A stretch of DNA of 64,000 nucleotides. Origin: Solibacteraceae bacterium (GTDB taxonomy: Bacteria; Acidobacteriota; Terriglobia; Bryobacterales; Bryobacteraceae). The stretch's first letter is position 1; each line of letters begins with the position of its first letter. Made by a program: the position numbers and the translations under genes. The notes beneath the pieces were generated by a model that searched no databases, was not told the origin of the DNA, and saw only the letters and a program-made list of their open reading frames with translations. The stretch covers positions 1 to 64,000 of the forward strand of contig JALSRK010000024.1 in assembly GCA_026984795.1 (NCBI GenBank), read 5' to 3'. Of this stretch, positions 1-64,000 are shown in pieces.

Positions 1-586
1 CAACCCGGTCAGAAAGCGATCCATCCCCCGCCCGTTCCGGCTCCGCCGCCATCAGGCGCGCCGCCAGATGCCGCCAACCACCCGCCGGCCGCCGCGCTCC
101 GCCGTGGTTTCCTCAGATACCGCTCGCCCATCCCGCAACCCGATCAGGAGGAGTGCACTCCACTTCCGCTTCCCCCCCGGCCATCCGATCAGCGGATCGC
201 CGCCACGGCCGGCTCACGGGCGCCTCGCGACCCAGCGGCTTCGCCGAATCCCACCGCACGGGCCCCGCCGTCTCCGAAGTTTGGGCCGCCTCGCCAACGG
301 ATCCAGCCCGGCTTCCGGCCAAAACAGCTTCGAGAAGGCTCGGCCTCGTTCTCCCCGCGCCTCGTCGGTTCTCCCTTATCCCAAGAAAGAGGGGAAACAG
401 CGATGCCAGGCCTGCCCGCTCGCTGCGCCGGTAGCCTCTCCTCACCGGGTTCTCCCCGGCGCGCTCCCGATCCCCGAACGCTCTCGGGCCCACCGCGCCC
501 CAGTCGAGTCTGATAGGATCTTGTGATTGCCTCGCACCGAGCGGCCGGCGCCGGCCGCAGCGGCCGCAACCGGAGTGTCGAGCCGG
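1..586. other. left-edge stretch without a supportable gene
   Basis: Open frames exist on both strands, but they are arginine- and proline-rich and look like no known protein, as expected of random GC-rich sequence. A minus-strand gene could begin near 52 or 26 and run off the left edge (the short reading from 26 starts MDRFLTGL), but only a few codons are visible. The last part presumably carries the promoter of the gene starting at 587. I see no clear -35/-10 pair, RNA gene or repeat. Confidence 0.4.
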
Positions 587-2845
587 ATGCCATCCCGAAG
601 ATCGTTCCTTGCCTGGGTCAAGCACGCCGCCGTGGCGGCCTCATGCGCCCGCTTTGCTCCCGCCCGGCCGAACGCCGCTTCGGTTCTGGATCCCGCCGGC
701 CGCATCCACATCCCCATCGGCATACCCGATACGCTCGACACCTTGAAGACCTTCGTCGAGGCCGAAGGCAACTTCTCGCCCGGTTTCGGCAGCTACGGCA
801 TCTACTTCTGGCTTTGGGATTCCGGCGCCCGCCGGCTGCTGGCGCCGACCAACCCGGAGGCTGCCGCCGGCCGCGGCCTTCACGCCGGGGGTCTGTTGAT
901 TCCGTGGTCCCGCTGGCGGCAGGACGGCCTCGCCGCCGAGACCTCCCTGTGCCAGGTGCGCCTCGCCTCGCCCGCGGGCGACATCCTCGTAGTCGCCGCC
1001 CGCTTCCGCGTCGTTGTCGAGGATGGGGATCCGCGGCGGGTGGCGGTTTACGCGGCCCTTCGCCCCTTGGGAGCCGCCGGCTGGGACGTCAAGCGCCTCG
1101 AAGCGGCCGGCGGCGCCCTTCTGGTGGACGGCCACCCCGCCCTGGTCGCCGTTGAAACACCCTCGGCCGCCGGCGTACTCCCGACTGACACGATCGCCGC
1201 CTTGGCTCTTCAGGGCGAGATGCCGCCGTTACGGAAAGCCGAGTCGCCCTCGGGGGACTGCTCCGGCGCCCTGCGTTTCGACGTGGAGCTCCCGCCCGGC
1301 CGGCCCCGCGAGTTCGGCTTCGTCTGTCCCGTCCTTCCCGGCCGGCGCGCCGCCCGCCACCGGTGGGTCGATCTCGGCCAGAACGCCCTCGTCGATACCG
1401 CCGAGCTGAACCCGGCCCGCGGCGGGATCCCCCAGCCCGATCCCGGGCTCGGCTATTTCCGCTCCCTTCGACCCTCCGCTCTGTTCCGCCGGGCCGAAAC
1501 GTATTGGAACCGCCTGCTCGGCGGTCTCGTCGTCGAGTTGCCCGATCCCCGCTGGGGCGAGAGCCTGAAGGCCATCCTGGCCCACGTCCTCATGTGCCTG
1601 AACGAAGGGGCGCCCGACGTCGCCGTCGTCAACTACAACGTCTTCAACCGCGACGGCGTCTACATCGCCAACATTCTCCAGAAGGCCGGCCTCGAGGGCT
1701 TTTCGCGCCGGATCCTTGACTACTTCCTTGCCCACCCTTTCAACGGCCGCGCCTACCCAGAGGCCGACAACCCCGGCCAGATTCTCTGGGCGCTCCACCA
1801 GCACTGGCGCATTACCCGCGACCGCGGCTGGCTCGAGCGCGTCTACCCGAAAGTCCGCTCCATCGCGGCCATGATTCGCTACTACCGCACCACGCCGGGA
1901 CCGCACTGGGTCAGCCCTGCCAGCCTGGAGTTCGGCCGCGCCCTGCCCCCGTCGGAACGGCGGCTCCTCAAACCCGGCCGTTGCGACGGCTACCACCCGG
2001 AATACACTGAAGCCTTCGACGTCGCTGGTTTACGCGGCGCCGCGGAACTGGCTCGGGAGCTGGGCAGCGATGAGGACGCCGCCGCTTGGAGCCGCCTCGC
2101 CGAGGCGCTTTTCACCGCCTACGACGAGAAGTTCGGCCGCCGGCTGCCGCAAGGATACGGCAGTTACGCCGTCCTCTGGCCTTGCCGCCTCTATCCCCTC
2201 GACCGGGGCCCCGGCTACGAGCAGTTCCGCACCGTCGGCGGCCAGCGGCCCGGCGGCTGGCGCTACTTCCCTCTCGCCACCGCCCACCAGGGGCTGCTCG
2301 CCGGCAACCGCGAGGCCGGCTGCCAGACCCTCGAGGCCCACCTCGAGCACGAGCAGATGCAAGGATGGTACGCCTTCGATGAAGGCGGCGGAAGCGGCTC
2401 CGGCGGCTGGCACAAGGTCCGCACCCGGTGGCCCCATAGCAAGGAGAAGCCGGGCGAGAACCTCTCTGTGGCCATGCCCCACGGCTGGGCCATTGCCGAG
2501 TTCTGGTTGCTGATGCGCGACTGTCTGGTTTTCGAGGACCGCCAGCGGCTCGTGGTCCTGGCCGGCGTCCCGGAGGATTGGCTGCGCCCCGCCCGCGCCT
2601 TCCGCTTCCACGGGCTGCGGACCCACTTCGGAACCTTCGGCCTCGCCTCGGCCCCGGAAGCCGGCGGCCTGAGGCTCGAGTTCACCGGCCGGGCGCGCCC
2701 GCCGGCCGGCTTCGCTCTTCGTCTGCCGCCCGCCATCGCTGCGGCCACGCTTCCCGATGGGCGGAAACTGCGGCGGCAGCCCAACGGTGACTTCCTCGTG
2801 CCCCCCGGCGCCACCCGGGTCTCGCTCCGCTACCGGGCGGATTGA
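587..2845 (+). CDS. exported six-hairpin glycosidase-like protein
   Basis: The 752-residue protein probably hydrolyses glycans outside the cytoplasm; the substrate cannot be told from the sequence. It begins with a twin-arginine signal (RRSFLAW at residues 4-10, then an alanine-rich stretch). Residues of about 40-300 read as a beta-rich domain. Residues of about 330-660 are helical with regularly spaced Trp, Tyr and Gly segments, such as ILWALHQHWRITRDRGW, typical of the (alpha/alpha)6 six-hairpin glycosidase superfamily. The C-terminal 100 residues resemble the small beta-domain seen after such barrels. I chose ATG 587 because the Tat signal follows directly; an upstream TTG at 527 would only add unstructured residues. 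I could not place the catalytic acids. A GH78-like or uncharacterised GH family is possible. Confidence 0.65.
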   Translation: MPSRRSFLAWVKHAAVAASCARFAPARPNAASVLDPAGRIHIPIGIPDTLDTLKTFVEAEGNFSPGFGSYGIYFWLWDSGARRLLAPTNPEAAAGRGLHAGGLLIPWSRWRQDGLAAETSLCQVRLASPAGDILVVAARFRVVVEDGDPRRVAVYAALRPLGAAGWDVKRLEAAGGALLVDGHPALVAVETPSAAGVLPTDTIAALALQGEMPPLRKAESPSGDCSGALRFDVELPPGRPREFGFVCPVLPGRRAARHRWVDLGQNALVDTAELNPARGGIPQPDPGLGYFRSLRPSALFRRAETYWNRLLGGLVVELPDPRWGESLKAILAHVLMCLNEGAPDVAVVNYNVFNRDGVYIANILQKAGLEGFSRRILDYFLAHPFNGRAYPEADNPGQILWALHQHWRITRDRGWLERVYPKVRSIAAMIRYYRTTPGPHWVSPASLEFGRALPPSERRLLKPGRCDGYHPEYTEAFDVAGLRGAAELARELGSDEDAAAWSRLAEALFTAYDEKFGRRLPQGYGSYAVLWPCRLYPLDRGPGYEQFRTVGGQRPGGWRYFPLATAHQGLLAGNREAGCQTLEAHLEHEQMQGWYAFDEGGGSGSGGWHKVRTRWPHSKEKPGENLSVAMPHGWAIAEFWLLMRDCLVFEDRQRLVVLAGVPEDWLRPARAFRFHGLRTHFGTFGLASAPEAGGLRLEFTGRARPPAGFALRLPPAIAAATLPDGRKLRRQPNGDFLVPPGATRVSLRYRAD

Positions 2846-3312
2846 AGCCCGGCGGGTTCCGCTCGGCCTGCCATCCCGCCCGGGATCGCCGAGCCTGGAC
2901 GAGTCCGGCGCGCCCGTCTCCCCGGTTCTCGAGTCACCACCGTTTCCTCCCGCTGAACGTCAACCTTTGGAAGCGCTTCCGGCCTCGCCCGGGAGCCTTG
3001 TATCCGTCCGTGTGCTAGAACGTGCCCGGGCGGGGCGTCTGCTCCGCCGGCGATCCTTGACAACCGAAGACGGGAGACGCTCCTCGTGTGTCTGCAGGCC
3101 CGCCATGGCAGTTTCACCGGCCGGACCCCGGCGGATTTTCGCTGTTTCTTCCCGCCATGGAACCGCCGTCGTGTGATGCTCCGCCGCGGCCCGAGCCGTC
3201 ACCGTTGCCGCTAACCCACGAGAAACACGTGGGTTGCCCGTTTCAGCCCTTTTCCACGATCTCCGACCACCCGTCACGCCACGCATGCGGAGGCGCCTCG
3301 GCCCGGCTCTCC
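2846..3312. other. convergent intergenic region
   Basis: This 467-base gap lies between the ends of two convergent genes. It contains the inverted repeat at 3213-3235, listed separately, and no frame I can support as protein. Small plus-strand frames here are rich in Pro, Arg and Ser and lack a ribosome-binding site. Confidence 0.5.
3213..3235. terminator. perfect hairpin between convergent genes
   Basis: AACCCACG and CGTGGGTT form a perfect 8-bp stem around a 7-base loop (AGAAACA). The position between two converging genes suits a bidirectional terminator. No U-tract follows on either strand, so intrinsic termination would be weak; a protein-binding palindrome is the alternative. Confidence 0.4.
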
Positions 3313-4431
3313 TCAGGGCTTCAGCCATTTCCTCAAGAAGGCCACCCCTGTCTCGAGCCGCACCTCGTGGCCCCCCTCGTGCAAGTCCATCTGGATGCGA
3401 TCGCCCAGGCCCAGTCTTACGTAATGCTCCCGGGCTGCCCGGAACTCCTCCACAACCTGGGGCCACCAGGCGATCCGGTCCTTCTTGCCGGTCTGGATCA
3501 GCAGCGGCCGCGGGCAGATCAGGCTGACGGCGTCGCTGTCGGTGAACTCCGTCAACCACCCCCGGAAGAAGGCATGTTCCTCCTTGGTTTCGAGAAAACA
3601 GGAGTAGCGCTCGTCCGGGATTACCATCTTGTTCCGGCGGTGGTTGAACCAGGCCGAGACGACGCCGCAGCCGATCCGCGGCTCGAGCGGCATCCAGAAC
3701 ATCGTGGCCATGCCCCCGAGGCTGATACCCCACATCCCCACGCGCTCCCGGTCGATTCGCGGGTCCGCCAGCACGACGTCGAGCAACGCCTGGAGCCGCA
3801 CCAGCTCGATCCCGGGCAAAGTGGTATCGCCGAGCCGCGCCAGACGTTCGATGCGGTTGCGGGGCTGGACGCCGGCCAGATTGAACGGAGCCAACACCGC
3901 GAAGCCCGCTTCCAGCAAGGCGTGCCCGTAATCGTGGTACAGGTTCGGCTCATCCCCGACGCCGAAGACCCGTTCCGGTGTCGAGCCGATCCCGTGCTGG
4001 GCGATCACCAGCGGCGCCGGCCCTTTGGCGTTTTTGGGAACCGCCAGCAGCGCTTCCGCCGTCAGGGGGCCCAGCGGCACCCGGATCCATTCGGCCTCCG
4101 GAACCAGGTCGCTGCGGGCGCGCTCCACCGGCCCGGTCGGATACAGCGCCGGCGGCGAAAACATCTTCCGGTACCGCGCGCGGTTCGGGGCGACGCTGCG
4201 CAAGAACGCCTCGGGGCTCGCATACGAGCGGCGCCACGCCTGTGCGGCGCGCTGCGGGTAATCCGTCACCAGCAGCTTGCGGAAGTATTGCTCGAGCTGC
4301 TCGCGGTAAGCCTCGTTGCGCTTCTTCAGCCGGGCGGCGGTCGCCTGGTCCGCGCCGGAAAGTTGCGGTCCGCCGGCCAGAGCCAGAGCAGCGGTCGTGA
4401 GGATCGTGCATCGGTGGATCAGCTTGCTCAT
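3313..4431 (-). CDS. exported alpha/beta hydrolase (acetyl-xylan-esterase/dienelactone-hydrolase-like)
   Basis: The 372-residue protein is a serine hydrolase, probably a periplasmic carbohydrate esterase. It has a Sec-type signal at residues 1-26 and an oxyanion-hole HG at about 146-147. The nucleophile elbow is GISLGG with Ser237. Likely partners are Asp318 (GKKDR) and His355 (HEGGH), in the right order and spacing for a catalytic triad. It follows the Gfo/Idh/MocA gene by 39 bases on the same strand, so the two are probably co-transcribed and may process the same glycan. Assignment to the superfamily is firm; the substrate is inferred only from the neighbouring carbohydrate genes. Confidence 0.75.
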   Translation of the reverse strand: MSKLIHRCTILTTAALALAGGPQLSGADQATAARLKKRNEAYREQLEQYFRKLLVTDYPQRAAQAWRRSYASPEAFLRSVAPNRARYRKMFSPPALYPTGPVERARSDLVPEAEWIRVPLGPLTAEALLAVPKNAKGPAPLVIAQHGIGSTPERVFGVGDEPNLYHDYGHALLEAGFAVLAPFNLAGVQPRNRIERLARLGDTTLPGIELVRLQALLDVVLADPRIDRERVGMWGISLGGMATMFWMPLEPRIGCGVVSAWFNHRRNKMVIPDERYSCFLETKEEHAFFRGWLTEFTDSDAVSLICPRPLLIQTGKKDRIAWWPQVVEEFRAAREHYVRLGLGDRIQMDLHEGGHEVRLETGVAFLRKWLKP

Positions 4432-4470
4432 GAGCGCCTCCTTTACTTCCGGGGACCCGCGCCGCGGGGC

Positions 4471-5679
4471 TCAGGCCGGCGCCGTCCCGTAGTCTTTGAT
4501 CTCGAGGGGTTCGCCGCCGCGCAACGCCGACCGGTGGGCGGCGATGCCCGGCAGCGTATAGGCGATGGCCTCCCAGATGTTCACCGCCGGTTGCCGGTCC
4601 TCGACGATCGCCCGGACGAACTCGTGGGTGAGAAAGGTGTGCGAGTTGCCGTGTCCGGTCTTCACTCGGAGCGGCTCCGGCAGCGTCTCGAAATGCGTGG
4701 GCTCGTTGTACGGCTCGATCGCTACTTTCCCCTCCGGATAGCCGTTCCCATCGAGAACCGTCTCGCCGCTCTTCTCGATGCGGACCACAGTGTCCGGCGA
4801 GCCCTCCGGCCGGGCCATGATGTAGCTGAGGCGGTCGCCGTAGAACGCGCTCCGCTCGGCGCCGCCGGCGGCGATGTGCCAGCAAATCGAAATCCGGCAG
4901 GAATGTCCGCCGGAGGTCTGGAAGAACGCCGTCTCGCTCCAGAACGGGTTCTGGTACCGGTTGGTGCGCAGCACCGGATGCCGGTCGCCCCAGCCGACGG
5001 CCTGCACGCTGGTGAGCCGCTCACCGGTTACCGGGACGATCATGCCCGTGCAGTGCGTCGGGTAGAGCATCGGCGGAAACCCGTGCCGCCAGGTGGGCAG
5101 GCCGCGGTCGTCGAACATCAGCCGCAGCAGACCCTCGTGATGGTACTCGGCCTCGGAATAGAAGATGGTCCCGAAGCGGCCTTCCTTGGACCACTGCCGG
5201 CAAGTGATGATCTGCGGGCGGTAGTAGCTCGTCTCGGCCATCATGTACTTCAGCCCGGTGCGCCGGACGGCTTCCAGAACGCTTTCCAGTTGCTCTTCGG
5301 TGAGTCCGGCCGGCACCGCGCTGATCACGTGCTTGCCGGCTCGGAGCGACTCGACCGCCATCCAGGCGTGCAGGGGCGCCGGGGTGAACACCGCCACGGC
5401 GTTCAAGCCCGGGTGTTTGAGGAATGCGCGGAAGTCACGGTAGGTGTTCGGGCAGCGGTAGGTCTTCGCCAAACGCTCGAGCGGCGCGGGCTGGACGTCG
5501 CAGACGGCGGCCACCTCGCAGTCCGGGTGGAGGTGCCACTGGAACTGGGCGCCGAAACGTCCGCCCACGACGCCGATGCGGACGGGTTTCTGCGCTCCGG
5601 CGGCTCTCCGGCCCGCGGCCAACAGCGTCGCTGCCCCGGCGCCGTGGAGCATCTCGCGGCGGGATACGGTGCGCGGCAT
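4471..5679 (-). CDS. Tat-exported Gfo/Idh/MocA-family oxidoreductase
   Basis: The 402-residue protein should bind NAD(P) in an N-terminal Rossmann fold and act on a sugar or glycoside. A twin-arginine signal (SRREMLHGAG, residues 6-15) precedes the dinucleotide motif GVVGGRFG at 36-43. The acidic residue expected after beta-strand 2 is in VCDVQ (Asp61). Oddly, the family's usual EKP motif after 'GKHV' reads AVPAG (121-125), so the conserved lysine thought to help catalysis is missing. Tat export is common among acidobacterial members and implies the cofactor is bound before export. It is the first gene of a probable pair with the downstream hydrolase. Confidence 0.8.
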   Translation of the reverse strand: MPRTVSRREMLHGAGAATLLAAGRRAAGAQKPVRIGVVGGRFGAQFQWHLHPDCEVAAVCDVQPAPLERLAKTYRCPNTYRDFRAFLKHPGLNAVAVFTPAPLHAWMAVESLRAGKHVISAVPAGLTEEQLESVLEAVRRTGLKYMMAETSYYRPQIITCRQWSKEGRFGTIFYSEAEYHHEGLLRLMFDDRGLPTWRHGFPPMLYPTHCTGMIVPVTGERLTSVQAVGWGDRHPVLRTNRYQNPFWSETAFFQTSGGHSCRISICWHIAAGGAERSAFYGDRLSYIMARPEGSPDTVVRIEKSGETVLDGNGYPEGKVAIEPYNEPTHFETLPEPLRVKTGHGNSHTFLTHEFVRAIVEDRQPAVNIWEAIAYTLPGIAAHRSALRGGEPLEIKDYGTAPA

Positions 5680-5858
5680 GGTTCTATCCTATCCCCGCTA
5701 GGCTCCGCCGGCATGCACGAGTCCGGCATTCTGGACGATGACTTCTATCCCATCCCTGCCCGGCGCCGCCCGCGGGCGCGGAAGCCGGAGCGAAATTGGT
5801 AGACTGAAATCTTTTGGATAGTTAGCCGGTATCCGTTCGAACGAGGCAGGGCAACTCT

Positions 5859-7289
5859 ATGGAAACTTTCGGTGGCGAGCGTGGCTGGATCAAGCCGTTC
5901 ATCCACTTGGTGGACAACGCGATCAGCAAGATCGGGCTGGTCCTGGTCACCACCGCCGTCGTCGCTTTCTTCTTCATCCTCCCCGTCGAGATCCGCCAGG
6001 GCGCCCAGCACCCCTACCTCGGCATCCTCTTCTTCGTCATCATTCCCTCCATCTTCTTCCTGGGGATCGTGATCGTGCCGCTGGGGATGGTGCGGAAGCT
6101 GCGCCGCGAGCAGCGGGCCGGCAAGATCCCCGAGCAGTTGCCGCCGCTGGAATGGGACAACCCGGAAGTCCGCCGCCTGTTCAAGCTCATCGGGATCGCC
6201 ACCTTCGTCAACATTATTGTTGGAGGCTATTACACCAACGCGACCGTGACCTATATGGACTCGGCCGGTTTCTGCGGCACCGCCTGCCATACGATGCACC
6301 CGGAGTACACCGCCTACCTGGACTCTCCCCATGTCCGGGTTCCTTGCGTTGAGTGCCACGTCGGCCACGGCACCCGCGCCTATCTGGAAAGCAAGATGCG
6401 CGGCGCCGGCCAGTTGCTGGCCATGGCCCTGGACAACTATGAAAGGCCCATTCCGACGCCGGTCCGCACGCTGCGCCCGGCGCGGGACACGTGCGAGGAG
6501 TGCCACTGGCCGCAAAAGTTCGGCGGCTACCGCCTCGACGTGTTGGATAAGTTCGCCGAAGACGAGCAGAACACTCCATCGAAGACCGTCCTGATCATGC
6601 GCATTGGCGGCGGGTCGATGACGAAGGGAATCCATGGCTTCCACATGAAGCCCGGCGTCCACATCGAATATGCTGCCACGCCCGACCGGCAGGAGATCCC
6701 TTGGGTCCGATACCAGTCGCCCGACGGCACGGTCACCGAGTACGCGGTGGAGGACTGGACCCCAGAAAAGGCCTCGCAATACGAAGTCCGGGTGATGGAC
6801 TGCCTCGACTGCCACACTCGTCCTTCCCACCGCTTCTATCTGGCGGACCGCGCCATGGATCGGGCCCTGTCGCTGAACTTGATCGATCGCAGCCTCCCCT
6901 GGGTGAAGAAGAAAGGGCTCGAGATCCTGGAAGCCGAGTACCAGAGCACGGAAGAGGCCGAGCAAAAGATCCCGGCGGCGCTGATCTCTTATTACAAGAA
7001 GGAGTACCCGAAGATTTACGAAGCCAGGCGCGAAGCGGTGGAGCGCTCTGCCCAGCAGCTTCTGGCCCTCTTCAAACGCAACGTCTTCCCCGAGATGCGG
7101 ATCACCTGGGGCACCTACCCGGACCACATCGGACACACCGACTTCCCCGGCTGCTTCCGCTGCCACGACGAGATGCACACGAGCAAGGACGGCAAGGTGA
7201 TTCCGCAGGACTGTTCGGCCTGCCACGAGCTGCTGGCAATTGAGGAATCGGACCCCGAGATCCTGACGAGTCTCGGCATACAGCCTTAG
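5859..7289 (+). CDS. membrane-anchored multihaem NapC/NirT-type cytochrome c
   Basis: The 476-residue protein probably carries electrons from the quinol pool to a periplasmic acceptor. Hydrophobic segments at about 24-41, 53-78 and 107-125 anchor it. Haem sites are C139-x3-C143-H144 (a CX3CH motif followed by TMHPEY), then CXXCH at 163-167, 212-216, 315-319, 432-436 and 452-456, giving six potential haems. The first site with its Met/His-rich follow-up resembles the quinol-side site of NapC/NrfH proteins but has an extra residue. A weak promoter-like TTGGTA lies at 5796. Uridine kinase and NUDIX genes follow closely but share no obvious function. The partner reductase is not in the window. 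Confidence 0.85.
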   Translation: METFGGERGWIKPFIHLVDNAISKIGLVLVTTAVVAFFFILPVEIRQGAQHPYLGILFFVIIPSIFFLGIVIVPLGMVRKLRREQRAGKIPEQLPPLEWDNPEVRRLFKLIGIATFVNIIVGGYYTNATVTYMDSAGFCGTACHTMHPEYTAYLDSPHVRVPCVECHVGHGTRAYLESKMRGAGQLLAMALDNYERPIPTPVRTLRPARDTCEECHWPQKFGGYRLDVLDKFAEDEQNTPSKTVLIMRIGGGSMTKGIHGFHMKPGVHIEYAATPDRQEIPWVRYQSPDGTVTEYAVEDWTPEKASQYEVRVMDCLDCHTRPSHRFYLADRAMDRALSLNLIDRSLPWVKKKGLEILEAEYQSTEEAEQKIPAALISYYKKEYPKIYEARREAVERSAQQLLALFKRNVFPEMRITWGTYPDHIGHTDFPGCFRCHDEMHTSKDGKVIPQDCSACHELLAIEESDPEILTSLGIQP

Positions 7290-7303
7290 GAGATTTCCCT
7301 CGA

Positions 7304-7903
7304 GTGGCGGAACTCGTCGCCATCGCCGGCTGCTCCTGCGCCGGCAAATCGACCATCGCCCGAGAACTGGCCCGCCGCATCGGGGCCTCGGTGGTTCCAC
7401 TGGACGGCTATTACCGCGACCTCTCCCACCTGCCGCCCGCCGCCCGAGAGCAGGTGAACTTCGACACCCCCGAAGCCATCGAGGATGCCCTGCTCGTCGC
7501 CGACTTGCAGCGGTTGCTCGCCGGCGAGACGATCGCCCGCCCTGTTTACGACTTCACCACCCATACCCGGAGGCGCGGCCGCATCCCCGTGGCGCCGGCG
7601 CCGTACATCTTATTGGAAGGGCTCTTCGCCTGGCACTGGGAGCGGATCCGGCGGCTCTGTTCGCTGTGCGTCTATGTCGACGTCACTCACGAGACGGCTT
7701 TGCGGCGGCGGCTGGAGCGTGACGTGCGGGAGCGTGGCCGATCCGAGACCTCCGTGCGGCGGCAGTTCGAAACCACCGTGCAGCCGATGGCCGAGCGCTA
7801 CGTTCTGCCGTTGAGGCGCTGGGCCGATATCATCGTGGATGGAACCGCACCAGTGGAGGAGAATGTCGGCCGCATCCTTCAACGGTTCCGCCGCACAGGA
7901 TGA
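7304..7903 (+). CDS. udk: uridine kinase-like P-loop kinase
   Basis: The 199-residue cytosolic kinase would phosphorylate uridine or cytidine (pyrimidine salvage). The Walker A motif GCSCAGKST sits at residues 9-17, just after the first strand. The segment with DGYYRDLSHLP and NFDTPEAIE is typical of the uridine kinase/phosphoribulokinase family, as is the lid region with RRLERDVRERGR. It begins with GTG 14 bases after the cytochrome stop, and the NUDIX gene follows within 6 bases, so the three are likely co-transcribed. The length is close to classical Udk. A different small-molecule kinase of the same family cannot be excluded. Confidence 0.8.
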   Translation: MAELVAIAGCSCAGKSTIARELARRIGASVVPLDGYYRDLSHLPPAAREQVNFDTPEAIEDALLVADLQRLLAGETIARPVYDFTTHTRRRGRIPVAPAPYILLEGLFAWHWERIRRLCSLCVYVDVTHETALRRRLERDVRERGRSETSVRRQFETTVQPMAERYVLPLRRWADIIVDGTAPVEENVGRILQRFRRTG

Positions 7904-7909
7904 GAACGG

Positions 7910-8371
7910 ATGCCGGAGAAAAGCGCGGGACTGCTGATGTATCGCCGGCGGGGCGGCCGGATTGAAGTCTTTCTGGTCCACCCGGGAGGTCCGCTGTGGG
8001 CCAAGAAGGACGAAGGCGCCTGGTCGGTGCCCAAAGGGCTTTACGAAGAAGGCGAGTACCCGGTCGAGGCGGCCCGCCGGGAGTTCACCGAAGAAACGGG
8101 ATTCCCGGTGGCCGGCGAGTTGCTGCCGCTGGGCACGGTCCGGATGAAGAGCGGCAAGACGGTCGCCGCCTGGGCCTTCGAAGGCGACGCCGATCCGGCC
8201 GCCCTCAGAAGCAACACCTTCAAGATGGAGTGGCCGCCACGCTCAGGCAAGCTGAAGGAGTTTCCCGAGGTCGATCGCGGCGCGTGGTTCCCCCTGGACG
8301 TGGCGCGGGAGAAGATCGTCCAGGCGCAGCGCCCGCTGCTCGACCGGTTGGAGGAGGCGCTCGGCGGGTGA
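7910..8371 (+). CDS. NUDIX hydrolase
   Basis: The 153-residue protein has a complete NUDIX box at residues 43-65: the glycine, the first glutamate, the REFTEETGF core and the following hydrophobic residue all fit the consensus. It should cleave a nucleoside diphosphate linked to another moiety using divalent metal. The N-terminal part (SAGLLMYRR, VFLVHPGGP) resembles the group of small bacterial NUDIX proteins annotated as diadenosine polyphosphate or NTP hydrolases; the true substrate is unknown. Its stop overlaps the start of sfsA (GTGA). Confidence 0.85.
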   Translation: MPEKSAGLLMYRRRGGRIEVFLVHPGGPLWAKKDEGAWSVPKGLYEEGEYPVEAARREFTEETGFPVAGELLPLGTVRMKSGKTVAAWAFEGDADPAALRSNTFKMEWPPRSGKLKEFPEVDRGAWFPLDVAREKIVQAQRPLLDRLEEALGG

Positions 8372-9096
8372 GGGCCGGTGAAATCCGCCTGCCCCGGATC
8401 GCCTGGACGCGTGTGGCCCGGGAGCCGTTGCCGGCCCGCTTCCTGGAACGCCCGAACCGGTTCACCGCCGTGGTCGAGCTGGCCGGCGGCGGCCGCGTTC
8501 GCGCCCACTTGCCGAACCCCGGACGGCTCACGGGAACCCTGACGCCCGGTTGCGAACTGCTGCTCGACGGACCGTATCCACCGCCGCGGGCGCTGCCCTA
8601 CACGGTAGTGGCGGCCCGGGAAGGCCGCACGCTCGTCTGCACCATCACCACCTACGCCAACCGGCTCTTCCCGGTGCTTCTCGACCTCGGCCTGTTCCCC
8701 GAGCTGCCGCCTGGCAAGCCGGCGTCCGAGGTCCTCCACGGCCGCAGCCGGTTCGATTTCCGGCTGGCGGAGGTGCTGATCGAGGTCAAGTCGGTCACGC
8801 TGCGCCGGAGCGGCGGCTGGGGGCTGTTCCCGGACGCGGTCACCGCCCGGGGCGCCCGGCACGTCCGGGAGCTGGCGGAGCTGGCCCGGCGAGGACGACC
8901 GGCGGCGATCCTGTTCCTAGCCCAGCGCGGCGACGTCCGCCGCATCGCCCCGGCCAAGGACGTCGACCCGGCCTTCGCTGCAGCGCTCGCGAAAGCCGCC
9001 CAGGCCGGGGTGATCTTGCTCGGCTGCGCCGTACGGATGCGCCGGCTGGGAGCCGCGGCAGCCCGCCGGGTTCCGGTTTCCCTGGACTACGAGTGA
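8368..9096 (+). CDS. sfsA: SfsA family protein (DNA/RNA nuclease-like)
   Basis: The 242-residue product matches SfsA across its length: N-terminal FLERPNRFTAVVEL, then LPNPGRLTGTL, a central ANRLFPVLLDLGL, the VEVKSVTL-like IEVKSVTLR, FPDAVTARGARHVREL and the C-terminal SLDYE. SfsA was named for sugar-fermentation stimulation in E. coli; the fold contains a nuclease-like core and the cellular role is not settled. GTG 8368 overlaps the NUDIX stop codon by four bases (GTGA), which indicates translational coupling and gives the expected family length. An upstream extension of the same frame is a shadow of the NUDIX gene. Confidence 0.9.
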   Translation: MRAGEIRLPRIAWTRVAREPLPARFLERPNRFTAVVELAGGGRVRAHLPNPGRLTGTLTPGCELLLDGPYPPPRALPYTVVAAREGRTLVCTITTYANRLFPVLLDLGLFPELPPGKPASEVLHGRSRFDFRLAEVLIEVKSVTLRRSGGWGLFPDAVTARGARHVRELAELARRGRPAAILFLAQRGDVRRIAPAKDVDPAFAAALAKAAQAGVILLGCAVRMRRLGAAAARRVPVSLDYE

Positions 9097-9168
9097 GCCG
9101 AGCGGACGCCGCGGCGCTTCCCCGGCCGTTGCGGGGCGCCCGCCGCCGGTGTCATTCTGGCTATTCCC

Positions 9169-10116
9169 ATGGAACCAGGGATCGAACAGATCCGCCAGGC
9201 CGCCGAGCGCATCCGCGGGATCGCCCACCGGACGCCGGTGATGACTTGCCGGAGCTTCGACGCCCGGGCCGGCGTGCGGACATGGTTCAAGTGCGAGAAC
9301 TTCCAGCGCGGCGGCTCCTTCAAGATCCGCGGGGCGTCGAACTTCATCTTCTCGCTGACTCCTGAAGAGCGGCGGGCGGGCGTGGTGGCCTACTCTTCCG
9401 GCAACCACGCCCAGGCCGTGGCCATCGCCGCCGAGTGGGTCGGCGTTCCGGCCACGCTGGTGATGCCAGAAGACGCCCCGCGGGCCAAACTCGAGGCCAC
9501 CCGGGCCCACGGCGCCCGCATCGTCACCTACGACCGGCTCCGGCAGAGCCGCGAGGAGATCGGCGAGCGCATCGCGCAGGAGACCGGCGCCGTGCTGGCG
9601 CCCCCTTACGACCACCCGCTCACCATCGCCGGCCAGGGAACCGTGGCGCTAGAGTTCCTGGCCGAGGTCCGGGATCTGGACGCGCTCGTCGGGCCGATCG
9701 GCGGCGGCGGGCTGATCTCGGGCTGCTCGATCGCCGCCCACGCCTTGCGGCCCGGCATCCGGATCTTCGGCGTGGAGCCGGAGACCGCAGCGGACACCTA
9801 TCTGAGCCTCCAGGCGGGCCGCCGCGTCGAGGTGCCCAACCCGCCCACCATCGCCGACGGCCTGCGCTCGCCCAGCCCCGGCGAGATCACCTTCCCGATC
9901 ATCCGGGAGCACGTCGAGGAGGTGTTGCTGGTGAGCGAGCAGGAGATCCGCGAGACGGTGAAGTTCCTGCTGATGCGCATGAAGATCCTGGCCGAGCCGA
10001 GCGGGGCGGTGGCCGCCGCCGCGGTTCTCTACGGCAAGTTGCCGGCGGGAGTGGTGCGGGCCGGGATCATTGTCAGCGGCGGCAACGTGGACTTCGAAAC
10101 CCTGGCTGCCCTCTAG
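9169..10116 (+). CDS. threonine/serine dehydratase-like PLP enzyme
   Basis: The 315-residue fold-type II PLP enzyme probably deaminates threonine or serine to the 2-oxoacid, or racemises serine. The PLP lysine is Lys52 in SFKIRGA, the substrate loop is SSGNHAQ (76-82), and the phosphate-binding loop is GGGGL (178-182). It lacks the C-terminal ACT-like regulatory domain of biosynthetic IlvA, so it resembles the catabolic TdcB or serine/threonine racemase subgroup. It starts 72 bases after sfsA and converges on the gene at 10133. Product specificity cannot be decided from the motifs. Confidence 0.85.
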   Translation: MEPGIEQIRQAAERIRGIAHRTPVMTCRSFDARAGVRTWFKCENFQRGGSFKIRGASNFIFSLTPEERRAGVVAYSSGNHAQAVAIAAEWVGVPATLVMPEDAPRAKLEATRAHGARIVTYDRLRQSREEIGERIAQETGAVLAPPYDHPLTIAGQGTVALEFLAEVRDLDALVGPIGGGGLISGCSIAAHALRPGIRIFGVEPETAADTYLSLQAGRRVEVPNPPTIADGLRSPSPGEITFPIIREHVEEVLLVSEQEIRETVKFLLMRMKILAEPSGAVAAAAVLYGKLPAGVVRAGIIVSGGNVDFETLAAL

Positions 10117-10132
10117 CGGGCCGGCGGCGAGC

Positions 10133-11176
10133 CTACGGCAAGCGCTCGGGCAGCGATTCCGCCGGCCAGACCGCAGCCCGGTACTCGGCCTCGACCCGCG
10201 AGCGGGCCGGGATCCACCGGAAGGCTGGGACGCCGAACAGGCTCCCGCGCTCCACCATCCGGCGGCGGGTCTCCGGCATCGGCGAGGCGCCGAACTCCAT
10301 TCCCAGGGCGATGGTCCGGCCGTTCCACGGCGGCTGCTCCCGGCTCAGGTTCTCCTCCCAGCGCCCCAGCCAGGGGAAATCGGTCCGCTTCCACTGATAG
10401 CCGATGGCCAGGCGGTGGGTGGGAGACCAGGCAATGAAGAATACCTCGTCGCGCGCCGGGTCCATCAGGGTCGCGGTGAAGCCGCCGGAAACCGGCGCGG
10501 CGGTGAAGACGTCCAAGTTGTCCGTGCCGCCGTCCCTGAGCGGCACGTGCGGCCAGTCGAACTCGGCGCCGGGCTTCTGCAGCCCACGGCCCGGCGGGGC
10601 GAACTCGCCCTCGAAGACCTTGGACCGCGTCCCGGTGACGCGGAACCGCGTCCGGCCCTTCTCGAGGAACGGCGGGCCGAGCGTGACGTGCTGGGTCCAG
10701 CCCACCGGGTGGTCCACGCCGCGCAGATTTTCCACGGTCTCATGGATCTGGAGAGTGCGGCTCTTCAGCCGGAGCCAGCGGGTGAACCGAAGCCCCGCCT
10801 CGGGCAGCTCAGCGCGGCAGGAGAGCCACTCGCCCTCGCGATCGACCGTGTAGGTTGCCGTGGCGGCCTCGCCATGGACGCCGAGGCCGCCGGCGGCCTC
10901 ATCCTCGGACGGCGGGCCGAAGATGTCCAGGCAGACGTTGTGCCCCAGGATGCCGGCCAGCAAGCGGGCTTCCGGGCCGTCGCCATACTCTGGATGCTGG
11001 TCCGGCGACCAGGCCGAAGGCTCGATCGTGGGCCACGGCGGCTCCCATAACGGATTGATACCAATGGCTTTGTCCCGAAGCACGGCGATGTGCCCACCTT
11101 CGACGGTGACGACCAGCTCCAGGGCGTCCGATTCCAGTTCATAGGCCCGGCGGCCGCGGTGTTCGACTTCGTGCAT
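10133..11176 (-). CDS. galactose-mutarotase-fold protein
   Basis: The 347-residue soluble protein reads as a beta-sandwich of the aldose-1-epimerase (galactose mutarotase-like) superfamily. It has repeated strand pairs such as ELVVTVEGGHIAVL near the N-terminus, TRWLRLKSRTLQIHETVEN in the middle and IALGMEFGASPMPETRR near the end. No signal peptide is present. The classical GalM catalytic His and Glu context is not clear, so it may be one of the carbohydrate-binding or epimerase-like relatives without proven activity. It is monocistronic and converges on the dehydratase gene. Confidence 0.6.
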   Translation of the reverse strand: MHEVEHRGRRAYELESDALELVVTVEGGHIAVLRDKAIGINPLWEPPWPTIEPSAWSPDQHPEYGDGPEARLLAGILGHNVCLDIFGPPSEDEAAGGLGVHGEAATATYTVDREGEWLSCRAELPEAGLRFTRWLRLKSRTLQIHETVENLRGVDHPVGWTQHVTLGPPFLEKGRTRFRVTGTRSKVFEGEFAPPGRGLQKPGAEFDWPHVPLRDGGTDNLDVFTAAPVSGGFTATLMDPARDEVFFIAWSPTHRLAIGYQWKRTDFPWLGRWEENLSREQPPWNGRTIALGMEFGASPMPETRRRMVERGSLFGVPAFRWIPARSRVEAEYRAAVWPAESLPERLP

Positions 11177-11297
11177 GACGCCCGTAGTCTAGCACCCTCG
11201 ACGGAGCTGTCACCTCCGGCCGTGCTCGCGCATCGGATAGTGTGTAGAACGATCGTGTCGTGGCGGCAGCGCCGCCGGTTCATTATCTGAAATAGCC

Positions 11298-11483
11298 ATG
11301 CCGATTTACGAGTACCGCTGCAAGGACTGTGGCGCTACTTACGAGAAGTTGCGCCGGGCCCAGGACGCCGACCGGGATCTCCGCTGCCCCAAGTGCGCCT
11401 CGCGCAACGTCGAGCGGAGGGTCTCTGCTTTCGCCACCTCGGGGCCTGCCTGCGGTCCGTCCGGCGGCAACCGCTTCCGCTGA
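11298..11483 (+). CDS. FmdB-family zinc-ribbon protein
   Basis: The 61-residue protein starts MPIYEYRC and has two cysteine pairs, C8/C11 and C30/C33, which form the zinc ribbon of FmdB-type regulators. The C-terminal tail is Gly/Ser-rich, as in many family members. FmdB was named as a putative regulator beside formamidase genes; the usual role is unknown. It stands alone, with a strong hairpin 12 bases after the stop and GC-rich dyad sequence just upstream (near 11262). Confidence 0.85.
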   Translation: MPIYEYRCKDCGATYEKLRRAQDADRDLRCPKCASRNVERRVSAFATSGPACGPSGGNRFR

Positions 11484-11495
11484 GGGTTCTGAGCG

Positions 11496-11513
11496 GGCGC
11501 CCGGTCGGGCGCC
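11496..11513 (+). terminator. GC-rich hairpin after the fmdB-like gene
   Basis: GGCGCCCG and CGGGCGCC are perfectly complementary (8 bp) with a 2-base centre, so a 6-bp stem with a 6-base loop is realistic. It lies 12 bases past the stop and about 75 bases before glgX. No T-run follows, so termination efficiency is uncertain. Confidence 0.45.
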
Positions 11514-11589
11514 TCGACCCTCCGGCTACCTCACCTGAGACCCGGTAATCGCGCGCAGCGACTGTGCTTAAATTGTGGGGTAGCTGTCT

Positions 11590-13773
11590 ATGAAGATCCG
11601 TCCAGGATCCCCTTACCCGCTCGGCGCCACCTGGGACGGGGTGGGAGTCAACTTCGCTATCTTTTCCGAGCACGCCACCAAGGTCGAATTATGCCTGTTC
11701 GACTCGGTGGAGGCGACCCGGGAAAGCGCCCGGATCCCGCTGCCGGAACAGACGGATATGGTCTGGCACGGCTACGTGCCGGACCTCGTTCCCGGCCAGT
11801 TGTACGGCTACCGGGTGCACGGGCCGTGGGACCCGGAAGCGGGGCATCGGTTCAATCCAAACAAGGTCGTCTTCGATCCCTACGCCAAAGCGGTCGGGCG
11901 GCCCTTGCGCTGGGCGGACGAACTCTACGGCCACACTTATGGGCACCCGGAAGCGGATCTCCGCATGGACGAGCGGGACAACGCCGCCTGGGCTCCGCTG
12001 GCGGCGGTGATCGATCCGGCCTTCACCTGGGGCGATGACCGGCGCCCGAGGACGCCGTGGCACAACACGGTCATCTACGAGGTTCACGTCAAAGGGTTCA
12101 CGAAGCTCCACCCCGAGGTGCCCGAGCCCCTCCGGGGCACCTACGCGGGACTCTCCTCGGAGGCGGCCATCCGACACCTGAGAGAGCTCGGCGTGACCGC
12201 CGTGGAGCTGATGCCGGTCCACCACCACGCCTACGAGCGGCGCCTGGTGGAGAACAACTTGAGCAACTACTGGGGCTACAACACGCTGGCCTTCTTCGCT
12301 CCGGACACCCGGTACGCCGCCGCTGCCCGGCCGGGCGAAGCGATCCGCGAATTCAAGCGGATGGTGCGGGTGCTGCACGCCGCCGGGCTGGAGGTGATCC
12401 TCGACGTGGTTTACAACCATACCGCCGAGGGGAATCACCTGGGGCCGACGCTGTCGCTGCGCGGGATCGACAACGCCGCCTATTACCGGCTCTCGCCGGA
12501 GAATCGCCGCTACTACGTGGACTTCACCGGCTGCGGCAACACCCTGAACATGGTGCATCCGCGCGTGTTGCAGCTCATCATGGACTCGCTGCGCTACTGG
12601 GTGCTGGACATGCATGTGGACGGCTTCCGCTTCGACCTTGCCAGCACTTTGGCCCGCGAGTTGCACGAAGTGGACAAGCTCGGGGCTTTCTTCGACATCA
12701 TCCACCAGGATCCGGTGCTCTCCCAGGTAAAACTCATCGCCGAGCCTTGGGACCTGGGCGAAGGCGGCTATCAGGTGGGAAACTTTCCGGTCGGCTGGAC
12801 GGAGTGGAACGGCCGCTACCGTGACACGGTGCGGGCGTTCTGGAAAGGCGACGGCGGCATGATGTCGGAGACGGCGACGCGGCTGGCCGGCTCCTCGGAC
12901 CTCTATGAGAACAGCGGGCGCCGGCCGTACGCGAGCATCAACTTCGTCACCTGCCACGACGGCTTCACGCTCCAGGATCTGGTCAGCTACAACGAGAAGC
13001 ACAACGAGGCCAACCTCGAGGGCAACCGCGACGGCGAGAACAACAACCTGAGCTGGAACTGCGGCGTCGAAGGGCCGACGGACGACCCAGCGATCATCGC
13101 GCTGCGGGAGCGGCAGAAGCGGAACTTCATCGCCACGCTGATGCTTTCCCAGGGGGTGCCGATGATCTCCGGCGGCGACGAGCTGAGCCGCACGCAGCGG
13201 GGCAACAACAACGCCTATTGCCAGGACAACGAGATCAGTTGGTACGACTGGCAGCTTGACGAACGCCGGCGCGACTTCCTCGAGTTCGTCCGCTACATGG
13301 TGAAGCTCCGAAGAGACCACCCCGTGCTCAGGCGCCGGCGCTTCTTCCAAGGAAGGCCGATCCGCGGCTCGGGAGTGAAGGACATCGCCTGGTTCGAGCC
13401 CTCCGGCAAGGAGATGGATGACCGGGCGTGGCACAACCCGGCGGCGCGCTGCCTGGGCTTTCGCCTTGAAGGCTCGGCCATCGAAGAAATGGACGAAGAC
13501 GGTAACCCGGTGGCCGACGACACGCTGTTCATCATGCTCAACGCCAACCCGGAAACCGTGATCTTCCATCTCCCTCCGCATGAGGGCGGCACGCGTTGGG
13601 AGCGGTTGCTGGACACCCACGACGACAACTGGGGACGCCGGTACCATCTGCGGGATAGCCGCTACCGGCTCCGCGGGCGCTCGGTGGCCGTGCTTCGGCT
13701 CGTAAGAGCGTTCCGCTCAGAGAGCAGCCTGCGCTCCAGCCGGTCGGGTGGAGTCCGGGGCGGCCGATGGTAG
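11590..13773 (+). CDS. glgX: glycogen debranching enzyme GlgX (GH13 isoamylase-type)
   Basis: The 727-residue protein hydrolyses alpha-1,6 branches of glycogen or limit dextrins. An N-terminal CBM48-like domain ([19 protein letters not shown]) precedes the GH13 barrel. Catalytic residues are the nucleophile Asp349 (DGFRFDLA), acid/base Glu385 (IAEPWD) and transition-state Asp457 (CHDGF), with the spacing expected of Glg[11 protein letters not shown] is conserved region I. Length fits the family. It is followed by a 54-base gap and the FAD-dependent oxidoreductase. No other glycogen gene is in the window, so the operon context is unusual but the enzyme call is firm. Confidence 0.95.
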
Positions 13774-13827
13774 AATGGCCGGTTGCGGAGGAGACGCCGC
13801 ATCTGGGCCGACGGCGCGAAAGAGAAA

Positions 13828-15306
13828 GTGGACACGCCAGTTCTCATCATCGGCGCGGGGCCGGCGGGTCTGAGTGCGGCGTACGAACTCGCCAATCATG
13901 GGGTCCGGTCCCTGGTGCTGGAAAGCACCGGAGCCGTGGGCGGCATCGCCCGCACCGTGAACCACCAGGGCTATCTGTTCGACGTCGGCGGCCACCGGTT
14001 CTTTACCCGCGTGGAGCTGATCGAGAAGATCTGGAAAGACGTTCTGGGCGACGATTTCCTCGAGTGCGACCGGCTTTCGCGCATCTACTATCGTGGCCGC
14101 TTTTTCCACTACCCGCTCCGCCCCCTCGACGCCTTGCTCGGCCTGGGGGTGCTGGAGTCGATCCGCTGTGCGACAAGTTACCTGCGGGCCGCAGCCAGTC
14201 CCATCCGCCCCGAGGATACGTTCGAAGCCTGGGTGTCGAACCGCTTCGGCCGCCGTTTGTATGAGATCTTCTTCAAGACCTATACCGAGAAGGTCTGGGG
14301 CATTCCGTGCGCGGACATTGCGGCCGAGTGGGCGGCGCAGCGGATCAAGGGTCTCTCGCTTCGCACCGCTCTATGGGAAGCTGTGCGCGGATCGAGGAAC
14401 CACGAAACAGCCACCCAAATCAAGACCCTGATCCACCGCTTCCACTACCCGCGCCGCGGGCCGGGCATGATGTGGGAGCGGTTCCGCGAGATCGTCGAGG
14501 CCAAAGGCAACCGGGTGCTTCTGAACACCCCCGTCGAAAAGATTCACTGGCAACCCGGACGCGTCGTCTCGGTCGCCGCGGGGGGCAGGCTGTACCGGGC
14601 TGACCACTTCATCAGCAGCATGGCGATCCGCGACCTGATCCATGCCCTCGACCCCCAACCCGAGGAGTTGCGGGGCGTGGCCGCCGACTTCAACTACCGG
14701 GACTTCCTGACGGTAGCCGTGATCGTCCGCCACCGCGACGTCTTTCCCGATACCTGGATCTACATCCACGAGCCGGGAGTGCTGGTGGGGCGGATCCAGA
14801 ACTTCAAGAACTGGAGCCCGGAGATGGTCCCGGATCCGGAAACCACCTGTCTCGGAATGGAATACTTCTGTTTCGAGGGGGACAGCCTATGGCGGCGTAA
14901 CGATACCGAGCTTGTGGATCTCGCCTTCCGTGAACTCCTCCGGCTGAGGCTCGTCAAGCCGGACAGCTTCGTTGACGGTACGGTCTACCGGATGCCGAAA
15001 GCCTATCCCGTGTACGACCGCTATTACCGGCGTGGGCTGGCGGCGGTGCGGGGTTTCCTGAAACGCGTGCCCAACCTCCAACTGGTCGGGCGGAACGGGA
15101 TGCACCACTACAACAACCAGGACCATTCCATGCTGACCGCGATCCTTGCGGCGCGGAACATCCTGGGGGCCGACTACGACCTGTGGCAGGTAAATGTAGA
15201 CGAAGACTATCACGAAGAAGGGAACCGGGTGACCGACTCCGATCTCGATGAACTCGCCAGCACCCAGCCGCTGGTGCCTCGCCGGATCCAGTCCCGCCGC
15301 CGGTGA
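13828..15306 (+). CDS. FAD-dependent amine-oxidase/UDP-galactopyranose-mutase-like protein
   Basis: The protein of about 492 residues carries an N-terminal FAD Rossmann motif (LIIGAGPAGLSAAYELA; Gly9, Gly11 and Gly14 from this start), followed by VGGIARTVN and DVGGHRFF, the typical second FAD contact region of the protoporphyrinogen-oxidase/UDP-galactopyranose-mutase/phytoene-desaturase group. The later segment with RFGRRLYEIFFKTYTEKVWG is characteristic of the NAD(P)-binding proteins annotated as putative UDP-galactopyranose mutases. The start is uncertain: GTG 13828 begins immediately before the Rossmann strand, while TTG 13783 would add 15 basic residues. A purine-rich GGAGGAG lies at 13787-13793. 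A role in sugar-nucleotide or glycolipid chemistry is inferred, not shown. Confidence 0.75.
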   Translation: MDTPVLIIGAGPAGLSAAYELANHGVRSLVLESTGAVGGIARTVNHQGYLFDVGGHRFFTRVELIEKIWKDVLGDDFLECDRLSRIYYRGRFFHYPLRPLDALLGLGVLESIRCATSYLRAAASPIRPEDTFEAWVSNRFGRRLYEIFFKTYTEKVWGIPCADIAAEWAAQRIKGLSLRTALWEAVRGSRNHETATQIKTLIHRFHYPRRGPGMMWERFREIVEAKGNRVLLNTPVEKIHWQPGRVVSVAAGGRLYRADHFISSMAIRDLIHALDPQPEELRGVAADFNYRDFLTVAVIVRHRDVFPDTWIYIHEPGVLVGRIQNFKNWSPEMVPDPETTCLGMEYFCFEGDSLWRRNDTELVDLAFRELLRLRLVKPDSFVDGTVYRMPKAYPVYDRYYRRGLAAVRGFLKRVPNLQLVGRNGMHHYNNQDHSMLTAILAARNILGADYDLWQVNVDEDYHEEGNRVTDSDLDELASTQPLVPRRIQSRRR

Positions 15307-15527
15307 CCGGCCCGGCAGAGGGAACGGCGGCCATACCTGAGCCGCCGGCCAGGCGGCGGCCGCCCCAAGAACCAGCTTCAAAGCAGGGTTTCCAGATGCG
15401 TCCGCGACACCTGGCCCCGGCTGGAGGGGCCCACGCGACGGCCCCTCATGCGACACCGGCCGGGCGCCGGCGGCATAAGGGAGAAACGGCCGGTTCCATC
15501 CGCCGGAACCTCAATTACCATAGGGCC

Positions 15528-17687
15528 ATGCCATTGTCCGTGTTGGATGCCACCTGGCCGAGGGATTGGAGCCGCTGGAATCACCCGGCGCCTGCCGCGG
15601 GGGCCGCAGGTCCGGCGCTGAGCACACGGCGTCTCACCGGCCTGATCATCGGCCTCATCGTCCTGAGCCTCCCTTGTTCCGCCGCGCCTGCTCCCACCGG
15701 CTCCCGCATCACGATTGACGCCTCGCTGCGCTCGAAGCCGATTTCGCGCCATTTGTTCGGGAAGTTCACCGAACACCTGGGTACGAATGTCTACCAAGGG
15801 GCCTGGGCGCAGATCGTGGTCAACCCGGAGTTCGCTCCGGGGCGGCTGTGGCCGCGGCGCGACGCGCTGGAACGTGGCCTGAGAGAAGCGGCTGCGCTGT
15901 TCCGGCAGCCCAGTCTGCTCGACGACGCGCGCCGCGGCTTGACACCGTTCTGGAGCGCCACGGGCCAGGTGCGTGGCCGGTGGTTAGAGGCCGGCCGGCG
16001 TTACGTGCAGGAACTCAAGATTCTCGACGGCGGCGGAGGGATCGAGACGGGCATCTTCCCGCCGCTGCACCGCACGGCTGAGTATCAGCTCACGGTGAAG
16101 GCGCGGGCCGGCCGGCCCGTCGAACTGCGAGCGGAGATCCTGACGCTCGCTCGTGAGGTAATCGGCAAGGTCGCCTTGCCGGTGCCCACCACCTGGGCGG
16201 AAATCCGGCGAGACCTGGAAGTCTCGGCCTCAGGCCACCGGAAGGGCGACCCGTACCTGCTGCGGCTCACCTTCCCCGCCGGCGCGTCGGTGGAGCTGGA
16301 CCGGGTGCTACTGTTCCCAGCAGACAACGTCGAGGGCTGGGACCCCGAGGTGGTGGCCTTCATGAGAAAGGCCCGGCTGCCGATGCTGCGCTTCCCCGGA
16401 GGCAACTTCGCGAGCGGCTACCACTGGGAAGACGGCGTCGGGCCGCTCGATTCGCGCCCGGTGCTGCCGAACCCCGCCTGGCCCAAAATCGAATGGAACC
16501 ATGTCGGCGCCGACGAATGGCTGCGGCTGTGCGAGCTGGTCGGAGCGGAACCGCTGATCTGCATCAACGCGGGCAACGGCTCCGTTGAAGAGGCCCGGCG
16601 ATGGGTGGAGTACGTCAATGGTCCGCCGGACAGTCCGATGGGCCGGCGCCGCGCGGCCAACGGGCATCCAGAGCCCTACGGGGTGCGCTACTGGGAGATC
16701 GGCAACGAGCTCTACGGCCGCTGGCAGATCGGTTACACCGACGGAAAAGGCTACGCCCTTCGTTACGCCGATTTCGTCCACGCGATGAGGACGGCCGATC
16801 CGAACCTGCTGTTCATCGCCAACGGGCTCGGCGGGCTGCGGCGTGCATCCGGCGGCAAAGGCTACCAGCGCCCGGAGTGGAACTACGCGCTGGTGGAGGC
16901 CAATGGGGCTGCCGTGAGGTCGATCTCCGTCCATCCTCTGGTGGGAGGCCGAACGGACCCGAAGTCGGATCCGGTGGAGATCTGGAAGGAACTGGTCGCG
17001 TTCGCCGACGGCTACGGAGATTACCTGGAGAAGCTGGTCGCGGAGCCGATGCGCGAGGCCGGCCTGAAGCCGAAGGTGGCCATCACCGAAATGCAGATCT
17101 TCACCCACCAGCCGTCCTTGCCGAACAACAAGAGCATCGCCGAACCGCTCTGGCTGGCGAGCATGCTCCACACCTGCTTCCGCAGCGGCGGGCTGGTCGA
17201 GCTGCTCACCCACTCGGCGCTGCTGAACCACGGCGGCGGGCTAAGCAAAAAGCGGGGCATCGTCTATGCCGACCCCGTGTGGTGGGCCACCCACTTGTAC
17301 AGCACGCAGCCGGGGACCGTCCCGGTGGAGGTCCGAACCGAATCGCCCGTTTTCTCTAGCAAGGGCAGGTATTGCGCGCCGCGCGAGAATGTGCCGTACC
17401 TGGACGCCGCCGCGCTGCTCGACCCCGACGGCGAGACGTGCACCGTCTTTGTGATCAACCGGCATCCGGAAGCGGCCATGCAAACCACTTTGGAGCTGCG
17501 CAGCTTCGCGGCTACGGAAACGGTGGAAGCGGTTACTCTGAGCGCCGAATCGATCACCGAGCGGAACTCCTGGGAGAACCCGGACCGGATCCGCCCGGTC
17601 CCGTCGCGATTGACGCTGACCGGCGGCCGGCTGAACCATACCTTCCCACCCCTCTCGCTCACCCGGCTGACGTTCCGGCGGAAGTGA
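15528..17687 (+). CDS. exported GH51 alpha-L-arabinofuranosidase
   Basis: The 719-residue protein probably removes arabinofuranose from hemicellulose or pectin. A hydrophobic segment near residues 38-50, ending in CSAAPA, acts as signal or anchor, with an unusually long 36-residue leader before it. The family hallmarks are LFGKFTEHLG near the N-terminus of the mature part, the acid/base Glu394 in WEIGNE and the nucleophile Glu521 in ITEMQ. The C-terminal beta-domain is intact to LTFRRK. ATG 15528 was chosen as the first in-frame ATG; a later non-ATG start nearer the signal segment is possible. GH51 also contains other activities, so arabinofuranosidase is the likeliest reading. Confidence 0.85.
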   Translation: MPLSVLDATWPRDWSRWNHPAPAAGAAGPALSTRRLTGLIIGLIVLSLPCSAAPAPTGSRITIDASLRSKPISRHLFGKFTEHLGTNVYQGAWAQIVVNPEFAPGRLWPRRDALERGLREAAALFRQPSLLDDARRGLTPFWSATGQVRGRWLEAGRRYVQELKILDGGGGIETGIFPPLHRTAEYQLTVKARAGRPVELRAEILTLAREVIGKVALPVPTTWAEIRRDLEVSASGHRKGDPYLLRLTFPAGASVELDRVLLFPADNVEGWDPEVVAFMRKARLPMLRFPGGNFASGYHWEDGVGPLDSRPVLPNPAWPKIEWNHVGADEWLRLCELVGAEPLICINAGNGSVEEARRWVEYVNGPPDSPMGRRRAANGHPEPYGVRYWEIGNELYGRWQIGYTDGKGYALRYADFVHAMRTADPNLLFIANGLGGLRRASGGKGYQRPEWNYALVEANGAAVRSISVHPLVGGRTDPKSDPVEIWKELVAFADGYGDYLEKLVAEPMREAGLKPKVAITEMQIFTHQPSLPNNKSIAEPLWLASMLHTCFRSGGLVELLTHSALLNHGGGLSKKRGIVYADPVWWATHLYSTQPGTVPVEVRTESPVFSSKGRYCAPRENVPYLDAAALLDPDGETCTVFVINRHPEAAMQTTLELRSFAATETVEAVTLSAESITERNSWENPDRIRPVPSRLTLTGGRLNHTFPPLSLTRLTFRRK

Positions 17688-17933
17688 CCGGGATGCGGCA
17701 CGCGACCCTCAGGGGACGGCTTGCGGTGTTCGCCGCCTCCAGCTCGCCCCGCGAAGTTTCACCGGCCCCGAAGCGGCGGAGCGCCAGTAACTTCGTGCGG
17801 GGCAACGCCGCCCAAGGCAGACCGTAGCTGATGGGGCGCTATACGTAAAACCCATCGTATGGGGATCCAGCGAAGAGTGTGCGGCGGGAATGGGGTTGCA
17901 GTAGCGCTGCGGCTGTACGGCAACGGAGGGCCG

Positions 17934-18398
17934 CTATTGCAGCAGCTTGTGGCCGTTGGACCGGCCATTGGCGAGGCCGCGGGTCGAAAACACCGACGCC
18001 GCCTGGACGAGCTGGCGGATGTCACTGTCCTCCTCGACGGCCATCTCACGTGTGACCCAGTCGGAAAGCGGGATGTTCCGGAAGAAGAGCCGCTCCTGCA
18101 ACACCAGCGACTTCTGCTTCAGAAACAGCGACTTGCTCTCCTTCATGTAGTGCCTCTCCTCGACGCGGAAGTCGGCCAGGAACTCATCGAGAGACTTGCG
18201 GCGGATCTCTTCTTCCACCGCCCGAACCTTCTCCTCCATGAGCTTTTTGCTCGCCTTCACCTGGGCCTTGACTTTCGCGAGATGCTCCCGCTCCTTGGCC
18301 ACCGCCACCTCCATGCGCGCCTGCATGATGAAGAAGGCCAACAGGGCGGAGCCGCCGGCGGTGAAGACCGGCAGGAACATCCACAGTAGAGCATCCAT
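17934..18398 (-). CDS. small membrane-anchored coiled-coil protein, function unknown
   Basis: The 154-residue protein has one N-terminal transmembrane helix (about residues 4-26, FLPVFTAGGSALLAFF). A highly charged Lys/Glu-rich helix follows from about 30 to 95 with heptad-like spacing and reads as a coiled coil. The remainder (SDWVTREMAVEEDSDIRQL) is polar. The composition resembles small topology or scaffold proteins seen across Acidobacteriota, but I recognise no named family. It stands alone between the GH51 gene and the SelA-like gene, with 246 and 155 bases of non-coding sequence on either side. The regular codon usage and long open frame make it a credible gene. Confidence 0.6.
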   Translation of the reverse strand: MDALLWMFLPVFTAGGSALLAFFIMQARMEVAVAKEREHLAKVKAQVKASKKLMEEKVRAVEEEIRRKSLDEFLADFRVEERHYMKESKSLFLKQKSLVLQERLFFRNIPLSDWVTREMAVEEDSDIRQLVQAASVFSTRGLANGRSNGHKLLQ

Positions 18399-18553
18399 AA
18401 ACCAACCCTGGACGCTTATCGGACGGTGCGGGCGGGAACTTTAGAGCTAAGGGGAATCCCTCAGTCCAGCGCCCGGGGAATCCGGTAGTATTACCACGAA
18501 GGGGCGGGTCCGCCGTGTGATGCGCCCGAGCGCCTACTGCGGCCGCCCGAACC

Positions 18554-19867
18554 TCACGCGCCCTTCGCGGCTCTCTTCCTGGCGAATGCCAGGACGTCCC
18601 GCAGCCGCTTGCCGACGATCCGGTCCTCGCCCGGCTGTAGGGTGAAGGAAACGATCTGGAGCCGTTCCCGCCGGCGCGCGGACTTGCCGCCGGCGGCTTT
18701 CGAGGTCTTCTCCGCCTCTTCCCGCACCGCCGGCACGAGGCTGGGGTTGTCCGAGCTCAAGACCTCGATGCGCGGCTCGCCCTCGCGCAACTGTCTGACG
18801 CAGTCGGCCACGGTGAGGCCGAAGGTCTCTTCGTCCCAGTGCACGGTTAGGGTCGGGTAGCGGTTCGCGCCTTTAGGAATCTCGATCTCGGTCGTGACGC
18901 CGTCTACCGTCTCCACCATCCGGGCGATCCTGGCGACGCGGTTCCGCCATTCCTTGTAGAGCGCGTCGTAATCGGTCTTCAGCCAGACCTCGACCGCCGC
19001 CAGAAGGCCCATGATCTCTTCCTTGCCGACCTTCATGGCGCGGCACACGGCCCCCTCCCATGGGTTGCAGTTCGCCAGCGCCGCCTCGATGAGGTCCTTG
19101 CGTCCGAGCAGGAGTCCGGAGCACTGCGGGCCGCACAGTCCCTTGCCCCCGCTGAAGGTGTACAGGTCCACCCCCATCTTCGCGTAGCGGGACAGGTTCT
19201 CGATCGGTGGGATGCCGGCGGCATCGTCGAGAAGCAGCGGCACGCCCGCCTTCTTGGCGATGTCCAGGGCCTTCTCGAGCCTCTCGCCCAGCGCCGTGGT
19301 GTAGATCATCGCCGTCTTCGGGCCGATCGCGTTCCGGAGCTCCTCGTGCGTGTGGACGACCACGAGCCGCCCGCCGGCCAGCCGAATGGCGCTGTCGAAA
19401 GCGATCCGGCCGCCGAACATGATCACCTCGTCGGGCAGACCGGTGGTGTCGGGAAGCTGCCAGATCTTTTTCGGGTCGGTTCCCGCGATGCAGGCTGCCG
19501 TGGCCGCCGCCATCGCCCCGGCGGCGCCGGAAGTCACCAGGCCGGACTCGGCGCCGGTGAGCTCGGCCAGGCGTCTGCCGACGGCTCGCTGCAACTCAAT
19601 AATGTCCACGAAATGCATGGCCGCCTTCTGCTTGGCTTCACGCACCTCAGGAAGCTCGAGGGAGCCGCTGAGGTAGGTCCACGTACCGCGGGCGTTGATC
19701 AGAGGCCGGACGCCGATGCGCCGGTAGATGTCGGCGGAATCGGCTTTGGCGACGGCAGCCCGGGCCTTTGCCGTGAGCGCATCCAGCGCGCAGGCGGCAA
19801 ACAGCGGGATCGCCGTGACGGTACGGAAAAAGGCGCGGCGGCTGGCGAGGAAGCCGGATGGTTTCAT
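18554..19867 (-). CDS. Tat-exported SelA-like PLP-dependent protein
   Basis: The 437-residue product belongs to the SelA/DgaE-like branch of fold-type I PLP enzymes. The Schiff-base lysine is Lys242 in SGGKGLCGP, and the aspartates that hold the cofactor ring are in LLLDDAAG (214-215). The segment RPLINARGTWTYLSGS is the family's N-terminal signature. It is not selenocysteine synthase proper: an N-terminal Tat signal (SRRAFFRTV, residues 9-17, then a hydrophobic stretch) sends it out of the cytoplasm. ATG 19867 is preceded by a GGGGGG stretch five bases upstream that serves as ribosome-binding site; an extension upstream has none. A lyase or aldolase on an amino-sugar or amino-acid substrate is the best guess. 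Confidence 0.7.
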   Translation of the reverse strand: MKPSGFLASRRAFFRTVTAIPLFAACALDALTAKARAAVAKADSADIYRRIGVRPLINARGTWTYLSGSLELPEVREAKQKAAMHFVDIIELQRAVGRRLAELTGAESGLVTSGAAGAMAAATAACIAGTDPKKIWQLPDTTGLPDEVIMFGGRIAFDSAIRLAGGRLVVVHTHEELRNAIGPKTAMIYTTALGERLEKALDIAKKAGVPLLLDDAAGIPPIENLSRYAKMGVDLYTFSGGKGLCGPQCSGLLLGRKDLIEAALANCNPWEGAVCRAMKVGKEEIMGLLAAVEVWLKTDYDALYKEWRNRVARIARMVETVDGVTTEIEIPKGANRYPTLTVHWDEETFGLTVADCVRQLREGEPRIEVLSSDNPSLVPAVREEAEKTSKAAGGKSARRRERLQIVSFTLQPGEDRIVGKRLRDVLAFARKRAAKGA

Positions 19868-20086
19868 CACATCCCCCCAAAATCGTGGTCTTGCGGAACC
19901 GGGCCGGCGCCGGCTGCGGCGGCCAGGCTCCACGTCAGGGAGTATACACCGGAAAAGGCCGCCGGGGGCCGTGGATCCGTGCGGCCGGCTCCTCTCTGAA
20001 CCCGTGCTGGGCATACGAGCCGGCCAGCCGGCCAAGCCATGGAGACTGGGAACGAGCCGAAAGGCGGACGGGGCGCCCCCGTACTC

Positions 20087-20998
20087 TTACTCGGGCTGGG
20101 AACCGTCGATGATGCGGCCGCTCAGCACGCCGAGCAGAAGCCCGATGTCCAAGCGGGCGAGCGCCCGGAAAACGAATCCGAGCTTGATCCGCAGCCACGC
20201 CGCCCACCCGTAGTGCTTGGCGGTGTATGCCGAGATGCCGTTCGCATAATCTACAACCGCCTCGCCGGCCAGGGGCCGGTTTGCCGCGGGGAGCCGGATA
20301 TGGGCCTTCACGGGGCGAAGCAGCAACAATTTCTTAGAGGCTTTGTAGGCTTGGGTGAAGAAGTCGAGTTCCGAGCCGAAGTCTCCGTAGCGCTCATCGA
20401 AGTAATTCATGCCCCGCACCGCTTGAGTGCGCACCAGGAAAGCACGGGGATCGAGGCACTCGAGTTCCTGCTCATCGGACGGTGGCTCGGCCCGCGGCAA
20501 CTGTTCGTACCAGGGCTTGCGTTCCGCCCACGCCCGGATGAGCGCCGGCGGTCCCGGCAGTGCTCCGCCGCGGGAGAGTGGCGCACCGTCGCCGCCCACA
20601 AGCAGTGGCGCCACGGCGGCGATCGCGTGGTCGTCGCCCATCCGCCCGCTCAGCCGGACGATGCCGTCTGCCTCGATCTCGACTCCCGGCTGGAGCAGAA
20701 GCAGAAACTCTCCCTTGGCCGTGCGGACGCCGATGTTCCGGGCTTTGGTGAGACCGAAGTTCCGCGGCAGGCGCAGGACGGTGACCGTGGGGAACTCATC
20801 GTCAACCGTGGCCGAGCCGTCGCGGGAACCGCAATCGACCACCAGAACTTCGAACGAGTCGCGATCCTCGGCCGCTTCAAGGGCTACGATCGACGCTTTC
20901 AGGGCTTCCAGGCAGTTATGGGAGACCAGCAGGACAGTGGTTTTCGGCGAGGGGGCGAGCGATTCAGGCGCAGACGATTCAGTTTCCTCAGGCTCCAT
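20087..20998 (-). CDS. family 2 glycosyltransferase
   Basis: The 303-residue protein has the GT-A start TTVLLVSHNCLEALKASI and the first nucleotide-sugar aspartate region VLVVDCGSRDGSA. RLPRNFGLTKARNIGV then matches the rhamnosyltransferase-like GT2 subfamily. The usual DxD neighbourhood reads LLQPGVEIEADG, so the canonical acidic pair is not evident. The C-terminus (YGWAAWLRIKLGFVFRALARL, split by charged residues) is likely membrane-associated. It follows the peptidase gene by 93 bases on the same strand; no functional link is visible. It could add sugar to cell-envelope glycan or lipid. Confidence 0.75.
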   Translation of the reverse strand: MEPEETESSAPESLAPSPKTTVLLVSHNCLEALKASIVALEAAEDRDSFEVLVVDCGSRDGSATVDDEFPTVTVLRLPRNFGLTKARNIGVRTAKGEFLLLLQPGVEIEADGIVRLSGRMGDDHAIAAVAPLLVGGDGAPLSRGGALPGPPALIRAWAERKPWYEQLPRAEPPSDEQELECLDPRAFLVRTQAVRGMNYFDERYGDFGSELDFFTQAYKASKKLLLLRPVKAHIRLPAANRPLAGEAVVDYANGISAYTAKHYGWAAWLRIKLGFVFRALARLDIGLLLGVLSGRIIDGSQPE

Positions 20999-21091
20999 CG
21001 CTCTCGTAGGATAGCGCAGCGAGCCGCCGGCGGGCGAGGGCGCGAAGGGCCGGACGGCCCGAGCAGGCTAATCGGCGCCCCGGGGTCGGCC

Positions 21092-23536
21092 TCAGTCGGG
21101 GGCGGTGAGGATGCTGCGCCCCGGGTTGAAAACGATCCGCAGCGGGCGCTGGGGGAGAGTGAGGTGGAGCGCCACCGGCTCGTCCCCGGTGCGGAGCCAG
21201 CGCCGGCGCACCTTGCCGCCCGGCAGATGCAGGTCAACAGGTACGGTGACGCTGAAATAATCCGGCACCTCGGACTGGGCGACGGTGATCGACACCCGGA
21301 CGCGCGGCGGCCGGCCGCGGACGCGCTGGGAGAACCGCAAGCGCGGGATGCCGACGTCATAGACCCACTGGTCGAAGAAGTCCTCGAGGGAAGCGTCGGG
21401 CTGATCTTTCGGAACGTACTCTGAGGCGTGCCGGCGGAACTCCTCGGTGGTCAGGAACGAGTAGCGATACTTCCGGCACAGGTCGCCGAGCATCTGCAGG
21501 AACCGTTCGTCTCCCATCCGGCGCCGGAGCATGTGGATGATCCACGAGCCCTTCTCGTAGAGGATGATCCGATAGGCGCGGGCGCGGGACGAGTTCAGGC
21601 GCGGACCCCAGATGATGGGGCCGGCGGAGTCCAGGGTGCGGCCTTCCTCGTCGCGGGCGACCAGGTCCTTGCGATAGAGTTCGAGCACCGCGCCCAAGGC
21701 TTCCGGTCCCCGTTTCTTTTCCAGCAGCATCAGGGCCGAGTAGTTCGCCAGGGCCTCCATGAGCCACATATTCCGGTAGGTGTTGGTGGCGATCAGGTTG
21801 CCCCACCACTGATGGGCGGTCTCATGGGCGTGGAGGATCTCGGAGTAGAACAGCTCGTTGTAAGGGCTGCGGGCGCCTTCGGGGCGCTCGTCCGGATCGA
21901 GGTAGGAGATCGTCGAGACATAGAGCAAGCCGGGGAAGCCCTGGCCGAAGCTGCCGGGGATCGGGGAGACCATGAGGGTGGACACCGGCGGCCGTCCGAA
22001 GTGCCGGCGGAAGAAGGAAAAAGCTTCCGCCACCTCGTTGGCAAGGGGCTCCAGCCGGGCGGTGGGATCGACCTTGGGGACTTCGCTCGGCACCGCGACC
22101 AGTTCCGGGATCCGCATTCCCTTGCCCGGACTGGAAAGCGACCGCCGGGGCATGAGGACCAGCTTCTGCTTCGGCGCCAGAGCGTCTTCGACTCGGCGAT
22201 TGGCGTAGACCTCGACGGTAAAGTCCTCGCTCTCGGCCCGGACGTGTTCGTACCGGCCGACATTGAATCCCAACAAACGGACCGGCTGAGCCGTCTGGCG
22301 CCGCGTAATCCGGACGCCGTCCTCGACGCGGTCTTCGAGGATTTCGCCCGGAAAGACCAGATCGAGGGTTTCCGGATAGCGGAACGTAACGTCGAAGTAG
22401 GAGAAATCGTAGCGCAAATAGGGATACCACGAACCGCGCGCGCCCACGTAGTAGACACCGTCGCCTGCCTGGGCGACCACCCGGCCCTCATGGTGGAAAC
22501 GGATCCGGTGCTCGCCCGGAGCCAGGGGCCGGGGAGTTACGACCAGGAACAAACCCGTGCCGCCGCCGAAGAGGTTGGCCCGGAGCGATTCGCGCTGCCA
22601 GACCTCGCAAGGCAGATCATCGACGGTGACCGCGGTCACTTTCTCCCGGGGTGAAATGTCGAAGAAAAAGACGCGCCGCGGGCGGTCGTCCACTTGCAGC
22701 ACCGCCTCAGTGACGGCGGTGAGGTTCAGGTCGTCGTCGAGAGCGGCCTGAATGCGAAAATCGGTGAGGTGGAAGCCGTGGTCCAGGGGCGCCTGCCTTC
22801 GCTTCCGGAAAGAGCGCGCAGGGAAGCTCGTCCAGACATCGAAGAAGGCCCGCTCGGCGCGGAAGCGGACCTGGCCGGCTTGGATCTGCTCGTCTGAGGT
22901 TGGATCGTAAACGAGGTCGAAACTTCCGTGGCGCGCGCTTTGCAACGCGGCGTAGAAGAACCGCCGCTCTTCCGGGCTCTCCGAGAGGATGTCATAGACG
23001 AGGCGGGTGGCGAAGCTGCGGGTGAAGTTGTTCACCACCATGCCCCACTCATGGGCGAGCAGCACACCGCGCTCGGCGTCTTTGCGGACCCGGGGCTGTT
23101 TGTGGACGGCCGCCAGGAGCTCTTCGGCCGTCCGGTCGCTGAAGATCATCACCGCCGAGCGGAAATGCTCATTGAGGTTCGGCGAGTCGGTGAAGAGAGC
23201 CAGGGAGAGGCGTTCGGCCCGGGTGGGCGGCATCAATAAGACCTCGCCGTCGCCGCCCTCGACCTGGCCCGAGAAAACGGCTGAGTAACGCCGGCCGCCG
23301 ACCGGCTTGCCGAAAATCAGCAGACCTTCGGTGAAATACAGATGAATGTCTTCTTTGTAGAGCGCCAAATCACGGACGCGGTAACATTCCTCGGCGTCCA
23401 GGCCGGCGGTCCGCAGTTCCAAAGCGAGGTCGGAAGCTTCCCCTCCGGCCGCCGCCGCCGGCAACAGAATTGCGGCCAGCGCTAGAAGAGCGCCCCTCAC
23501 ACCTTCAGGATAGCGCGGCTGGGCAGGCCCCTCCAT
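21092..23536 (-). CDS. exported M1-family zinc metallopeptidase
   Basis: The protein of about 814 residues is a gluzincin: HETAHQWWG with zinc ligands His571 and His575, catalytic Glu572, and the third ligand Glu594 in MEALANYS, 18 residues on, as in M1 aminopeptidases. The exopeptidase GAMEN motif is not obvious; the equivalent region reads VSPIPGSFGQGFPGL, so cleavage specificity may differ from classical aminopeptidases. Residues up to about 200 form an extra N-terminal domain. A signal peptide (ALLALAAILLPAAAA) begins at the GTG at 23500; ATG 23536 adds 12 residues before it, so either start works. The PHP-domain gene is divergent, with about 115 bases between the two. Confidence 0.8.
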   Translation of the reverse strand: MEGPAQPRYPEGVRGALLALAAILLPAAAAGGEASDLALELRTAGLDAEECYRVRDLALYKEDIHLYFTEGLLIFGKPVGGRRYSAVFSGQVEGGDGEVLLMPPTRAERLSLALFTDSPNLNEHFRSAVMIFSDRTAEELLAAVHKQPRVRKDAERGVLLAHEWGMVVNNFTRSFATRLVYDILSESPEERRFFYAALQSARHGSFDLVYDPTSDEQIQAGQVRFRAERAFFDVWTSFPARSFRKRRQAPLDHGFHLTDFRIQAALDDDLNLTAVTEAVLQVDDRPRRVFFFDISPREKVTAVTVDDLPCEVWQRESLRANLFGGGTGLFLVVTPRPLAPGEHRIRFHHEGRVVAQAGDGVYYVGARGSWYPYLRYDFSYFDVTFRYPETLDLVFPGEILEDRVEDGVRITRRQTAQPVRLLGFNVGRYEHVRAESEDFTVEVYANRRVEDALAPKQKLVLMPRRSLSSPGKGMRIPELVAVPSEVPKVDPTARLEPLANEVAEAFSFFRRHFGRPPVSTLMVSPIPGSFGQGFPGLLYVSTISYLDPDERPEGARSPYNELFYSEILHAHETAHQWWGNLIATNTYRNMWLMEALANYSALMLLEKKRGPEALGAVLELYRKDLVARDEEGRTLDSAGPIIWGPRLNSSRARAYRIILYEKGSWIIHMLRRRMGDERFLQMLGDLCRKYRYSFLTTEEFRRHASEYVPKDQPDASLEDFFDQWVYDVGIPRLRFSQRVRGRPPRVRVSITVAQSEVPDYFSVTVPVDLHLPGGKVRRRWLRTGDEPVALHLTLPQRPLRIVFNPGRSILTAPD

Positions 23537-23651
23537 GGTCCCGGAGAGCGGTTTCCACCCCCGTGCCGGCCGGGCTGCAGCCAAGACCGGCGCGCCTCGT
23601 CTTTGGGAAGACGACGACTCGCTGCTCGAAGCCGGTGGTACGCTGGTGGCC

Positions 23652-24659
23652 ATGTGGGATCGAAAGACTTGCCTGGTGCGGGCGTCCTTGCCGGCGGCGA
23701 TTCTGGTGGCATGGGCGCTGGCCACGGCCGCAAAGGGTCCGGTGGAAGAGGGATACCGCTGGTACAAGGGTAACCTTCACACCCACACGACGCACAGTGA
23801 CGGTGACAGCTCGCCGGACGCCGTCGCCCGGTGGTACAAAGAGCACGGCTATCAGTTCTTGTTCCTCAGCGACCACAATTACTTCACCGACCCCGGGGGG
23901 CTGAACCAGGTCTTCGGCGCCAAAGAGCGGTTCCTGCTCATCGGCGCCGAGGAGGTGACGGCGCATTCCCAGAAGAAGCCGGTCCATGTAAACGCCTACG
24001 GGATCTCGCAGTTGGTGCCGCCCCAGTTCGGGCCATCGGTCAGGGAGACGATCCAGCGGAACGTGGACGCGGTGCGGGCGGCGGGCGGCATCCCCTCGCT
24101 CAACCACCCGAACTTCGGCTGGGCGGTCACGCCGGAGGACGTGGCGGCGGTTCGCAACCTGCGGCTGATCGAGGTCTACAACGGCCATCCCACGGTGCAC
24201 AACGAAGGGGGCGGCGGCAAGCCCAGCGCGGAGAGCATTTGGGACGCCGCGCTGACGGCTGGCCGCGAGCTCTTCGCCGTGGCCGTTGACGACGCCCATT
24301 ACTTCAAGAGATTCGGCCCGGGCTACTCGAACCCCGGCCGCGGGTGGGTGGTGGTGAAAGCGCGCGAGTTGACCGCCCGCGCGATCCTCGAAGGGCTGAA
24401 GAGGGGCGAGTTCTACGCCTCGACCGGGGTGGAACTGGCGGCCGTGGAGCGGACGGAGAACCGCCTGCGGGTGAAGATCCAGCGCGACAGGAACTTCGCC
24501 TACACCACGCGGTACTTCGGGGCCGGCGGGAAGCTGCTGGCCGAGAGCTACGAGCTGGAATCCGGGTACACACTGAAGCCCGGCGACCGTTATGTTCGCG
24601 CGACGATCACCGATTCGATGGGCCGGCGGGCCTGGACCCAACCGGTTTTCCGGCGCTAG
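23652..24659 (+). CDS. exported PHP-domain metal-dependent hydrolase
   Basis: The 335-residue protein has a signal peptide (residues 1-27) followed by the PHP motif I NLHTHTTHSDG (His43, His45), motif II SDHNYF (Asp74, His75), a glutamate in GAEEVT and a later NHPNFGW, which together bind metals in PHP phosphoesterases. The fold is a distorted TIM barrel. Export places it in the periplasm, so a phosphoester or related substrate outside the cytoplasm is likely, rather than the histidinol-phosphate or DNA-polymerase roles of cytosolic PHP proteins. ATG 23652 is chosen because the signal peptide follows. Confidence 0.75.
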   Translation: MWDRKTCLVRASLPAAILVAWALATAAKGPVEEGYRWYKGNLHTHTTHSDGDSSPDAVARWYKEHGYQFLFLSDHNYFTDPGGLNQVFGAKERFLLIGAEEVTAHSQKKPVHVNAYGISQLVPPQFGPSVRETIQRNVDAVRAAGGIPSLNHPNFGWAVTPEDVAAVRNLRLIEVYNGHPTVHNEGGGGKPSAESIWDAALTAGRELFAVAVDDAHYFKRFGPGYSNPGRGWVVVKARELTARAILEGLKRGEFYASTGVELAAVERTENRLRVKIQRDRNFAYTTRYFGAGGKLLAESYELESGYTLKPGDRYVRATITDSMGRRAWTQPVFRR

Positions 24660-24727
24660 CCGCCGGGGAGTGGTCGGCAAACGGCGGGTCCGATCGAGCG
24701 TCCTGATCGAGGGCGGCACAAGCAACC

Positions 24728-25327
24728 ATGTTCTCGCTCGCTGTGATTCGAGAAGCGATGCGGCGCCATGAAGCGCGGCTCCTGGCCGATAAGCCGAAGC
24801 CGGGTAACTCGGCGGCGGTGGCCCTGGTGCTCGCCGGACCGCCGGATGCCCTGCATTTGTGTTTCATCCGGCGCGCCCAGCGAGAAGGCGACCACTGGTC
24901 CGGCCAAATGGCGTTTCCAGGCGGACGCGCGGAACCCGGCGACGCGACTCCCCGGGACGTGGCGGAACGGGAAACCCGGGAAGAGGTGGGCCTCGACCTC
25001 CGCGAAGCGGAGTTCCTCGGGGCGCTGTCGGAGATCTGGATCCGCCACAGCGGGCGCGTGACGCGGGACGTGCTCTCGCCGTTCGTCTATTACGCCGGCG
25101 GGGAGCTGCCGGAGTTCCGGCTGAGCGAAGAGGTCGCTGAGGCTTATTGGGTGCCGCTCGAGCACCTGTGGGATCCGCGCAATTGGACGACGATCGGTTA
25201 CGAGCGCCTGGGCCGGCCCGTGGAGCTGCCGGGCATCCGGTACGGGCAGGGGATCATCTGGGGCCTTACGTATATGATGCTGCGCGCGCTGGGCGAGATC
25301 CTCGAGGCGCCGCTGCCCGGCGAGTAA
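24728..25327 (+). CDS. NUDIX hydrolase, CoA-pyrophosphatase type
   Basis: The 199-residue protein has the CoA-NUDIX features: an N-terminal basic segment, SGQMAFPGGRAEPGD at about 58-72, and the NUDIX core RETREEVGL at 81-89. The early acidic position is Asp rather than Glu, as is common in this subgroup. The later FVYYAGGELPEFRLSEEVAE also fits the NudL/PCD1 type. It would cleave coenzyme A or its derivatives to phosphopantetheine and 3',5'-ADP. No signal peptide. It converges closely (10 bases) on the anti-sigma gene. Confidence 0.75.
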   Translation: MFSLAVIREAMRRHEARLLADKPKPGNSAAVALVLAGPPDALHLCFIRRAQREGDHWSGQMAFPGGRAEPGDATPRDVAERETREEVGLDLREAEFLGALSEIWIRHSGRVTRDVLSPFVYYAGGELPEFRLSEEVAEAYWVPLEHLWDPRNWTTIGYERLGRPVELPGIRYGQGIIWGLTYMMLRALGEILEAPLPGE

Positions 25328-25337
25328 TGCCGGGAGG

Positions 25338-26168
25338 TCAATTCCGGCGGTCCGGCTGCAGGTCGTCGATGAAACGGCGCCCGCTGGCCGAGCCGTGGCA
25401 GATGGCGCAGGATTCGGCTCCCCCGGCGCCAAGCTCGGAAACCAGCGAGTAATGCAGTCCCTTGTCGGTCCACGAGATCACGCGCAAGCCGTTCTCGTCA
25501 ATGAAGTGGAAGATCAGGCGGCCGGAACGGTAAAGCTCGCCGCCGGAAGGAGCGGCCTCCGGGTTCGAACTCATCAGCAACGAGATGGGTTGGCCGTCCA
25601 TCTCGTAGGCCAGGTAGGCAGCGACTCCGCCGCCGTACGCCAGGCGCCGGGCGCCGACGAGCCGGTAGGGCTTGTGCTGGCCGGGTCCGACAGGGTAGTC
25701 CGGCAGATCCACGTGAAACGGAAGGTAAGACCGCAGCCAGCCGGAAACGACTTCGGGATCCCTTGAGGTGACCTCCAAAGGCAGCCGGCCGGCTTCGTAA
25801 TCCAAGTGGTACTGCGCCGCCACCGCGGCGAAGCTCCGGATGGTGGACCGCTGGATCCGCCAGAGAAGCAGCCCGCCTGCAGCCGCCAGGACGAGGGCGG
25901 CTGCGGCTGCCCGGAACCAGGCGAGCCGGCGCCGGCGGAGGCCGTGGCGCTCGATCAGCGCTGCCGCCTTGCGCAGCGAGCCGGCGGGGATCTCGTAGAG
26001 CGGCCGGGCCCCCCGCACGGTATCCACCACCGTGCGCGTGTTGTGGTACTCAATCCGGCAGCGCTCGCACTCCATCAGGTGGTTCTCGAACTCCAGAATC
26101 TCCTCCGGCGAGAGCTCGCCGTCGATGTAGAGGTGGATCATCAAGCGGGCCTGGTCGCAACCGATCAC
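25338..26168 (-). CDS. zinc-finger anti-sigma factor with periplasmic CxxCH motif
   Basis: The 276-residue membrane protein should hold the adjacent ECF sigma factor inactive. The cytosolic anti-sigma zinc finger uses Cys4, His30, Cys34 and Cys37 (HLMECERC). A transmembrane helix lies at about 85-103. The extracytoplasmic part (104-276) is unlike common anti-sigma sensors and ends with Cys254-x2-Cys257-His258, a classical c-type haem attachment motif, in SCAICHGSASG. If haem is attached, the protein could sense redox or ligand state; this is inference. Its GTG start overlaps the sigma stop codon by four bases (GTGA), so the pair is translationally coupled. Confidence 0.8.
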   Translation of the reverse strand: MIGCDQARLMIHLYIDGELSPEEILEFENHLMECERCRIEYHNTRTVVDTVRGARPLYEIPAGSLRKAAALIERHGLRRRRLAWFRAAAAALVLAAAGGLLLWRIQRSTIRSFAAVAAQYHLDYEAGRLPLEVTSRDPEVVSGWLRSYLPFHVDLPDYPVGPGQHKPYRLVGARRLAYGGGVAAYLAYEMDGQPISLLMSSNPEAAPSGGELYRSGRLIFHFIDENGLRVISWTDKGLHYSLVSELGAGGAESCAICHGSASGRRFIDDLQPDRRN

Positions 26169-26692
26169 CGTTTCACCTCCTTACCTGCCGGGGCGAAACG
26201 GGTTAGCGCCTGGCGAAGCAGCGTTCGGGCGCGGGCCAGACGGCTCATTACCGTTCCGACCGGGCATTGCAGCACGCGGGCGATCTCAGCGTAGGAAAGG
26301 CCCTCGATCTCCCGCAGAACGACGACCTCGCGGTAGACCACAGGGAGTGAGTCGATGGCGCAAGCAATCTCCGAGCGGAGCAGTTTGCGCGCCAAGAGAG
26401 TTTCAGGCGTTTCCTGGCGGTCTCGAAGTCCGGGAATCGCTTCGATCGTATCCGCCGCTACCTCGCGGTTTCGGCGTCGAAGCTCGTTCTGCCAGATGTG
26501 GCGCATGATGGTGAAGGCCCAGGGGCGAACCTCCGCCACCGTCGGCGACCGAGGCCGGCGGACGGCGCCGAGGGCCCGTTTGATCGTCTCCTGGACGAGG
26601 TCGTCGGCGCGGGCCGGATCCCGGCAGAGAGTGCGGGCGTAACGGTACAGAGAACCGTGGCACGCCAGCAGCGATTGTCCGAATGGGCTCAG
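26165..26692 (-). CDS. ECF-type RNA polymerase sigma factor
   Basis: The frame encodes a full-length ECF sigma factor of about 175 residues: region 2 (LYRYARTLCRDPARADDLVQ, then VRPWAFTIMRHIW) and region 4 (LPVVYREVVVLREIEGLSYA, then GTVMSRLARAR). No ATG, GTG or TTG lies between the in-frame stop near 26714 and the GTG at 26539, and that GTG would delete most of region 2. Translation therefore probably starts at CTG 26692, preceded by GGAGGGG, or at ATG 26708 with a one-base frame change in the run of five C at 26694-26698 (plus strand). Removing one base there gives the natural-looking start MEGWGLSPFGQSLL. The anti-sigma gene is coupled downstream. Confidence 0.8.
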   Translation of the reverse strand: MSPFGQSLLACHGSLYRYARTLCRDPARADDLVQETIKRALGAVRRPRSPTVAEVRPWAFTIMRHIWQNELRRRNREVAADTIEAIPGLRDRQETPETLLARKLLRSEIACAIDSLPVVYREVVVLREIEGLSYAEIARVLQCPVGTVMSRLARARTLLRQALTRFAPAGKEVKR

Positions 26693-26725
26693 TCCCCCAC
26701 CCCTCCATTCGTATCAACAACAGCG

Positions 26726-26744
26726 TCCGGGAAATATTCCCGGA
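26726..26744. promoter_or_regulatory. palindrome in the divergent sigma/cytochrome promoter region
   Basis: TCCGGGAA-ATA-TTCCCGGA is a perfect 8-bp inverted repeat in the gap between the sigma gene (start about 26692) and the cytochrome (start 26829). Each strand also carries GGAAT, similar to an ECF -35 element, followed by a TTGT-containing -10-like site (minus strand 26720-26711, plus strand 26765-26770). The spacings differ (about 20 and 23 bases), so a shared ECF promoter is only suggestive. It could equally be an operator for a dimeric regulator. Confidence 0.4.
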
Positions 26745-26828
26745 ATAAAGCCCCGGCTGCGGTGTTGTCTACATGAGCGGCGCACGGGGTCCACCCGCAG
26801 GCGCCGCCACACCGAGGAGGATTATTAG

Positions 26829-28229
26829 ATGTTTCGCTCAGTCCGAAAGTCTCGAAACGCAGCCCTGGCAGCGCTGCTGGGCTTGACCGCCGGGGCGCTG
26901 CTGATCTACGCGCAAGCGCGGCGGCCTTCAAGCTACCTCCGGGTGGCGATCGAGGAAGACTTCAGCTCCATCTTGAACCGGATGCGGGCGGCCAAGCCGG
27001 AAGTAATGAAGCGGCAGATGGCGCTGCTCGAGGAGCGCTACGACCTGTCGAACCGGCCCGCGCAAGGCGTCACGATGTCGCGTGGCAAACCGATTCAGGC
27101 CGGCGTCCGGGTGAAGCTGCCCTCTGGAGTCACCTGGGAGCAGCTTGCCTCCATGGCGCCGCAGCGGATCAAGGAGAAGGATCTGTGGCCCGCGGGTTTC
27201 TACCCGCTGCCGCACCCGAACCACGCCGAGGGCGGCATGGTCTTTCCGCAGTTCCACATCGACGAGGTAAGACGGCAGACGGGCCGGGACCTGACCCGTT
27301 TCGATCTGGACTACGATCTGCCGGACCACTTCCTGCCGGAGTTCCCGCCGCCCATCTACTTGACGACGCGGTCAGACCTGGGCGACGTCTCCCAAGGCGA
27401 GCTGGTGACCATCAAGAACTATTACCGCCTCTTCAATGGAATCCTGAACCCGAAGCAGTTGGAAGGCCTGCGGCTGCTGGTGACTCCGTTCCCCCAACAG
27501 CAGTTCAACATGACCGAAGACCGGCGTTCGGAAGAACCGCACCGCGGCGTCACCTGCTTCGACTGTCACGTGAACGGGCACACCAACGGGGCGACCCACC
27601 TGGTCGGCGACATGCGGCCGCAGGAGTACCGGCACCGGATCGACACGCCGTCGCTGCGGGGGGTCAACATCCAGCGCTTGTTCGGTTCCCAGCGTGCCCT
27701 GAAAACGGTGGAAGACTTCACCCAGTTCGAGCAGCGCGCCGCCTATTTCGACGGCGACCCGGTGATCGCCACCAAGAAGGGCGTCAACATCCTGGAGCGG
27801 GCGAGCCAGGTGCACTTCATGGCTGAATTTCAAGAGCTCCTCGACTTCCCGCCGGCGCCCAAGCTGGGTATCGACGGCAAGCTCGACCCGGCCAAGGCCA
27901 CCCGGGAGGAGCTCCAGGGCCAGGAGATCTTCTTCGGCAAGGCCAAATGCGGGATGTGCCATCCGGCCCCGTACTACACCGACAACCTGATGCACAACCT
28001 GCGTACCGAGCGCTTCTACAGGCCGAAGATGATCAACGGCCGCATGGCCGCGGGCGACGGTCCGATCAAGACCTTCCCGCTGCGGGGGATGAAGGACTCG
28101 CCGCCGTACCTGCACGACGGCCGGCTGCTGACCATCGAGGACACGGTGGAGTTCTTCAATCTGGTCACTGGTGTGAAGCTGACGGCCGGCGAGAAGAAGG
28201 CCCTGGTTGCCTTTTTGCGGGCGCTGTAG
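26829..28229 (+). CDS. di-haem cytochrome c, MauG/cytochrome-c-peroxidase-like
   Basis: The 466-residue exported protein has a signal peptide (residues 1-30) and two haem motifs, Cys243-Cys246-His247 (CFDCH) and Cys374-Cys377-His378 (CGMCH). The segments DTPSLRGVN and TFPLRGMKDSPPYLHDG followed by TIEDTVEFFN are the conserved C-terminal signature of di-haem peroxidase/MauG proteins. The long N-terminal part (31-240) is unusual for plain CCP. It may act as peroxidase or as oxidant of a protein partner. An excellent ribosome-binding site (GAGGAGGA, 26814-26821) precedes ATG 26829. The divergent sigma/anti-sigma pair suggests it is a target of that system. Confidence 0.8.
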   Translation: MFRSVRKSRNAALAALLGLTAGALLIYAQARRPSSYLRVAIEEDFSSILNRMRAAKPEVMKRQMALLEERYDLSNRPAQGVTMSRGKPIQAGVRVKLPSGVTWEQLASMAPQRIKEKDLWPAGFYPLPHPNHAEGGMVFPQFHIDEVRRQTGRDLTRFDLDYDLPDHFLPEFPPPIYLTTRSDLGDVSQGELVTIKNYYRLFNGILNPKQLEGLRLLVTPFPQQQFNMTEDRRSEEPHRGVTCFDCHVNGHTNGATHLVGDMRPQEYRHRIDTPSLRGVNIQRLFGSQRALKTVEDFTQFEQRAAYFDGDPVIATKKGVNILERASQVHFMAEFQELLDFPPAPKLGIDGKLDPAKATREELQGQEIFFGKAKCGMCHPAPYYTDNLMHNLRTERFYRPKMINGRMAAGDGPIKTFPLRGMKDSPPYLHDGRLLTIEDTVEFFNLVTGVKLTAGEKKALVAFLRAL

Positions 28230-28304
28230 CTGCAGCCCGCCGCCGAGGGGGCGCTGGGAGCGGGAATTCCCGGCGCTTCCGCCCTGCGATACAATAATGG
28301 CTGG

Positions 28305-28382
28305 CGGGCCGTGGCGCAGCCTGGTTAGCGCGCTTGCTTGGGGTGCAAGAGGTCGCCGGTTCAAATCCGGCCGGCCCGACCA
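28305..28382 (+). tRNA. tRNA-Pro (anticodon GGG)
   Basis: All four arms can be drawn. The acceptor CGGGCCG (28305-28311) pairs with CGGCCCG (28372-28378). The anticodon stem CTTGC/GCAAG encloses the loop TTGGGGT with GGG at 28340-28342. The T-arm GCCGG-TTCAAAT-CCGGC is canonical. Discriminator A and an encoded CCA (28380-28382) follow. It lies downstream of the cytochrome gene; no integrase or duplicated 3' end is visible nearby. Confidence 0.95.
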
Positions 28383-28717
28383 GCCTTCCTTTCACCGCCA
28401 AGACCGGAATCACCCACCGACAGCGTTATCCTCTGCTCTCGTCCCGCCGCGGGCGGGCATCCGGGCCGCTGACTCCCTGCCGCTCCCGGGCCGGCCTGCC
28501 TCGGTCGAAACCAGAAACCCAGAAGTCACTGAACCGGTTGGGCATCGGCTGCATGGCGGCGTCGCCGTTCAGGCCACAACAGGCGCGTTCCGGGCCGGGA
28601 ACTCCCCGTTTCACCGCAAAGTGGATGCAAAATCCGGATCCTTTTGTATGATTGGTTATGGCACGCCGCTGCTGGGCACGGTAGCCAAGACAGCCAGAAG
28701 ACGAGCGAGACGCGGAG
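28383..28717. other. intergenic region upstream of the activase operon
   Basis: This 335-base gap between the tRNA and the activase gene contains no supportable protein. An AT-richer patch near 28630-28660 holds TATGAT at 28647-28652, a fair -10 element without a convincing -35, and may be the promoter of the operon starting at 28718. The words TTTCACCGC occur twice, shortly after the tRNA and near 28610, which may be chance. Confidence 0.4.
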
Positions 28718-31700
28718 ATGGGCATCAACATCGGGCTCGACATCGGGGCGGTGAGTCTCAAGCTGGCTGCGGTCGGGGGGCCGGGGGACTGGGATCTGCT
28801 CGAGAAGCTCTGCAGCGCGCAGCCGGCGTTCCATCTGCGGGAGTGGGGAGACGGCGGCGAGAAGCTGCCGCTGGCGCTGTCGGACTACCGCCGCATCGCC
28901 GGCTCGCCCATCCAGGCCACCTACGACTTGCTGGTCGAGTTCTACGAGAGGGTCCCTGAGGAGCGGGTCGAGGGCATCCGCGTCACCGGCTCCGGGAGCC
29001 GGACCATCGCCCGCCTGCTGGGCATCTATTTCGAGAACGAGTTCAAGGCGATCGCCCAGATGATCGCCGCGTTCCATCCCGAGGTCCGGACGGTCTTCGA
29101 GATCGGCGGCGAGAGCTCCAAGTGCATTCTGCTGGAACCGGACCCGGCCACCGGGCGGCTGACGATCGCCGACTACGACCGCTCGGGCGAGTGCGCCGCC
29201 GGTACCGGCTCGTTCCTCGACCAGCAAGCGCTGCGCCTCGGCTACTCGGTGGAGGAGATCGGCGCGGTGGCGCTGGGGGCGAAGACGGCGGCGCGTATCG
29301 CCGGGCGCTGCTCAGTCTTTGCCAAGAGCGATATGATCCACGCCCAGCAGAAGGGCTACACGCCGGCCGAGATCCTGCGCGGGCTGTGCGATGCGGTGGC
29401 GCGGAACTTCAAATCGAGCATCGTGAAGGGCCGGACAGTGAAACCGCCGGTGGCTTTCGTCGGGGCCGTCTCCCAGAACCAGGCGGTAGTGCGCGCCGTG
29501 CGGGAGGCCTTCGGGCTGCAGCCCGCCGACCTGTTCGTCCCCGAGGCCTACGCCTGGTGCGGGGCGATCGGCGCGGCGATGCTCGAGGCGCGGGAGACCA
29601 AGAAGCGCAGCTTCAAGGACATCCACCAGCTCCGCCAGCATGAGTCAGTGAAGCGCCAGCAGGTGGCGAGCACCCCACTCTCAATGGACAACGTCGTCCT
29701 GCTGCGCGAGCACACCAGGCCCTATGAGCCGCCGCCGGGCGACGGGCCGATCCCCGCGTACTTAGGAATCGACATCGGCTCGGTCTCGACCAACCTGGTG
29801 GCGATGGACGAGCAGTGCCGAGTGATCCACTCGATCTACCTGCGCACGGCGGGGCGGCCGATCGAGGCCGTGCAGACGGGGCTCACGGAGCTGAAGGAAA
29901 AGTGGGGCCGGCGGCTCGAGATCCGGGGCGTGGGTACCACCGGGTCGGGCCGCGAGCTGATCGCCGAGTTCGTCGGAGCCGATGCCGTCCACGACGAGAT
30001 CACCGCCCACAAGACCGGCGCCGTGCACGTGAGCAACACCCTGGGCGACCGGATGGTGGACACCATCTTCGAGATCGGCGGGCAGGATTCGAAGTTCATC
30101 TCCATCGAGAACGGCGTGGTGGTGGACTTCGCGATGAACGAGGCCTGCGCCGCCGGTACCGGAAGCTTCCTCGAGGAGCAGGCCGAGAAGCTGGGAATCT
30201 CGATCAAGGGCGAGTTCGCGCGGCTGGCGCTGGCGGCGCGCTCGCCGTCGAGGCTCGGCGAGCGCTGCACGGTCTTCATGGAACGGGACCTGACCGGCCT
30301 CCTGCACAAGGGCGAGACGATCCCGGATCTGGTGGCCGGGCTGGCCTACTCGATCGCCTTGAACTACCTGAACCGGGTGGTGCGCGGGCGCCGGATCGGC
30401 GAGGTGATCTACTTCCAGGGCGGCACGGCCTACAACGACGCCGTGGCTGCGGCCTTCGCCAAGCTGACCGGTAAGACGATCACCGTGCCGCCGCACAACG
30501 GGGTGATGGGAGCGATCGGGATGGCGCTGATCGCGCGGCAATGGCGCCACGCCACCGGGGGCGCGACGCGCTTTCGCGGCTACGACCTGCACAAGCTGGA
30601 ACTCAAGACCCGGGACTTCGTCTGCAAGGCCTGCTCGAACCACTGCGACATCAAGGAGTTCATCATCGAGGGCCAGAAGAGCTTCTGGGGCGACAAGTGT
30701 TCGGACCGTTACCGCAAGGCGTCGAAGACGGGCCGGCAACCGGTAATCGAGGACCTGATCGCCTACCGGGACAAGGTGATCGAGGAGATCACCGGCGAGC
30801 CGCTGCACCCGCGGAAGGTGAAGCTGGAGCCGGGCGTACTCAACGTCGGGCTGCCCCGGACGATGGCTACCTACGACCGGCTGCCCTTCTGGCGGCGGTA
30901 CTTCGCCGGGATCGGCGTAAACCTGGTCCTTTCCCCACAGACCGATGCCCGGATCGCCGCCCGGGGCGTGGAGCTGGCCCTGGCGCAGCCCTGCTACCCG
31001 GTGCAGGTGGCGCACGGGCATCTGGAGTGGCTGATCGATCTGGGGGTGGACTACCTGTTCGTCCCCAACATGCTCGACACCGAGACCCACGAGGAGTCCG
31101 ACTGCATCTCCCACTACTGTCCGTGGAACCAGACGCTGCCTTACGTGCTGCAGTCGGCGCCGGGCATCGCCGAGCACCGGCGGAAGTTTCTGGCGCCCAG
31201 TTTGCACTTCCAGCTCGGCCGCGAGCAAATCAAACGGGAGATGGCCAAGGTGGCGGCGCGGCTCGGCGTGAAGCGGGCGGTGAGCGACCGGGCGGTGGAT
31301 GCGGCCTACGCGGCGCAGCGGGAGTTCCAGGAGCGGCTGCTCGAAGCGGGGCGCCGGGCGCTGGCGGTCCTGGAAGAAACCGGTGAGCCGGGCCTCATCC
31401 TGCTGGGGCGGACCTACAACATCTATGACCGCGGCATCAACTGCGACATCCCGCGGAAGCTGCGGCGCCAGTACGGGGCCAACGTCATCCCGCTGGACTT
31501 CCTGGTAAGCGGCGCCGAGCTGGTGGAAGACCTCCACCCGAACATGTACTGGACCTCCGGGCGAAAGATTCTCGAGGCGGCCCGGCTGGCGGCGGCGCGC
31601 CCGCATCTGCACCTGATCTACATCACCAACTTCAAGTGCGGGCCGGACTCATACATCAAGTACTTCGCGCGCAAGACCGCGGGCGCTCCGCTGCTGGTGC

Positions 31701-31840
31701 TGCAGTTCGACGGCCACGGCAACGACGCCGGCTACATGACGCGCTGCGAGGCCTACCTCGACAGCAAGGGGATCCTGAGATGCTACGACTCCGGAACGGA
31801 ACTCGTCCAGCCGAAGACGCTGGCGGCCGGAACCCGCTAG
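28718..31840 (+). CDS. tandem acyl-CoA-dehydratase activase (BadF/HgdC type) with DUF2229
   Basis: The 1040-residue cytosolic protein contains two ASKHA-fold ATPase activase domains in tandem (about 1-310 and 348-610). Each has the phosphate motif (GLDIGAVSLK, GIDIGSVSTN), the FEIGGESSK/FEIGGQDSK motif and the two cysteines that ligate the bridging 4Fe-4S cluster: Cys159 and Cys198 in the first, Cys477 and Cys517 in the second. A Cys-rich segment (VCKACSNHC) leads into a C-terminal DUF2229-type domain. Such proteins inject electrons at low potential by ATP hydrolysis into HgdB-like partners. The partner gene overlaps its end. The final acceptor is unknown; true 2-hydroxyacyl-CoA dehydratase subunits are absent. 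Confidence 0.85.
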   Translation: MGINIGLDIGAVSLKLAAVGGPGDWDLLEKLCSAQPAFHLREWGDGGEKLPLALSDYRRIAGSPIQATYDLLVEFYERVPEERVEGIRVTGSGSRTIARLLGIYFENEFKAIAQMIAAFHPEVRTVFEIGGESSKCILLEPDPATGRLTIADYDRSGECAAGTGSFLDQQALRLGYSVEEIGAVALGAKTAARIAGRCSVFAKSDMIHAQQKGYTPAEILRGLCDAVARNFKSSIVKGRTVKPPVAFVGAVSQNQAVVRAVREAFGLQPADLFVPEAYAWCGAIGAAMLEARETKKRSFKDIHQLRQHESVKRQQVASTPLSMDNVVLLREHTRPYEPPPGDGPIPAYLGIDIGSVSTNLVAMDEQCRVIHSIYLRTAGRPIEAVQTGLTELKEKWGRRLEIRGVGTTGSGRELIAEFVGADAVHDEITAHKTGAVHVSNTLGDRMVDTIFEIGGQDSKFISIENGVVVDFAMNEACAAGTGSFLEEQAEKLGISIKGEFARLALAARSPSRLGERCTVFMERDLTGLLHKGETIPDLVAGLAYSIALNYLNRVVRGRRIGEVIYFQGGTAYNDAVAAAFAKLTGKTITVPPHNGVMGAIGMALIARQWRHATGGATRFRGYDLHKLELKTRDFVCKACSNHCDIKEFIIEGQKSFWGDKCSDRYRKASKTGRQPVIEDLIAYRDKVIEEITGEPLHPRKVKLEPGVLNVGLPRTMATYDRLPFWRRYFAGIGVNLVLSPQTDARIAARGVELALAQPCYPVQVAHGHLEWLIDLGVDYLFVPNMLDTETHEESDCISHYCPWNQTLPYVLQSAPGIAEHRRKFLAPSLHFQLGREQIKREMAKVAARLGVKRAVSDRAVDAAYAAQREFQERLLEAGRRALAVLEETGEPGLILLGRTYNIYDRGINCDIPRKLRRQYGANVIPLDFLVSGAELVEDLHPNMYWTSGRKILEAARLAAARPHLHLIYITNFKCGPDSYIKYFARKTAGAPLLVLQFDGHGNDAGYMTRCEAYLDSKGILRCYDSGTELVQPKTLAAGTR

Positions 31841-33093
31841 CCGGCAAGAAGGTGCTGATTCCGCCCATGGCGGCGGGCAGCGCCGAGCTGTTCGCCGCCG
31901 GCTTCCGCGCCCTGGGGGTGGACGCCGCGCCGACGCCGCCCTCGGATGCCCGAACACGGGAGTTGGGCGAGCAGTACACCTGCGGCGACGAGTGCTATCC
32001 GGCGAAGGTGACGATCGGCGACTTCATGAAGTATCTGGAGTCGGCCGAGGCCGACCCCGAGCGCACGGTCTTCTTCATGCCCACCTCGGACGGGCCCTGC
32101 CGGTTCGGCCAGTACTCGCCGTACCTGCGCCAGATCCTGGACGAGAACGGCTTCCGGGCGGTGCAGATCCTATCGCCCACCTCCGGGAACGGCTACGAGG
32201 GCCTGGGCGAGCTGGCCCGGCCGTTCTTCCGGACCCAGTGGCGGGCGCTGGTGGCGGCCGACATCCTCCAGAAGATCCAGCTCATCTACCGGCCCTACGA
32301 ACTCGAAGGGGGCGCCACGGATCGGGCCTATGAAGCGTCGCTCCAGGATCTGAGCGAGACGATCGCCTCCAGCCCGCTGGATCCGCCGAAGCAGCTCGAA
32401 GCCATGCGGGCGGCCATGGAGCGGGCGCGGGACCGTTTCCGGGCGGTGCCGGCGCACCGGGACCGCTCCAAGCCCCTGATCGGCGTGGTGGGCGAGATCT
32501 TCTGCCGGCTGAATACCTTTTCCAACGACGACCTGATCCGGCGGCTCGAGGAGTACGGCGCCGAGTGCTGGGTCTCGAACATCACCGAGTGGGTCTGGTA
32601 TACCAACTCCGAGCAGTTCCGGAAGCTGCGGCTCATGGGCAAGCAGTATTCGATGGATGCCTTCAAAGCCTGGATCAAGAACCGGATCCAGCACCGGGAC
32701 GAGGAGACGTTGATGGAGCCGTTTCGGGAGCACTTCATCGGTTATGAAGAGCCGCCGATGAAGGAGGTCCTGAAGGCCGCCGAGCCGTACCTGCCGCCGG
32801 AAGGGGTGCTCGGCGAGATGGTGCTGAACGCCGGCAAGACCGTCTGCCTCGCAGCGATGGGCGTGGATGGGATCGTGGACATCAGCCCGTTCACCTGCAT
32901 GAACGGGATCGTGAGCGAAGCCGTCTATCCGCGGCTGAGCCGCGACCTGGACGGGCTGCCGATCCGGACGTTCTACTTCGACGGGACTGAAAGCGACCTG
33001 GACCGCGACCTCGGCGTCTATATCGAGCTGGCCCGCGCCTACCAGGCCCGCAAGAAGACCCGGCGGCGGTACCCGCCGTATCCGCCGGGCTGA
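31780..33093 (+). CDS. HgdB-like (2-hydroxyacyl-CoA dehydratase family) partner protein
   Basis: The 437-residue protein has the HgdB/double-cubane-type fold: cysteines in TCGDECYPAK (Cys68, Cys72), SDGPCRFGQY (Cys107) and SPFTCMNG, plus FCRLNTFSNDDLIRRLEEYG and FYFDG near the end. These likely bind an iron-sulfur cluster that the upstream activase reduces. ATG 31780, preceded by AAGGGG, overlaps the activase gene by 61 bases in another frame, and the mature family region starts soon after. In other bacteria the two parts are often one very long protein, so this is a split form. The reaction carried out is unknown. Confidence 0.8.
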   Translation: MLRLRNGTRPAEDAGGRNPLAGKKVLIPPMAAGSAELFAAGFRALGVDAAPTPPSDARTRELGEQYTCGDECYPAKVTIGDFMKYLESAEADPERTVFFMPTSDGPCRFGQYSPYLRQILDENGFRAVQILSPTSGNGYEGLGELARPFFRTQWRALVAADILQKIQLIYRPYELEGGATDRAYEASLQDLSETIASSPLDPPKQLEAMRAAMERARDRFRAVPAHRDRSKPLIGVVGEIFCRLNTFSNDDLIRRLEEYGAECWVSNITEWVWYTNSEQFRKLRLMGKQYSMDAFKAWIKNRIQHRDEETLMEPFREHFIGYEEPPMKEVLKAAEPYLPPEGVLGEMVLNAGKTVCLAAMGVDGIVDISPFTCMNGIVSEAVYPRLSRDLDGLPIRTFYFDGTESDLDRDLGVYIELARAYQARKKTRRRYPPYPPG

Positions 33094-33223
33094 GTCTGGG
33101 CGCCACACGGGCCGGTCATTGTTATTAGGAAGCGGTTTCGGCCGCCGACCCGGCTCTCCAATGCGCGCCTGCTCGGCCCGTCTTCGAAGCGGCAGCAGAT
33201 CCGAGCCGGTTGTGAGGGCCCGC

Positions 33224-33577
33224 TTAAGAGGCGATGAACTCGCGCAGTTCGGCGCAGAGCCGCTCGAGCGCCTCCTCGAGTTCCCCCAGGGCCTCGGCGC
33301 TGCCGGTCAAGTCGCGTCCGCGGCCCATGTATTCGAGGCGCAGCGCAGCCTTGTGGGCCGCCTTCTCGCCGAAGTTGCTCACCGCCCCCTTGAGCGAATG
33401 CGCCGCGTGCTGCACCGCCTTCGGGTCGCCGGCTGCGACCGCCGCGCGCACCGCTTCGAGCGACGCCGGGCACTCTTCCAGAAACAGCCCGGCGATCTCC
33501 TTGAGCAGCTCCCGGTCTCCATCGACGCGGGCCAGCGCAGCCTGTAAGTCCAACTCAGACACGAGTTCCGGCCTCAC
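33224..33577 (-). CDS. histidine phosphotransfer (HPt) domain protein
   Basis: The 117-residue protein is a stand-alone HPt domain: a four-helix bundle pattern with the phospho-accepting His60 in AAHSLKGAVSNFG. It would relay phosphate between a hybrid histidine kinase and a response regulator. Neither partner is in the window, so it is an orphan relay. It is on the minus strand, separated by 130 bases from the end of the activase operon and by 127 bases from the propeller gene. Confidence 0.85.
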   Translation of the reverse strand: MRPELVSELDLQAALARVDGDRELLKEIAGLFLEECPASLEAVRAAVAAGDPKAVQHAAHSLKGAVSNFGEKAAHKAALRLEYMGRGRDLTGSAEALGELEEALERLCAELREFIAS

Positions 33578-33704
33578 GGTCCACTCCCTGAGGGACGCGA
33601 TCCGCCGTCGCGGCCCATCAGGCGGCCCCGTGCGCAGGTCACCGTCCCCTTACTTGGATCGGCACGCCGCCAAGAAATCTTGAGGGCCCCACCGCGCCGC
33701 CGCT

Positions 33705-35123
33705 TCAAGTGTAGAGGAATTCGGCGGTGACCGTACAGTCGCACAGCGGGACCAGCCGCACCCAATGGGCGCTAAAGCCCGGCGGGAAGACGTGGTAGGC
33801 GTAGCCGCCCACACGAATCCGCGTGTACTCGTCCCACTCGCCGTTGCCCAGGAAATCGACCTGGATCGAGAACTCCGCCGGGCTGAGGGTGTGGACCTTC
33901 AGGTGAAGGACTTTCTTGTCGAAGCCGGTCATCAGGAACGGGTCCGAAGCCTGGTCCTTGACGGCGGCCGTCCGGCGCCACGGCCCGCCCCAGCCCTGCG
34001 GCTTGCCCCAGCTCCACAGGTCGTCGGTCTTGCCGAACCAGATGCCGGACTGGGGCTGGCCGGCCACGATGTTGTTGTCCCCGTTGGGCGACGTCGTGTT
34101 GCCACCGAGGGCGAGCAGGCCGCGGAAGGAGCAGTAGTCCGGAATGATCCGCAGGTGGTTGCAGATGGGCTTCACCCCGCGAACGACGTTCTCGAAGACC
34201 ATCGGTTGCAGCTCGTAGAACTGGCCAACGATGTCCATCAGGAAGTGCTCGGTCTCGACCTCGCGGATGCGCATCCACTCGGTCTGCCAGGCGTGATCGA
34301 AAGCGTGGCTGCCCTTGGGGAGCCGGTAGCGCTGCCAGCGGCCGTCCACCAGGGCCCAGAACAGGACGGAGGACTCGTCCCAGCCGGTGCAGAAGACGAC
34401 GTTCTGCATGTTCTCGCGGCCGGCGCAGTCCATGTGAGGCTTGCGCATCAGCGTCCGCCACCTCCGGCCGTCCCACTCGAAGAGCCCGCCGGAGGCGTCG
34501 CCGTACTTGTAGAAACTATTGTTGGCGACGACGACGCGGCCCTGGCCGGTGAAGCCGCCTTTGAAGTGGGGGCGGCCGGCGATGCGGAGATCGCGGACCA
34601 GGTCGGCCAGCAGCCGGGGCTCGAGCGTCTCGACGTCGAGTTCGAACAGCAGCCCCTCCATGGTGAGCATGTAGACGCGGTTGGCCGGGTCCGTCAGGTG
34701 GCGCATGGTCGCGGTGAGCCGGTGGTTCTTGAAGGCCGCGATGTAGCGGAAGTTGCCGCGCATGTCGATGGCGTAGGGGCCGATGAAGGCGGTGTTCGAC
34801 TCCCGGTGGACCATGCGATTGGCGTAGGTGCCGTTGTGGACGTGGACCCGCTCGCCTTCGAGGCGCTCGTCGATGCGGTAGAGTCCGAGCCCCGTTCCGG
34901 TGGCCTCCATGTGGGAGTTATAGGTGACCGCCCAGAGCGCATCGGCCCAGGGCAGCAGCGCCCCGACGCCGCATTCCGAGCGAGCCGGGCCGGTGTCGGC
35001 TTTCAGGCCGACGTTGGGCAGCCCGGGCGTGCGGGTCTGGCCCCGGAGCGCGCTCGGGGCGGGGCCGGCCGCTGCGGCCAGGCCGGCGCAGGATCGGAAC
35101 CACTCTCGACGCGTTCTTTTCAT
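33705..35123 (-). CDS. Tat-exported protein of unknown function, propeller-like
   Basis: The 472-residue protein begins with a twin-arginine signal (TRREWFRSCAGLAAAAG). The mature part has repeated Trp/Gly-rich strand patterns of about 50 residues (for example SGGLFEWDGRRWRTL, SGIWFGKTDDLWSWG), suggesting a beta-propeller, and ends with a beta-rich tail. I recognise no family. ATG 35123 is preceded by GAGGAG; a GTG three codons earlier overlaps that site and is less likely. The divergent neighbour is the winged-helix/TolB regulator. An exported carbohydrate- or polymer-binding role is a guess from fold only. Confidence 0.6.
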   Translation of the reverse strand: MKRTRREWFRSCAGLAAAAGPAPSALRGQTRTPGLPNVGLKADTGPARSECGVGALLPWADALWAVTYNSHMEATGTGLGLYRIDERLEGERVHVHNGTYANRMVHRESNTAFIGPYAIDMRGNFRYIAAFKNHRLTATMRHLTDPANRVYMLTMEGLLFELDVETLEPRLLADLVRDLRIAGRPHFKGGFTGQGRVVVANNSFYKYGDASGGLFEWDGRRWRTLMRKPHMDCAGRENMQNVVFCTGWDESSVLFWALVDGRWQRYRLPKGSHAFDHAWQTEWMRIREVETEHFLMDIVGQFYELQPMVFENVVRGVKPICNHLRIIPDYCSFRGLLALGGNTTSPNGDNNIVAGQPQSGIWFGKTDDLWSWGKPQGWGGPWRRTAAVKDQASDPFLMTGFDKKVLHLKVHTLSPAEFSIQVDFLGNGEWDEYTRIRVGGYAYHVFPPGFSAHWVRLVPLCDCTVTAEFLYT

Positions 35124-35308
35124 GCCAACCACTCCTCGAAAACTCCAGCGGACGGCGGGCTCGCAGCCGCCCGCTTGGAAGAGTCAGCCGCTATTGTTCC
35201 ACCGCACCGCGGCGGGCGCAACGAAAGGGGCGGCGCAAGATTCGTGCCCCCTTCGATACGGCCTTGCGACGGTCAGGCGCCGCGCTGCCAGCCGGCCCAT
35301 GGCTTTCC

Positions 35309-35338
35309 TTGACTGTAATCAAAGGGCGGTGGTAGCAT
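35309..35338 (+). promoter_or_regulatory. sigma-70-type promoter of the winged-helix/TolB gene
   Basis: TTGACT (35309-35314) and TAGCAT (35333-35338) are separated by 18 bases and lie about 30 bases before the ATG at 35368. The -35 matches five of six consensus bases and the -10 four. The expected transcript would start near 35345. Confidence 0.45.
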
Positions 35339-35367
35339 CCCGTTGGACGAGGTGCCGAGGCTCCTCT

Positions 35368-37593
35368 ATGGGAGGACATCGCCGAGAGCCCGCAGGGGTT
35401 GGGACTGCACGCTTCGGCCCATTCGAAGTCAACCTGGAAGCCGAAGTGCTCCACAAGAATGGGGTGAGGGTGCGGCTTCCCCATCAGTCTTTTCAGATCC
35501 TGGCGCGGCTGCTGGAGCGGCCGGGAGAAACCGTCACACGCAGAGACCTGCGGGAGGAACTTTGGCCCGACGAGTCCTACGGTGACTTCGACCGGTGCCT
35601 GAACACGGCAGTCAACAGGCTCCGCCACGCCCTTGGGGACTCGGCCGAGAAGCCGCGCTACATCCTGACAGTCCCTCGGGAGGGATACCGGTTCTTGGCC
35701 GCGGTCGAGTGGGATCAGGGGTCCCCTGCGGCAGAGTCCGTCGGGGGAACCGGCACGGAGCGGGCTTCCGGGCGGTGGCGGTTCTTGGCTGTCACCGCTT
35801 TGGCGGTGATCGCCGGCGTTCTCGTGGGAGCCTGGGTATGGCGCCATTGGACGGCCGCCCCGCAAGGCAGCCTCGGCGCTCACCCGTTGATTGCCAAGCC
35901 CGGCGCCAAAACGACTCCCTCGTTTTCTCCGGACGGCAGGAAGATCGTGTTTTCGTGGCGGCGTCCGGGCACCGACAACTATGACGTTTATTCCATCGAC
36001 ATTCGCAGCCAGGATCTGAAATGCCTGACGACGAGCCCGGGGCAGGATCTCGCGCCCGTCTATTCTCCCGACGGGCGCCGGATCGCCTTCTACCGCAACA
36101 CCGGCGTCAGCTCCGCGGTCTACATGATTCCGTCCCCCGGGGAGCCTCCGATCCGGTTGCTGGGACTCAGTGTGGGCCCGCCCGGTCCCGGCTCGCCCTC
36201 CGCGGGAGGCGTGTGGACGCCAGGCCGGCTCGCGTGGGATCCCTCCGGGGAATTCATCGCCGCGGTGGACAAGGAGTCCCCCGACCACCCCTTCGCCATA
36301 TTCCTGGTGGAAGCCGCGCAGCGGGGGCTGCCCGAGCCGCTAACGAAACCGCCGCCGGACTTCGTCGGCGATGGAGATCCGGCCATCTCGCCCGACGGCC
36401 GCTACTTGGCGTTCGTCCGGCGGAAGACCGAACAGGTGGGCGACATCTACGTCGCCGGCCTCGGCGGCGGATCCCTAAGGCGGCTCACCAAGGACGGCCG
36501 CAACCTCTCCGGGCTCACCTGGAGCGCCGACGGGCGCCACATCATCTATTCGGCCGAGCGGGCGGGGCACCGGCGGCTGTTCCGGGTATCCTTGGCCGGC
36601 GGCCCGCCCCAATTGCTGCTGCTTGCGGGTAGAGAGGCGACGTTGCCGGCGGTGGCCCCGCGCGGAGACCGGCTCGCCTACGTGAGGCCCGCGTGGGGGA
36701 CGAGCATTTGCCGGGTGCGGCTCCGTGGGGCGCCGGGAAGACGAAGCGCGGCGGAGACGCTCCCGCTGGAGACCGGCGCCAGCACCATGAATCCTCAGGT
36801 CTCCCCCGACGGGTCCGTTCTCTTGTTCTCCGCCGGAGACTTGGAGAAGAAGGAGATCTGGACCTATGATCTGCGCACTTCCCGGACGGTGCGTCTCACC
36901 AGCCTGGGCAGCAATTCCGCCAGCCCGCGCTGGTCCCCGGACGGCAAGCGGATCGCCTTCGACTCCCCCTATGGGGGCGGTTTGGACATCTTCGTCGCCA
37001 GCGCCGAGGGCGGCGAAGCCGTGCGGCTCACCACGCATCCGGCCGAAGACATCCTGCCTTCCTGGTCGGTGGACGGCAAGTGGATCTATTTCACGTCGGA
37101 CCGCAGCGGGACCATGCAAGTCTGGAAGATCCCTGCCGAGGGAGGGGAGGCTGTCCAGATCACACGCCGCGGCGCTTTCGTAGCCGTTCCGGCTCCGGAC
37201 GGGCAGTTCGTCTATTTCGTGCGGCGCACGCCGCCCGGGATCTGGAAGGTTCCGGTGGACGGCGGCGAGGAGACCCTAGCCTTTGGAGGCGTCTCCTGGG
37301 GACAGGCCCGGAACTGGGTGCCGGTCCGGGAGGGGATCTACTTCCTCGCCCAGGACCCGGCGGCAGATGCTCCCGGCTCCCTCTCGGTGAACTTCTTCCG
37401 CTTTTCGACGCAGCGGGTCGAGCGCCTCGTCACGCTGGAGGCGACCTCGGCAGTGGGGGCCGGCTGCTCGATCTCCCCCGACGGGGAGTGGTTCTACTTC
37501 GTCCGGCGCGAGAGCGACCACACGGATATCATGCTCGTGGAGGGCTTCCGCTGCCCTCCCGCCGGCGAATCGCTCATTTCGGTTCTACCGTGA
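35368..37593 (+). CDS. membrane winged-helix regulator with TolB/WD40-like propeller
   Basis: The 741-residue protein combines an OmpR/CadC-type winged-helix DNA-binding domain (about 14-111: FGPFEVNLEAEVLHKNG, then YGDFDRCLNTAVNRLRHALG), one transmembrane helix (about 138-157) and an extracytoplasmic TolB-type propeller. The propeller repeats the strand motif (S)PDGRKIVF (FSPDGRKIVFSWR, YSPDGRRIAFYR, WSPDGKRIAFDS). This one-component architecture is abundant in Acidobacteriota. It may sense an envelope or carbohydrate signal and regulate nearby genes directly. The start fits the wHTH beginning; a longer upstream frame is only coincidentally open. Its end overlaps the convergent DUF1593 gene by 20 bases. 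Confidence 0.85.
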   Translation: MGGHRREPAGVGTARFGPFEVNLEAEVLHKNGVRVRLPHQSFQILARLLERPGETVTRRDLREELWPDESYGDFDRCLNTAVNRLRHALGDSAEKPRYILTVPREGYRFLAAVEWDQGSPAAESVGGTGTERASGRWRFLAVTALAVIAGVLVGAWVWRHWTAAPQGSLGAHPLIAKPGAKTTPSFSPDGRKIVFSWRRPGTDNYDVYSIDIRSQDLKCLTTSPGQDLAPVYSPDGRRIAFYRNTGVSSAVYMIPSPGEPPIRLLGLSVGPPGPGSPSAGGVWTPGRLAWDPSGEFIAAVDKESPDHPFAIFLVEAAQRGLPEPLTKPPPDFVGDGDPAISPDGRYLAFVRRKTEQVGDIYVAGLGGGSLRRLTKDGRNLSGLTWSADGRHIIYSAERAGHRRLFRVSLAGGPPQLLLLAGREATLPAVAPRGDRLAYVRPAWGTSICRVRLRGAPGRRSAAETLPLETGASTMNPQVSPDGSVLLFSAGDLEKKEIWTYDLRTSRTVRLTSLGSNSASPRWSPDGKRIAFDSPYGGGLDIFVASAEGGEAVRLTTHPAEDILPSWSVDGKWIYFTSDRSGTMQVWKIPAEGGEAVQITRRGAFVAVPAPDGQFVYFVRRTPPGIWKVPVDGGEETLAFGGVSWGQARNWVPVREGIYFLAQDPAADAPGSLSVNFFRFSTQRVERLVTLEATSAVGAGCSISPDGEWFYFVRRESDHTDIMLVEGFRCPPAGESLISVLP

Positions 37594-39061
37594 CGACGGC
37601 CCGCCGGTAGGAATGAAGCGGCGGGGAGCCGTCGTCGATCACTTCGCAGACGACGTGGATCTGGCAGGGTCGTCTTGCGCCGGGGGCCGTGAACCGCGCC
37701 TCCGGGCCGCGGGCCTCCAACGAGACTTCCCCCCGGCAAGTGCCGGCCTCGCGGTAGACGAACCAGTGATAGTTGAGCCGGTCGCCGTCGGGGTCGCGGC
37801 TGCCGGCGGCGCTCAGCTTCACGGGGTCTCCGGCGCGGGCCGGGATCCGCAGAATTCGTTTGCCGCCGTCGCCGTTCAATACCACCATCGGGTTGTGGTT
37901 GGCTGCGGCGTAGCTTTCGGCCACGCACCAGTCCAGGCGGGCGGCGAAATCGTTCTGATAGGCTTCGCGCCACCTCGCGACCGTCCACTTCCGCCGGACG
38001 GCGGGGTCGCGGCTGCCCGACCAGTGCTCGTCCTCGGCGTCCACCCAATGCCCGCCGCTTTCCTTCCGGAACCGGCCGCCCCAGCCTCCATACTCGGGAT
38101 GCTCCGGATCACCAAGCCCGTTGGGCAGGACGAAGAACCAGGAGGGCGTGTCGCCCTCCTTGACGCCTAAAGTGTTGTGCGGGGAGGTGGGATTCTGCCG
38201 CACCAATGGGTAGCCGGCTCCCAGCGGCCCGTGGCCCGTGCGAACGTTCTTCTCGACCCACGCCTGCTGGTTCAACGGGATGACCGGATCCCGCACGAGC
38301 TGGATCAGGGGAGCGCCGCCCCCGGCCGAGTCGTTCTGATACATGCCGCGGAACAGGGCGGCGAAGCGGTTCATCCCGGGCGGCGCGGTCTCGACGTAGC
38401 GCAGTTCCGGAAAGCGCTCCCGGATCCACTCGCCGGTGCCGGGCTGCCCCGGTTGGGCGTCCTGATCGGTGATGGCATAGACCCGCAGCTTCGCCACGAA
38501 GCGCGCAACATCCTCCGGATCCCGTCCGGCGCGGACATCGAACAAAGCCTGGGCCAGATCGTGGCACCCTCCCCAGACCGCCACCCACAGGGGTTCCGGA
38601 CTCTCATCCACTGCCCGGATGATGAGATCCGACCCCGGCGTCGAACGCCCGCGCCCGAGGTGAGCGACGCCGCGCTTGGCGCTGCCGCTGCGCACGACCC
38701 GGAGCAGCGATTCCGCCGTGGGGTAGCCGGCGGCGTGCCGGAGCAGCCGGCCCCGCACTGCGGCGTAGTCCCGGATGATCTCCCGGATCAGATCCGGCTG
38801 GGTGACCTCGCGGCCGAGTTCCCCGGGCGTCCCGCTGGCGGTGGCGATGAGGCCCTCGATTTCGAATTCATTCGAGTAGAGCATCAGGCGGCGCATCGAC
38901 TGCATGTCGTCCGGATCGCCGCCGATATCGGTGAGCACCAGGAGCCGGGGCCGCGGGGCGTCCGGTGCGGACGCCCGGTCCGCGGCGGCGGTCGCCGCGG
39001 CGCACACCGCCAGCGCCACTCCGATCTGGAGAGTCCGCCGCCAGCCGCACGCCTGTTTCAT
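37574..39061 (-). CDS. exported DUF1593 protein (nucleoside-hydrolase-like, Sde182 type)
   Basis: The 495-residue protein has a signal peptide (residues 1-27). A nucleoside-hydrolase-like domain with the metal/ribose motif TDIGGDPDD (44-52) follows, running to about 330 (VWGGCHDLAQAL, YAITDQDAQPG). The C-terminal beta-sandwich region contains GDPVKLSAAGSRDPDGD, as in the protein known as cellulose-binding Sde182. It likely acts on a glycoside in the periplasm. It is the last gene of a minus-strand run with the TonB receptor and the two pyruvyl-transferase-like genes, 45 bases behind the second of them, so joint function in uptake and processing of a glycan is plausible. Confidence 0.8.
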   Translation of the reverse strand: MKQACGWRRTLQIGVALAVCAAATAAADRASAPDAPRPRLLVLTDIGGDPDDMQSMRRLMLYSNEFEIEGLIATASGTPGELGREVTQPDLIREIIRDYAAVRGRLLRHAAGYPTAESLLRVVRSGSAKRGVAHLGRGRSTPGSDLIIRAVDESPEPLWVAVWGGCHDLAQALFDVRAGRDPEDVARFVAKLRVYAITDQDAQPGQPGTGEWIRERFPELRYVETAPPGMNRFAALFRGMYQNDSAGGGAPLIQLVRDPVIPLNQQAWVEKNVRTGHGPLGAGYPLVRQNPTSPHNTLGVKEGDTPSWFFVLPNGLGDPEHPEYGGWGGRFRKESGGHWVDAEDEHWSGSRDPAVRRKWTVARWREAYQNDFAARLDWCVAESYAAANHNPMVVLNGDGGKRILRIPARAGDPVKLSAAGSRDPDGDRLNYHWFVYREAGTCRGEVSLEARGPEARFTAPGARRPCQIHVVCEVIDDGSPPLHSYRRAVVTVEPK

Positions 39062-39106
39062 CTTCTCAACTGTACGATCCCGCGCCCTCGACCGCAGCGC
39101 CGGCCG

Positions 39107-40432
39107 TCACACCCTCCGGGGGCGCTCCAGCGCCCTGCGTACGACGGCCATTGTTTCCGCCTGGCGCCGCCGGACGATCTCCATAGCCGACCGGACGCTG
39201 GCCAGCGCTCCGGCGTAGTCACGCTGCACGGCCAATGCGGCCTCCAGGATGGGGCCCGGCGGGACAGCGTCGATGTCGAACAGCCAGTCCCTGAGCCCGA
39301 GATCGCGGAGCATCCAGCGTTTTCGGCCGGCTTCGGCGAAGACGGGGTGAAGGGCCGGAGTGCCGGCAGCGATCGCCAGGATCACCGAGTGCATCTCCAT
39401 GCTCACTACGGCGCGCGCCCTGGCGAACACCGAAAAGGCCTGGTCCGGAAGCCAGAAGCTCTCTTTGAGACGGACGCTCCTCTTCACGTCCTCCGGCAGG
39501 GGGGCGAAGATCAGCCGGCGGGCGGGTTCGATTTCGTGGACGACCTCCGGACACAGAAGCACCTTCTCGCCTGTCCGGCGGACGTAGGACGTGACGAGCT
39601 GGCGCAACTTTGCGGCATGGTCTTGTTCCCGCCGGTCGTCGAGGAAACCCTGCACCTTGGTGCGAATCGTCAGCGTGATGAACCTGCGCGGCTCCAGCTC
39701 GTGCTCAGCGAGAAAGCGGTCCGCGAACTTTTCGTCCCGCAAGTCGAAAGCGAATGTGGAGTCCGGTCCGAACTCGAGGACCGGCGGGCGTGTTCCGAGA
39801 GACCGTAGGTATTCCAGGGAATCCGTCTCGCGGCAGAAGACGAACTGCGCGCCGGAGAGTAGTTGGGGGAAGACCAGGTCGCTCGGCGGCGCAAACTTCT
39901 CGAACGATTGGCAATAGATGCCATGAGGTTTCCCCGCCAGATGCGCCATGAAGAGAGGCATGGCCAGTGGTATGGTCCGGTTCCAGTCCCGGCTCCAGCG
40001 GCCATAGGAGAGGGTGGTGCCCGAGTTATAAAGGAGCAAGTCAGCTTGCGCGAACGCCTGCCGAAACACTTTGGAAGCCGGCCTGGCGGACTTGAACGGT
40101 GTGTAAACGGTACGGACGGCCGGAAACCGCGGCGACAGGTATTCGCGATACTCCTCCAGGAACGAATTACAAATGACGGTCACCTCTGTTCCCGGTATGT
40201 ACTCACGGAAGAGACGGAGTAGCCCTGGCGTGATAGCGATGTCCCCGATGTTCCGGAAACTCCAGGAGAACGCCACGAGAACTCGTCTCGGTGAGCTGGT
40301 GCCGCCGGAGGGAGCAAGCGCGGCGCCGAACGCCGCACCTGCCCTGCCCAGCGGAGTCCATCCAGCCGCAAACATCTGTAAGAGGGATCGCCGGCTGGTG
40401 GGGCGCAAAAACGGTAGTCGCTCTTTGCTCAT
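39107..40432 (-). CDS. Tat-signal polysaccharide pyruvyl transferase-like protein (paralogue 1)
   Basis: The 441-residue protein matches the polysaccharide pyruvyl transferase family (WcaK/CsaB type): NIGDIAITPGLLRLFRE at the start of the domain, LLYNSGTTLSYGRW in the middle, then FCRETDSLEYLRSLG and FGPDSTFAF. It is a clear paralogue of the gene at 40496; both share AITPGLL, PDSTF and RKRWMLRD. The N-terminus is a Tat-like signal (SRRSLLQMF with Arg14-Arg15), which is unexpected for an enzyme normally using cytosolic PEP. A Tat substrate folded with cofactor, or a periplasmic glycan-binding role, are alternatives. Confidence 0.75.
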   Translation of the reverse strand: MSKERLPFLRPTSRRSLLQMFAAGWTPLGRAGAAFGAALAPSGGTSSPRRVLVAFSWSFRNIGDIAITPGLLRLFREYIPGTEVTVICNSFLEEYREYLSPRFPAVRTVYTPFKSARPASKVFRQAFAQADLLLYNSGTTLSYGRWSRDWNRTIPLAMPLFMAHLAGKPHGIYCQSFEKFAPPSDLVFPQLLSGAQFVFCRETDSLEYLRSLGTRPPVLEFGPDSTFAFDLRDEKFADRFLAEHELEPRRFITLTIRTKVQGFLDDRREQDHAAKLRQLVTSYVRRTGEKVLLCPEVVHEIEPARRLIFAPLPEDVKRSVRLKESFWLPDQAFSVFARARAVVSMEMHSVILAIAAGTPALHPVFAEAGRKRWMLRDLGLRDWLFDIDAVPPGPILEAALAVQRDYAGALASVRSAMEIVRRRQAETMAVVRRALERPRRV

Positions 40433-40495
40433 GACGTTCTCGACTGCGATCTCATGCCGAGGGAGCTGGGTTGCGCCCGGCGCCGGGGAATCGGC

Positions 40496-41977
40496 TCACC
40501 GTCTCCGCCCGGCTTGCAGCGCCTCGGCGATCAGCTCCATCTGGCGCCGCTCGATCGCCCGCATGCGCGGGATCACGCCGGTCTCGAGCCGGCGTCTTTC
40601 GGCTTCGTAGTTCTCGTGGATGTGGTAGAGGGCCTTTTCAATCTCGGCCACCGGATCGGCGTCGATATCGAAGAGGCATTCCGGTAGCCCGAAGTCCCTC
40701 AGCATCCACCGCTTCCTGCCGCTCTCGGCGGAGATGGCGACCACCGTGGGGGTAGCTTCGGGAATCGCCAGCAGGAAGGAGTGCTGTTCCATGGTCAGCA
40801 ACATCCGTGCCCGGCGGAAGACCGCGGCGGCCTGGTCAGAGATCCAGAACTCGTCCAGGTTGACGCAACGGCTCTTGACGTCGGGGGGTAAAGGTTCGTA
40901 GATCTGATGCCTCGAGTTGACCTCCTGTCCCCTCGTTTCCGGAGCGATCAGAACTTTCATACCCGTCCGGTGCACCCAATCGGCGATGATCCGCCGGAGT
41001 TTCCTGGTGTGCATCTCGCTGCGCTTCTTGCCGATCAGCTCCGTGATCCGCGAGTTTCGAGGCCAGGTGCGGGGAATGACGACGAGAAACTCGTGGGTCT
41101 CGAGGCCGTTCTCAGCGAGGAAGCGTTCGGCCCAGGCGTCGTCCCGCCGGCCGAAAGAGAACGTGCTGTCGGGGACGAACATCAGCCCGGGCGGCTCGAT
41201 GCCGAGGCTGCGAATGTAGTTCAGCGAGTCTCCGTCCCGGCAGGTCACGAACCGGGCGTCCTCGAGCAGCGTCTTGAAGAACCGCACCGCGCCCGGCCCT
41301 TCGAAGGCCGTGAACGACTGGCCGTAGAGCCCGTAAGGCACCCCGAGCTTCCGGGCCACCATCAGAGGGAGGCTGAGGCGCACGGTCTCTCCCCAGAAGT
41401 CCGTCCCGGCCAGCGTGCTCTTGCCGTAGTTCAGCATCATGCCGCTGGGAAGGATGAGCAGATCGGACCGCTCGACGGCTTCCATGAATTCAGGGCTGCT
41501 GCGCCGGAGGGCGGCGACGAGATCGTCGGTGAAAGGGCCAAGGGCGTAGTCGGCGACGCTCTCGTCCAGCGGAGGGAGCCGGCCGCGGAAGTGCTTCCGC
41601 GCCTCCGACAAGGCTTCTCGATAGGCTGTTCCGCGGAAGCGGTCCTCGAAAGCGGTGCAGTCGGGAAAGAGGTCGAGAATGAAAGACCGCGCCTCGGCCG
41701 ATCCGCCGAAAGTGGTGATCTGGTAATCGGGGAAGTGCTCGTTGAGGAGGTTTAGTAATCCGGGGGTAATCGCAATCCCGCCGATGTCGTCGAAGCCCCA
41801 TACGTAGCCGACGAGGATGTGCCCGGCCGGAGCAGATTCCATCGCCTTGGGATTGCGCCCGCCGCACGCGTACCCCACGGCGAGAAACACAACCAGACAG
41901 AGGCACAGAAGGCAGCGCGAGAAAGGAGCGGCGGTCTGCGTGGCCAGGTTTGTGCGCGTTCGGGGGGTACGTCTCAT
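40496..41977 (-). CDS. membrane/exported polysaccharide pyruvyl transferase-like protein (paralogue 2)
   Basis: The 493-residue protein has the same domain as its neighbour: GGIAITPGLLNLLNE, LILPSGMMLNYGKS, CRDGDSLNYIRSLG, FVPDSTFSF and RKRWMLRDFGL. A hydrophobic N-terminal segment (LLCLCLVVFLAVGYAC, about 22-38) serves as signal, anchor or possibly lipoprotein signal, with a weak lipobox before Cys38. ATG 41977 is favoured because GGAG lies ten bases upstream in a sequence that is itself tandemly repeated (41975-42027). The preceding TonB receptor gene is separated by 133 bases including a strong hairpin. Confidence 0.75.
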   Translation of the reverse strand: MRRTPRTRTNLATQTAAPFSRCLLCLCLVVFLAVGYACGGRNPKAMESAPAGHILVGYVWGFDDIGGIAITPGLLNLLNEHFPDYQITTFGGSAEARSFILDLFPDCTAFEDRFRGTAYREALSEARKHFRGRLPPLDESVADYALGPFTDDLVAALRRSSPEFMEAVERSDLLILPSGMMLNYGKSTLAGTDFWGETVRLSLPLMVARKLGVPYGLYGQSFTAFEGPGAVRFFKTLLEDARFVTCRDGDSLNYIRSLGIEPPGLMFVPDSTFSFGRRDDAWAERFLAENGLETHEFLVVIPRTWPRNSRITELIGKKRSEMHTRKLRRIIADWVHRTGMKVLIAPETRGQEVNSRHQIYEPLPPDVKSRCVNLDEFWISDQAAAVFRRARMLLTMEQHSFLLAIPEATPTVVAISAESGRKRWMLRDFGLPECLFDIDADPVAEIEKALYHIHENYEAERRRLETGVIPRMRAIERRQMELIAEALQAGRRR

Positions 41978-42027
41978 GATTCGCTTACTCCGTTGATGAT
42001 TCGCGTTGATGGTTCGCTTGCTCCGTT
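41975..42027 (-). repeat. three tandem copies of a Shine-Dalgarno/start-codon segment
   Basis: On the minus strand the copies read AACGGAGCAAGCGAACCATC, AACGCGAATCATC (shortened) and AACGGAGTAAGCGAATCATG. The last contains the GGAG ribosome-binding site and the ATG start of the downstream gene. The first copy keeps the GGAG but has ATC in place of ATG. It looks like slippage duplication of a translation-initiation region, possibly affecting expression of the gene at 40496. Confidence 0.7.
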
Positions 42028-42057
42028 CGGCGACCCGGGTCCGGTCCCGGCATGGGA

Positions 42058-42087
42058 CGAGGCCCCGCCCCACAGGACGGGGCCTCG
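42058..42087 (-). terminator. strong intercistronic hairpin after the TonB receptor
   Basis: CGAGGCCCCG and CGGGGCCTCG form a perfect 10-bp stem around a 10-base loop, 24 bases past the stop of the TonB receptor on the minus strand. There is no U-tract. It may terminate part of transcription, or protect the receptor message, and so lower expression of the downstream pyruvyl-transferase-like genes. Confidence 0.5.
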
Positions 42088-42110
42088 CCCAGCCGCAGGG
42101 GTTGCGTGGG

Positions 42111-45100
42111 CTAGAAAGAGAGCCGGACGGTGAACTGGAACCAGCGGCTGCCGTAGTCTCGGTTGGTACTCGTGATCCTGCCGTAGCTGCTCGTTCCAAT
42201 CGTCGTGCCCGGCCAGTTGAACTGCGGATGGTTCAGGAAATTGGTTGATTGCGCCTCGAGGCGCAGCTTCACGCGTTCGGTGAACGAGATGTCTTTGCCG
42301 GTGTAGAAGTGGAAGACATTCATCCCGGGCCCCCGGATCACGTAGGCTCCCGAGGTGCCGAACCGCCCGATGCCGGCGGGCGGCGCCACGAAGGCGCTGG
42401 TGTCGAACCACTTGGCCAGGCGCTCGGACTTCGGCCGGTCCTGGGACAAGTTGCCGTCGGCGATGCGGTCGGCTCTGCCGCTGAACTTGTTCGTGTTGGA
42501 GGGATCCCGGCCGCGGAAAGTCGGATGGAAGTACCGTCCCTGGTCCAGAACCCAAGTTCCCGAAATGTTCCACCCGCCGGCGATCAGGTCGAGCGCCTTC
42601 GGCCAGTTGCCGCCGAAGTGTTTGCCGCGGCCGAAGGGCAGTTCGTAGACGAACAGGAAGACGGTGCGCGTATGGGGGATGCGGGGGCCCTGGGAGTATT
42701 CGCGAGCGCGATTGAAGGCGTCCTCAGGCGTGTGCCAGTCATCGCCCATGCTCTTGGACCAGGTGAAGTGGCCCTGGAAATAGAAGCCCCGGGCCATCCG
42801 GCGCTCCACCTTGGCGACGAGGGCGTGGTAGTTGTGGTTGGCCCCGTTGTCTTTCACGCTGGCCCAGAACAGGTCCGGGAAGGGAACGAACGGGCGCTTG
42901 TCCTCGTACGGGATCTCGTTCGCCGGCGGCTGGTTGAGGTCCCGGTTCCAGATCCTCTTGCGCGCCAAAGTGCCGATGTAGGAGCCCGAGACGCCGAAGT
43001 CGCCGAGCTGTTTTTCCAGGGTGAAGGTGTACTGAATCGAGTAGGGGGTTCTGACGTAGGGGTTCAGGCCCCCCGCGCCGGTTCCCCCGAGCACGAACGT
43101 GGAGGCGGGGAACGGCTTTGGAAAGGCGAAGGCGGGCTGCCCGTCCTTGATCTCGTTGGTGAAACTCTCGTTCAACTCGAACGGGGCACCGCCCCCGTGG
43201 CCGATGTAGGGATGCAGCGCGACATAGTAGATGCCGGCGCCGCCGCGGATGACGAAGTCTTCGGCGAATCCCGGCCGCCAGGCGAAGCCGAAACGGGGCG
43301 CAAAGTTGTTCTTGTCCGGATGCACCAGCCCCCGCCCGACGCCGGCTTTGTCTGCGGTGATGATGTTCACGGCTTTCGGGAACCCGGGGTGCACCCGGCT
43401 GAGAGCTTGGCTGCTCGGCACCACGAGAGCGTTCAGGGCCGGATCGAAGTTGGCGATGAGGTCCTGCTCCACGGTGCGGGGGGTCATCCACTGGTAGCGC
43501 AAGCCGAAGTTCAGGGTCAACCGCGGATTTACTTTGAAGTCGTCGGTGACGAAGAAGCCGAAATTATCCTGGTGGGGGTAGACCAGGCCGACCGAGGTCC
43601 GGCGCCGGCTCTTGTTCATGATGCCGAACAGGAAGTCGGCGTAGGAGAAACCGGAGAAGCGGCCGTTGAAGTCGTAACGTCCATAGACTTCGCTGGCCGG
43701 CGTTTGGTAGAGGCGGCCGTTGATGTTGTCCCAGTCCATGCCGAACTTGAAGTTGTGCCTGCCTTTCGTCCAGCTCAGCGTCTCCTGGAGGTAATAGTTG
43801 CTCCACGTGTACGCCCCGTGGCGGATCTGGCTGATCGAGTTGAACCCTTTGATGTCCATTTGCGGTAGAGCATAAACGGGGTTCAAGCCCTCGAGGATCA
43901 GACCCGACTCCCGGACCACGTCGGGACCCCACTGCTCGCCGTGCAACTGGCTGTCGTCACGGGAGTAGCCGGCGCGGATCACATTGACCAGCGTCGGGGA
44001 GAAGACGTGCGTGTCGGAGAAGACCACCTGGATCGCATAGCGCCACTGGTCGCGCTGGCCGACGAGCGGGTTGTTGCCGCCGGTGGGGCTGAGCGTCCGC
44101 CCTTTCGACTTGAGGAACCGGCCGAAGAGCGAGTTCTTCTGGCTCACGCGGTGGTCCACTCGGACCGAATAGTAGTCGCCGCGCGTGGTCGGGGTGAGAA
44201 TGTCGTTGTAGCGGTCTCCCGGACTGTTGGGCAGAGGGTAGTATTTCTCCTGGAAATACTTGGAAACGGAGCTGATGCGGCTGGATGGAATCACGTTGCC
44301 GGGCAGCGGCTGGCCGGTGAGGGGGTCGACGAGCTGTTTGGAGAGGGAGGAGAAATCGCCCCTGCGGTAGGCTTCGTTCGGAACGACGAAGTTGGCTTGT
44401 CTGGGATACTGCGAGCCGCGCAAACCCTGCCACGAAAAGTGGAAGAAGCTCTTGTTGCGGCCGTCATAGAGCTTGCCGAGATAAATGGGTCCGCCGATCT
44501 TGGCGTTGGGGCGGAAGATCGGCGGCCCGTGGGGCCGGTTCTTGGAAAAGAACGGCCGGGCATTGAGCCCGAGCGCGTTGTAGTGCAGCCATGCCTCGCC
44601 GTGGAGTTCGTTGGTGCCGTTCTCAGAGACGATGGCGACATTGGTGCTCGTGGCGCCGGAGGCGTTGACGCCGGCCACTTCCACTTTGTATTCCCGGTAG
44701 GCTTCCATATAAGCGAAGGCGCTGACCGCCGTGTTCCCGCCGTTCCAGCCGTCTCGCATTTGGAGGCCGTCGATGGAGTAGGTGCTGTTCTCGTAGTCCA
44801 CGTTGCCGCCTTTGTAGGTCTTCACGTTGGTGGGGCTGAGCACCAGCATCCGCCAGATGGAGCGGTAGTTCGGGTTGATCGGGACGACCTTGAAGATCTC
44901 GGCCGGCTTGGTGTCGGCGAGGGTGGCGCGCTCGGTTTCGATTACCTGGGCCCCGGCCGTAACAGTGATGCTTTCGGTGACGTCGCCGGGCTCCATGATC
45001 ACGTCCACACGCCGGTCCGCCCGGGCGTCTAGCTGGATGTCGGAAACCACGAACTGCTTGAATCCGGGCAGCTCGGCGGTGATGGTGTAGACGCCCGGCA

Positions 45101-45380
45101 GCAGGGTTTGGAGGGCGTAGTTGCCGACCTCGTTCGTCACCGTCTCGTACTCCTGGCCGGTGTTGATCTCCCTGGCTTTGACGACCAGCCCGACCAGCAC
45201 CGCGCCCGAATTGTCGGTCGCCGTGCCGCGGATGGTGCTGTAGTAGGTCTGGGCCGCCAAGACCGCCGGAAGAAGGAAAAGAAGCAGAGCGACGCCGAGT
45301 GCCGTAAGCGCCGTGCTTGCCGGGCGCCGCGTGTGACTGTCGTGTTTGCTATCACATCCCATCAGTCTTTTCACTCCCAT
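42111..45380 (-). CDS. Oar-like TonB-dependent outer-membrane receptor
   Basis: The 1089-residue protein has a signal peptide ending near residue 44 (LLLFLLPAVLAAQ) and a carboxypeptidase-regulatory-like beta-sandwich at about 48-135 (STIRGTATDNSGAVLVGLVV, GNYALQTLLPGVYTITAEL, GFKQFVV). A plug region (TESITVTAGAQVIETE) and a long beta-barrel follow, ending in phenylalanine (QFTVRLSF) as outer-membrane proteins do. This Oar/SusC-like type is expanded in Acidobacteriota and takes up glycans or other large ligands. ATG 45380 is followed by MGVKRLMGCD; the second Met (45362) is an alternative. Downstream come two pyruvyl-transferase-like genes and a DUF1593 gene on the same strand. Confidence 0.9.
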   Translation of the reverse strand: MGVKRLMGCDSKHDSHTRRPASTALTALGVALLLFLLPAVLAAQTYYSTIRGTATDNSGAVLVGLVVKAREINTGQEYETVTNEVGNYALQTLLPGVYTITAELPGFKQFVVSDIQLDARADRRVDVIMEPGDVTESITVTAGAQVIETERATLADTKPAEIFKVVPINPNYRSIWRMLVLSPTNVKTYKGGNVDYENSTYSIDGLQMRDGWNGGNTAVSAFAYMEAYREYKVEVAGVNASGATSTNVAIVSENGTNELHGEAWLHYNALGLNARPFFSKNRPHGPPIFRPNAKIGGPIYLGKLYDGRNKSFFHFSWQGLRGSQYPRQANFVVPNEAYRRGDFSSLSKQLVDPLTGQPLPGNVIPSSRISSVSKYFQEKYYPLPNSPGDRYNDILTPTTRGDYYSVRVDHRVSQKNSLFGRFLKSKGRTLSPTGGNNPLVGQRDQWRYAIQVVFSDTHVFSPTLVNVIRAGYSRDDSQLHGEQWGPDVVRESGLILEGLNPVYALPQMDIKGFNSISQIRHGAYTWSNYYLQETLSWTKGRHNFKFGMDWDNINGRLYQTPASEVYGRYDFNGRFSGFSYADFLFGIMNKSRRRTSVGLVYPHQDNFGFFVTDDFKVNPRLTLNFGLRYQWMTPRTVEQDLIANFDPALNALVVPSSQALSRVHPGFPKAVNIITADKAGVGRGLVHPDKNNFAPRFGFAWRPGFAEDFVIRGGAGIYYVALHPYIGHGGGAPFELNESFTNEIKDGQPAFAFPKPFPASTFVLGGTGAGGLNPYVRTPYSIQYTFTLEKQLGDFGVSGSYIGTLARKRIWNRDLNQPPANEIPYEDKRPFVPFPDLFWASVKDNGANHNYHALVAKVERRMARGFYFQGHFTWSKSMGDDWHTPEDAFNRAREYSQGPRIPHTRTVFLFVYELPFGRGKHFGGNWPKALDLIAGGWNISGTWVLDQGRYFHPTFRGRDPSNTNKFSGRADRIADGNLSQDRPKSERLAKWFDTSAFVAPPAGIGRFGTSGAYVIRGPGMNVFHFYTGKDISFTERVKLRLEAQSTNFLNHPQFNWPGTTIGTSSYGRITSTNRDYGSRWFQFTVRLSF

Positions 45381-46434
45381 CGTGTCGCGGGGGCCGTTCT
45401 CGACCGCCGGTGCATCCGGCTTCCCGCGAGCTGTCGTTAGTCGTAGAGCCCGCGCCGCGCATGGCGGCCGCCGGGCTCGAACCGCCGGAACCGGGCCCGC
45501 GCTCGTGGCAAGTCTCAGCCCGATCCGCGGTCCAATGCTAGGGAGGGGGCCGGTCAGAGGCAAGTCACATCAACTCACTTGCTGTTGCACGGCGTATCAC
45601 CAGCGAACTGCTTGATATCACTGGAGTTCGCAGTCCCGCCTCACACCGGTGACGCGCCGTGTTAGGCGGAAAAGGCGCGCTACGGGCAGCCCCGGGCGGC
45701 GGGCAGGAGCCCACGGCCTCCCGGCCGGCGGCGGGGCGGCGGGACCCTCGGCCGGGCTGTAAAAGTGGCCCACGCGGCGATGGCGTGCCCGGCGGTGGTG
45801 TGACGCGTGGCGGGAATTCGTGGCGAAAGAAGAAAACGGCGAAGTCCCGCCGATTCCGCTGGTTAGAGGCAGGTGTGACGCGTCGCGGCGGTCCGGCGCT
45901 ACCGGCGCCCGGCAATCTGTCAACGGGAAGAAACGGCGAATACGGGCAGGGATTCGCCGGTTCCGAGGCTGGAGGTTCGAGTAGAGGCACAGTTCAAGCG
46001 TCATGGCTCTGCGGTTGTCAAACATCGGCGGCGGATCGCGTGGCGGTCCGCCTGATCGAGTTCTAGCACGCGGTCAGGAAAGGCTCGCCCGCCGAGTGGG
46101 TCTAAGTGGCAGGAGCGGCAAGGGATTGTGGGACCGGGAAGCGTGTGAACGCGATTCCGGCGCTAGGCGGGCCAGCGGCACTGAAAGAGGGGCGCGGGCC
46201 GCGGACGAGGGCTGGGGGCAGGGGCTTGCTGGTCAAGGGCAGGCAGCAGTCCACTCGTGCGAGCCGCCGGCGAGCGTCCGGTGGCGGTAGCTGGAAGAGA
46301 GACAAAGCGCCCGGAACGGCTCCCGGCCGCCGTGGCGTTTTGGGGCGCCGGGTGGAAGTTGCAGATGGCGGCCTGGTCCCCGTCCCAAAGAAACCCGGTG
46401 AGAATCGCTCGTTGGGGATGACTCTACTCGTATA
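45381..46434. other. gene-free stretch with imperfect direct repeats upstream of the TonB receptor
   Basis: About 1.05 kb between the divergent TonB receptor and the toxin-antitoxin genes without a protein I can support. Open frames are Arg/Gly/Pro-rich and lack ribosome-binding sites. GGTGTGACGCGT occurs at 45797-45808 and 45872-45883, and each copy is followed by a GAAGAAA(A)CGGCGAA element (about 45829 and 45927) and a GATTCSCYGGTT-like element, forming an imperfect long direct repeat. It may be remnant sequence, a structured RNA, or part of the receptor's regulation. Confidence 0.4.
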
Positions 46435-46436
46435 AT
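46412..46436 (+). promoter_or_regulatory. putative promoter of the PIN toxin-antitoxin pair
   Basis: A perfect -10 TATAAT lies at 46431-46436, overlapping the first possible ATG (46435). TTGGGG at 46412-46417 is a weak -35 with a short 13-base spacer. If TATAAT is used, transcription starts near 46443 and translation must begin at the later ATG 46462. Confidence 0.4.
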
Positions 46437-46626
46437 GGCGGTGATTTCGAGTACCACGAACATGAACGTCCGAACGACCAGCGGAGAGAGGACGGAGTCG
46501 GCCACATCACGGAGTCTCGAACTACGCCGCAAGCTGAGGGAGATCAGCGACCGTATTGCAGCGAGCGGCAAGAAGGGCTTGACGCTCGAGCAAGTGCGGC
46601 GCGAGGTTGCCGAGCGGCGCGGCTGA
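46435..46626 (+). CDS. putative antitoxin of a PIN-domain toxin
   Basis: The 63-residue protein (54 residues from ATG 46462) is charged, with SLELRRKLREISDRI and KGLTLEQVRREVAERRG. Small proteins of this type, upstream of PIN toxins, are putative VapB-like antitoxins; I do not recognise the exact family. A -10-like TATAAT overlaps the first ATG, which favours the start at 46462. The toxin gene begins 16 bases after the stop. The surrounding sequence differs in composition from the flanking metabolic genes, suggesting horizontal acquisition. Confidence 0.65.
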   Translation: MAVISSTTNMNVRTTSGERTESATSRSLELRRKLREISDRIAASGKKGLTLEQVRREVAERRG

Positions 46627-46642
46627 CAGATCTTCGGACCCG

Positions 46643-47050
46643 GTGCGTACTTTCCTCGATTCAGGCGTGCTGATCGCCGCGGCAGTGGGGAGAGACAGGC
46701 TGCGGCGCCGGGCCCTTCGGGTGATCGAGAATCCCGATCGGTGGTTCTACTACAGCCCGTTCGTTGCGCTCGAGGTGTTGCCGAAGGCAGTCTACCATGG
46801 CAACACCGATGAGGCGGAGTTCTACCGGACGTACTTCAGAGAGGCGACCTGCTTCGGTGATCTCGACCGGATCTACGAGATCGCGTCGTCCGAAGCCGAG
46901 CGCTCCGGCATGGCAGCGATGGACGCGCTCCATGCCGCGGCTGCGCACCTGGCAAAGTGTGAGCAACTGGTAACGACCGAGAATCCCCGAAAGCCGCTGT
47001 TCCGAACGAAGCTTGTGGAGGTTGTAGGACTGAGCCACCTCAAAGAATGA
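46643..47050 (+). CDS. PIN-domain (VapC-like) toxin
   Basis: The 135-residue protein has the PIN nuclease layout: the first acidic residue in FLDSGVLI near the N-terminus, a glutamate in VALEVLPKA, and the C-terminal AMDALHAAAAHLA with the third acidic residue, followed by LVTTENPR. Such toxins cleave RNA (often tRNA or rRNA). GTG 46643 places the first strand directly at the N-terminus; an upstream TTG would overlap the antitoxin. It pairs with the small gene just upstream. The next genes are convergent, on the minus strand. Confidence 0.85.
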   Translation: MRTFLDSGVLIAAAVGRDRLRRRALRVIENPDRWFYYSPFVALEVLPKAVYHGNTDEAEFYRTYFREATCFGDLDRIYEIASSEAERSGMAAMDALHAAAAHLAKCEQLVTTENPRKPLFRTKLVEVVGLSHLKE

Positions 47051-47518
47051 CGGGGTAGAAACGGAGGTGTCCCCGGGGGCCTGGCGTTGGCTCGAGAGCG
47101 CCGACCCCGATGTGTACAGGTGTTCTTCGTGCCGGGGAGACACGGGTAACACGGTGCACTCATCAGGCGCGTCAGCCGTGGAAAGCGGTCACACTGGACC
47201 AGGCAGCCTCAACGCGAAACTCGACGTTCCGGAATCCGGTGCGGCAAGTAGCGCCCTCGGGTCACAGCCCACCGCGGCCCGCACCGGCTGCCGGATTCTG
47301 CGCGCCGCGAGCCAACAGCACGTGCCGTTGATCGCGCCTCGGGGACTGCGCTGCGCGGAAGCGGGGATGACAGCGGGTCTATCCGCCGGGATCCTGCCCG
47401 TGCATACCACGAAGACCGCCTGTCGCGCCTTTGCACTTCACCGATTCGGCCCGGTCTCTGGAGATTCTCAGCGAAGGGCAGTTCAAGTACGAACGACCTC
47501 AGGTGCCGGCGAACACTT
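47051..47518. other. convergent gap between toxin gene and TIGR04255 operon
   Basis: About 470 bases without a convincing gene. Long plus-strand frames run through it, but their content is Ser/Arg/Pro-rich without recognisable motifs and they overlap the 3' end of the minus-strand operon. Composition is less GC-rich than the flanks. I see no clear hairpin terminator or inverted repeats of an insertion sequence. Confidence 0.45.
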
Positions 47519-47935
47519 CTACCTACGAGGAGGGGCGACGACCCAAAGCGCGCGGCGAGCGAACCAGCGCCTTGTGGAATCTGTCTTCGGACCACAGACA
47601 ACCGCGTGAGAGGACTCCTCGGGTAGCGGGTCAGAGCAGACGGTCTGTCCGCGTGATCGAACCTGCCCAGCAGTCAATGAGACGAGTCCGTATCCCTCAT
47701 GGCCCTCCATCACTCTGCGGACGTCGCCGCCCTCTGACTCGATAACATCTCTCCGGTATACGGACATTGGATCGCCGTCCTCATCATCCTCGAAGGCTGC
47801 GGACGACGGGCGAAGACGGTTGAGTCTCTTGTCAAAAAAGAAATGCCAGGGAGGAATTCGGCGCAGTAAGTCCTCGCCATCGCCAACATCGGGATCGTCG
47901 GGGAAATTCTCGGCACAGTATTCCCGCGTGCTCAC
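47519..47935 (-). CDS. conserved hypothetical protein, third gene of the TIGR04255 operon
   Basis: The 138-residue soluble protein has a conserved look: LLRRIPPWHFFFDKRLNRLR, RPSSAAFEDDEDGDPMSVYR, HEGYGLVSLTAG, DPLPEESSHAVVCGPKT and a basic WFARRALWVV end. From memory, the RIPPWH and RPSSAAF words recur in an uncharacterised bacterial family, but I can assign no function. It starts with GTG 13 bases after the preceding stop and is probably co-transcribed. Acidic His/Glu/Asp-rich stretches could bind metal, but nothing diagnostic is present. Confidence 0.7.
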   Translation of the reverse strand: MSTREYCAENFPDDPDVGDGEDLLRRIPPWHFFFDKRLNRLRPSSAAFEDDEDGDPMSVYRRDVIESEGGDVRRVMEGHEGYGLVSLTAGQVRSRGQTVCSDPLPEESSHAVVCGPKTDSTRRWFARRALWVVAPPRR

Positions 47936-47948
47936 AACATCAGAATGG

Positions 47949-48521
47949 TTATCGTGTCGAGATTCGTTCGACCCAGCGTTTGAGCTCGTGTTCGTGGCCG
48001 GTCACGGGTGACTCCACGCTCTCTCCTGACTCCAGATCTTCAGCAAAGAACGTGACATTCTCAGGAGACCTGATGTAAATCTCTATGTCACCTCTTTCCG
48101 TATGCCACTCTAGCTGAATTCCTCCTCGTACAGTCGGGACAACGACCGGAGAAACTGTCCTGAAGTCGAGCAGCTCGGCCAGCAACCGAATCGCCGTGAC
48201 CACATTCTGTGGCGCAATCGGTCTGGCTGAGTACGAGTTCCATCCCGTAGGAAGGGCCAGGAGATCTACTACCTTCTCGACACTCCTTCGGAAAGACCGC
48301 GGTAACGGACCCCTGGCTTGCACTTCCACGCTTGGGCGTAGCCCGCCCGTGCGAATCACTATCCTACAGATCGCGGAAACAAGTGAACTTTCGCCCTCCG
48401 GAGTGATAGCTTGCCGAACCAATGCATCCGGGCTCGTCGCCCCGGAGAGTCCTGGCTCTGGAAGAACGGTGGTTTCCGACAAGCTGTAAACCTGTTCTCT
48501 TGCTGCAACGGCCTCAAGCAT
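47949..48521 (-). CDS. conserved hypothetical protein, second gene of the TIGR04255 operon
   Basis: The 190-residue protein has a variable N-terminal half. Its C-terminal half contains LALPTGWNSYSARPIAPQNV, a helix AIRLLAELLDF, and then PTVRGGIQLEWHTERGDIEI, a strand pair with the GW-x2-Y and LEWH words that I associate with a small uncharacterised bacterial family. ATG 48521 follows GGGGGAGG with a short spacing, and the TIGR04255 stop lies inside the start (ATGCTTGA, 8-base overlap), so translation is coupled. The function is unknown. Confidence 0.7.
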   Translation of the reverse strand: MLEAVAAREQVYSLSETTVLPEPGLSGATSPDALVRQAITPEGESSLVSAICRIVIRTGGLRPSVEVQARGPLPRSFRRSVEKVVDLLALPTGWNSYSARPIAPQNVVTAIRLLAELLDFRTVSPVVVPTVRGGIQLEWHTERGDIEIYIRSPENVTFFAEDLESGESVESPVTGHEHELKRWVERISTR

Positions 48522-49344
48522 CTGACCTCCCCCATGCGGCATGCATCTCGGGCGTCGTCAAGTCGGCGAACCCTTTCACAATCCATTCTCTCCCCAGGTC
48601 GAAAAACTGAAAAGCGCCGTCGATCCCTTCGCTAAAAGGGGCGCCACGGGCCGTCAGGTTCAAAGTCAAAATCGGGGCGTTGTCCGTCTTCCTCCACGCG
48701 GGTTGCAGGAGAACATGCAGTCTGCCGAGCGGCGCCCTCGTTTCATCTCGCATTATGAAACGGAGCGTGGCGGCGGCGTTCTCGGGTTCCGGCAGAAAGG
48801 CGCGCTCCGGAAGACCTGCCCAAATCCGCACGACCTTTTCGAGCTGACCGTGACCTTCCCACACCGCACCGGGTTCAATGTGATTCACATAAGTGACCTC
48901 GCACTGGTTGACCTCTAACGGCTGAAACCCCTCTTCCTTTAAGAATTGCTCGAAGACGGAGACCTCCTGGCGGAACTTCTCGCGAATTGGCTCGAAGCGC
49001 GGGTATGGCTGATCCTTCGCCGTTCTACGCCAGTTGTGGATGAAGCGGTCGGATTGCACCTGGATCAACTCGGACTTCGCTTCATTGAGGAACCATAACC
49101 GCGGCGCCGGCGGCCGTTCTTCGATCGTCACCTGAGCCTGGGGGGGTGAGGGTGGTCCGAAGGTCTCCACCACCGGAGCCAGTGGGGCGTATTCCTCGAT
49201 CAGAGGCAGCTCTTTCCGGAATCTCTGCCACAGCAGACCCACGTGAGCCGCCGTCAGGCCCTCGATCGGCTCGAACTGGAGGGACAGAACTGTTTCCACC
49301 AGCGGGGGATTTCGGAAATCAGGAAGATCTTCCGGTCTGCTCAT
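48514..49344 (-). CDS. TIGR04255 family protein
   Basis: The 276-residue protein fits the sporadically distributed TIGR04255 family: FRNPPLVETVLSLQFEPIEG at the N-terminus, a central VNQCEVTYVNHIEPG, a LNLTARG strand and a C-terminal FADLTTPEMHAAWGR. The family's function is unknown. ATG 49344 is chosen; a TTG two codons upstream is also open. It heads a three-gene operon with overlapping or nearly touching genes, in a region of lower GC content than its neighbours. Promoter-like TTGGAT-N16-TATGAC lies 46-73 bases upstream. Confidence 0.8.
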   Translation of the reverse strand: MSRPEDLPDFRNPPLVETVLSLQFEPIEGLTAAHVGLLWQRFRKELPLIEEYAPLAPVVETFGPPSPPQAQVTIEERPPAPRLWFLNEAKSELIQVQSDRFIHNWRRTAKDQPYPRFEPIREKFRQEVSVFEQFLKEEGFQPLEVNQCEVTYVNHIEPGAVWEGHGQLEKVVRIWAGLPERAFLPEPENAAATLRFIMRDETRAPLGRLHVLLQPAWRKTDNAPILTLNLTARGAPFSEGIDGAFQFFDLGREWIVKGFADLTTPEMHAAWGRSDA

Positions 49345-49781
49345 GCTCAAGCCCGCTACCAGAACATTTTTGCCCGCTTCTGTTCAGAGGTCATACCAAC
49401 CGCTACAGAAAATCCAACGCCGTTCTCCATCAGTGCAAATGACGGCCCGCACTCATCGCGTTGGCTCCACTATTATGACCCATCTGTAGCCCATCGCGAA
49501 GGGGCGAGGCGTGTTTGGGACGCCTGTTGCTCGTGTCGGGAAATCTCCGTACACCGGGCCGGATCTGTAAGGCTAGCCAGCGGAGAAAGGACCCATGCAA
49601 GCTGCGCTCTCCGATGGTGTTCTTGAAACTCGAAGCCAGCGCGCCGAAAGGAGGCTGACCGTGGGCACCAGAACGAAGCCGATCAAAGCCTCGCTCGGCT
49701 TGGTGGTCCAGCCCCTGATTTGGCACTGAGGACGAACGGAGCGTCTCCCCCACGCAGCATCTCTGCTAAGCTGTCTAGGCG
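49345..49781. other. intergenic region upstream of TIGR04255 operon and galM
   Basis: About 440 bases, less GC-rich than the rest. It contains the operon promoter (49390-49417). A 44-codon frame at 49595-49729 (ATG with upstream GGAGAAAGGA, ending LGLVVQPLIWH) could be a small protein or the remnant of a larger one, but nothing supports either. No insertion-sequence ends are visible. Confidence 0.4.
49390..49417 (-). promoter_or_regulatory. putative promoter of the TIGR04255 operon
   Basis: On the minus strand TTGGAT (49417-49412) and TATGAC (49395-49390) are 16 bases apart, with a start expected about 40 bases before the ATG at 49344. The match is moderate and the sequence here is AT-richer than its surroundings. 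Confidence 0.35.
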
Positions 49782-50924
49782 ATGCGCGGGGTGAGGGTTT
49801 GGGCGGCGATGGTAGCCGTGGCGATGGCTGGTTGTGGTCCGTCGCCGGGGCCGGCGCCGGAGCCGGCGGCAGGAGAAGCGATCGTGGAAACTTTCGGGAA
49901 GTTGCCATCGGGCGAGGAAGTCAAGATCTTTACGCTCACGAACGAGGCGGGCATGGAGGCCCGGATCACGACGTACGGCGGGATCGTCGTCTCGCTCGAG
50001 GTCCCGGACCGCCAGGGCCGGCTGGGCGACGTCGTGCTCGGCTTCGACACCCTGGACGGCTACCTGAAGGGCCACCCGTACTTCGGGGCGATCGTCGGCC
50101 GGTACGGCAACCGCATCGGCGGGGCGCAGTTCACCCTGGACGGGGTGACCTACAAGCTGGCGGCCAACAATGGTCCGAACCACCTGCACGGCGGCATCGA
50201 GGGCTTCGACAAGAAGAACTGGAAGGTGGAGGCGGCGGACGGTTCGAGCCTGACGCTCGGCTACGTGAGTCCGGACGGCGAAGAGGGCTACCCCGGGACG
50301 CTGCGGACGCGGGTGACCTACACGGTGACCCCCGACAACGGGCTGCGGATCGACTACGAGGCGACGACCGACAAGCCCACCGTCGTCAACCTGACCAACC
50401 ACAGCTACTTCAACCTGAAAGACGCCGGGGCGACGCCGATTCTCGATCACGAGATCATGATCAACGCCGACCGCTTCACGCCGGTGGACGAGACGCTGAT
50501 CCCCACCGGCGAGCTGCGGCCGGTGGAAGGCACGCCGTTCGACTTCCGCGAGCCGCACAAGATCGGCGAGCGGATCGACGCCGACGACGAGCAGATCCGC
50601 TTCGGCGGCGGCTACGACCACAACTTCGTGCTGAACCGCACGGGCGAGGGTCTGGAGCTGGCGGCGCGGGTCTACGAGCCGGCGACGGGGCGGGTGCTCG
50701 AGGTGCTGACCACCGAGCCGGGCGTGCAGTTCTACACCGGCAACTTCCTGGACGGGACGCTCGAGGGCAAGGGCGGCATCCGCTACCAGAAGCGCGCCGC
50801 GTTCTGCTTGGAGACGCAGCACTTCCCGGACTCGCCCAACAAGCCGCAGTTCCCCAGCGTCGTGCTGCGGCCGGGGGAGACCTACCGCACGACGACGGTC
50901 TACCGCTTCTCAGTGAAGAAGTAG
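49782..50924 (+). CDS. galM: aldose 1-epimerase (galactose mutarotase), lipoprotein
   Basis: The 380-residue protein interconverts alpha and beta anomers of galactose or other aldoses. A lipoprotein signal (VAVAMAGC, Cys18) places it in the periplasm or membrane. Family motifs are clear: ITTYGGIVVSLEVPD, GRYGNRIGGAQF, NNGPNHLHGG, NLTNHSYFNL (with the catalytic histidine), YDHNFVL and the C-terminal LETQHFPDSPN region. The catalytic glutamate is in CLETQH. A hairpin follows 30 bases after the stop, so it may be monocistronic although the acylase gene begins soon after. Confidence 0.92.
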   Translation: MRGVRVWAAMVAVAMAGCGPSPGPAPEPAAGEAIVETFGKLPSGEEVKIFTLTNEAGMEARITTYGGIVVSLEVPDRQGRLGDVVLGFDTLDGYLKGHPYFGAIVGRYGNRIGGAQFTLDGVTYKLAANNGPNHLHGGIEGFDKKNWKVEAADGSSLTLGYVSPDGEEGYPGTLRTRVTYTVTPDNGLRIDYEATTDKPTVVNLTNHSYFNLKDAGATPILDHEIMINADRFTPVDETLIPTGELRPVEGTPFDFREPHKIGERIDADDEQIRFGGGYDHNFVLNRTGEGLELAARVYEPATGRVLEVLTTEPGVQFYTGNFLDGTLEGKGGIRYQKRAAFCLETQHFPDSPNKPQFPSVVLRPGETYRTTTVYRFSVKK

Positions 50925-50953
50925 CGGCTGCGGCCGACTCCTGTAACTCTCGC

Positions 50954-50970
50954 GGGGCGGCGCACGCCCC
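50954..50970 (+). terminator. hairpin between galM and the acylase gene
   Basis: GGGGCG and CGCCCC form a 6-bp stem around a 5-base loop, followed by GAATAGAATA. It lies 30 bases past the galM stop and about 20 bases before the next start codon. Weak as a terminator because no T-run follows. Confidence 0.3.
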
Positions 50971-50990
50971 GAATAGAATAGGAGCCGACG

Positions 50991-53738
50991 ATGCGCCGTT
51001 TGTCTGCCTGGCTGGTTCTCATTCTCGCCGCCCTGGGGCTGCTGTGGAGCGGGGCGGTTCCGCAAAACGGCGAACGCCCGGGGGTCGAGATCCTCCGGGA
51101 CCGCTGGGGCGTGCCGCACGTCTTCGCGAAGACCGAAGAAGAGGGCTTCTTCGGGGTGGGCTACGCCACCGCCGAGGACCGGATCCTGCAGATGGAGCTG
51201 TTCCGGCGGCGGGCGCGGGGGCGGCTGGCGGAGGTGTTCGGCTCGCGGTTCGTCGAATCAGACCGGAAGTTCCGCACGGCGGGCGTCGGGCGCTACTGCG
51301 ACGAAGCGGCGGCGGCGCTGCCTCCCGAGGAGCGGGGATGGCTCGAAGCCTACGCCTCGGGGGTGAACACGTGGCTGCGGGACCACCCGGAAGAAGTGGC
51401 GCGGCGCTTCCAGGCCTACGGCATCGTTCCGCAGGCGTGGCGCCCGGGGGATTCGGTCTGCGCGTGGATGGCGGTGGCGACGTTGTTCGACCGGCTCTAC
51501 GATCCGGGCGCGGTGCAGCGCTACCACGAGTTCCGGGACCTGGCGGAGGAGATCGGCGAGGACGAAGCGCTGAAGAGCCGGGGCATGATGCTCGACGACG
51601 CGGCCGCGGTGGTGCCCGAATCGGAGATGGCCAAGTTCCCGGAGATCTACGCGAAGCTGAAAGCGACGCCGCCGACGCCGGGCAACTGGTTCCGGTCGAT
51701 CCCGGATGAGTTATTGAAGTTCAGCCACGCCTGGGCGGTGAGCGGGGCGCGGTCGGTGACCGGCAAGCCGCTGCTCGAGAGCGATCCGCAGACGCCGGTG
51801 AACTACCCGCCGCTGTGGTACGAGTTCCACCTGAGCGCGGGGCGTTTCGACGTGCGGGGCATCGGGGTGGCGGGCTCGCCGGGCCTGCTGATCGGCTTCA
51901 ACCGGAAGGTAGCGTGGGGAGTGTCGGCGCTGGGGACGGGCTCGACGGTGACCTTCATCGAGCGCCTGGCGCCGGACGGGGCGGGATATCTCTACCGGGG
52001 AGAAACGCTGCCCTTCGAGCGGCGCCGCGAGGTGATCCGGGTGAAGGGCGGCGAGCGGGTGGAGTTCGAGGTGCGGCGCACGCGGCACGGGTTCGTCTTC
52101 GACCGCTATGTGAAAGACCGGCGGCGCGGCGAGACCTACGTGAGCCACTTCACCAAGGCCGAGCGCCGGGCGACGTCGATGCTGGCGATGTTCGGCATGA
52201 TGGCGGCGGGCAACTGGGAGGAGTTCCAGCGGGCGATGGAGGACTACTACAGCCCCGGCATCCACCTGGTCTACGCCGATACGGAAGGCAATCTGGGCTA
52301 CCAGACGCTGGTGTGGGCGCCGCTGACGAAGCGGACGCGGCGGATGGCGCTCGAAGGCTGGACGGGCGAGGACGAGATTCTGGGGCGGATTCCGCTCGAT
52401 GAGATGCCGCACATGCTGAACCCGGACGCGGGCTTCATCAGCCACGCGAACAACCTGCCGGTGGGCTCGTGGTATCCCTACGACCTGGCGATCGGCACCG
52501 GCGGCACGGGGCACTCGTCGCGGTCGCTGCGGCTGGTGCAGTTGTTGAGCGGCGAGCGGCTCTTCTCGGTGGAGAGCTTCGAGAGCGACGTTCACCGGGA
52601 CGATGTGCAGGCGAACGTGGCGGCGCTGTTTCCGGTGGCGCGGCGGGTGGTTCGTGAGGAAGGCGTGCCGAACCGGCAGGTCGAGCGGCTGCTCGACGAA
52701 CTGGAGAATTGGGACCTGCACTACCGGGCGGACCAGCCCACCTATCCGGCGGCGATGGCGCTGGCGGGGGCACTGCTGACGCCCTATCGGCGCTCCCCGC
52801 TGAACGACCGCCTGGGGGGCGGCGGGGGCGGCATCAGCCACCTGGCGCGGCTGATCGAGGACCAGTTCGGCGGTACCGAAGCGACGCCCACGGACCCCGA
52901 GGTGCGGGAGTACCTGATGGACTGGCTGGAGCTGGCGGGCGAGAACCTGGCCGCGGGGCGGGCGGCGGGGCCGGCGCCGGTGGACGGGCAATCGCGGGAG
53001 ATCCAGCGGATGCCCTACCAGCAGAACGGGCCGATGAAGCTGCCGGTTCTGGAGCCGGAGTTCAACCTGGAGTCGCCGCCGCTGATGTGCGGCCAGACGG
53101 GGACGATCTGGTCGCAGAAGGCCAACTCCTACACGCAGATCGTGGACCTGGCCGATGTGGACAATTCGCGGGCGGTGCTGCCGCCGGGGATCTCGGAGGA
53201 CCCGCAGAGTCCGTTCCACGCGAACCAGATGGAGATCTGGGCGGCGGGCTCGACACGGCCGGCGCCGCTGAGCCGCGGGCGGGTGGAGGAGATCGCCGTC
53301 TCGTCGGTGACGATCGCGTACGCCCCGCTGCCGGGCCCGTGGCTCTACTCGGGCGATCCGTCGGGAGAGGGGGTGGCGGCGGCCAACGTGCAGCGGGTCC
53401 GGGCGGACGGCACGCAGTCGTTCGAAGCCGTGCTGCGCTATGACGAGGAGCGGGCGGCGTTCGTCGCCGTGCCGGTCGCCTTCGGACCGGAGGGGGAGCA
53501 GCTCTACCTGGTGCTCTACGGGACCGGGATCCGCGGCCGGAGCTCGCTCGGGGCGGTGACGGTGCGGGTGGGCGATCTGGATCTGCCGGCGGCCTATGCC
53601 GGTCCGCAGGGCTTCTACCCGGGGCTGGACCAGGTGAACGTGCTGCTGCCGCGGTCGCTGGCCGGGGCGGGCCGGGTGGAGGTGCGGCTCGCGGTGGACG
53701 GGCTGTGGAGCAACACGGTCGAGGTGGTTTTCGAATAG
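50991..53738 (+). CDS. penicillin acylase-family Ntn hydrolase fused to TIGR03437 C-terminal domain
   Basis: The 915-residue protein has a signal peptide (about 1-24). A penicillin-acylase alpha-subunit-like part follows, containing RDRWGVPHVFA, then GYATAEDRILQMELFRR and LEAYASGVNTWL. The N-terminal nucleophile of the beta part is Ser245 in FSHAWAVSGARS. Self-cleavage before Ser245 is expected, exposing its amino group. From about 786 to 915 a separate beta-domain (YLVLYGTGIRGRSS, YAGPQGFYPGLDQVNVLLP, VDGLWSNTV) matches the Solibacter C-terminal domain TIGR03437. Natural substrates of such acylases include N-acyl-homoserine lactones and beta-lactams. AGGAG precedes ATG 50991 at good distance. 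Confidence 0.85.
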   Translation: MRRLSAWLVLILAALGLLWSGAVPQNGERPGVEILRDRWGVPHVFAKTEEEGFFGVGYATAEDRILQMELFRRRARGRLAEVFGSRFVESDRKFRTAGVGRYCDEAAAALPPEERGWLEAYASGVNTWLRDHPEEVARRFQAYGIVPQAWRPGDSVCAWMAVATLFDRLYDPGAVQRYHEFRDLAEEIGEDEALKSRGMMLDDAAAVVPESEMAKFPEIYAKLKATPPTPGNWFRSIPDELLKFSHAWAVSGARSVTGKPLLESDPQTPVNYPPLWYEFHLSAGRFDVRGIGVAGSPGLLIGFNRKVAWGVSALGTGSTVTFIERLAPDGAGYLYRGETLPFERRREVIRVKGGERVEFEVRRTRHGFVFDRYVKDRRRGETYVSHFTKAERRATSMLAMFGMMAAGNWEEFQRAMEDYYSPGIHLVYADTEGNLGYQTLVWAPLTKRTRRMALEGWTGEDEILGRIPLDEMPHMLNPDAGFISHANNLPVGSWYPYDLAIGTGGTGHSSRSLRLVQLLSGERLFSVESFESDVHRDDVQANVAALFPVARRVVREEGVPNRQVERLLDELENWDLHYRADQPTYPAAMALAGALLTPYRRSPLNDRLGGGGGGISHLARLIEDQFGGTEATPTDPEVREYLMDWLELAGENLAAGRAAGPAPVDGQSREIQRMPYQQNGPMKLPVLEPEFNLESPPLMCGQTGTIWSQKANSYTQIVDLADVDNSRAVLPPGISEDPQSPFHANQMEIWAAGSTRPAPLSRGRVEEIAVSSVTIAYAPLPGPWLYSGDPSGEGVAAANVQRVRADGTQSFEAVLRYDEERAAFVAVPVAFGPEGEQLYLVLYGTGIRGRSSLGAVTVRVGDLDLPAAYAGPQGFYPGLDQVNVLLPRSLAGAGRVEVRLAVDGLWSNTVEVVFE

Positions 53739-53830
53739 CGGACGGCCACGGTTTCCAGAAACAAGGCTCCCCCGGCAGACAACCTGTAGCTGGCAGAATA
53801 AGAAGTTGCGTCTGTAACTCAGGGGTGGAA

Positions 53831-54223
53831 ATGGCGGATCCGAAGCAAGTGTTGTTACTCAAGGCCGACGTGGACGCCTGGAACCAGTGGCGGGCCGAGA
53901 ACGGCCAGATCATTCCTGACCTTTCCGGAGCGGACTTGAGCCGTACGAACCTGATGTTCGCCAACCTGGCCGACGCCGATCTCTCGGGGGCGAATCTCGT
54001 CATGGCCAACCTGGAGGGGGCGGACCTGAGGTGGGCGAACCTGCGGGGCGCGAACCTGGTAGGCGCGCGGCTGATCGGGATCGACATCGAGGAGGCCGAC
54101 CTGGCGGGGGCCGACCTGAGCACGGCCGAAGATCTCACCGAAGAACAACTCGCCCAGGCCCGCGGCGACAGCAAGACGAAGCTGCCGGAGGGCGTCCGGC
54201 GGCCGCCGAACTGGCACGATTGA
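53831..54223 (+). CDS. pentapeptide-repeat protein
   Basis: The 130-residue protein contains about twelve A(D/N)LXX repeats between residues 33 and 97 (GADLS, TNLMF, ANLAD, ADLSG, ANLVM and so on), forming a right-handed quadrilateral beta-helix. N- and C-terminal caps are short; the C-terminus ends RRPPNWHD. It has no signal peptide. The role is unknown; some members mimic DNA. ATG 53831 follows GGGGTGGAA. It converges on the isomerase-like gene. Confidence 0.85.
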   Translation: MADPKQVLLLKADVDAWNQWRAENGQIIPDLSGADLSRTNLMFANLADADLSGANLVMANLEGADLRWANLRGANLVGARLIGIDIEEADLAGADLSTAEDLTEEQLAQARGDSKTKLPEGVRRPPNWHD

Positions 54224-54230
54224 GCGGCGG

Positions 54231-54263
54231 GGGCGCGGCCCGGGAGGGTCAGCGGCCGCGCCC
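54231..54263. terminator. bidirectional hairpin between convergent genes
   Basis: GGGCGCGGCC (54231-54240) and GGCCGCGCCC (54254-54263) form a perfect 10-bp stem with a 13-base loop between the ends of the pentapeptide and isomerase-like genes. A short A-run follows at 54267-54270. It suits termination in both directions. Confidence 0.55.
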
Positions 54264-54286
54264 GGCAAAAGCGGGCCTCCTGCCGC

Positions 54287-55336
54287 TTACTCCAGCCCGA
54301 GGATGCGCCGGTTGCGGGCGGTGTCGGTGCCGGCGCCGGCGAAGTCGTCGAAGGCCTTCTTCGGAACGTCGATCAAGTGCGACTTGATGAACGGGGCGCC
54401 CTCGGCGGCTCCCTGCGCGGCGTCCTTGTAGCAGCACTCCCACTCGAGCACGGCCCAGGAGTGGTAGCCGGCGGCGGTGAGCCGGGTAAAGACCTGTTTG
54501 AAGTCCACCTGACCGTCGCCGAGGCTGCGGAAGCGCCCGGGGCGTTCCTTCCAGCCCAGGTAGCCGCCATAGACGCCGGCCTTCTCGTTGGGCCGGTACT
54601 CGGCATCCTTGACGTGGAAGGCCTTGATGTAAGGGGCGTAGGCGTCGATGAAGCGGACGTAGTCGAGGCACTGGAGAACGAAGTGCGAAGGATCGTAGTT
54701 GATCGCCACGCTGGGATGGTTGCCGGTGGCCTCGAGGAAGCGCTCGAAGGTGGCTCCGTCGTAGACGTCCTCGCCGGGGTGCAGCTCATAGGCCAGCGAG
54801 ACGCCGTGCTCACGGGCGAAATCGAGGATCGGCTTCCAGCGGGCGGCCAGCTCCTTGAAACCTTCTTCGACCAGGCCGGCGGGGCGCTGCGGCCACGGGT
54901 AGAGGAAAGGCCAGAGCAGTGCGCCGGTGAACGAGGGAGAGACGCTCAGGCCGAGGTTGGCCGAAGCGCGGACGACCAGCTTCAACTGCTCCACCGCCCA
55001 CTCGGTGCGGGCGTTGGGGTCGCCGCGGACCTCGGGCGCGGCGAAGACGTCGAACAGCTCATCGTAGGCGGGGTGGACGGCGACGAGCTGGCCCTGGAGG
55101 TGGGAAGCCAGCTCGGTGATGGCGAGGCCGTTGGTGCGGCTCTTCAGCTCGTCGCAGTAGTCCTTGGACTCGGCGGCCTTCTTAAGATCGATGCAGCGCG
55201 GATCCCAGGAAGGGATCTGGACGCCGACGTAGCCGAGGGACTTGGCCCAAGCGGTGATCGACTCCAGGCTGTTGAACGGTTCCTCGTCGCCCATGAACTG
55301 CGCCAGGAAGATTGCGGGTCCTTTGATCTGTGCCAT
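54287..55336 (-). CDS. xylose-isomerase-like TIM-barrel sugar isomerase/epimerase
   Basis: The 349-residue protein belongs to the AP-endonuclease-2/xylose-isomerase-like TIM barrels. Metal-binding candidates are the glutamate in AYELHPGED, the aspartate in INYDPSHF, the histidine in KAFHVKDAEY and the glutamate in VLEWE, at successive strand ends. It has no signal peptide. Neighbouring carbohydrate genes point to a sugar or inositol derivative. ATG 55336 follows GAGAGGAGC at good spacing. Confidence 0.8.
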   Translation of the reverse strand: MAQIKGPAIFLAQFMGDEEPFNSLESITAWAKSLGYVGVQIPSWDPRCIDLKKAAESKDYCDELKSRTNGLAITELASHLQGQLVAVHPAYDELFDVFAAPEVRGDPNARTEWAVEQLKLVVRASANLGLSVSPSFTGALLWPFLYPWPQRPAGLVEEGFKELAARWKPILDFAREHGVSLAYELHPGEDVYDGATFERFLEATGNHPSVAINYDPSHFVLQCLDYVRFIDAYAPYIKAFHVKDAEYRPNEKAGVYGGYLGWKERPGRFRSLGDGQVDFKQVFTRLTAAGYHSWAVLEWECCYKDAAQGAAEGAPFIKSHLIDVPKKAFDDFAGAGTDTARNRRILGLE

Positions 55337-55472
55337 GATGCTCCTCTCGTTGCACTTTCCGGTTTGAGTCCGCTTCCCATCGTATTGCATTCCGGACAGG
55401 TGAACCAGTGTTTCCAGGCTCGGCGGAACAGTGTAGAGCGGCTATGCGAAGATTGGGGTGGGAACCCGCCTC

Positions 55473-57068
55473 ATGGGGAACGCGCGCCGCACGTTGGCTC
55501 TCTTGGCGCTCCCAGTGTGCCTGCAGGCGGCGCCGACGGTGCGCGTAGAGAACCCGGCGGGAGCGATCGAGGCCCGTGTGGTGCCGGGCAAGGAAGCGCG
55601 GATGCAGGCGACATCGCCAGACCGGCGGATCCGCAACGGGGATATCGCGATCGTTCGGGAAAAGGGGCGGACGACGATTCGGGTGCAGCCGCCGGACGGC
55701 ATCCGCCTGAACGTACAGATCTCGCTGCCGTACGGCTACCATCTGGAGGCCCGGACGACGGACGGCCCGATCCGGGTGGAAGGCATGATCCGGCGAGCCG
55801 ACCTGGCGACCGTCAGCGGCGATCTGCATCTGAAGGCGCCCTGGACGTTCACCCGGCTGTTCGTGGTTTGCGGGCGGCGGCCGGGGAGATTCGAGAAGCC
55901 CCCGGCGCTCAAGGTGCGTGTGAGGGGACCGTCGCGTTCCAACTCGGAGGCGGACGCGGAATGGAGGCTGAGCGACAAGCTCAGGGACACGGACGTAACC
56001 TACGGGCGCATTGTGGCGCAGGCGGAAGAACCCGGGGCGGTAATCCTGGAGGCGATGGAAGTGCCCGACGATGCGCCGGTGAAGCCGCCGGGCCTGGCAT
56101 CACAGATCGTCAACCAGATTCTGGAGCGCCGGGAGCTGGCCCGGAAGGGGAAGCAGCCACGGCGCCGCGCCGCGGGGAGGCCGGCGGGTGAGCCAATCAT
56201 CGTGGAAGGGGGCATCGCCAGGTTCACCGGGGAGGTGCGGATGGTGACGCTCACCGTGGCGGTGTATGACAAGCAGGGACGTCCGGTGACCGATCTGACG
56301 CCCGAGGAGTTCGAGGTCTTCGAGGACGGGGTCCGCCAGAACCTTGCCCACACCGGGAGCGGGGAAGAGCCTTTCAACCTGGCGTTGCTGCTCGACCTGA
56401 GCGGGAGCACGAGGCGGGACCGGAAGTCGATGATGGCGGCGGCGAAACGTTTTGTGGGGATTGCCCGGCCCCAGGACAAAGTCGCCGTCTACGTCCTGGC
56501 CGCCAGTATATTCCAGGTCGTTTCGCCTCTCACGACCGACCGGGAACGCGTCTACGAGCTCATCGACGCCATCCCGGACGTCTCCGGCGGCTCGCCGATC
56601 TACGATGCGATTGCGCTGGCGTATGCGCAGGAGCTGCGGCAGCGGCCGCTGGAGCGGAACGCGCTCATTGTGATCACCGACGGCGTAGACAGCCGGCTGC
56701 GCCACGACGTCGATGCCAGTAAGGTCTCGATCAAGAAGCTCCGCCGGGCGGCCGAGAGCATGAACGTCCTGATCTATCCGGTCTTCCTGGACCCGTTCCG
56801 GTTCGTCCCTCCACCGCGCTGGGCCGCCGAAGCGCGCCGGAACCTGGAGGCGCTGGCGCGAACCACCGGGGGGCGCCTCTTCCCTGCCCGCTCGATCGAG
56901 GACCTGGATCCAGTCTATGACCTGGTGGCCGACGAGCTGAGGAGCGTCTACACGCTGGCGTACTATCCGGAGAACCAGGAGTTCGACGGGAGCTGGCGGA
57001 CGATCGAAGTGCACGTGAAGCGCCCCGGAGTAAAGGTGCGGACACGCCCGGGCTACTACGCCGAGTGA
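55473..57068 (+). CDS. exported VWFA-related acidobacterial domain protein
   Basis: The 531-residue protein has a signal peptide (residues 1-19). An N-terminal beta-rich region (30-200) reads like the DUF4097/adhesin-type stack (PYGYHLEARTTDGPIRVEG, DLATVSGDLHL). The VWFA-related acidobacterial domain (TIGR03436-like) spans about 250-530: VTDLTPEEFEVFEDGVRQN, the metal-ion-dependent adhesion site DLSGS (Asp308, Ser310, Ser312), VIVITDGVDSR and the C-terminal LAYYPENQEFDGSWR. It probably mediates protein contact in the periplasm. The convergent permease follows after 13 bases. Confidence 0.85.
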   Translation: MGNARRTLALLALPVCLQAAPTVRVENPAGAIEARVVPGKEARMQATSPDRRIRNGDIAIVREKGRTTIRVQPPDGIRLNVQISLPYGYHLEARTTDGPIRVEGMIRRADLATVSGDLHLKAPWTFTRLFVVCGRRPGRFEKPPALKVRVRGPSRSNSEADAEWRLSDKLRDTDVTYGRIVAQAEEPGAVILEAMEVPDDAPVKPPGLASQIVNQILERRELARKGKQPRRRAAGRPAGEPIIVEGGIARFTGEVRMVTLTVAVYDKQGRPVTDLTPEEFEVFEDGVRQNLAHTGSGEEPFNLALLLDLSGSTRRDRKSMMAAAKRFVGIARPQDKVAVYVLAASIFQVVSPLTTDRERVYELIDAIPDVSGGSPIYDAIALAYAQELRQRPLERNALIVITDGVDSRLRHDVDASKVSIKKLRRAAESMNVLIYPVFLDPFRFVPPPRWAAEARRNLEALARTTGGRLFPARSIEDLDPVYDLVADELRSVYTLAYYPENQEFDGSWRTIEVHVKRPGVKVRTRPGYYAE

Positions 57069-57081
57069 AAGCGCGGCGTCC

Positions 57082-58269
57082 CTACAGCTTGCCGGTAAGC
57101 AAACGTTCCATGGCGCCGGCGCCGAAGCGCCCGGCGACCGCGACGATTCCCGCGGCGAGCAGCGCCCCCGTCCCCAGCACGAGGGCGGCTTCGGAAACCA
57201 GGACGGCGGCGATGCGCGAGCGTGCGCCGCCGATCCGCACCATGGTCTGGAGTTGGCGGCGCCGCAGGCGGATGGAAAGGACGAATACCAGCGCCGTGGC
57301 CGCCAGGGTGGCCGCAGCCACCGCCGCCAGCGCCGCCGCCACGTAGCCCTGCACTCGAAAAACGGTGGCCATCAGCCCTGCGATGACCTTCTCGGGGCGC
57401 ACCAATTGCAGCGGCCCGGCGGAGTTCTCAAAGCGGCCGAGGAGCAGGGCGGCAGCCTTCTGGTCCCGGGGCACGAGGATGACGGCGGTGATCGGGAACG
57501 AGTCCGGGTCCCCATGGAAGTGGAACGAGGCAATGTTCTCCGGCGTGACTTCGTTGTACTCCACGACCGAGGCGTTCCCGATGACGAGGTTGCCTTTGCG
57601 CTCGAGGACGGCGCCGGCGGCCTCGGGCGAGGAGAGGTCCCGATGGCCGTGGGCGAGTCCTTCGATGAGCCAGGCGGTCTTTACGTCAACGAAGATGGCG
57701 CGGTCGTCCGGCGTGCCGGACGGGGCAAGGACGCCGGTGACGCGCATCTTCAGGGGATAGACTCCGGCGAGGCTGAAGGCGCTCTCCGGAGAAGAGACGA
57801 CCGAATCGCCCGGCTTCAAGCCGCGGCGGCCGGCGACTTCAGCCCCGAGGACGCAATCGCCCAGGCGGGTCATGAGGCCCCCTTCGGAGACCTGTAGGCG
57901 GCGGAAGGTGAAGTAGTCGAGGGTGGCGCCGACGATGGGGTCGGGGCCGGCGTGGAAGCGCACGTACAAAGGGATCGGAGTCGCGAGATTCGAACCAGCG
58001 GCCTGGTCCGCTTGCCGGTATTCAAGGTGTGGCGGCACGGGGCGACGAAAGTAGAGGGAGTTCAGCACCAGTTCGACGGGACTGCCCTTGGCGCCGAGCA
58101 GCAACGGTGTGGAGGCGGCCCGGCTGCGGAGATGGCCGTCGGCGCGGCGGACGAGCGTGCGCAAACCCAGAGGCAGGGCCAGGACGACGGCGATAGCGGC
58201 GGCAAGGACGCCGGTGGTGAGCTTGTTGCGGGCGAGGTATCGGGTGGCGAGATAGAGCGCGTGCCTCAT
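57082..58269 (-). CDS. FtsX-like ABC transporter permease
   Basis: The 395-residue membrane protein has one transmembrane helix near 17-35, a large extracytoplasmic region of about 40-305 and three helices at the C-terminus (about 308-335, 350-375, 378-390 region). This is the FtsX/MacB-permease layout ([19 protein letters not shown] before the last helices). No ABC ATPase or periplasmic partner adjoins it. The upstream hicB-hicA pair reads into it on the same strand and its start lies 15 bases after the truncated hicA stop. The ATPase is presumably elsewhere. Confidence 0.75.
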
Positions 58270-58284
58270 GGCCGGGCGAATCCT

Positions 58285-58422
58285 TCAGAGCGGCGGGCGC
58301 CGCCGGTGTGGCGGTTTCTTCTCGCGTAAAAGAATGTGGCTTCCGCGCTGCCGGTCCACTTCATAGCCGGCCCGGGCGAATGCTCTCACCGCGTCGCGGC
58401 CGGAGACCGCCGGCAGTTTCAC
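58285..58422 (-). pseudogene. hicA: truncated hicA toxin gene
   Basis: The 45-residue frame starts like HicA ([20 protein letters not shown], then [10 protein letters not shown]) with the RNA-binding histidine present, but stops after [11 protein letters not shown]. The second half of the domain, normally a strand and a helix around KPGTL-like residues, is missing, and the permease gene begins 15 bases later. A short out-of-frame tail could be a remnant of the HicA C-terminus, suggesting internal deletion and frame loss. The start overlaps the hicB stop (GTGA). Confidence 0.7.
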
Positions 58423-58634
58423 GCCGCCGGCACCTCGACGATCTCCTGTTCGACGCCCGGCGGGACGGGCTCGCCGTGCTCGCGAAGACTCTCCAGGTAC
58501 AAAGACACCGCTTCCCGTATGTTCTCCCGGGCCTCTTCGCGGGTCCGGCCCTGCGAAACGCACCCGGGCAAGGCTGGACACGTCACCACGAACATCCCGT
58601 CTTCGTCGCGCTCGATGTATACGCGGTACTTCAT
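58419..58634 (-). CDS. hicB: HicB-family antitoxin
   Basis: The 71-residue protein has the HicB N-terminal domain: [40 protein letters not shown] and a C-terminal helix [15 protein letters not shown]. The DNA-binding domain of longer HicB forms is absent, as in many short HicB antitoxins. Its stop overlaps the hicA start by four bases, so they are coupled, but the toxin is truncated. It should otherwise bind and inhibit HicA. Confidence 0.85.
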
Positions 58635-58907
58635 CCCGGCTCCCATTCCATCATACCGGCCCGCTGGCGCGGGGCTCCTGGAAATGCAGCTCCAGCGCTC
58701 CGCGGAGATTGTCCAGAGCCTCTTCAGGGTGGCGGTTCTAGCCGGCACGTTCACCTCTGGACACCGGGCCACGAGCCAGGCCCGCCGGTGCTCTTGCTGA
58801 TCCACCGGCCGGCGGGCGTGATAAAGTACATTCCGGTGCGCCCAGGGGGAGCCGGCGGCCGGCGGAGGAAGCGGCGGCCGCACTCTGGCAGCAAGGAGGT
58901 CGAACGA

Positions 58908-60476
58908 ATGCGGATTGTTTCGAGAAGCTGGATGCTATTCGGCGGCGCGATGATGCTTGCGATGCTGGCGGCCGCGCCGCTCGCGGCTCAGAAAGATTCC
59001 CGGCCGAACATTCTTTTCATCTTCGCCGACGATCACGCCTACCAGGCGATCAGCGCCTACGGGTCCAAGATCAACCAGACGCCGAACATCGATCGCCTGG
59101 CGCGCGAGGGAATGCTGTTCCGGTATGCGCTGGTGACGAACTCGATCTGCGCCCCGAGCCGGGCGGTGATCCAGACGGGCAAGTACAGCCATCTGAACGG
59201 CGTCCTGAACAACCGGATCGTCTTTGACGGCTCGCAGCAGACCTTTCCGAAGCTATTGCAGAAGGCCGGTTATCAAACGGTGATTTTCGGCAAGTGGCAT
59301 CTGAAGAGCGAGCCGCAGGGCTTCGACGTCTGGAAGGTCCTCCGGGGGCAAGGCTACTACTACAACCCCGATTTCCGCGTGCCCGGGGGCAAAGACATCC
59401 GCATCGACGGTTACGCGACGGACATCATCACGGATCTGACACTCGACTGGCTGAAGAACCAGCGGGATCCGGACCGGCCCTTCCTGATCATGTGCCAGCA
59501 CAAGGCGCCGCACCGGAACTGGATGCCGGCGCCGGAATACCTGACCCTGTACGACGGCGTGAAGATCTGGGAGCCGCCGACGCTGTTCGACGACTACTCC
59601 ACCCGGGCCAGTCCGGCCCGGGAGCAGGAGATGGAGATCGCCCGGAACATGAGGGACGTCGCCGATCTGAAGCTGATCTCGCTGCTCGAGGCGAAGAAGC
59701 GGGGCGAAGAATTGCCGGCCGTCTTCGCCCGCATGAGCGACGACCAGATGCGGATGTGGGACGCCGCCTACGGGCCGAAGAACGAGGCCTTCTACAAGGC
59801 CAACCTCACCGGCCGGGCGCTGGTGCGCTGGAAGTATCAGCGCTACATCAAGGACTACTTGCGGTGCATCGCGTCGGTGGACGCGAACGTGGGCAGGCTG
59901 CTGCGCTACCTGGACGTTTCCGGACTGGCGAAGAACACCGTGGTGGTCTACAGTTCGGACCAGGGCTTCTACCTGGGCGAGCACGGCTGGTTCGACAAGC
60001 GGTGGATGTACAAAGAATCGCTGCGGACGCCGCTGATCGTTCGCTGGCCCGGGGTGACGAAACCCGGCAGCGTGGACACGCACATGGTCTCCAATATCGA
60101 CCTGCCGGAAACCTTCCTCGAAATCGCCGGCGTGCCGGTTCCCCCGGACATGCAGGGTCGCAGCCTGGTGCCGTTGCTCAAGGGCGAATACGTGCCCGAC
60201 TGGCGGAAGAGCTTCTATTATCACTACTACGAGGGGCCGCCGGCGGTGCACAAAGTGGCCCGGCATTACGGCGTACGCACGCCCACGCACAAACTGATCT
60301 ACTACTACCAGAAGGACGAGTGGGAGTTGTTCGACCTGGAGCTGGATCCGTACGAACTGCACAACGTCTACAACGATCCCCGTTACGCGCGGGTGGTGAA
60401 GGAGCTGAAGGCGGAACTCAAGCGGCTGCGAGCGGAACTGAAGGTGCCGGAGGTGGATCCGGACCTGCAGCGCTGA
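58908..60476 (+). CDS. exported sulfatase (formylglycine-dependent)
   Basis: The 522-residue alkaline-phosphatase-superfamily sulfatase has a signal peptide (1-27). The metal site FIFADDHAY follows, then the formylglycine motif Cys81-Ala-Pro-Ser-Arg85 ([17 protein letters not shown]) and [25 protein letters not shown] also fits S1 sulfatases. It is expected to need the formylglycine-generating enzyme, which is not in the window. Sulfated glycans are likely substrates. A perfect AAGGAGGT ribosome-binding site (58893-58900) precedes ATG 58908. Confidence 0.92.
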
Positions 60477-60489
60477 GCCGCGCGGCGTT

Positions 60490-61548
60490 TCAGCAGATGC
60501 GCGGGAGGAGCTCGCCCACCGGCATCGGGATGACCCTCGCCGCTCCGATGCTGGTGCGGAGCGTCACGGCGCCGGGGTGTTCGGCGGTGATGCGCCCGAT
60601 CACCTGAGCGTCGCGTCCCAAGGGGTGGGCGCGCATGCGCTCGAGGATGGCCGGGGCGGCGGCGGGATCGACCACCGCAAGCAGCTTGCCCTCGTTGGCC
60701 ACCGTCAGGGGGTCGAGGCCGAGGAGTTCGCAAGCCGCCTCGACTTCGGCGCGGACGGGAATCTTTTCTTCCTCCAGCACGATGCCTTTGCCGGCGGCGG
60801 CAGCGACCTCGTTCAACGCCGCCGCCACGCCGCCGCGGGTGGGGTCGCGCATGAAGCGCACGGCGCCGGGCGTCTCCAGGATGGTCTCGACGAGGGTGTG
60901 GAGGGCGGCGGTGTCGCTTTCGATGCGGGCGCCGAACTCGAGGCCTTCGCGGACGCTGAGGACGGCGATCCCATGGTCGCCGATGGGACCGCTGAGGATG
61001 ACGGCGTCGCCGGGCTCGATTCGCTGGGGACCGAGCTGGACGCCTTCGGAGACGAGGCCGATGCCGGCGGTGGTGATGTAGCAGCCGTCGCCGTGGCCTT
61101 TGTCGACGACCTTCGTATCACCGGTGACGATTTCGACGCCGGCCTCGCGGGCGGCGGCGGCCATGCGCTGGACGAGGCGGGCCAACTGCTCGATGGGGAA
61201 GCCTTCCTCGACGAGGAAGGCGGCGCTGAGAAAGAGAGGCCGGGCCCCGGCCACAGCGAGGTCGTTGATGGTTCCGTTGACGGCCAGCTCACCGAGGGAG
61301 CCGCCGGGAAAGACGAGCGGGCGCACCACGTAGGCGTCGGTCGAGAAAGCCAGGCGCAGGCCGGCGGCGGCAACCACTGCGGCGTCGCCCAGGGCTTCCA
61401 GCGCGCTGTTGCGGAACGCCGGCAGGAAGAGCTGCTGGATCAGATCGGCGGTAAGCTGGCCGCCGCTGCCGTGGCCGAGGACGACGTTCGGATAGGAGCG
61501 CAGCGGCAGCGGGCAGCTCCACTTGCCGGGATCGAGGTTCTTGGCCAT
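60490..61548 (-). CDS. hypE: hydrogenase maturation protein HypE
   Basis: The 352-residue protein dehydrates the carbamoylated C-terminal cysteine to thiocyanate for CN ligands of [NiFe] hydrogenase. It has the AIRS-type ATP-binding fold (LGHGSGGQLTADLI, FSTDAYVV, NGTINDLAVAGA, VTGDTKVV) and ends in the invariant PRIC with the terminal cysteine. ATG 61548 gives the normal family length; longer upstream frames are unlikely. It follows hypD by 5 bases and is the last gene of the hyp run. Confidence 0.96.
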   Translation of the reverse strand: MAKNLDPGKWSCPLPLRSYPNVVLGHGSGGQLTADLIQQLFLPAFRNSALEALGDAAVVAAAGLRLAFSTDAYVVRPLVFPGGSLGELAVNGTINDLAVAGARPLFLSAAFLVEEGFPIEQLARLVQRMAAAAREAGVEIVTGDTKVVDKGHGDGCYITTAGIGLVSEGVQLGPQRIEPGDAVILSGPIGDHGIAVLSVREGLEFGARIESDTAALHTLVETILETPGAVRFMRDPTRGGVAAALNEVAAAAGKGIVLEEEKIPVRAEVEAACELLGLDPLTVANEGKLLAVVDPAAAPAILERMRAHPLGRDAQVIGRITAEHPGAVTLRTSIGAARVIPMPVGELLPRIC

Positions 61549-61553
61549 AAGGG

Positions 61554-62660
<1,107 letters not shown>

Positions 62661-62684
62661 GTCGGTGGGTCTCCTAGCAGGCGT

Positions 62685-62950
62685 TCATCCTGCAGGCGCG
62701 CCGTCCTCATCACCGGGCCGCCACTCCGGCCCGTCCAGCTCGCCCATTTCCCGCAACGCCTCGAGCGTCTGGGCGGCGGCCTCTTCGTCCAGCTTGCTGA
62801 TGGCGAAGCCGACGTGGACGATGGCGTAGTCGCCGGGCCCGGCCTCGGGCAGATACTCGAGGCAGACCTCCTTGACGACGCCGCCGAAGTCGAGCCGGCC
62901 CATCCGCAGGCCGTCCTTCTCGTAGACCTCTTCGATGCGGCCGGGAACCG

Positions 62951-62960
<10 letters not shown>
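62685..62960 (-). CDS. hypC: hydrogenase maturation chaperone HypC
   Basis: The 91-residue chaperone binds the large-subunit precursor and HypD. The essential Cys2 follows the GTG start (MCLAVPGRI); GDYAIVHVGFAISKLDEEAA is the conserved core. GTG 62960 is preceded by AAAAGGAGG. It overlaps the end of hypB by 10 bases. Confidence 0.93.
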
Positions 62961-63643
<683 letters not shown>

Positions 63644-63670
63644 CGTCCAGCCCCTCGAGGATCTCGCCTC

Positions 63671-64000
63671 CTACCTCTCGATCTCCAGCGCCGCCAACTC
63701 GATCTCGCGGCCCTGGACAAGCGTCCCCCCGGCAGCGCCGCATACAGGACAGTACATCAATTGTAAGCCTTCCGGCTCGACGTCGCGACGGCACCGCGGG
63801 CAGTGGATCCGGACCGGCGCCGGCTCGATCACCAGGCGGGAGCCTTCGAGCAGCGTGTCCCGGCAGGCCGCCTCGTAGCCGAGGAGCAGCGCCTCTTCCA
63901 TCACGCCGCTGAGGGCGCCCAAGCGCAGCCGGACCTCGCGCACCTTCCGGGCGCCGTTGGCCCGGGCGGCCTCTTCGGCCATCCGGACCAGTTCACGGGC
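63671..64000 (-). CDS. hypA: hydrogenase nickel-chaperone HypA, N-terminus beyond the window
   Basis: The visible 109 residues plus stop cover all but the first few of HypA (beginning ARELVRMAEEAARANGARKV). The zinc site is CPRC and CPVC, separated by 14 residues. The frame stays open to the right edge, where the missing N-terminal residues, including the nickel-binding MH motif, must lie; the ATG at 63982 would cut off part of the first helix. HypA works with HypB in nickel insertion. Confidence 0.92.
   Translation of the reverse strand, partial: ARELVRMAEEAARANGARKVREVRLRLGALSGVMEEALLLGYEAACRDTLLEGSRLVIEPAPVRIHCPRCRRDVEPEGLQLMYCPVCGAAGGTLVQGREIELAALEIER

Follow-up and report, generated by a model that had tools for sequence, protein, structure and literature searches.

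What is the function of the three closely packed genes at positions 47,519 to 49,344 of the window, the 64,000-nucleotide stretch of Solibacteraceae bacterium DNA analysed here (contig JALSRK010000024.1), and do they constitute a single system? The first of them, gene A, belongs to TIGR04255 (sporadTIGR04255), a family for which the NCBIfam description gives no function and which is not named, as TIGR04255, CHP04255 or IPR026349, in the open-licence PMC literature searched (preprints excluded). The genes and their immediate neighbors are as follows:

48514..49344, minus strand: gene A, TIGR04255 family protein of 276 amino acids, ATG start; proposed third (chaperone-like) component
47949..48521, minus strand: gene B, 190 amino acids; proposed antitoxin
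47519..47935, minus strand: gene C, 138 amino acids, GTG start; proposed ADP-ribosyltransferase-fold toxin
46607..47050, plus strand: neighboring PIN-domain ORF, outside the module (PF01850; 27.2 bits, cut-off 23.6)
46435..46626, plus strand: 63-amino acid antitoxin-like ORF preceding the PIN ORF, outside the module; comparison case

The reading frames of A, B and C are all open and intact on the minus strand, with an 8-base overlap between A and B and a 13-base gap between B and C, in agreement with the initial annotation, which had described a three-gene set led by a TIGR04255 protein. The latter assignment is borne out by a score of 81.5 bits for A (curated cut-off: 30), the sole TIGR04255 match in the 5.23 Mb genome. 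A TTG two codons upstream of the ATG is a possible alternative start of A, and the inverted repeats upstream of this gene are too short for an operator call. The lower GC content claimed for the operon was likewise recovered (0.57-0.58, in windows, versus 0.60-0.72 for the rest of the 38-58 kb region), as was the adjacent PIN toxin-antitoxin pair, which lies beyond C on the opposite strand. No A-like gene is found upstream of this pair, which is a separate two-gene unit. The window flanks, by reading, carry a TonB-type receptor, a sugar epimerase-like ORF and an acylase-like ORF. Neither B nor C has a Pfam or NCBIfam match above cut-off; the Bac_rhamnosid_C and rrmJ matches of B are short and below cut-off, and were set aside.

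The A-B-C order is not confined to the window. Among 82 loci, comprising the best 80 of 133 confirmed relatives of the window's A from a contig profile search and two viral loci, 65 carry A-B-C, four carry A-B only and four carry A-x-CD(L/I), where x is the middle gene and CD(L/I) is a family named here for its motif, (T/S)Q-x-CD(L/I). The rest consist of three A-x-PIN loci, four in which A is kept without B or C (L020, L023, L024 and L026) and two that run into a contig end. As the loci were picked by similarity to the window's A, the fraction of 65/82 overstates the association of TIGR04255 with B and C in general (in the phylum-wide sample described below, 7 of 27 loci end in a C-like gene), and the B and C profiles were iterated on the same 82 loci (E up to 0.01). 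With start codons picked by a rule barring overlaps of more than 60 bases, the A-to-B gap lies within -60 to +30 in 64 of the 65 A-B-C loci and the B-to-C gap within -60 to +60 in 62 of the 63 measured, and this recurrence with close spacing indicates an association beyond chance. The count includes several loci with a split A or C frame (e.g. L027, L053, L061, L070 and L088), one with weak B and C matches only (L078; 1e-4 and 7e-3), and one member each of two apparently duplicate pairs (L006/L059 and L007/L064); L009/L093 and L047/L094 form pairs with near-identical A proteins.

According to the record titles, the 65 loci derive from Acidobacteriota (26), Planctomycetota (13), Nitrospirota (7), Actinomycetota (6), Pseudomonadota (3), Chloroflexota (2) and Myxococcota (2), with single loci in Methylomirabilota, Gemmatimonadota, Thermodesulfobacteriota and the unranked 'Deltaproteobacteria', as well as two virus records; the ten phylum names rest on these titles, which in the records shown are those of metagenome-assembled genomes and may in some cases be wrong. 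Within the window's own phylum, B matches occur in 11 of 396 genomes, one of them with stops inside the match. A and C accompany B in L006, L007, L009 and L008 (in the last of which A is cut by the contig end), B and C stand behind a different upstream gene in L010, L003 and L004 are decayed copies of the module, and in L005 and L011 B is present with A and C not recognised. The co-occurrence thus found for the triplet lends support to the undescribed conflict module suggested in the initial annotation, here conceived as a tripartite toxin-antitoxin-like system.

The genes behind TIGR04255 in general point in the same direction. The family is found in 39 of the 396 genomes of the window's phylum (46 matches), and the 29 loci examined were the best-scoring, one per genome, rather than a random subset. 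Small genes lie directly behind A in all 27 readable loci (two of the 29 hit a contig end), the next gene starting at -59 to +30 from A in 25 of the 27 by automatic reading; in L111 and L121 the middle ORF was assigned by reading. The last gene belongs to the CD(L/I) family in ten loci, is C-like in seven, and is HEPN-like, PIN, MazF or HicA-like in two each, with one DUF7689 gene and one unclassified gene (L121). In L136 the PIN gene directly follows A.

Several of these assignments exceed the Pfam cut-off, namely PIN in L119 (45.3 bits) and L136 (33.5 bits), as well as in L068 (31.2 bits) and L069 (25.3 bits) of the 82-locus set, PemK in L131 (68.7 bits) and DUF7689 in L124 (133.1 bits), with L131 falling under the NCBIfam MazF cut-off (116.8 versus 150). 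The HEPN, HicA and second MazF labels are below cut-off or were assigned by eye (HEPN: 14.1 and 15.1 bits, cut-off 22; L127 PemK: 17.2 bits, cut-off 23.1; L128 HicA: 14.5 bits, cut-off 27), and the HicA-like label of L129, which has no HicA match, is not backed by Pfam. The effector profiles were partly seeded from loci that they then label; an unseeded C profile finds two of the seven C-like cases (L133 and L138), an unseeded B profile finds L122, L123, L126, L133 and L134, and the C-like label of L135 rests on alignment. An unseeded CD(L/I) profile matches L111, L115, L117, L120, L125, L137 and L154, of which L111, L125 and L137 later entered a CD(L/I) subset alignment but not these profiles. 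The two CD(L/I) subsets align with 95% probability, and nothing relevant was found for members of this family in Pfam (two proteins, of which one had a wrongly placed start), PADLOC (two proteins) or NCBIfam (two proteins).

Plasmids present a similar picture. Five of the six plasmid TIGR04255 matches (H1-H5) were covered, the sixth (H6) being without annotation. A plasmid of Mycobacterium paragordonae (L013) carries the same three genes, A-B-C, adjoining a MobF relaxase, while the last gene of L151 is HEPN-like, L154 has an HTH gene followed by a CD(L/I)-type gene, and L152 and L153 have two unclassified genes each. Of the 116 A proteins placed in a tree, 106 had an assigned effector class, and at least 14 class changes are needed along its branches, where six are the least possible, the shuffled mean is 27.0 and 0/200 shuffles gave a count as low, suggesting that effector classes are clustered yet exchanged behind A. 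The tree was built quickly and has numerous long branches; the four A-B-only loci are labelled ART in it, and L003, L004, L006, L007 and L088 are left out.

On balance, we favor the interpretation that A-B-C is a tripartite toxin-antitoxin module organised like the SecB-based toxin-antitoxin-chaperone (TAC) systems, in which the TIGR04255 protein is the third component and C probably the toxin. The residues of C that bear on this are encoded as follows:

47861..47863, minus strand: codon for C Arg25, in the first strand (R in 53/58 family members)
47762..47764, minus strand: codon for C Ser58 (S in 58/58)
47657..47659, minus strand: codon for C Arg93 (R in 53/58)
47606..47608, minus strand: codon for C His110 (H in 58/58)

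The AlphaFold2 model of C, built with 58 sequences, has a pLDDT of 96.8 and a pTM of 0.89. Foldseek gave no match with an E-value of 0.001 or lower, the highest-ranked rows being AvrPphF ORF2 (0.081) and Tpt1/KptA (0.13). VIA-align retrieved Tpt1 (8tfz_A; Z: 7.6; 2.8 Å; 90 aligned), AvrPphF ORF2 (1s21; Z: 6.6; 4.0 Å; 97 aligned), pierisin (5h6m_A; Z: 5.1; 3.6 Å; 111 aligned), Tse2 (5ako_C; Z: 5.0; 3.4 Å; 98 aligned) and DarT (7omx; Z: 5.0; 3.4 Å; 98 aligned), with RES, ParT, NarE and others in lower rows; each of these scores is middling, and a Z below 8 can reflect a common arrangement. We take the recognised families in this list to be ADP-ribosyltransferase (ART)-fold proteins, with the exception of 2o0q and 8gug, for which we do not vouch. 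An ART fold is therefore favored for C, given a confident model and a list consistently made up of ART-fold entries. The initial annotation saw no effector motif in the triplet; the sequence indeed shows none, although the structural prediction for C points to one. It had also held that matches to ordinary housekeeping enzymes would tell against a conflict module, and in structure C has enzymes and toxins of the ART fold as its neighbors, the closest single one being the RNA-repair enzyme Tpt1.

This last match raises the alternative that A-B-C is no toxin-antitoxin module and that C, as a relative of Tpt1, would instead be a small enzyme that processes RNA or nucleotides and is partnered by A and B. 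Although the Tpt1/KptA RNA 2'-phosphotransferases are the closest structural neighbors of C (Z: 7.6), the match begins at approximately residue 83 of Tpt1 and leaves out the N-terminal part, and the Tse2, DarT, RES and ParT toxins occur in the same VIA-align list. Furthermore, the A family precedes PIN and MazF genes elsewhere, and the patchy distribution of the genes (A in 39/396 genomes, B in 11/396, one with stops) argues against such a role, which we therefore regard as improbable.

Arg25, Ser58 and His110 are also constant in a 15-sequence alignment with more distant C-like genes, and R42 is kept in 52 of the 58 family members. The family contains no invariant acidic residue of the kind found in the NAD-binding triads of ARTs (R-S-E or H-Y-E), His110 standing where the Glu might be. 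For this reason, an R-S-H active site in C can only be offered as a guess, and a loss of catalysis is possible.

The putative antitoxin, B, can be divided into two parts:

48303..48521, minus strand: variable N-terminal extension of B, approximately residues 1-73, delimited by position and variability
47952..48302, minus strand: conserved domain of B, with W94-N-S-Y, P125, P129, G133, Q136, E138, W139 and E147 (column counts, 52 sequences)

A variable segment before the conserved W motif is a feature of the B class as a whole (median 82 residues; range 18-99; 66 loci, with starts chosen by rule), and N-terminal segments ahead of the recognisable part are found in middle genes of different classes. 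Two middle genes contain HTH domains above cut-off (L116 HTH_3: 25.7; L154 Phage_CI_repr: 27.4). By analogy with the PIN class, the extension of B may be the part that A contacts. The middle gene of the A-x-PIN operon L068 encodes 171 amino acids, and a profile of antitoxin tails, built from five stand-alone antitoxins belonging to the PIN subfamily of the window, the window's own included, ranks it first among 13,058 locus ORFs (2.9e-5; next: 0.052). The antitoxin of L140 aligns to residues 126-162 of the 171 with 51% identity, and the window's 63-amino acid antitoxin shares 36% identity with this tail over 33 residues. The L068 middle gene thus has an antitoxin-like tail preceded by some 125 extra residues, a layout observed in one A-x-PIN locus, L068. 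The stand-alone antitoxin ORFs of the window's PIN subfamily measure 63-98 amino acids (seven measured) as against 171 in L068, and no A gene was found upstream on the PIN strand within 1.5 kb in 11 loci of this subfamily. L068 accordingly shares a PIN domain and antitoxin tail with VapBC-type pairs of the window's subfamily, and differs from the pairs in those 11 loci in having A upstream.

A comparable architecture is known from TAC systems. Their antitoxins are reported to belong to several toxin-antitoxin families and to carry a variable chaperone-binding extension, absent from chaperone-independent relatives, that tolerates grafting, including onto the N terminus of unrelated proteins (PMC5105189). 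In CmdTAC, an ART toxin and an antitoxin are combined with a SecB-like chaperone that senses a phage capsid protein, and the antitoxin is degraded once the chaperone leaves (PMC11618068). Like M. tuberculosis HigBA1-SecB(TA) and E. coli CmdTAC, A-B-C consists of three genes, and the loci described above share with TAC systems a close three-gene set in which one partner, here A, is constant and the toxin and antitoxin families vary. TAC antitoxins carry a variable extra segment, to which the variable N-terminal segment of B may correspond, and CmdT is an ART toxin, C being predicted to have an ART fold. The systems differ in that the third TAC protein is a SecB homolog, whereas TIGR04255 has no detectable sequence relation to SecB, in that the extra segment of TAC antitoxins is C-terminal and that of B and L068 N-terminal, and in that the third component is here encoded upstream of the other two genes. 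The alignment of A to SecB by hhalign, with one and then six SecB sequences, gave a probability below 1%, and as A is not a SecB homolog by this measure the module is not filed as a TAC system. An organisation of A as a tandem SecB was considered at the sequence level and found unsupported, nor could one half of A be aligned with the other. A tripartite toxin-antitoxin module with this third component is undescribed as such in the literature searched.

We propose that C would be a small ART-fold toxin and B its antitoxin, whose conserved C-terminal domain would neutralise C and whose variable N-terminal extension would be recognised by A. The latter would keep B folded and stable, the role played by SecB-like chaperones in TAC systems. 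Titration of A by a phage protein or by stress would lead to the loss of B and the release of C, which might then modify RNA or protein from NAD+, so that growth stops. We infer every biochemical step of this scheme, including B as an ART-class antitoxin and the chaperone role of A. The proposed function of A in keeping the antitoxin folded is drawn by analogy, given that A has no sequence relation to SecB and that its predicted structure is nearest to TBP and the guanidino kinases.

The predicted structure of A (pLDDT: 95.9) has TBP chains as its best Foldseek neighbors (7.6e-4; TM: 0.24 by query), with several virus TBP or TFIID proteins also present, and lies near guanidino kinases (9b0t_A; Z: 9.4; 4.0 Å; 188 aligned). 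A PDB sequence search with the A, B and C profiles returned nothing convincing (best E: 0.0021, A to C3HR3_9r_shift4). These TBP neighbors would suit a toxin-antitoxin module in which A is a DNA-binding autoregulator rather than a chaperone-like stabiliser, and the conserved polar residues of A (E17, Q95, Q97, N104, W105, E149, N154 and R208) could bind a ligand, as might be expected of a phage or ligand sensor. The TM-scores are, however, low, some middle genes bring their own HTH, and an A protein that purely binds an operator would not need N-terminal segments in middle genes of various classes. A regulatory or sensory A is therefore rather unlikely in our estimation, and we retain the stabiliser of B as the preferred role.

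If the preferred reading holds, the presence of TIGR04255 would be a marker of tripartite toxin-antitoxin modules across many phyla and would single out C and CD(L/I) as candidate toxin families; a family named only as sporadic by NCBI, and the uncharacterised genes that follow it, would gain a role. A bolder extension, which we put forward tentatively and think likelier to be wrong than right, is that the TIGR04255 family, widespread and distinct from SecB, guards antitoxins by way of their exchangeable N-terminal extensions, and that at least six toxin classes (PIN, MazF, HEPN-like, HicA-like, ART-fold and the CD(L/I) family, perhaps also DUF7689) depend on it, the ART-fold branch having a new R-S-H site. 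It would represent a second, independent solution to chaperone addiction. SecB relatives are rare in the sampled genomes of the window's phylum, occurring in two of 199, one of them above cut-off, as against 39 of 396 for TIGR04255.

PDC-M32, a candidate system which reportedly originates in a PADLOC preprint, provides a further comparison. Residues 81-170 of B match positions 262-351 of the 375 in the PADLOC PDC-M32A profile (1.2e-12), and all 52 B family members match PDC-M32A at E up to 0.1. PDC-M32B is matched by 15 of the 58 C family members at the same threshold (best: 3.3e-9), the C of the window having no match to it. From these profile matches, B and C are distant relatives of PDC-M32, the C-terminal part of M32A being B-like and M32B C-like. 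M32A differs in that a different N-terminal domain, here termed N32, precedes its B-like part in a single fused protein, whereas the B of the window matches the profile at positions 262-351 only. L096 encodes a full-length PDC-M32A (2.4e-121) with a C-like gene behind it, and no A gene was recognised alongside in the PDC-M32 loci L096 and L098. An N32 relative is also present in L097 (PDC-M32A profile: 6.1e-31) and L099 (6.0e-23), where the gene behind it is instead PIN-like, by reading and by our own profile. If C and B are toxin and antitoxin, PDC-M32 would gain a concrete mechanism, an ART-fold toxin with its antitoxin.

This kinship also favors the view that A-B-C is a dedicated anti-phage abortive-infection system similar to PDC-M32, in which A would sense a phage product and free C, as do the presence of the module in two IMG/VR records and the mode of action of CmdTAC (PMC11618068). 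In one of these records (L095; 15 kb) the module occurs together with a phage portal gene (219.8 bits), and in the other (L094) an integrase match (64.3 bits) adjoins it. PDC-M32 is itself a candidate, reported from PADLOC results on Sinorhizobium prophages; the PADLOC scan in the window covered five proteins, and most loci are contigs. A dedicated defense function is less likely than not, if a serious contender, and we continue to prefer a toxin-antitoxin module in the broader sense. The integrase, the portal gene and the M. paragordonae plasmid support horizontal movement of the module, defense not being shown thereby. No match was returned by tblastn for B and C against plasmids, for the L011 protein against plasmids, or for the B relative of L039 against phages and plasmids, and a viral scan with P0001 alone was unproductive. 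Among the PHROGs, where the window proteins have no match, two B relatives weakly match phrog_30544 (0.0079 and 0.034).

The gene most frequently found in last place behind the TIGR04255 family gene (A) encodes a family with a (T/S)Q-x-CD(L/I) motif, which occupies this position in 10 of the 27 readable TIGR04255 loci drawn from genomes of the window's phylum. Members are encoded in the comparison loci L110, L113, L115-L117, L132 and L137, among others. The libraries searched yielded no relevant match to this family, and it is possible that it constitutes a new toxin family. In L054 (7306-7884) and L082 (6279-7142), A and the proposed antitoxin gene (B) occur without a match to the proposed ADP-ribosyltransferase-fold toxin (C), and the two loci have in its place a common third gene that is unrelated in appearance. 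Its product carries the motif MYRNGRPV...FPDQSVNREK in both loci and is perhaps another partner for B.

Downstream of the C-like gene in L096 (2973-3966) and L133 (2889-3734) lies an ORF whose start was read as a RelE-like region, followed in L096 by sequence read as helicase-like. Across these two loci, an ORF with this start adjoins modules of both the A-B-C type and the type of the PADLOC phage defence candidate PDC-M32.

Relatives of the PDC-M32A N-terminal domain lacking the B part precede a PIN-like gene in L097 and L099; this domain thus also swaps partners. In L145 (66-1499), an ORF read as macrodomain-like, with a C-terminal end resembling an antitoxin tail, is located directly upstream of a PIN gene that belongs to the same subfamily as the one in the window.

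Decayed copies are found in L003 and L004, which derive from one genus; B is open and A broken, while C was not found. In a clade near the window's A (L020, L023, L024, L026 and L025), A is retained without a recognisable toxin: neither B nor C was seen beside it in the first four loci, while L025 retains B, with C not seen. The A protein of L048 clusters with those of Nitrospira, yet the MAG is titled Bordetella parapertussis and is probably a mislabelled or chimeric bin. An A-B-C module also occurs in an IMG/VR virus record (L094, 4467-12099), flanked by a tyrosine-recombinase gene and two ORFs assigned by reading as ParB/DNA-methylase-like.
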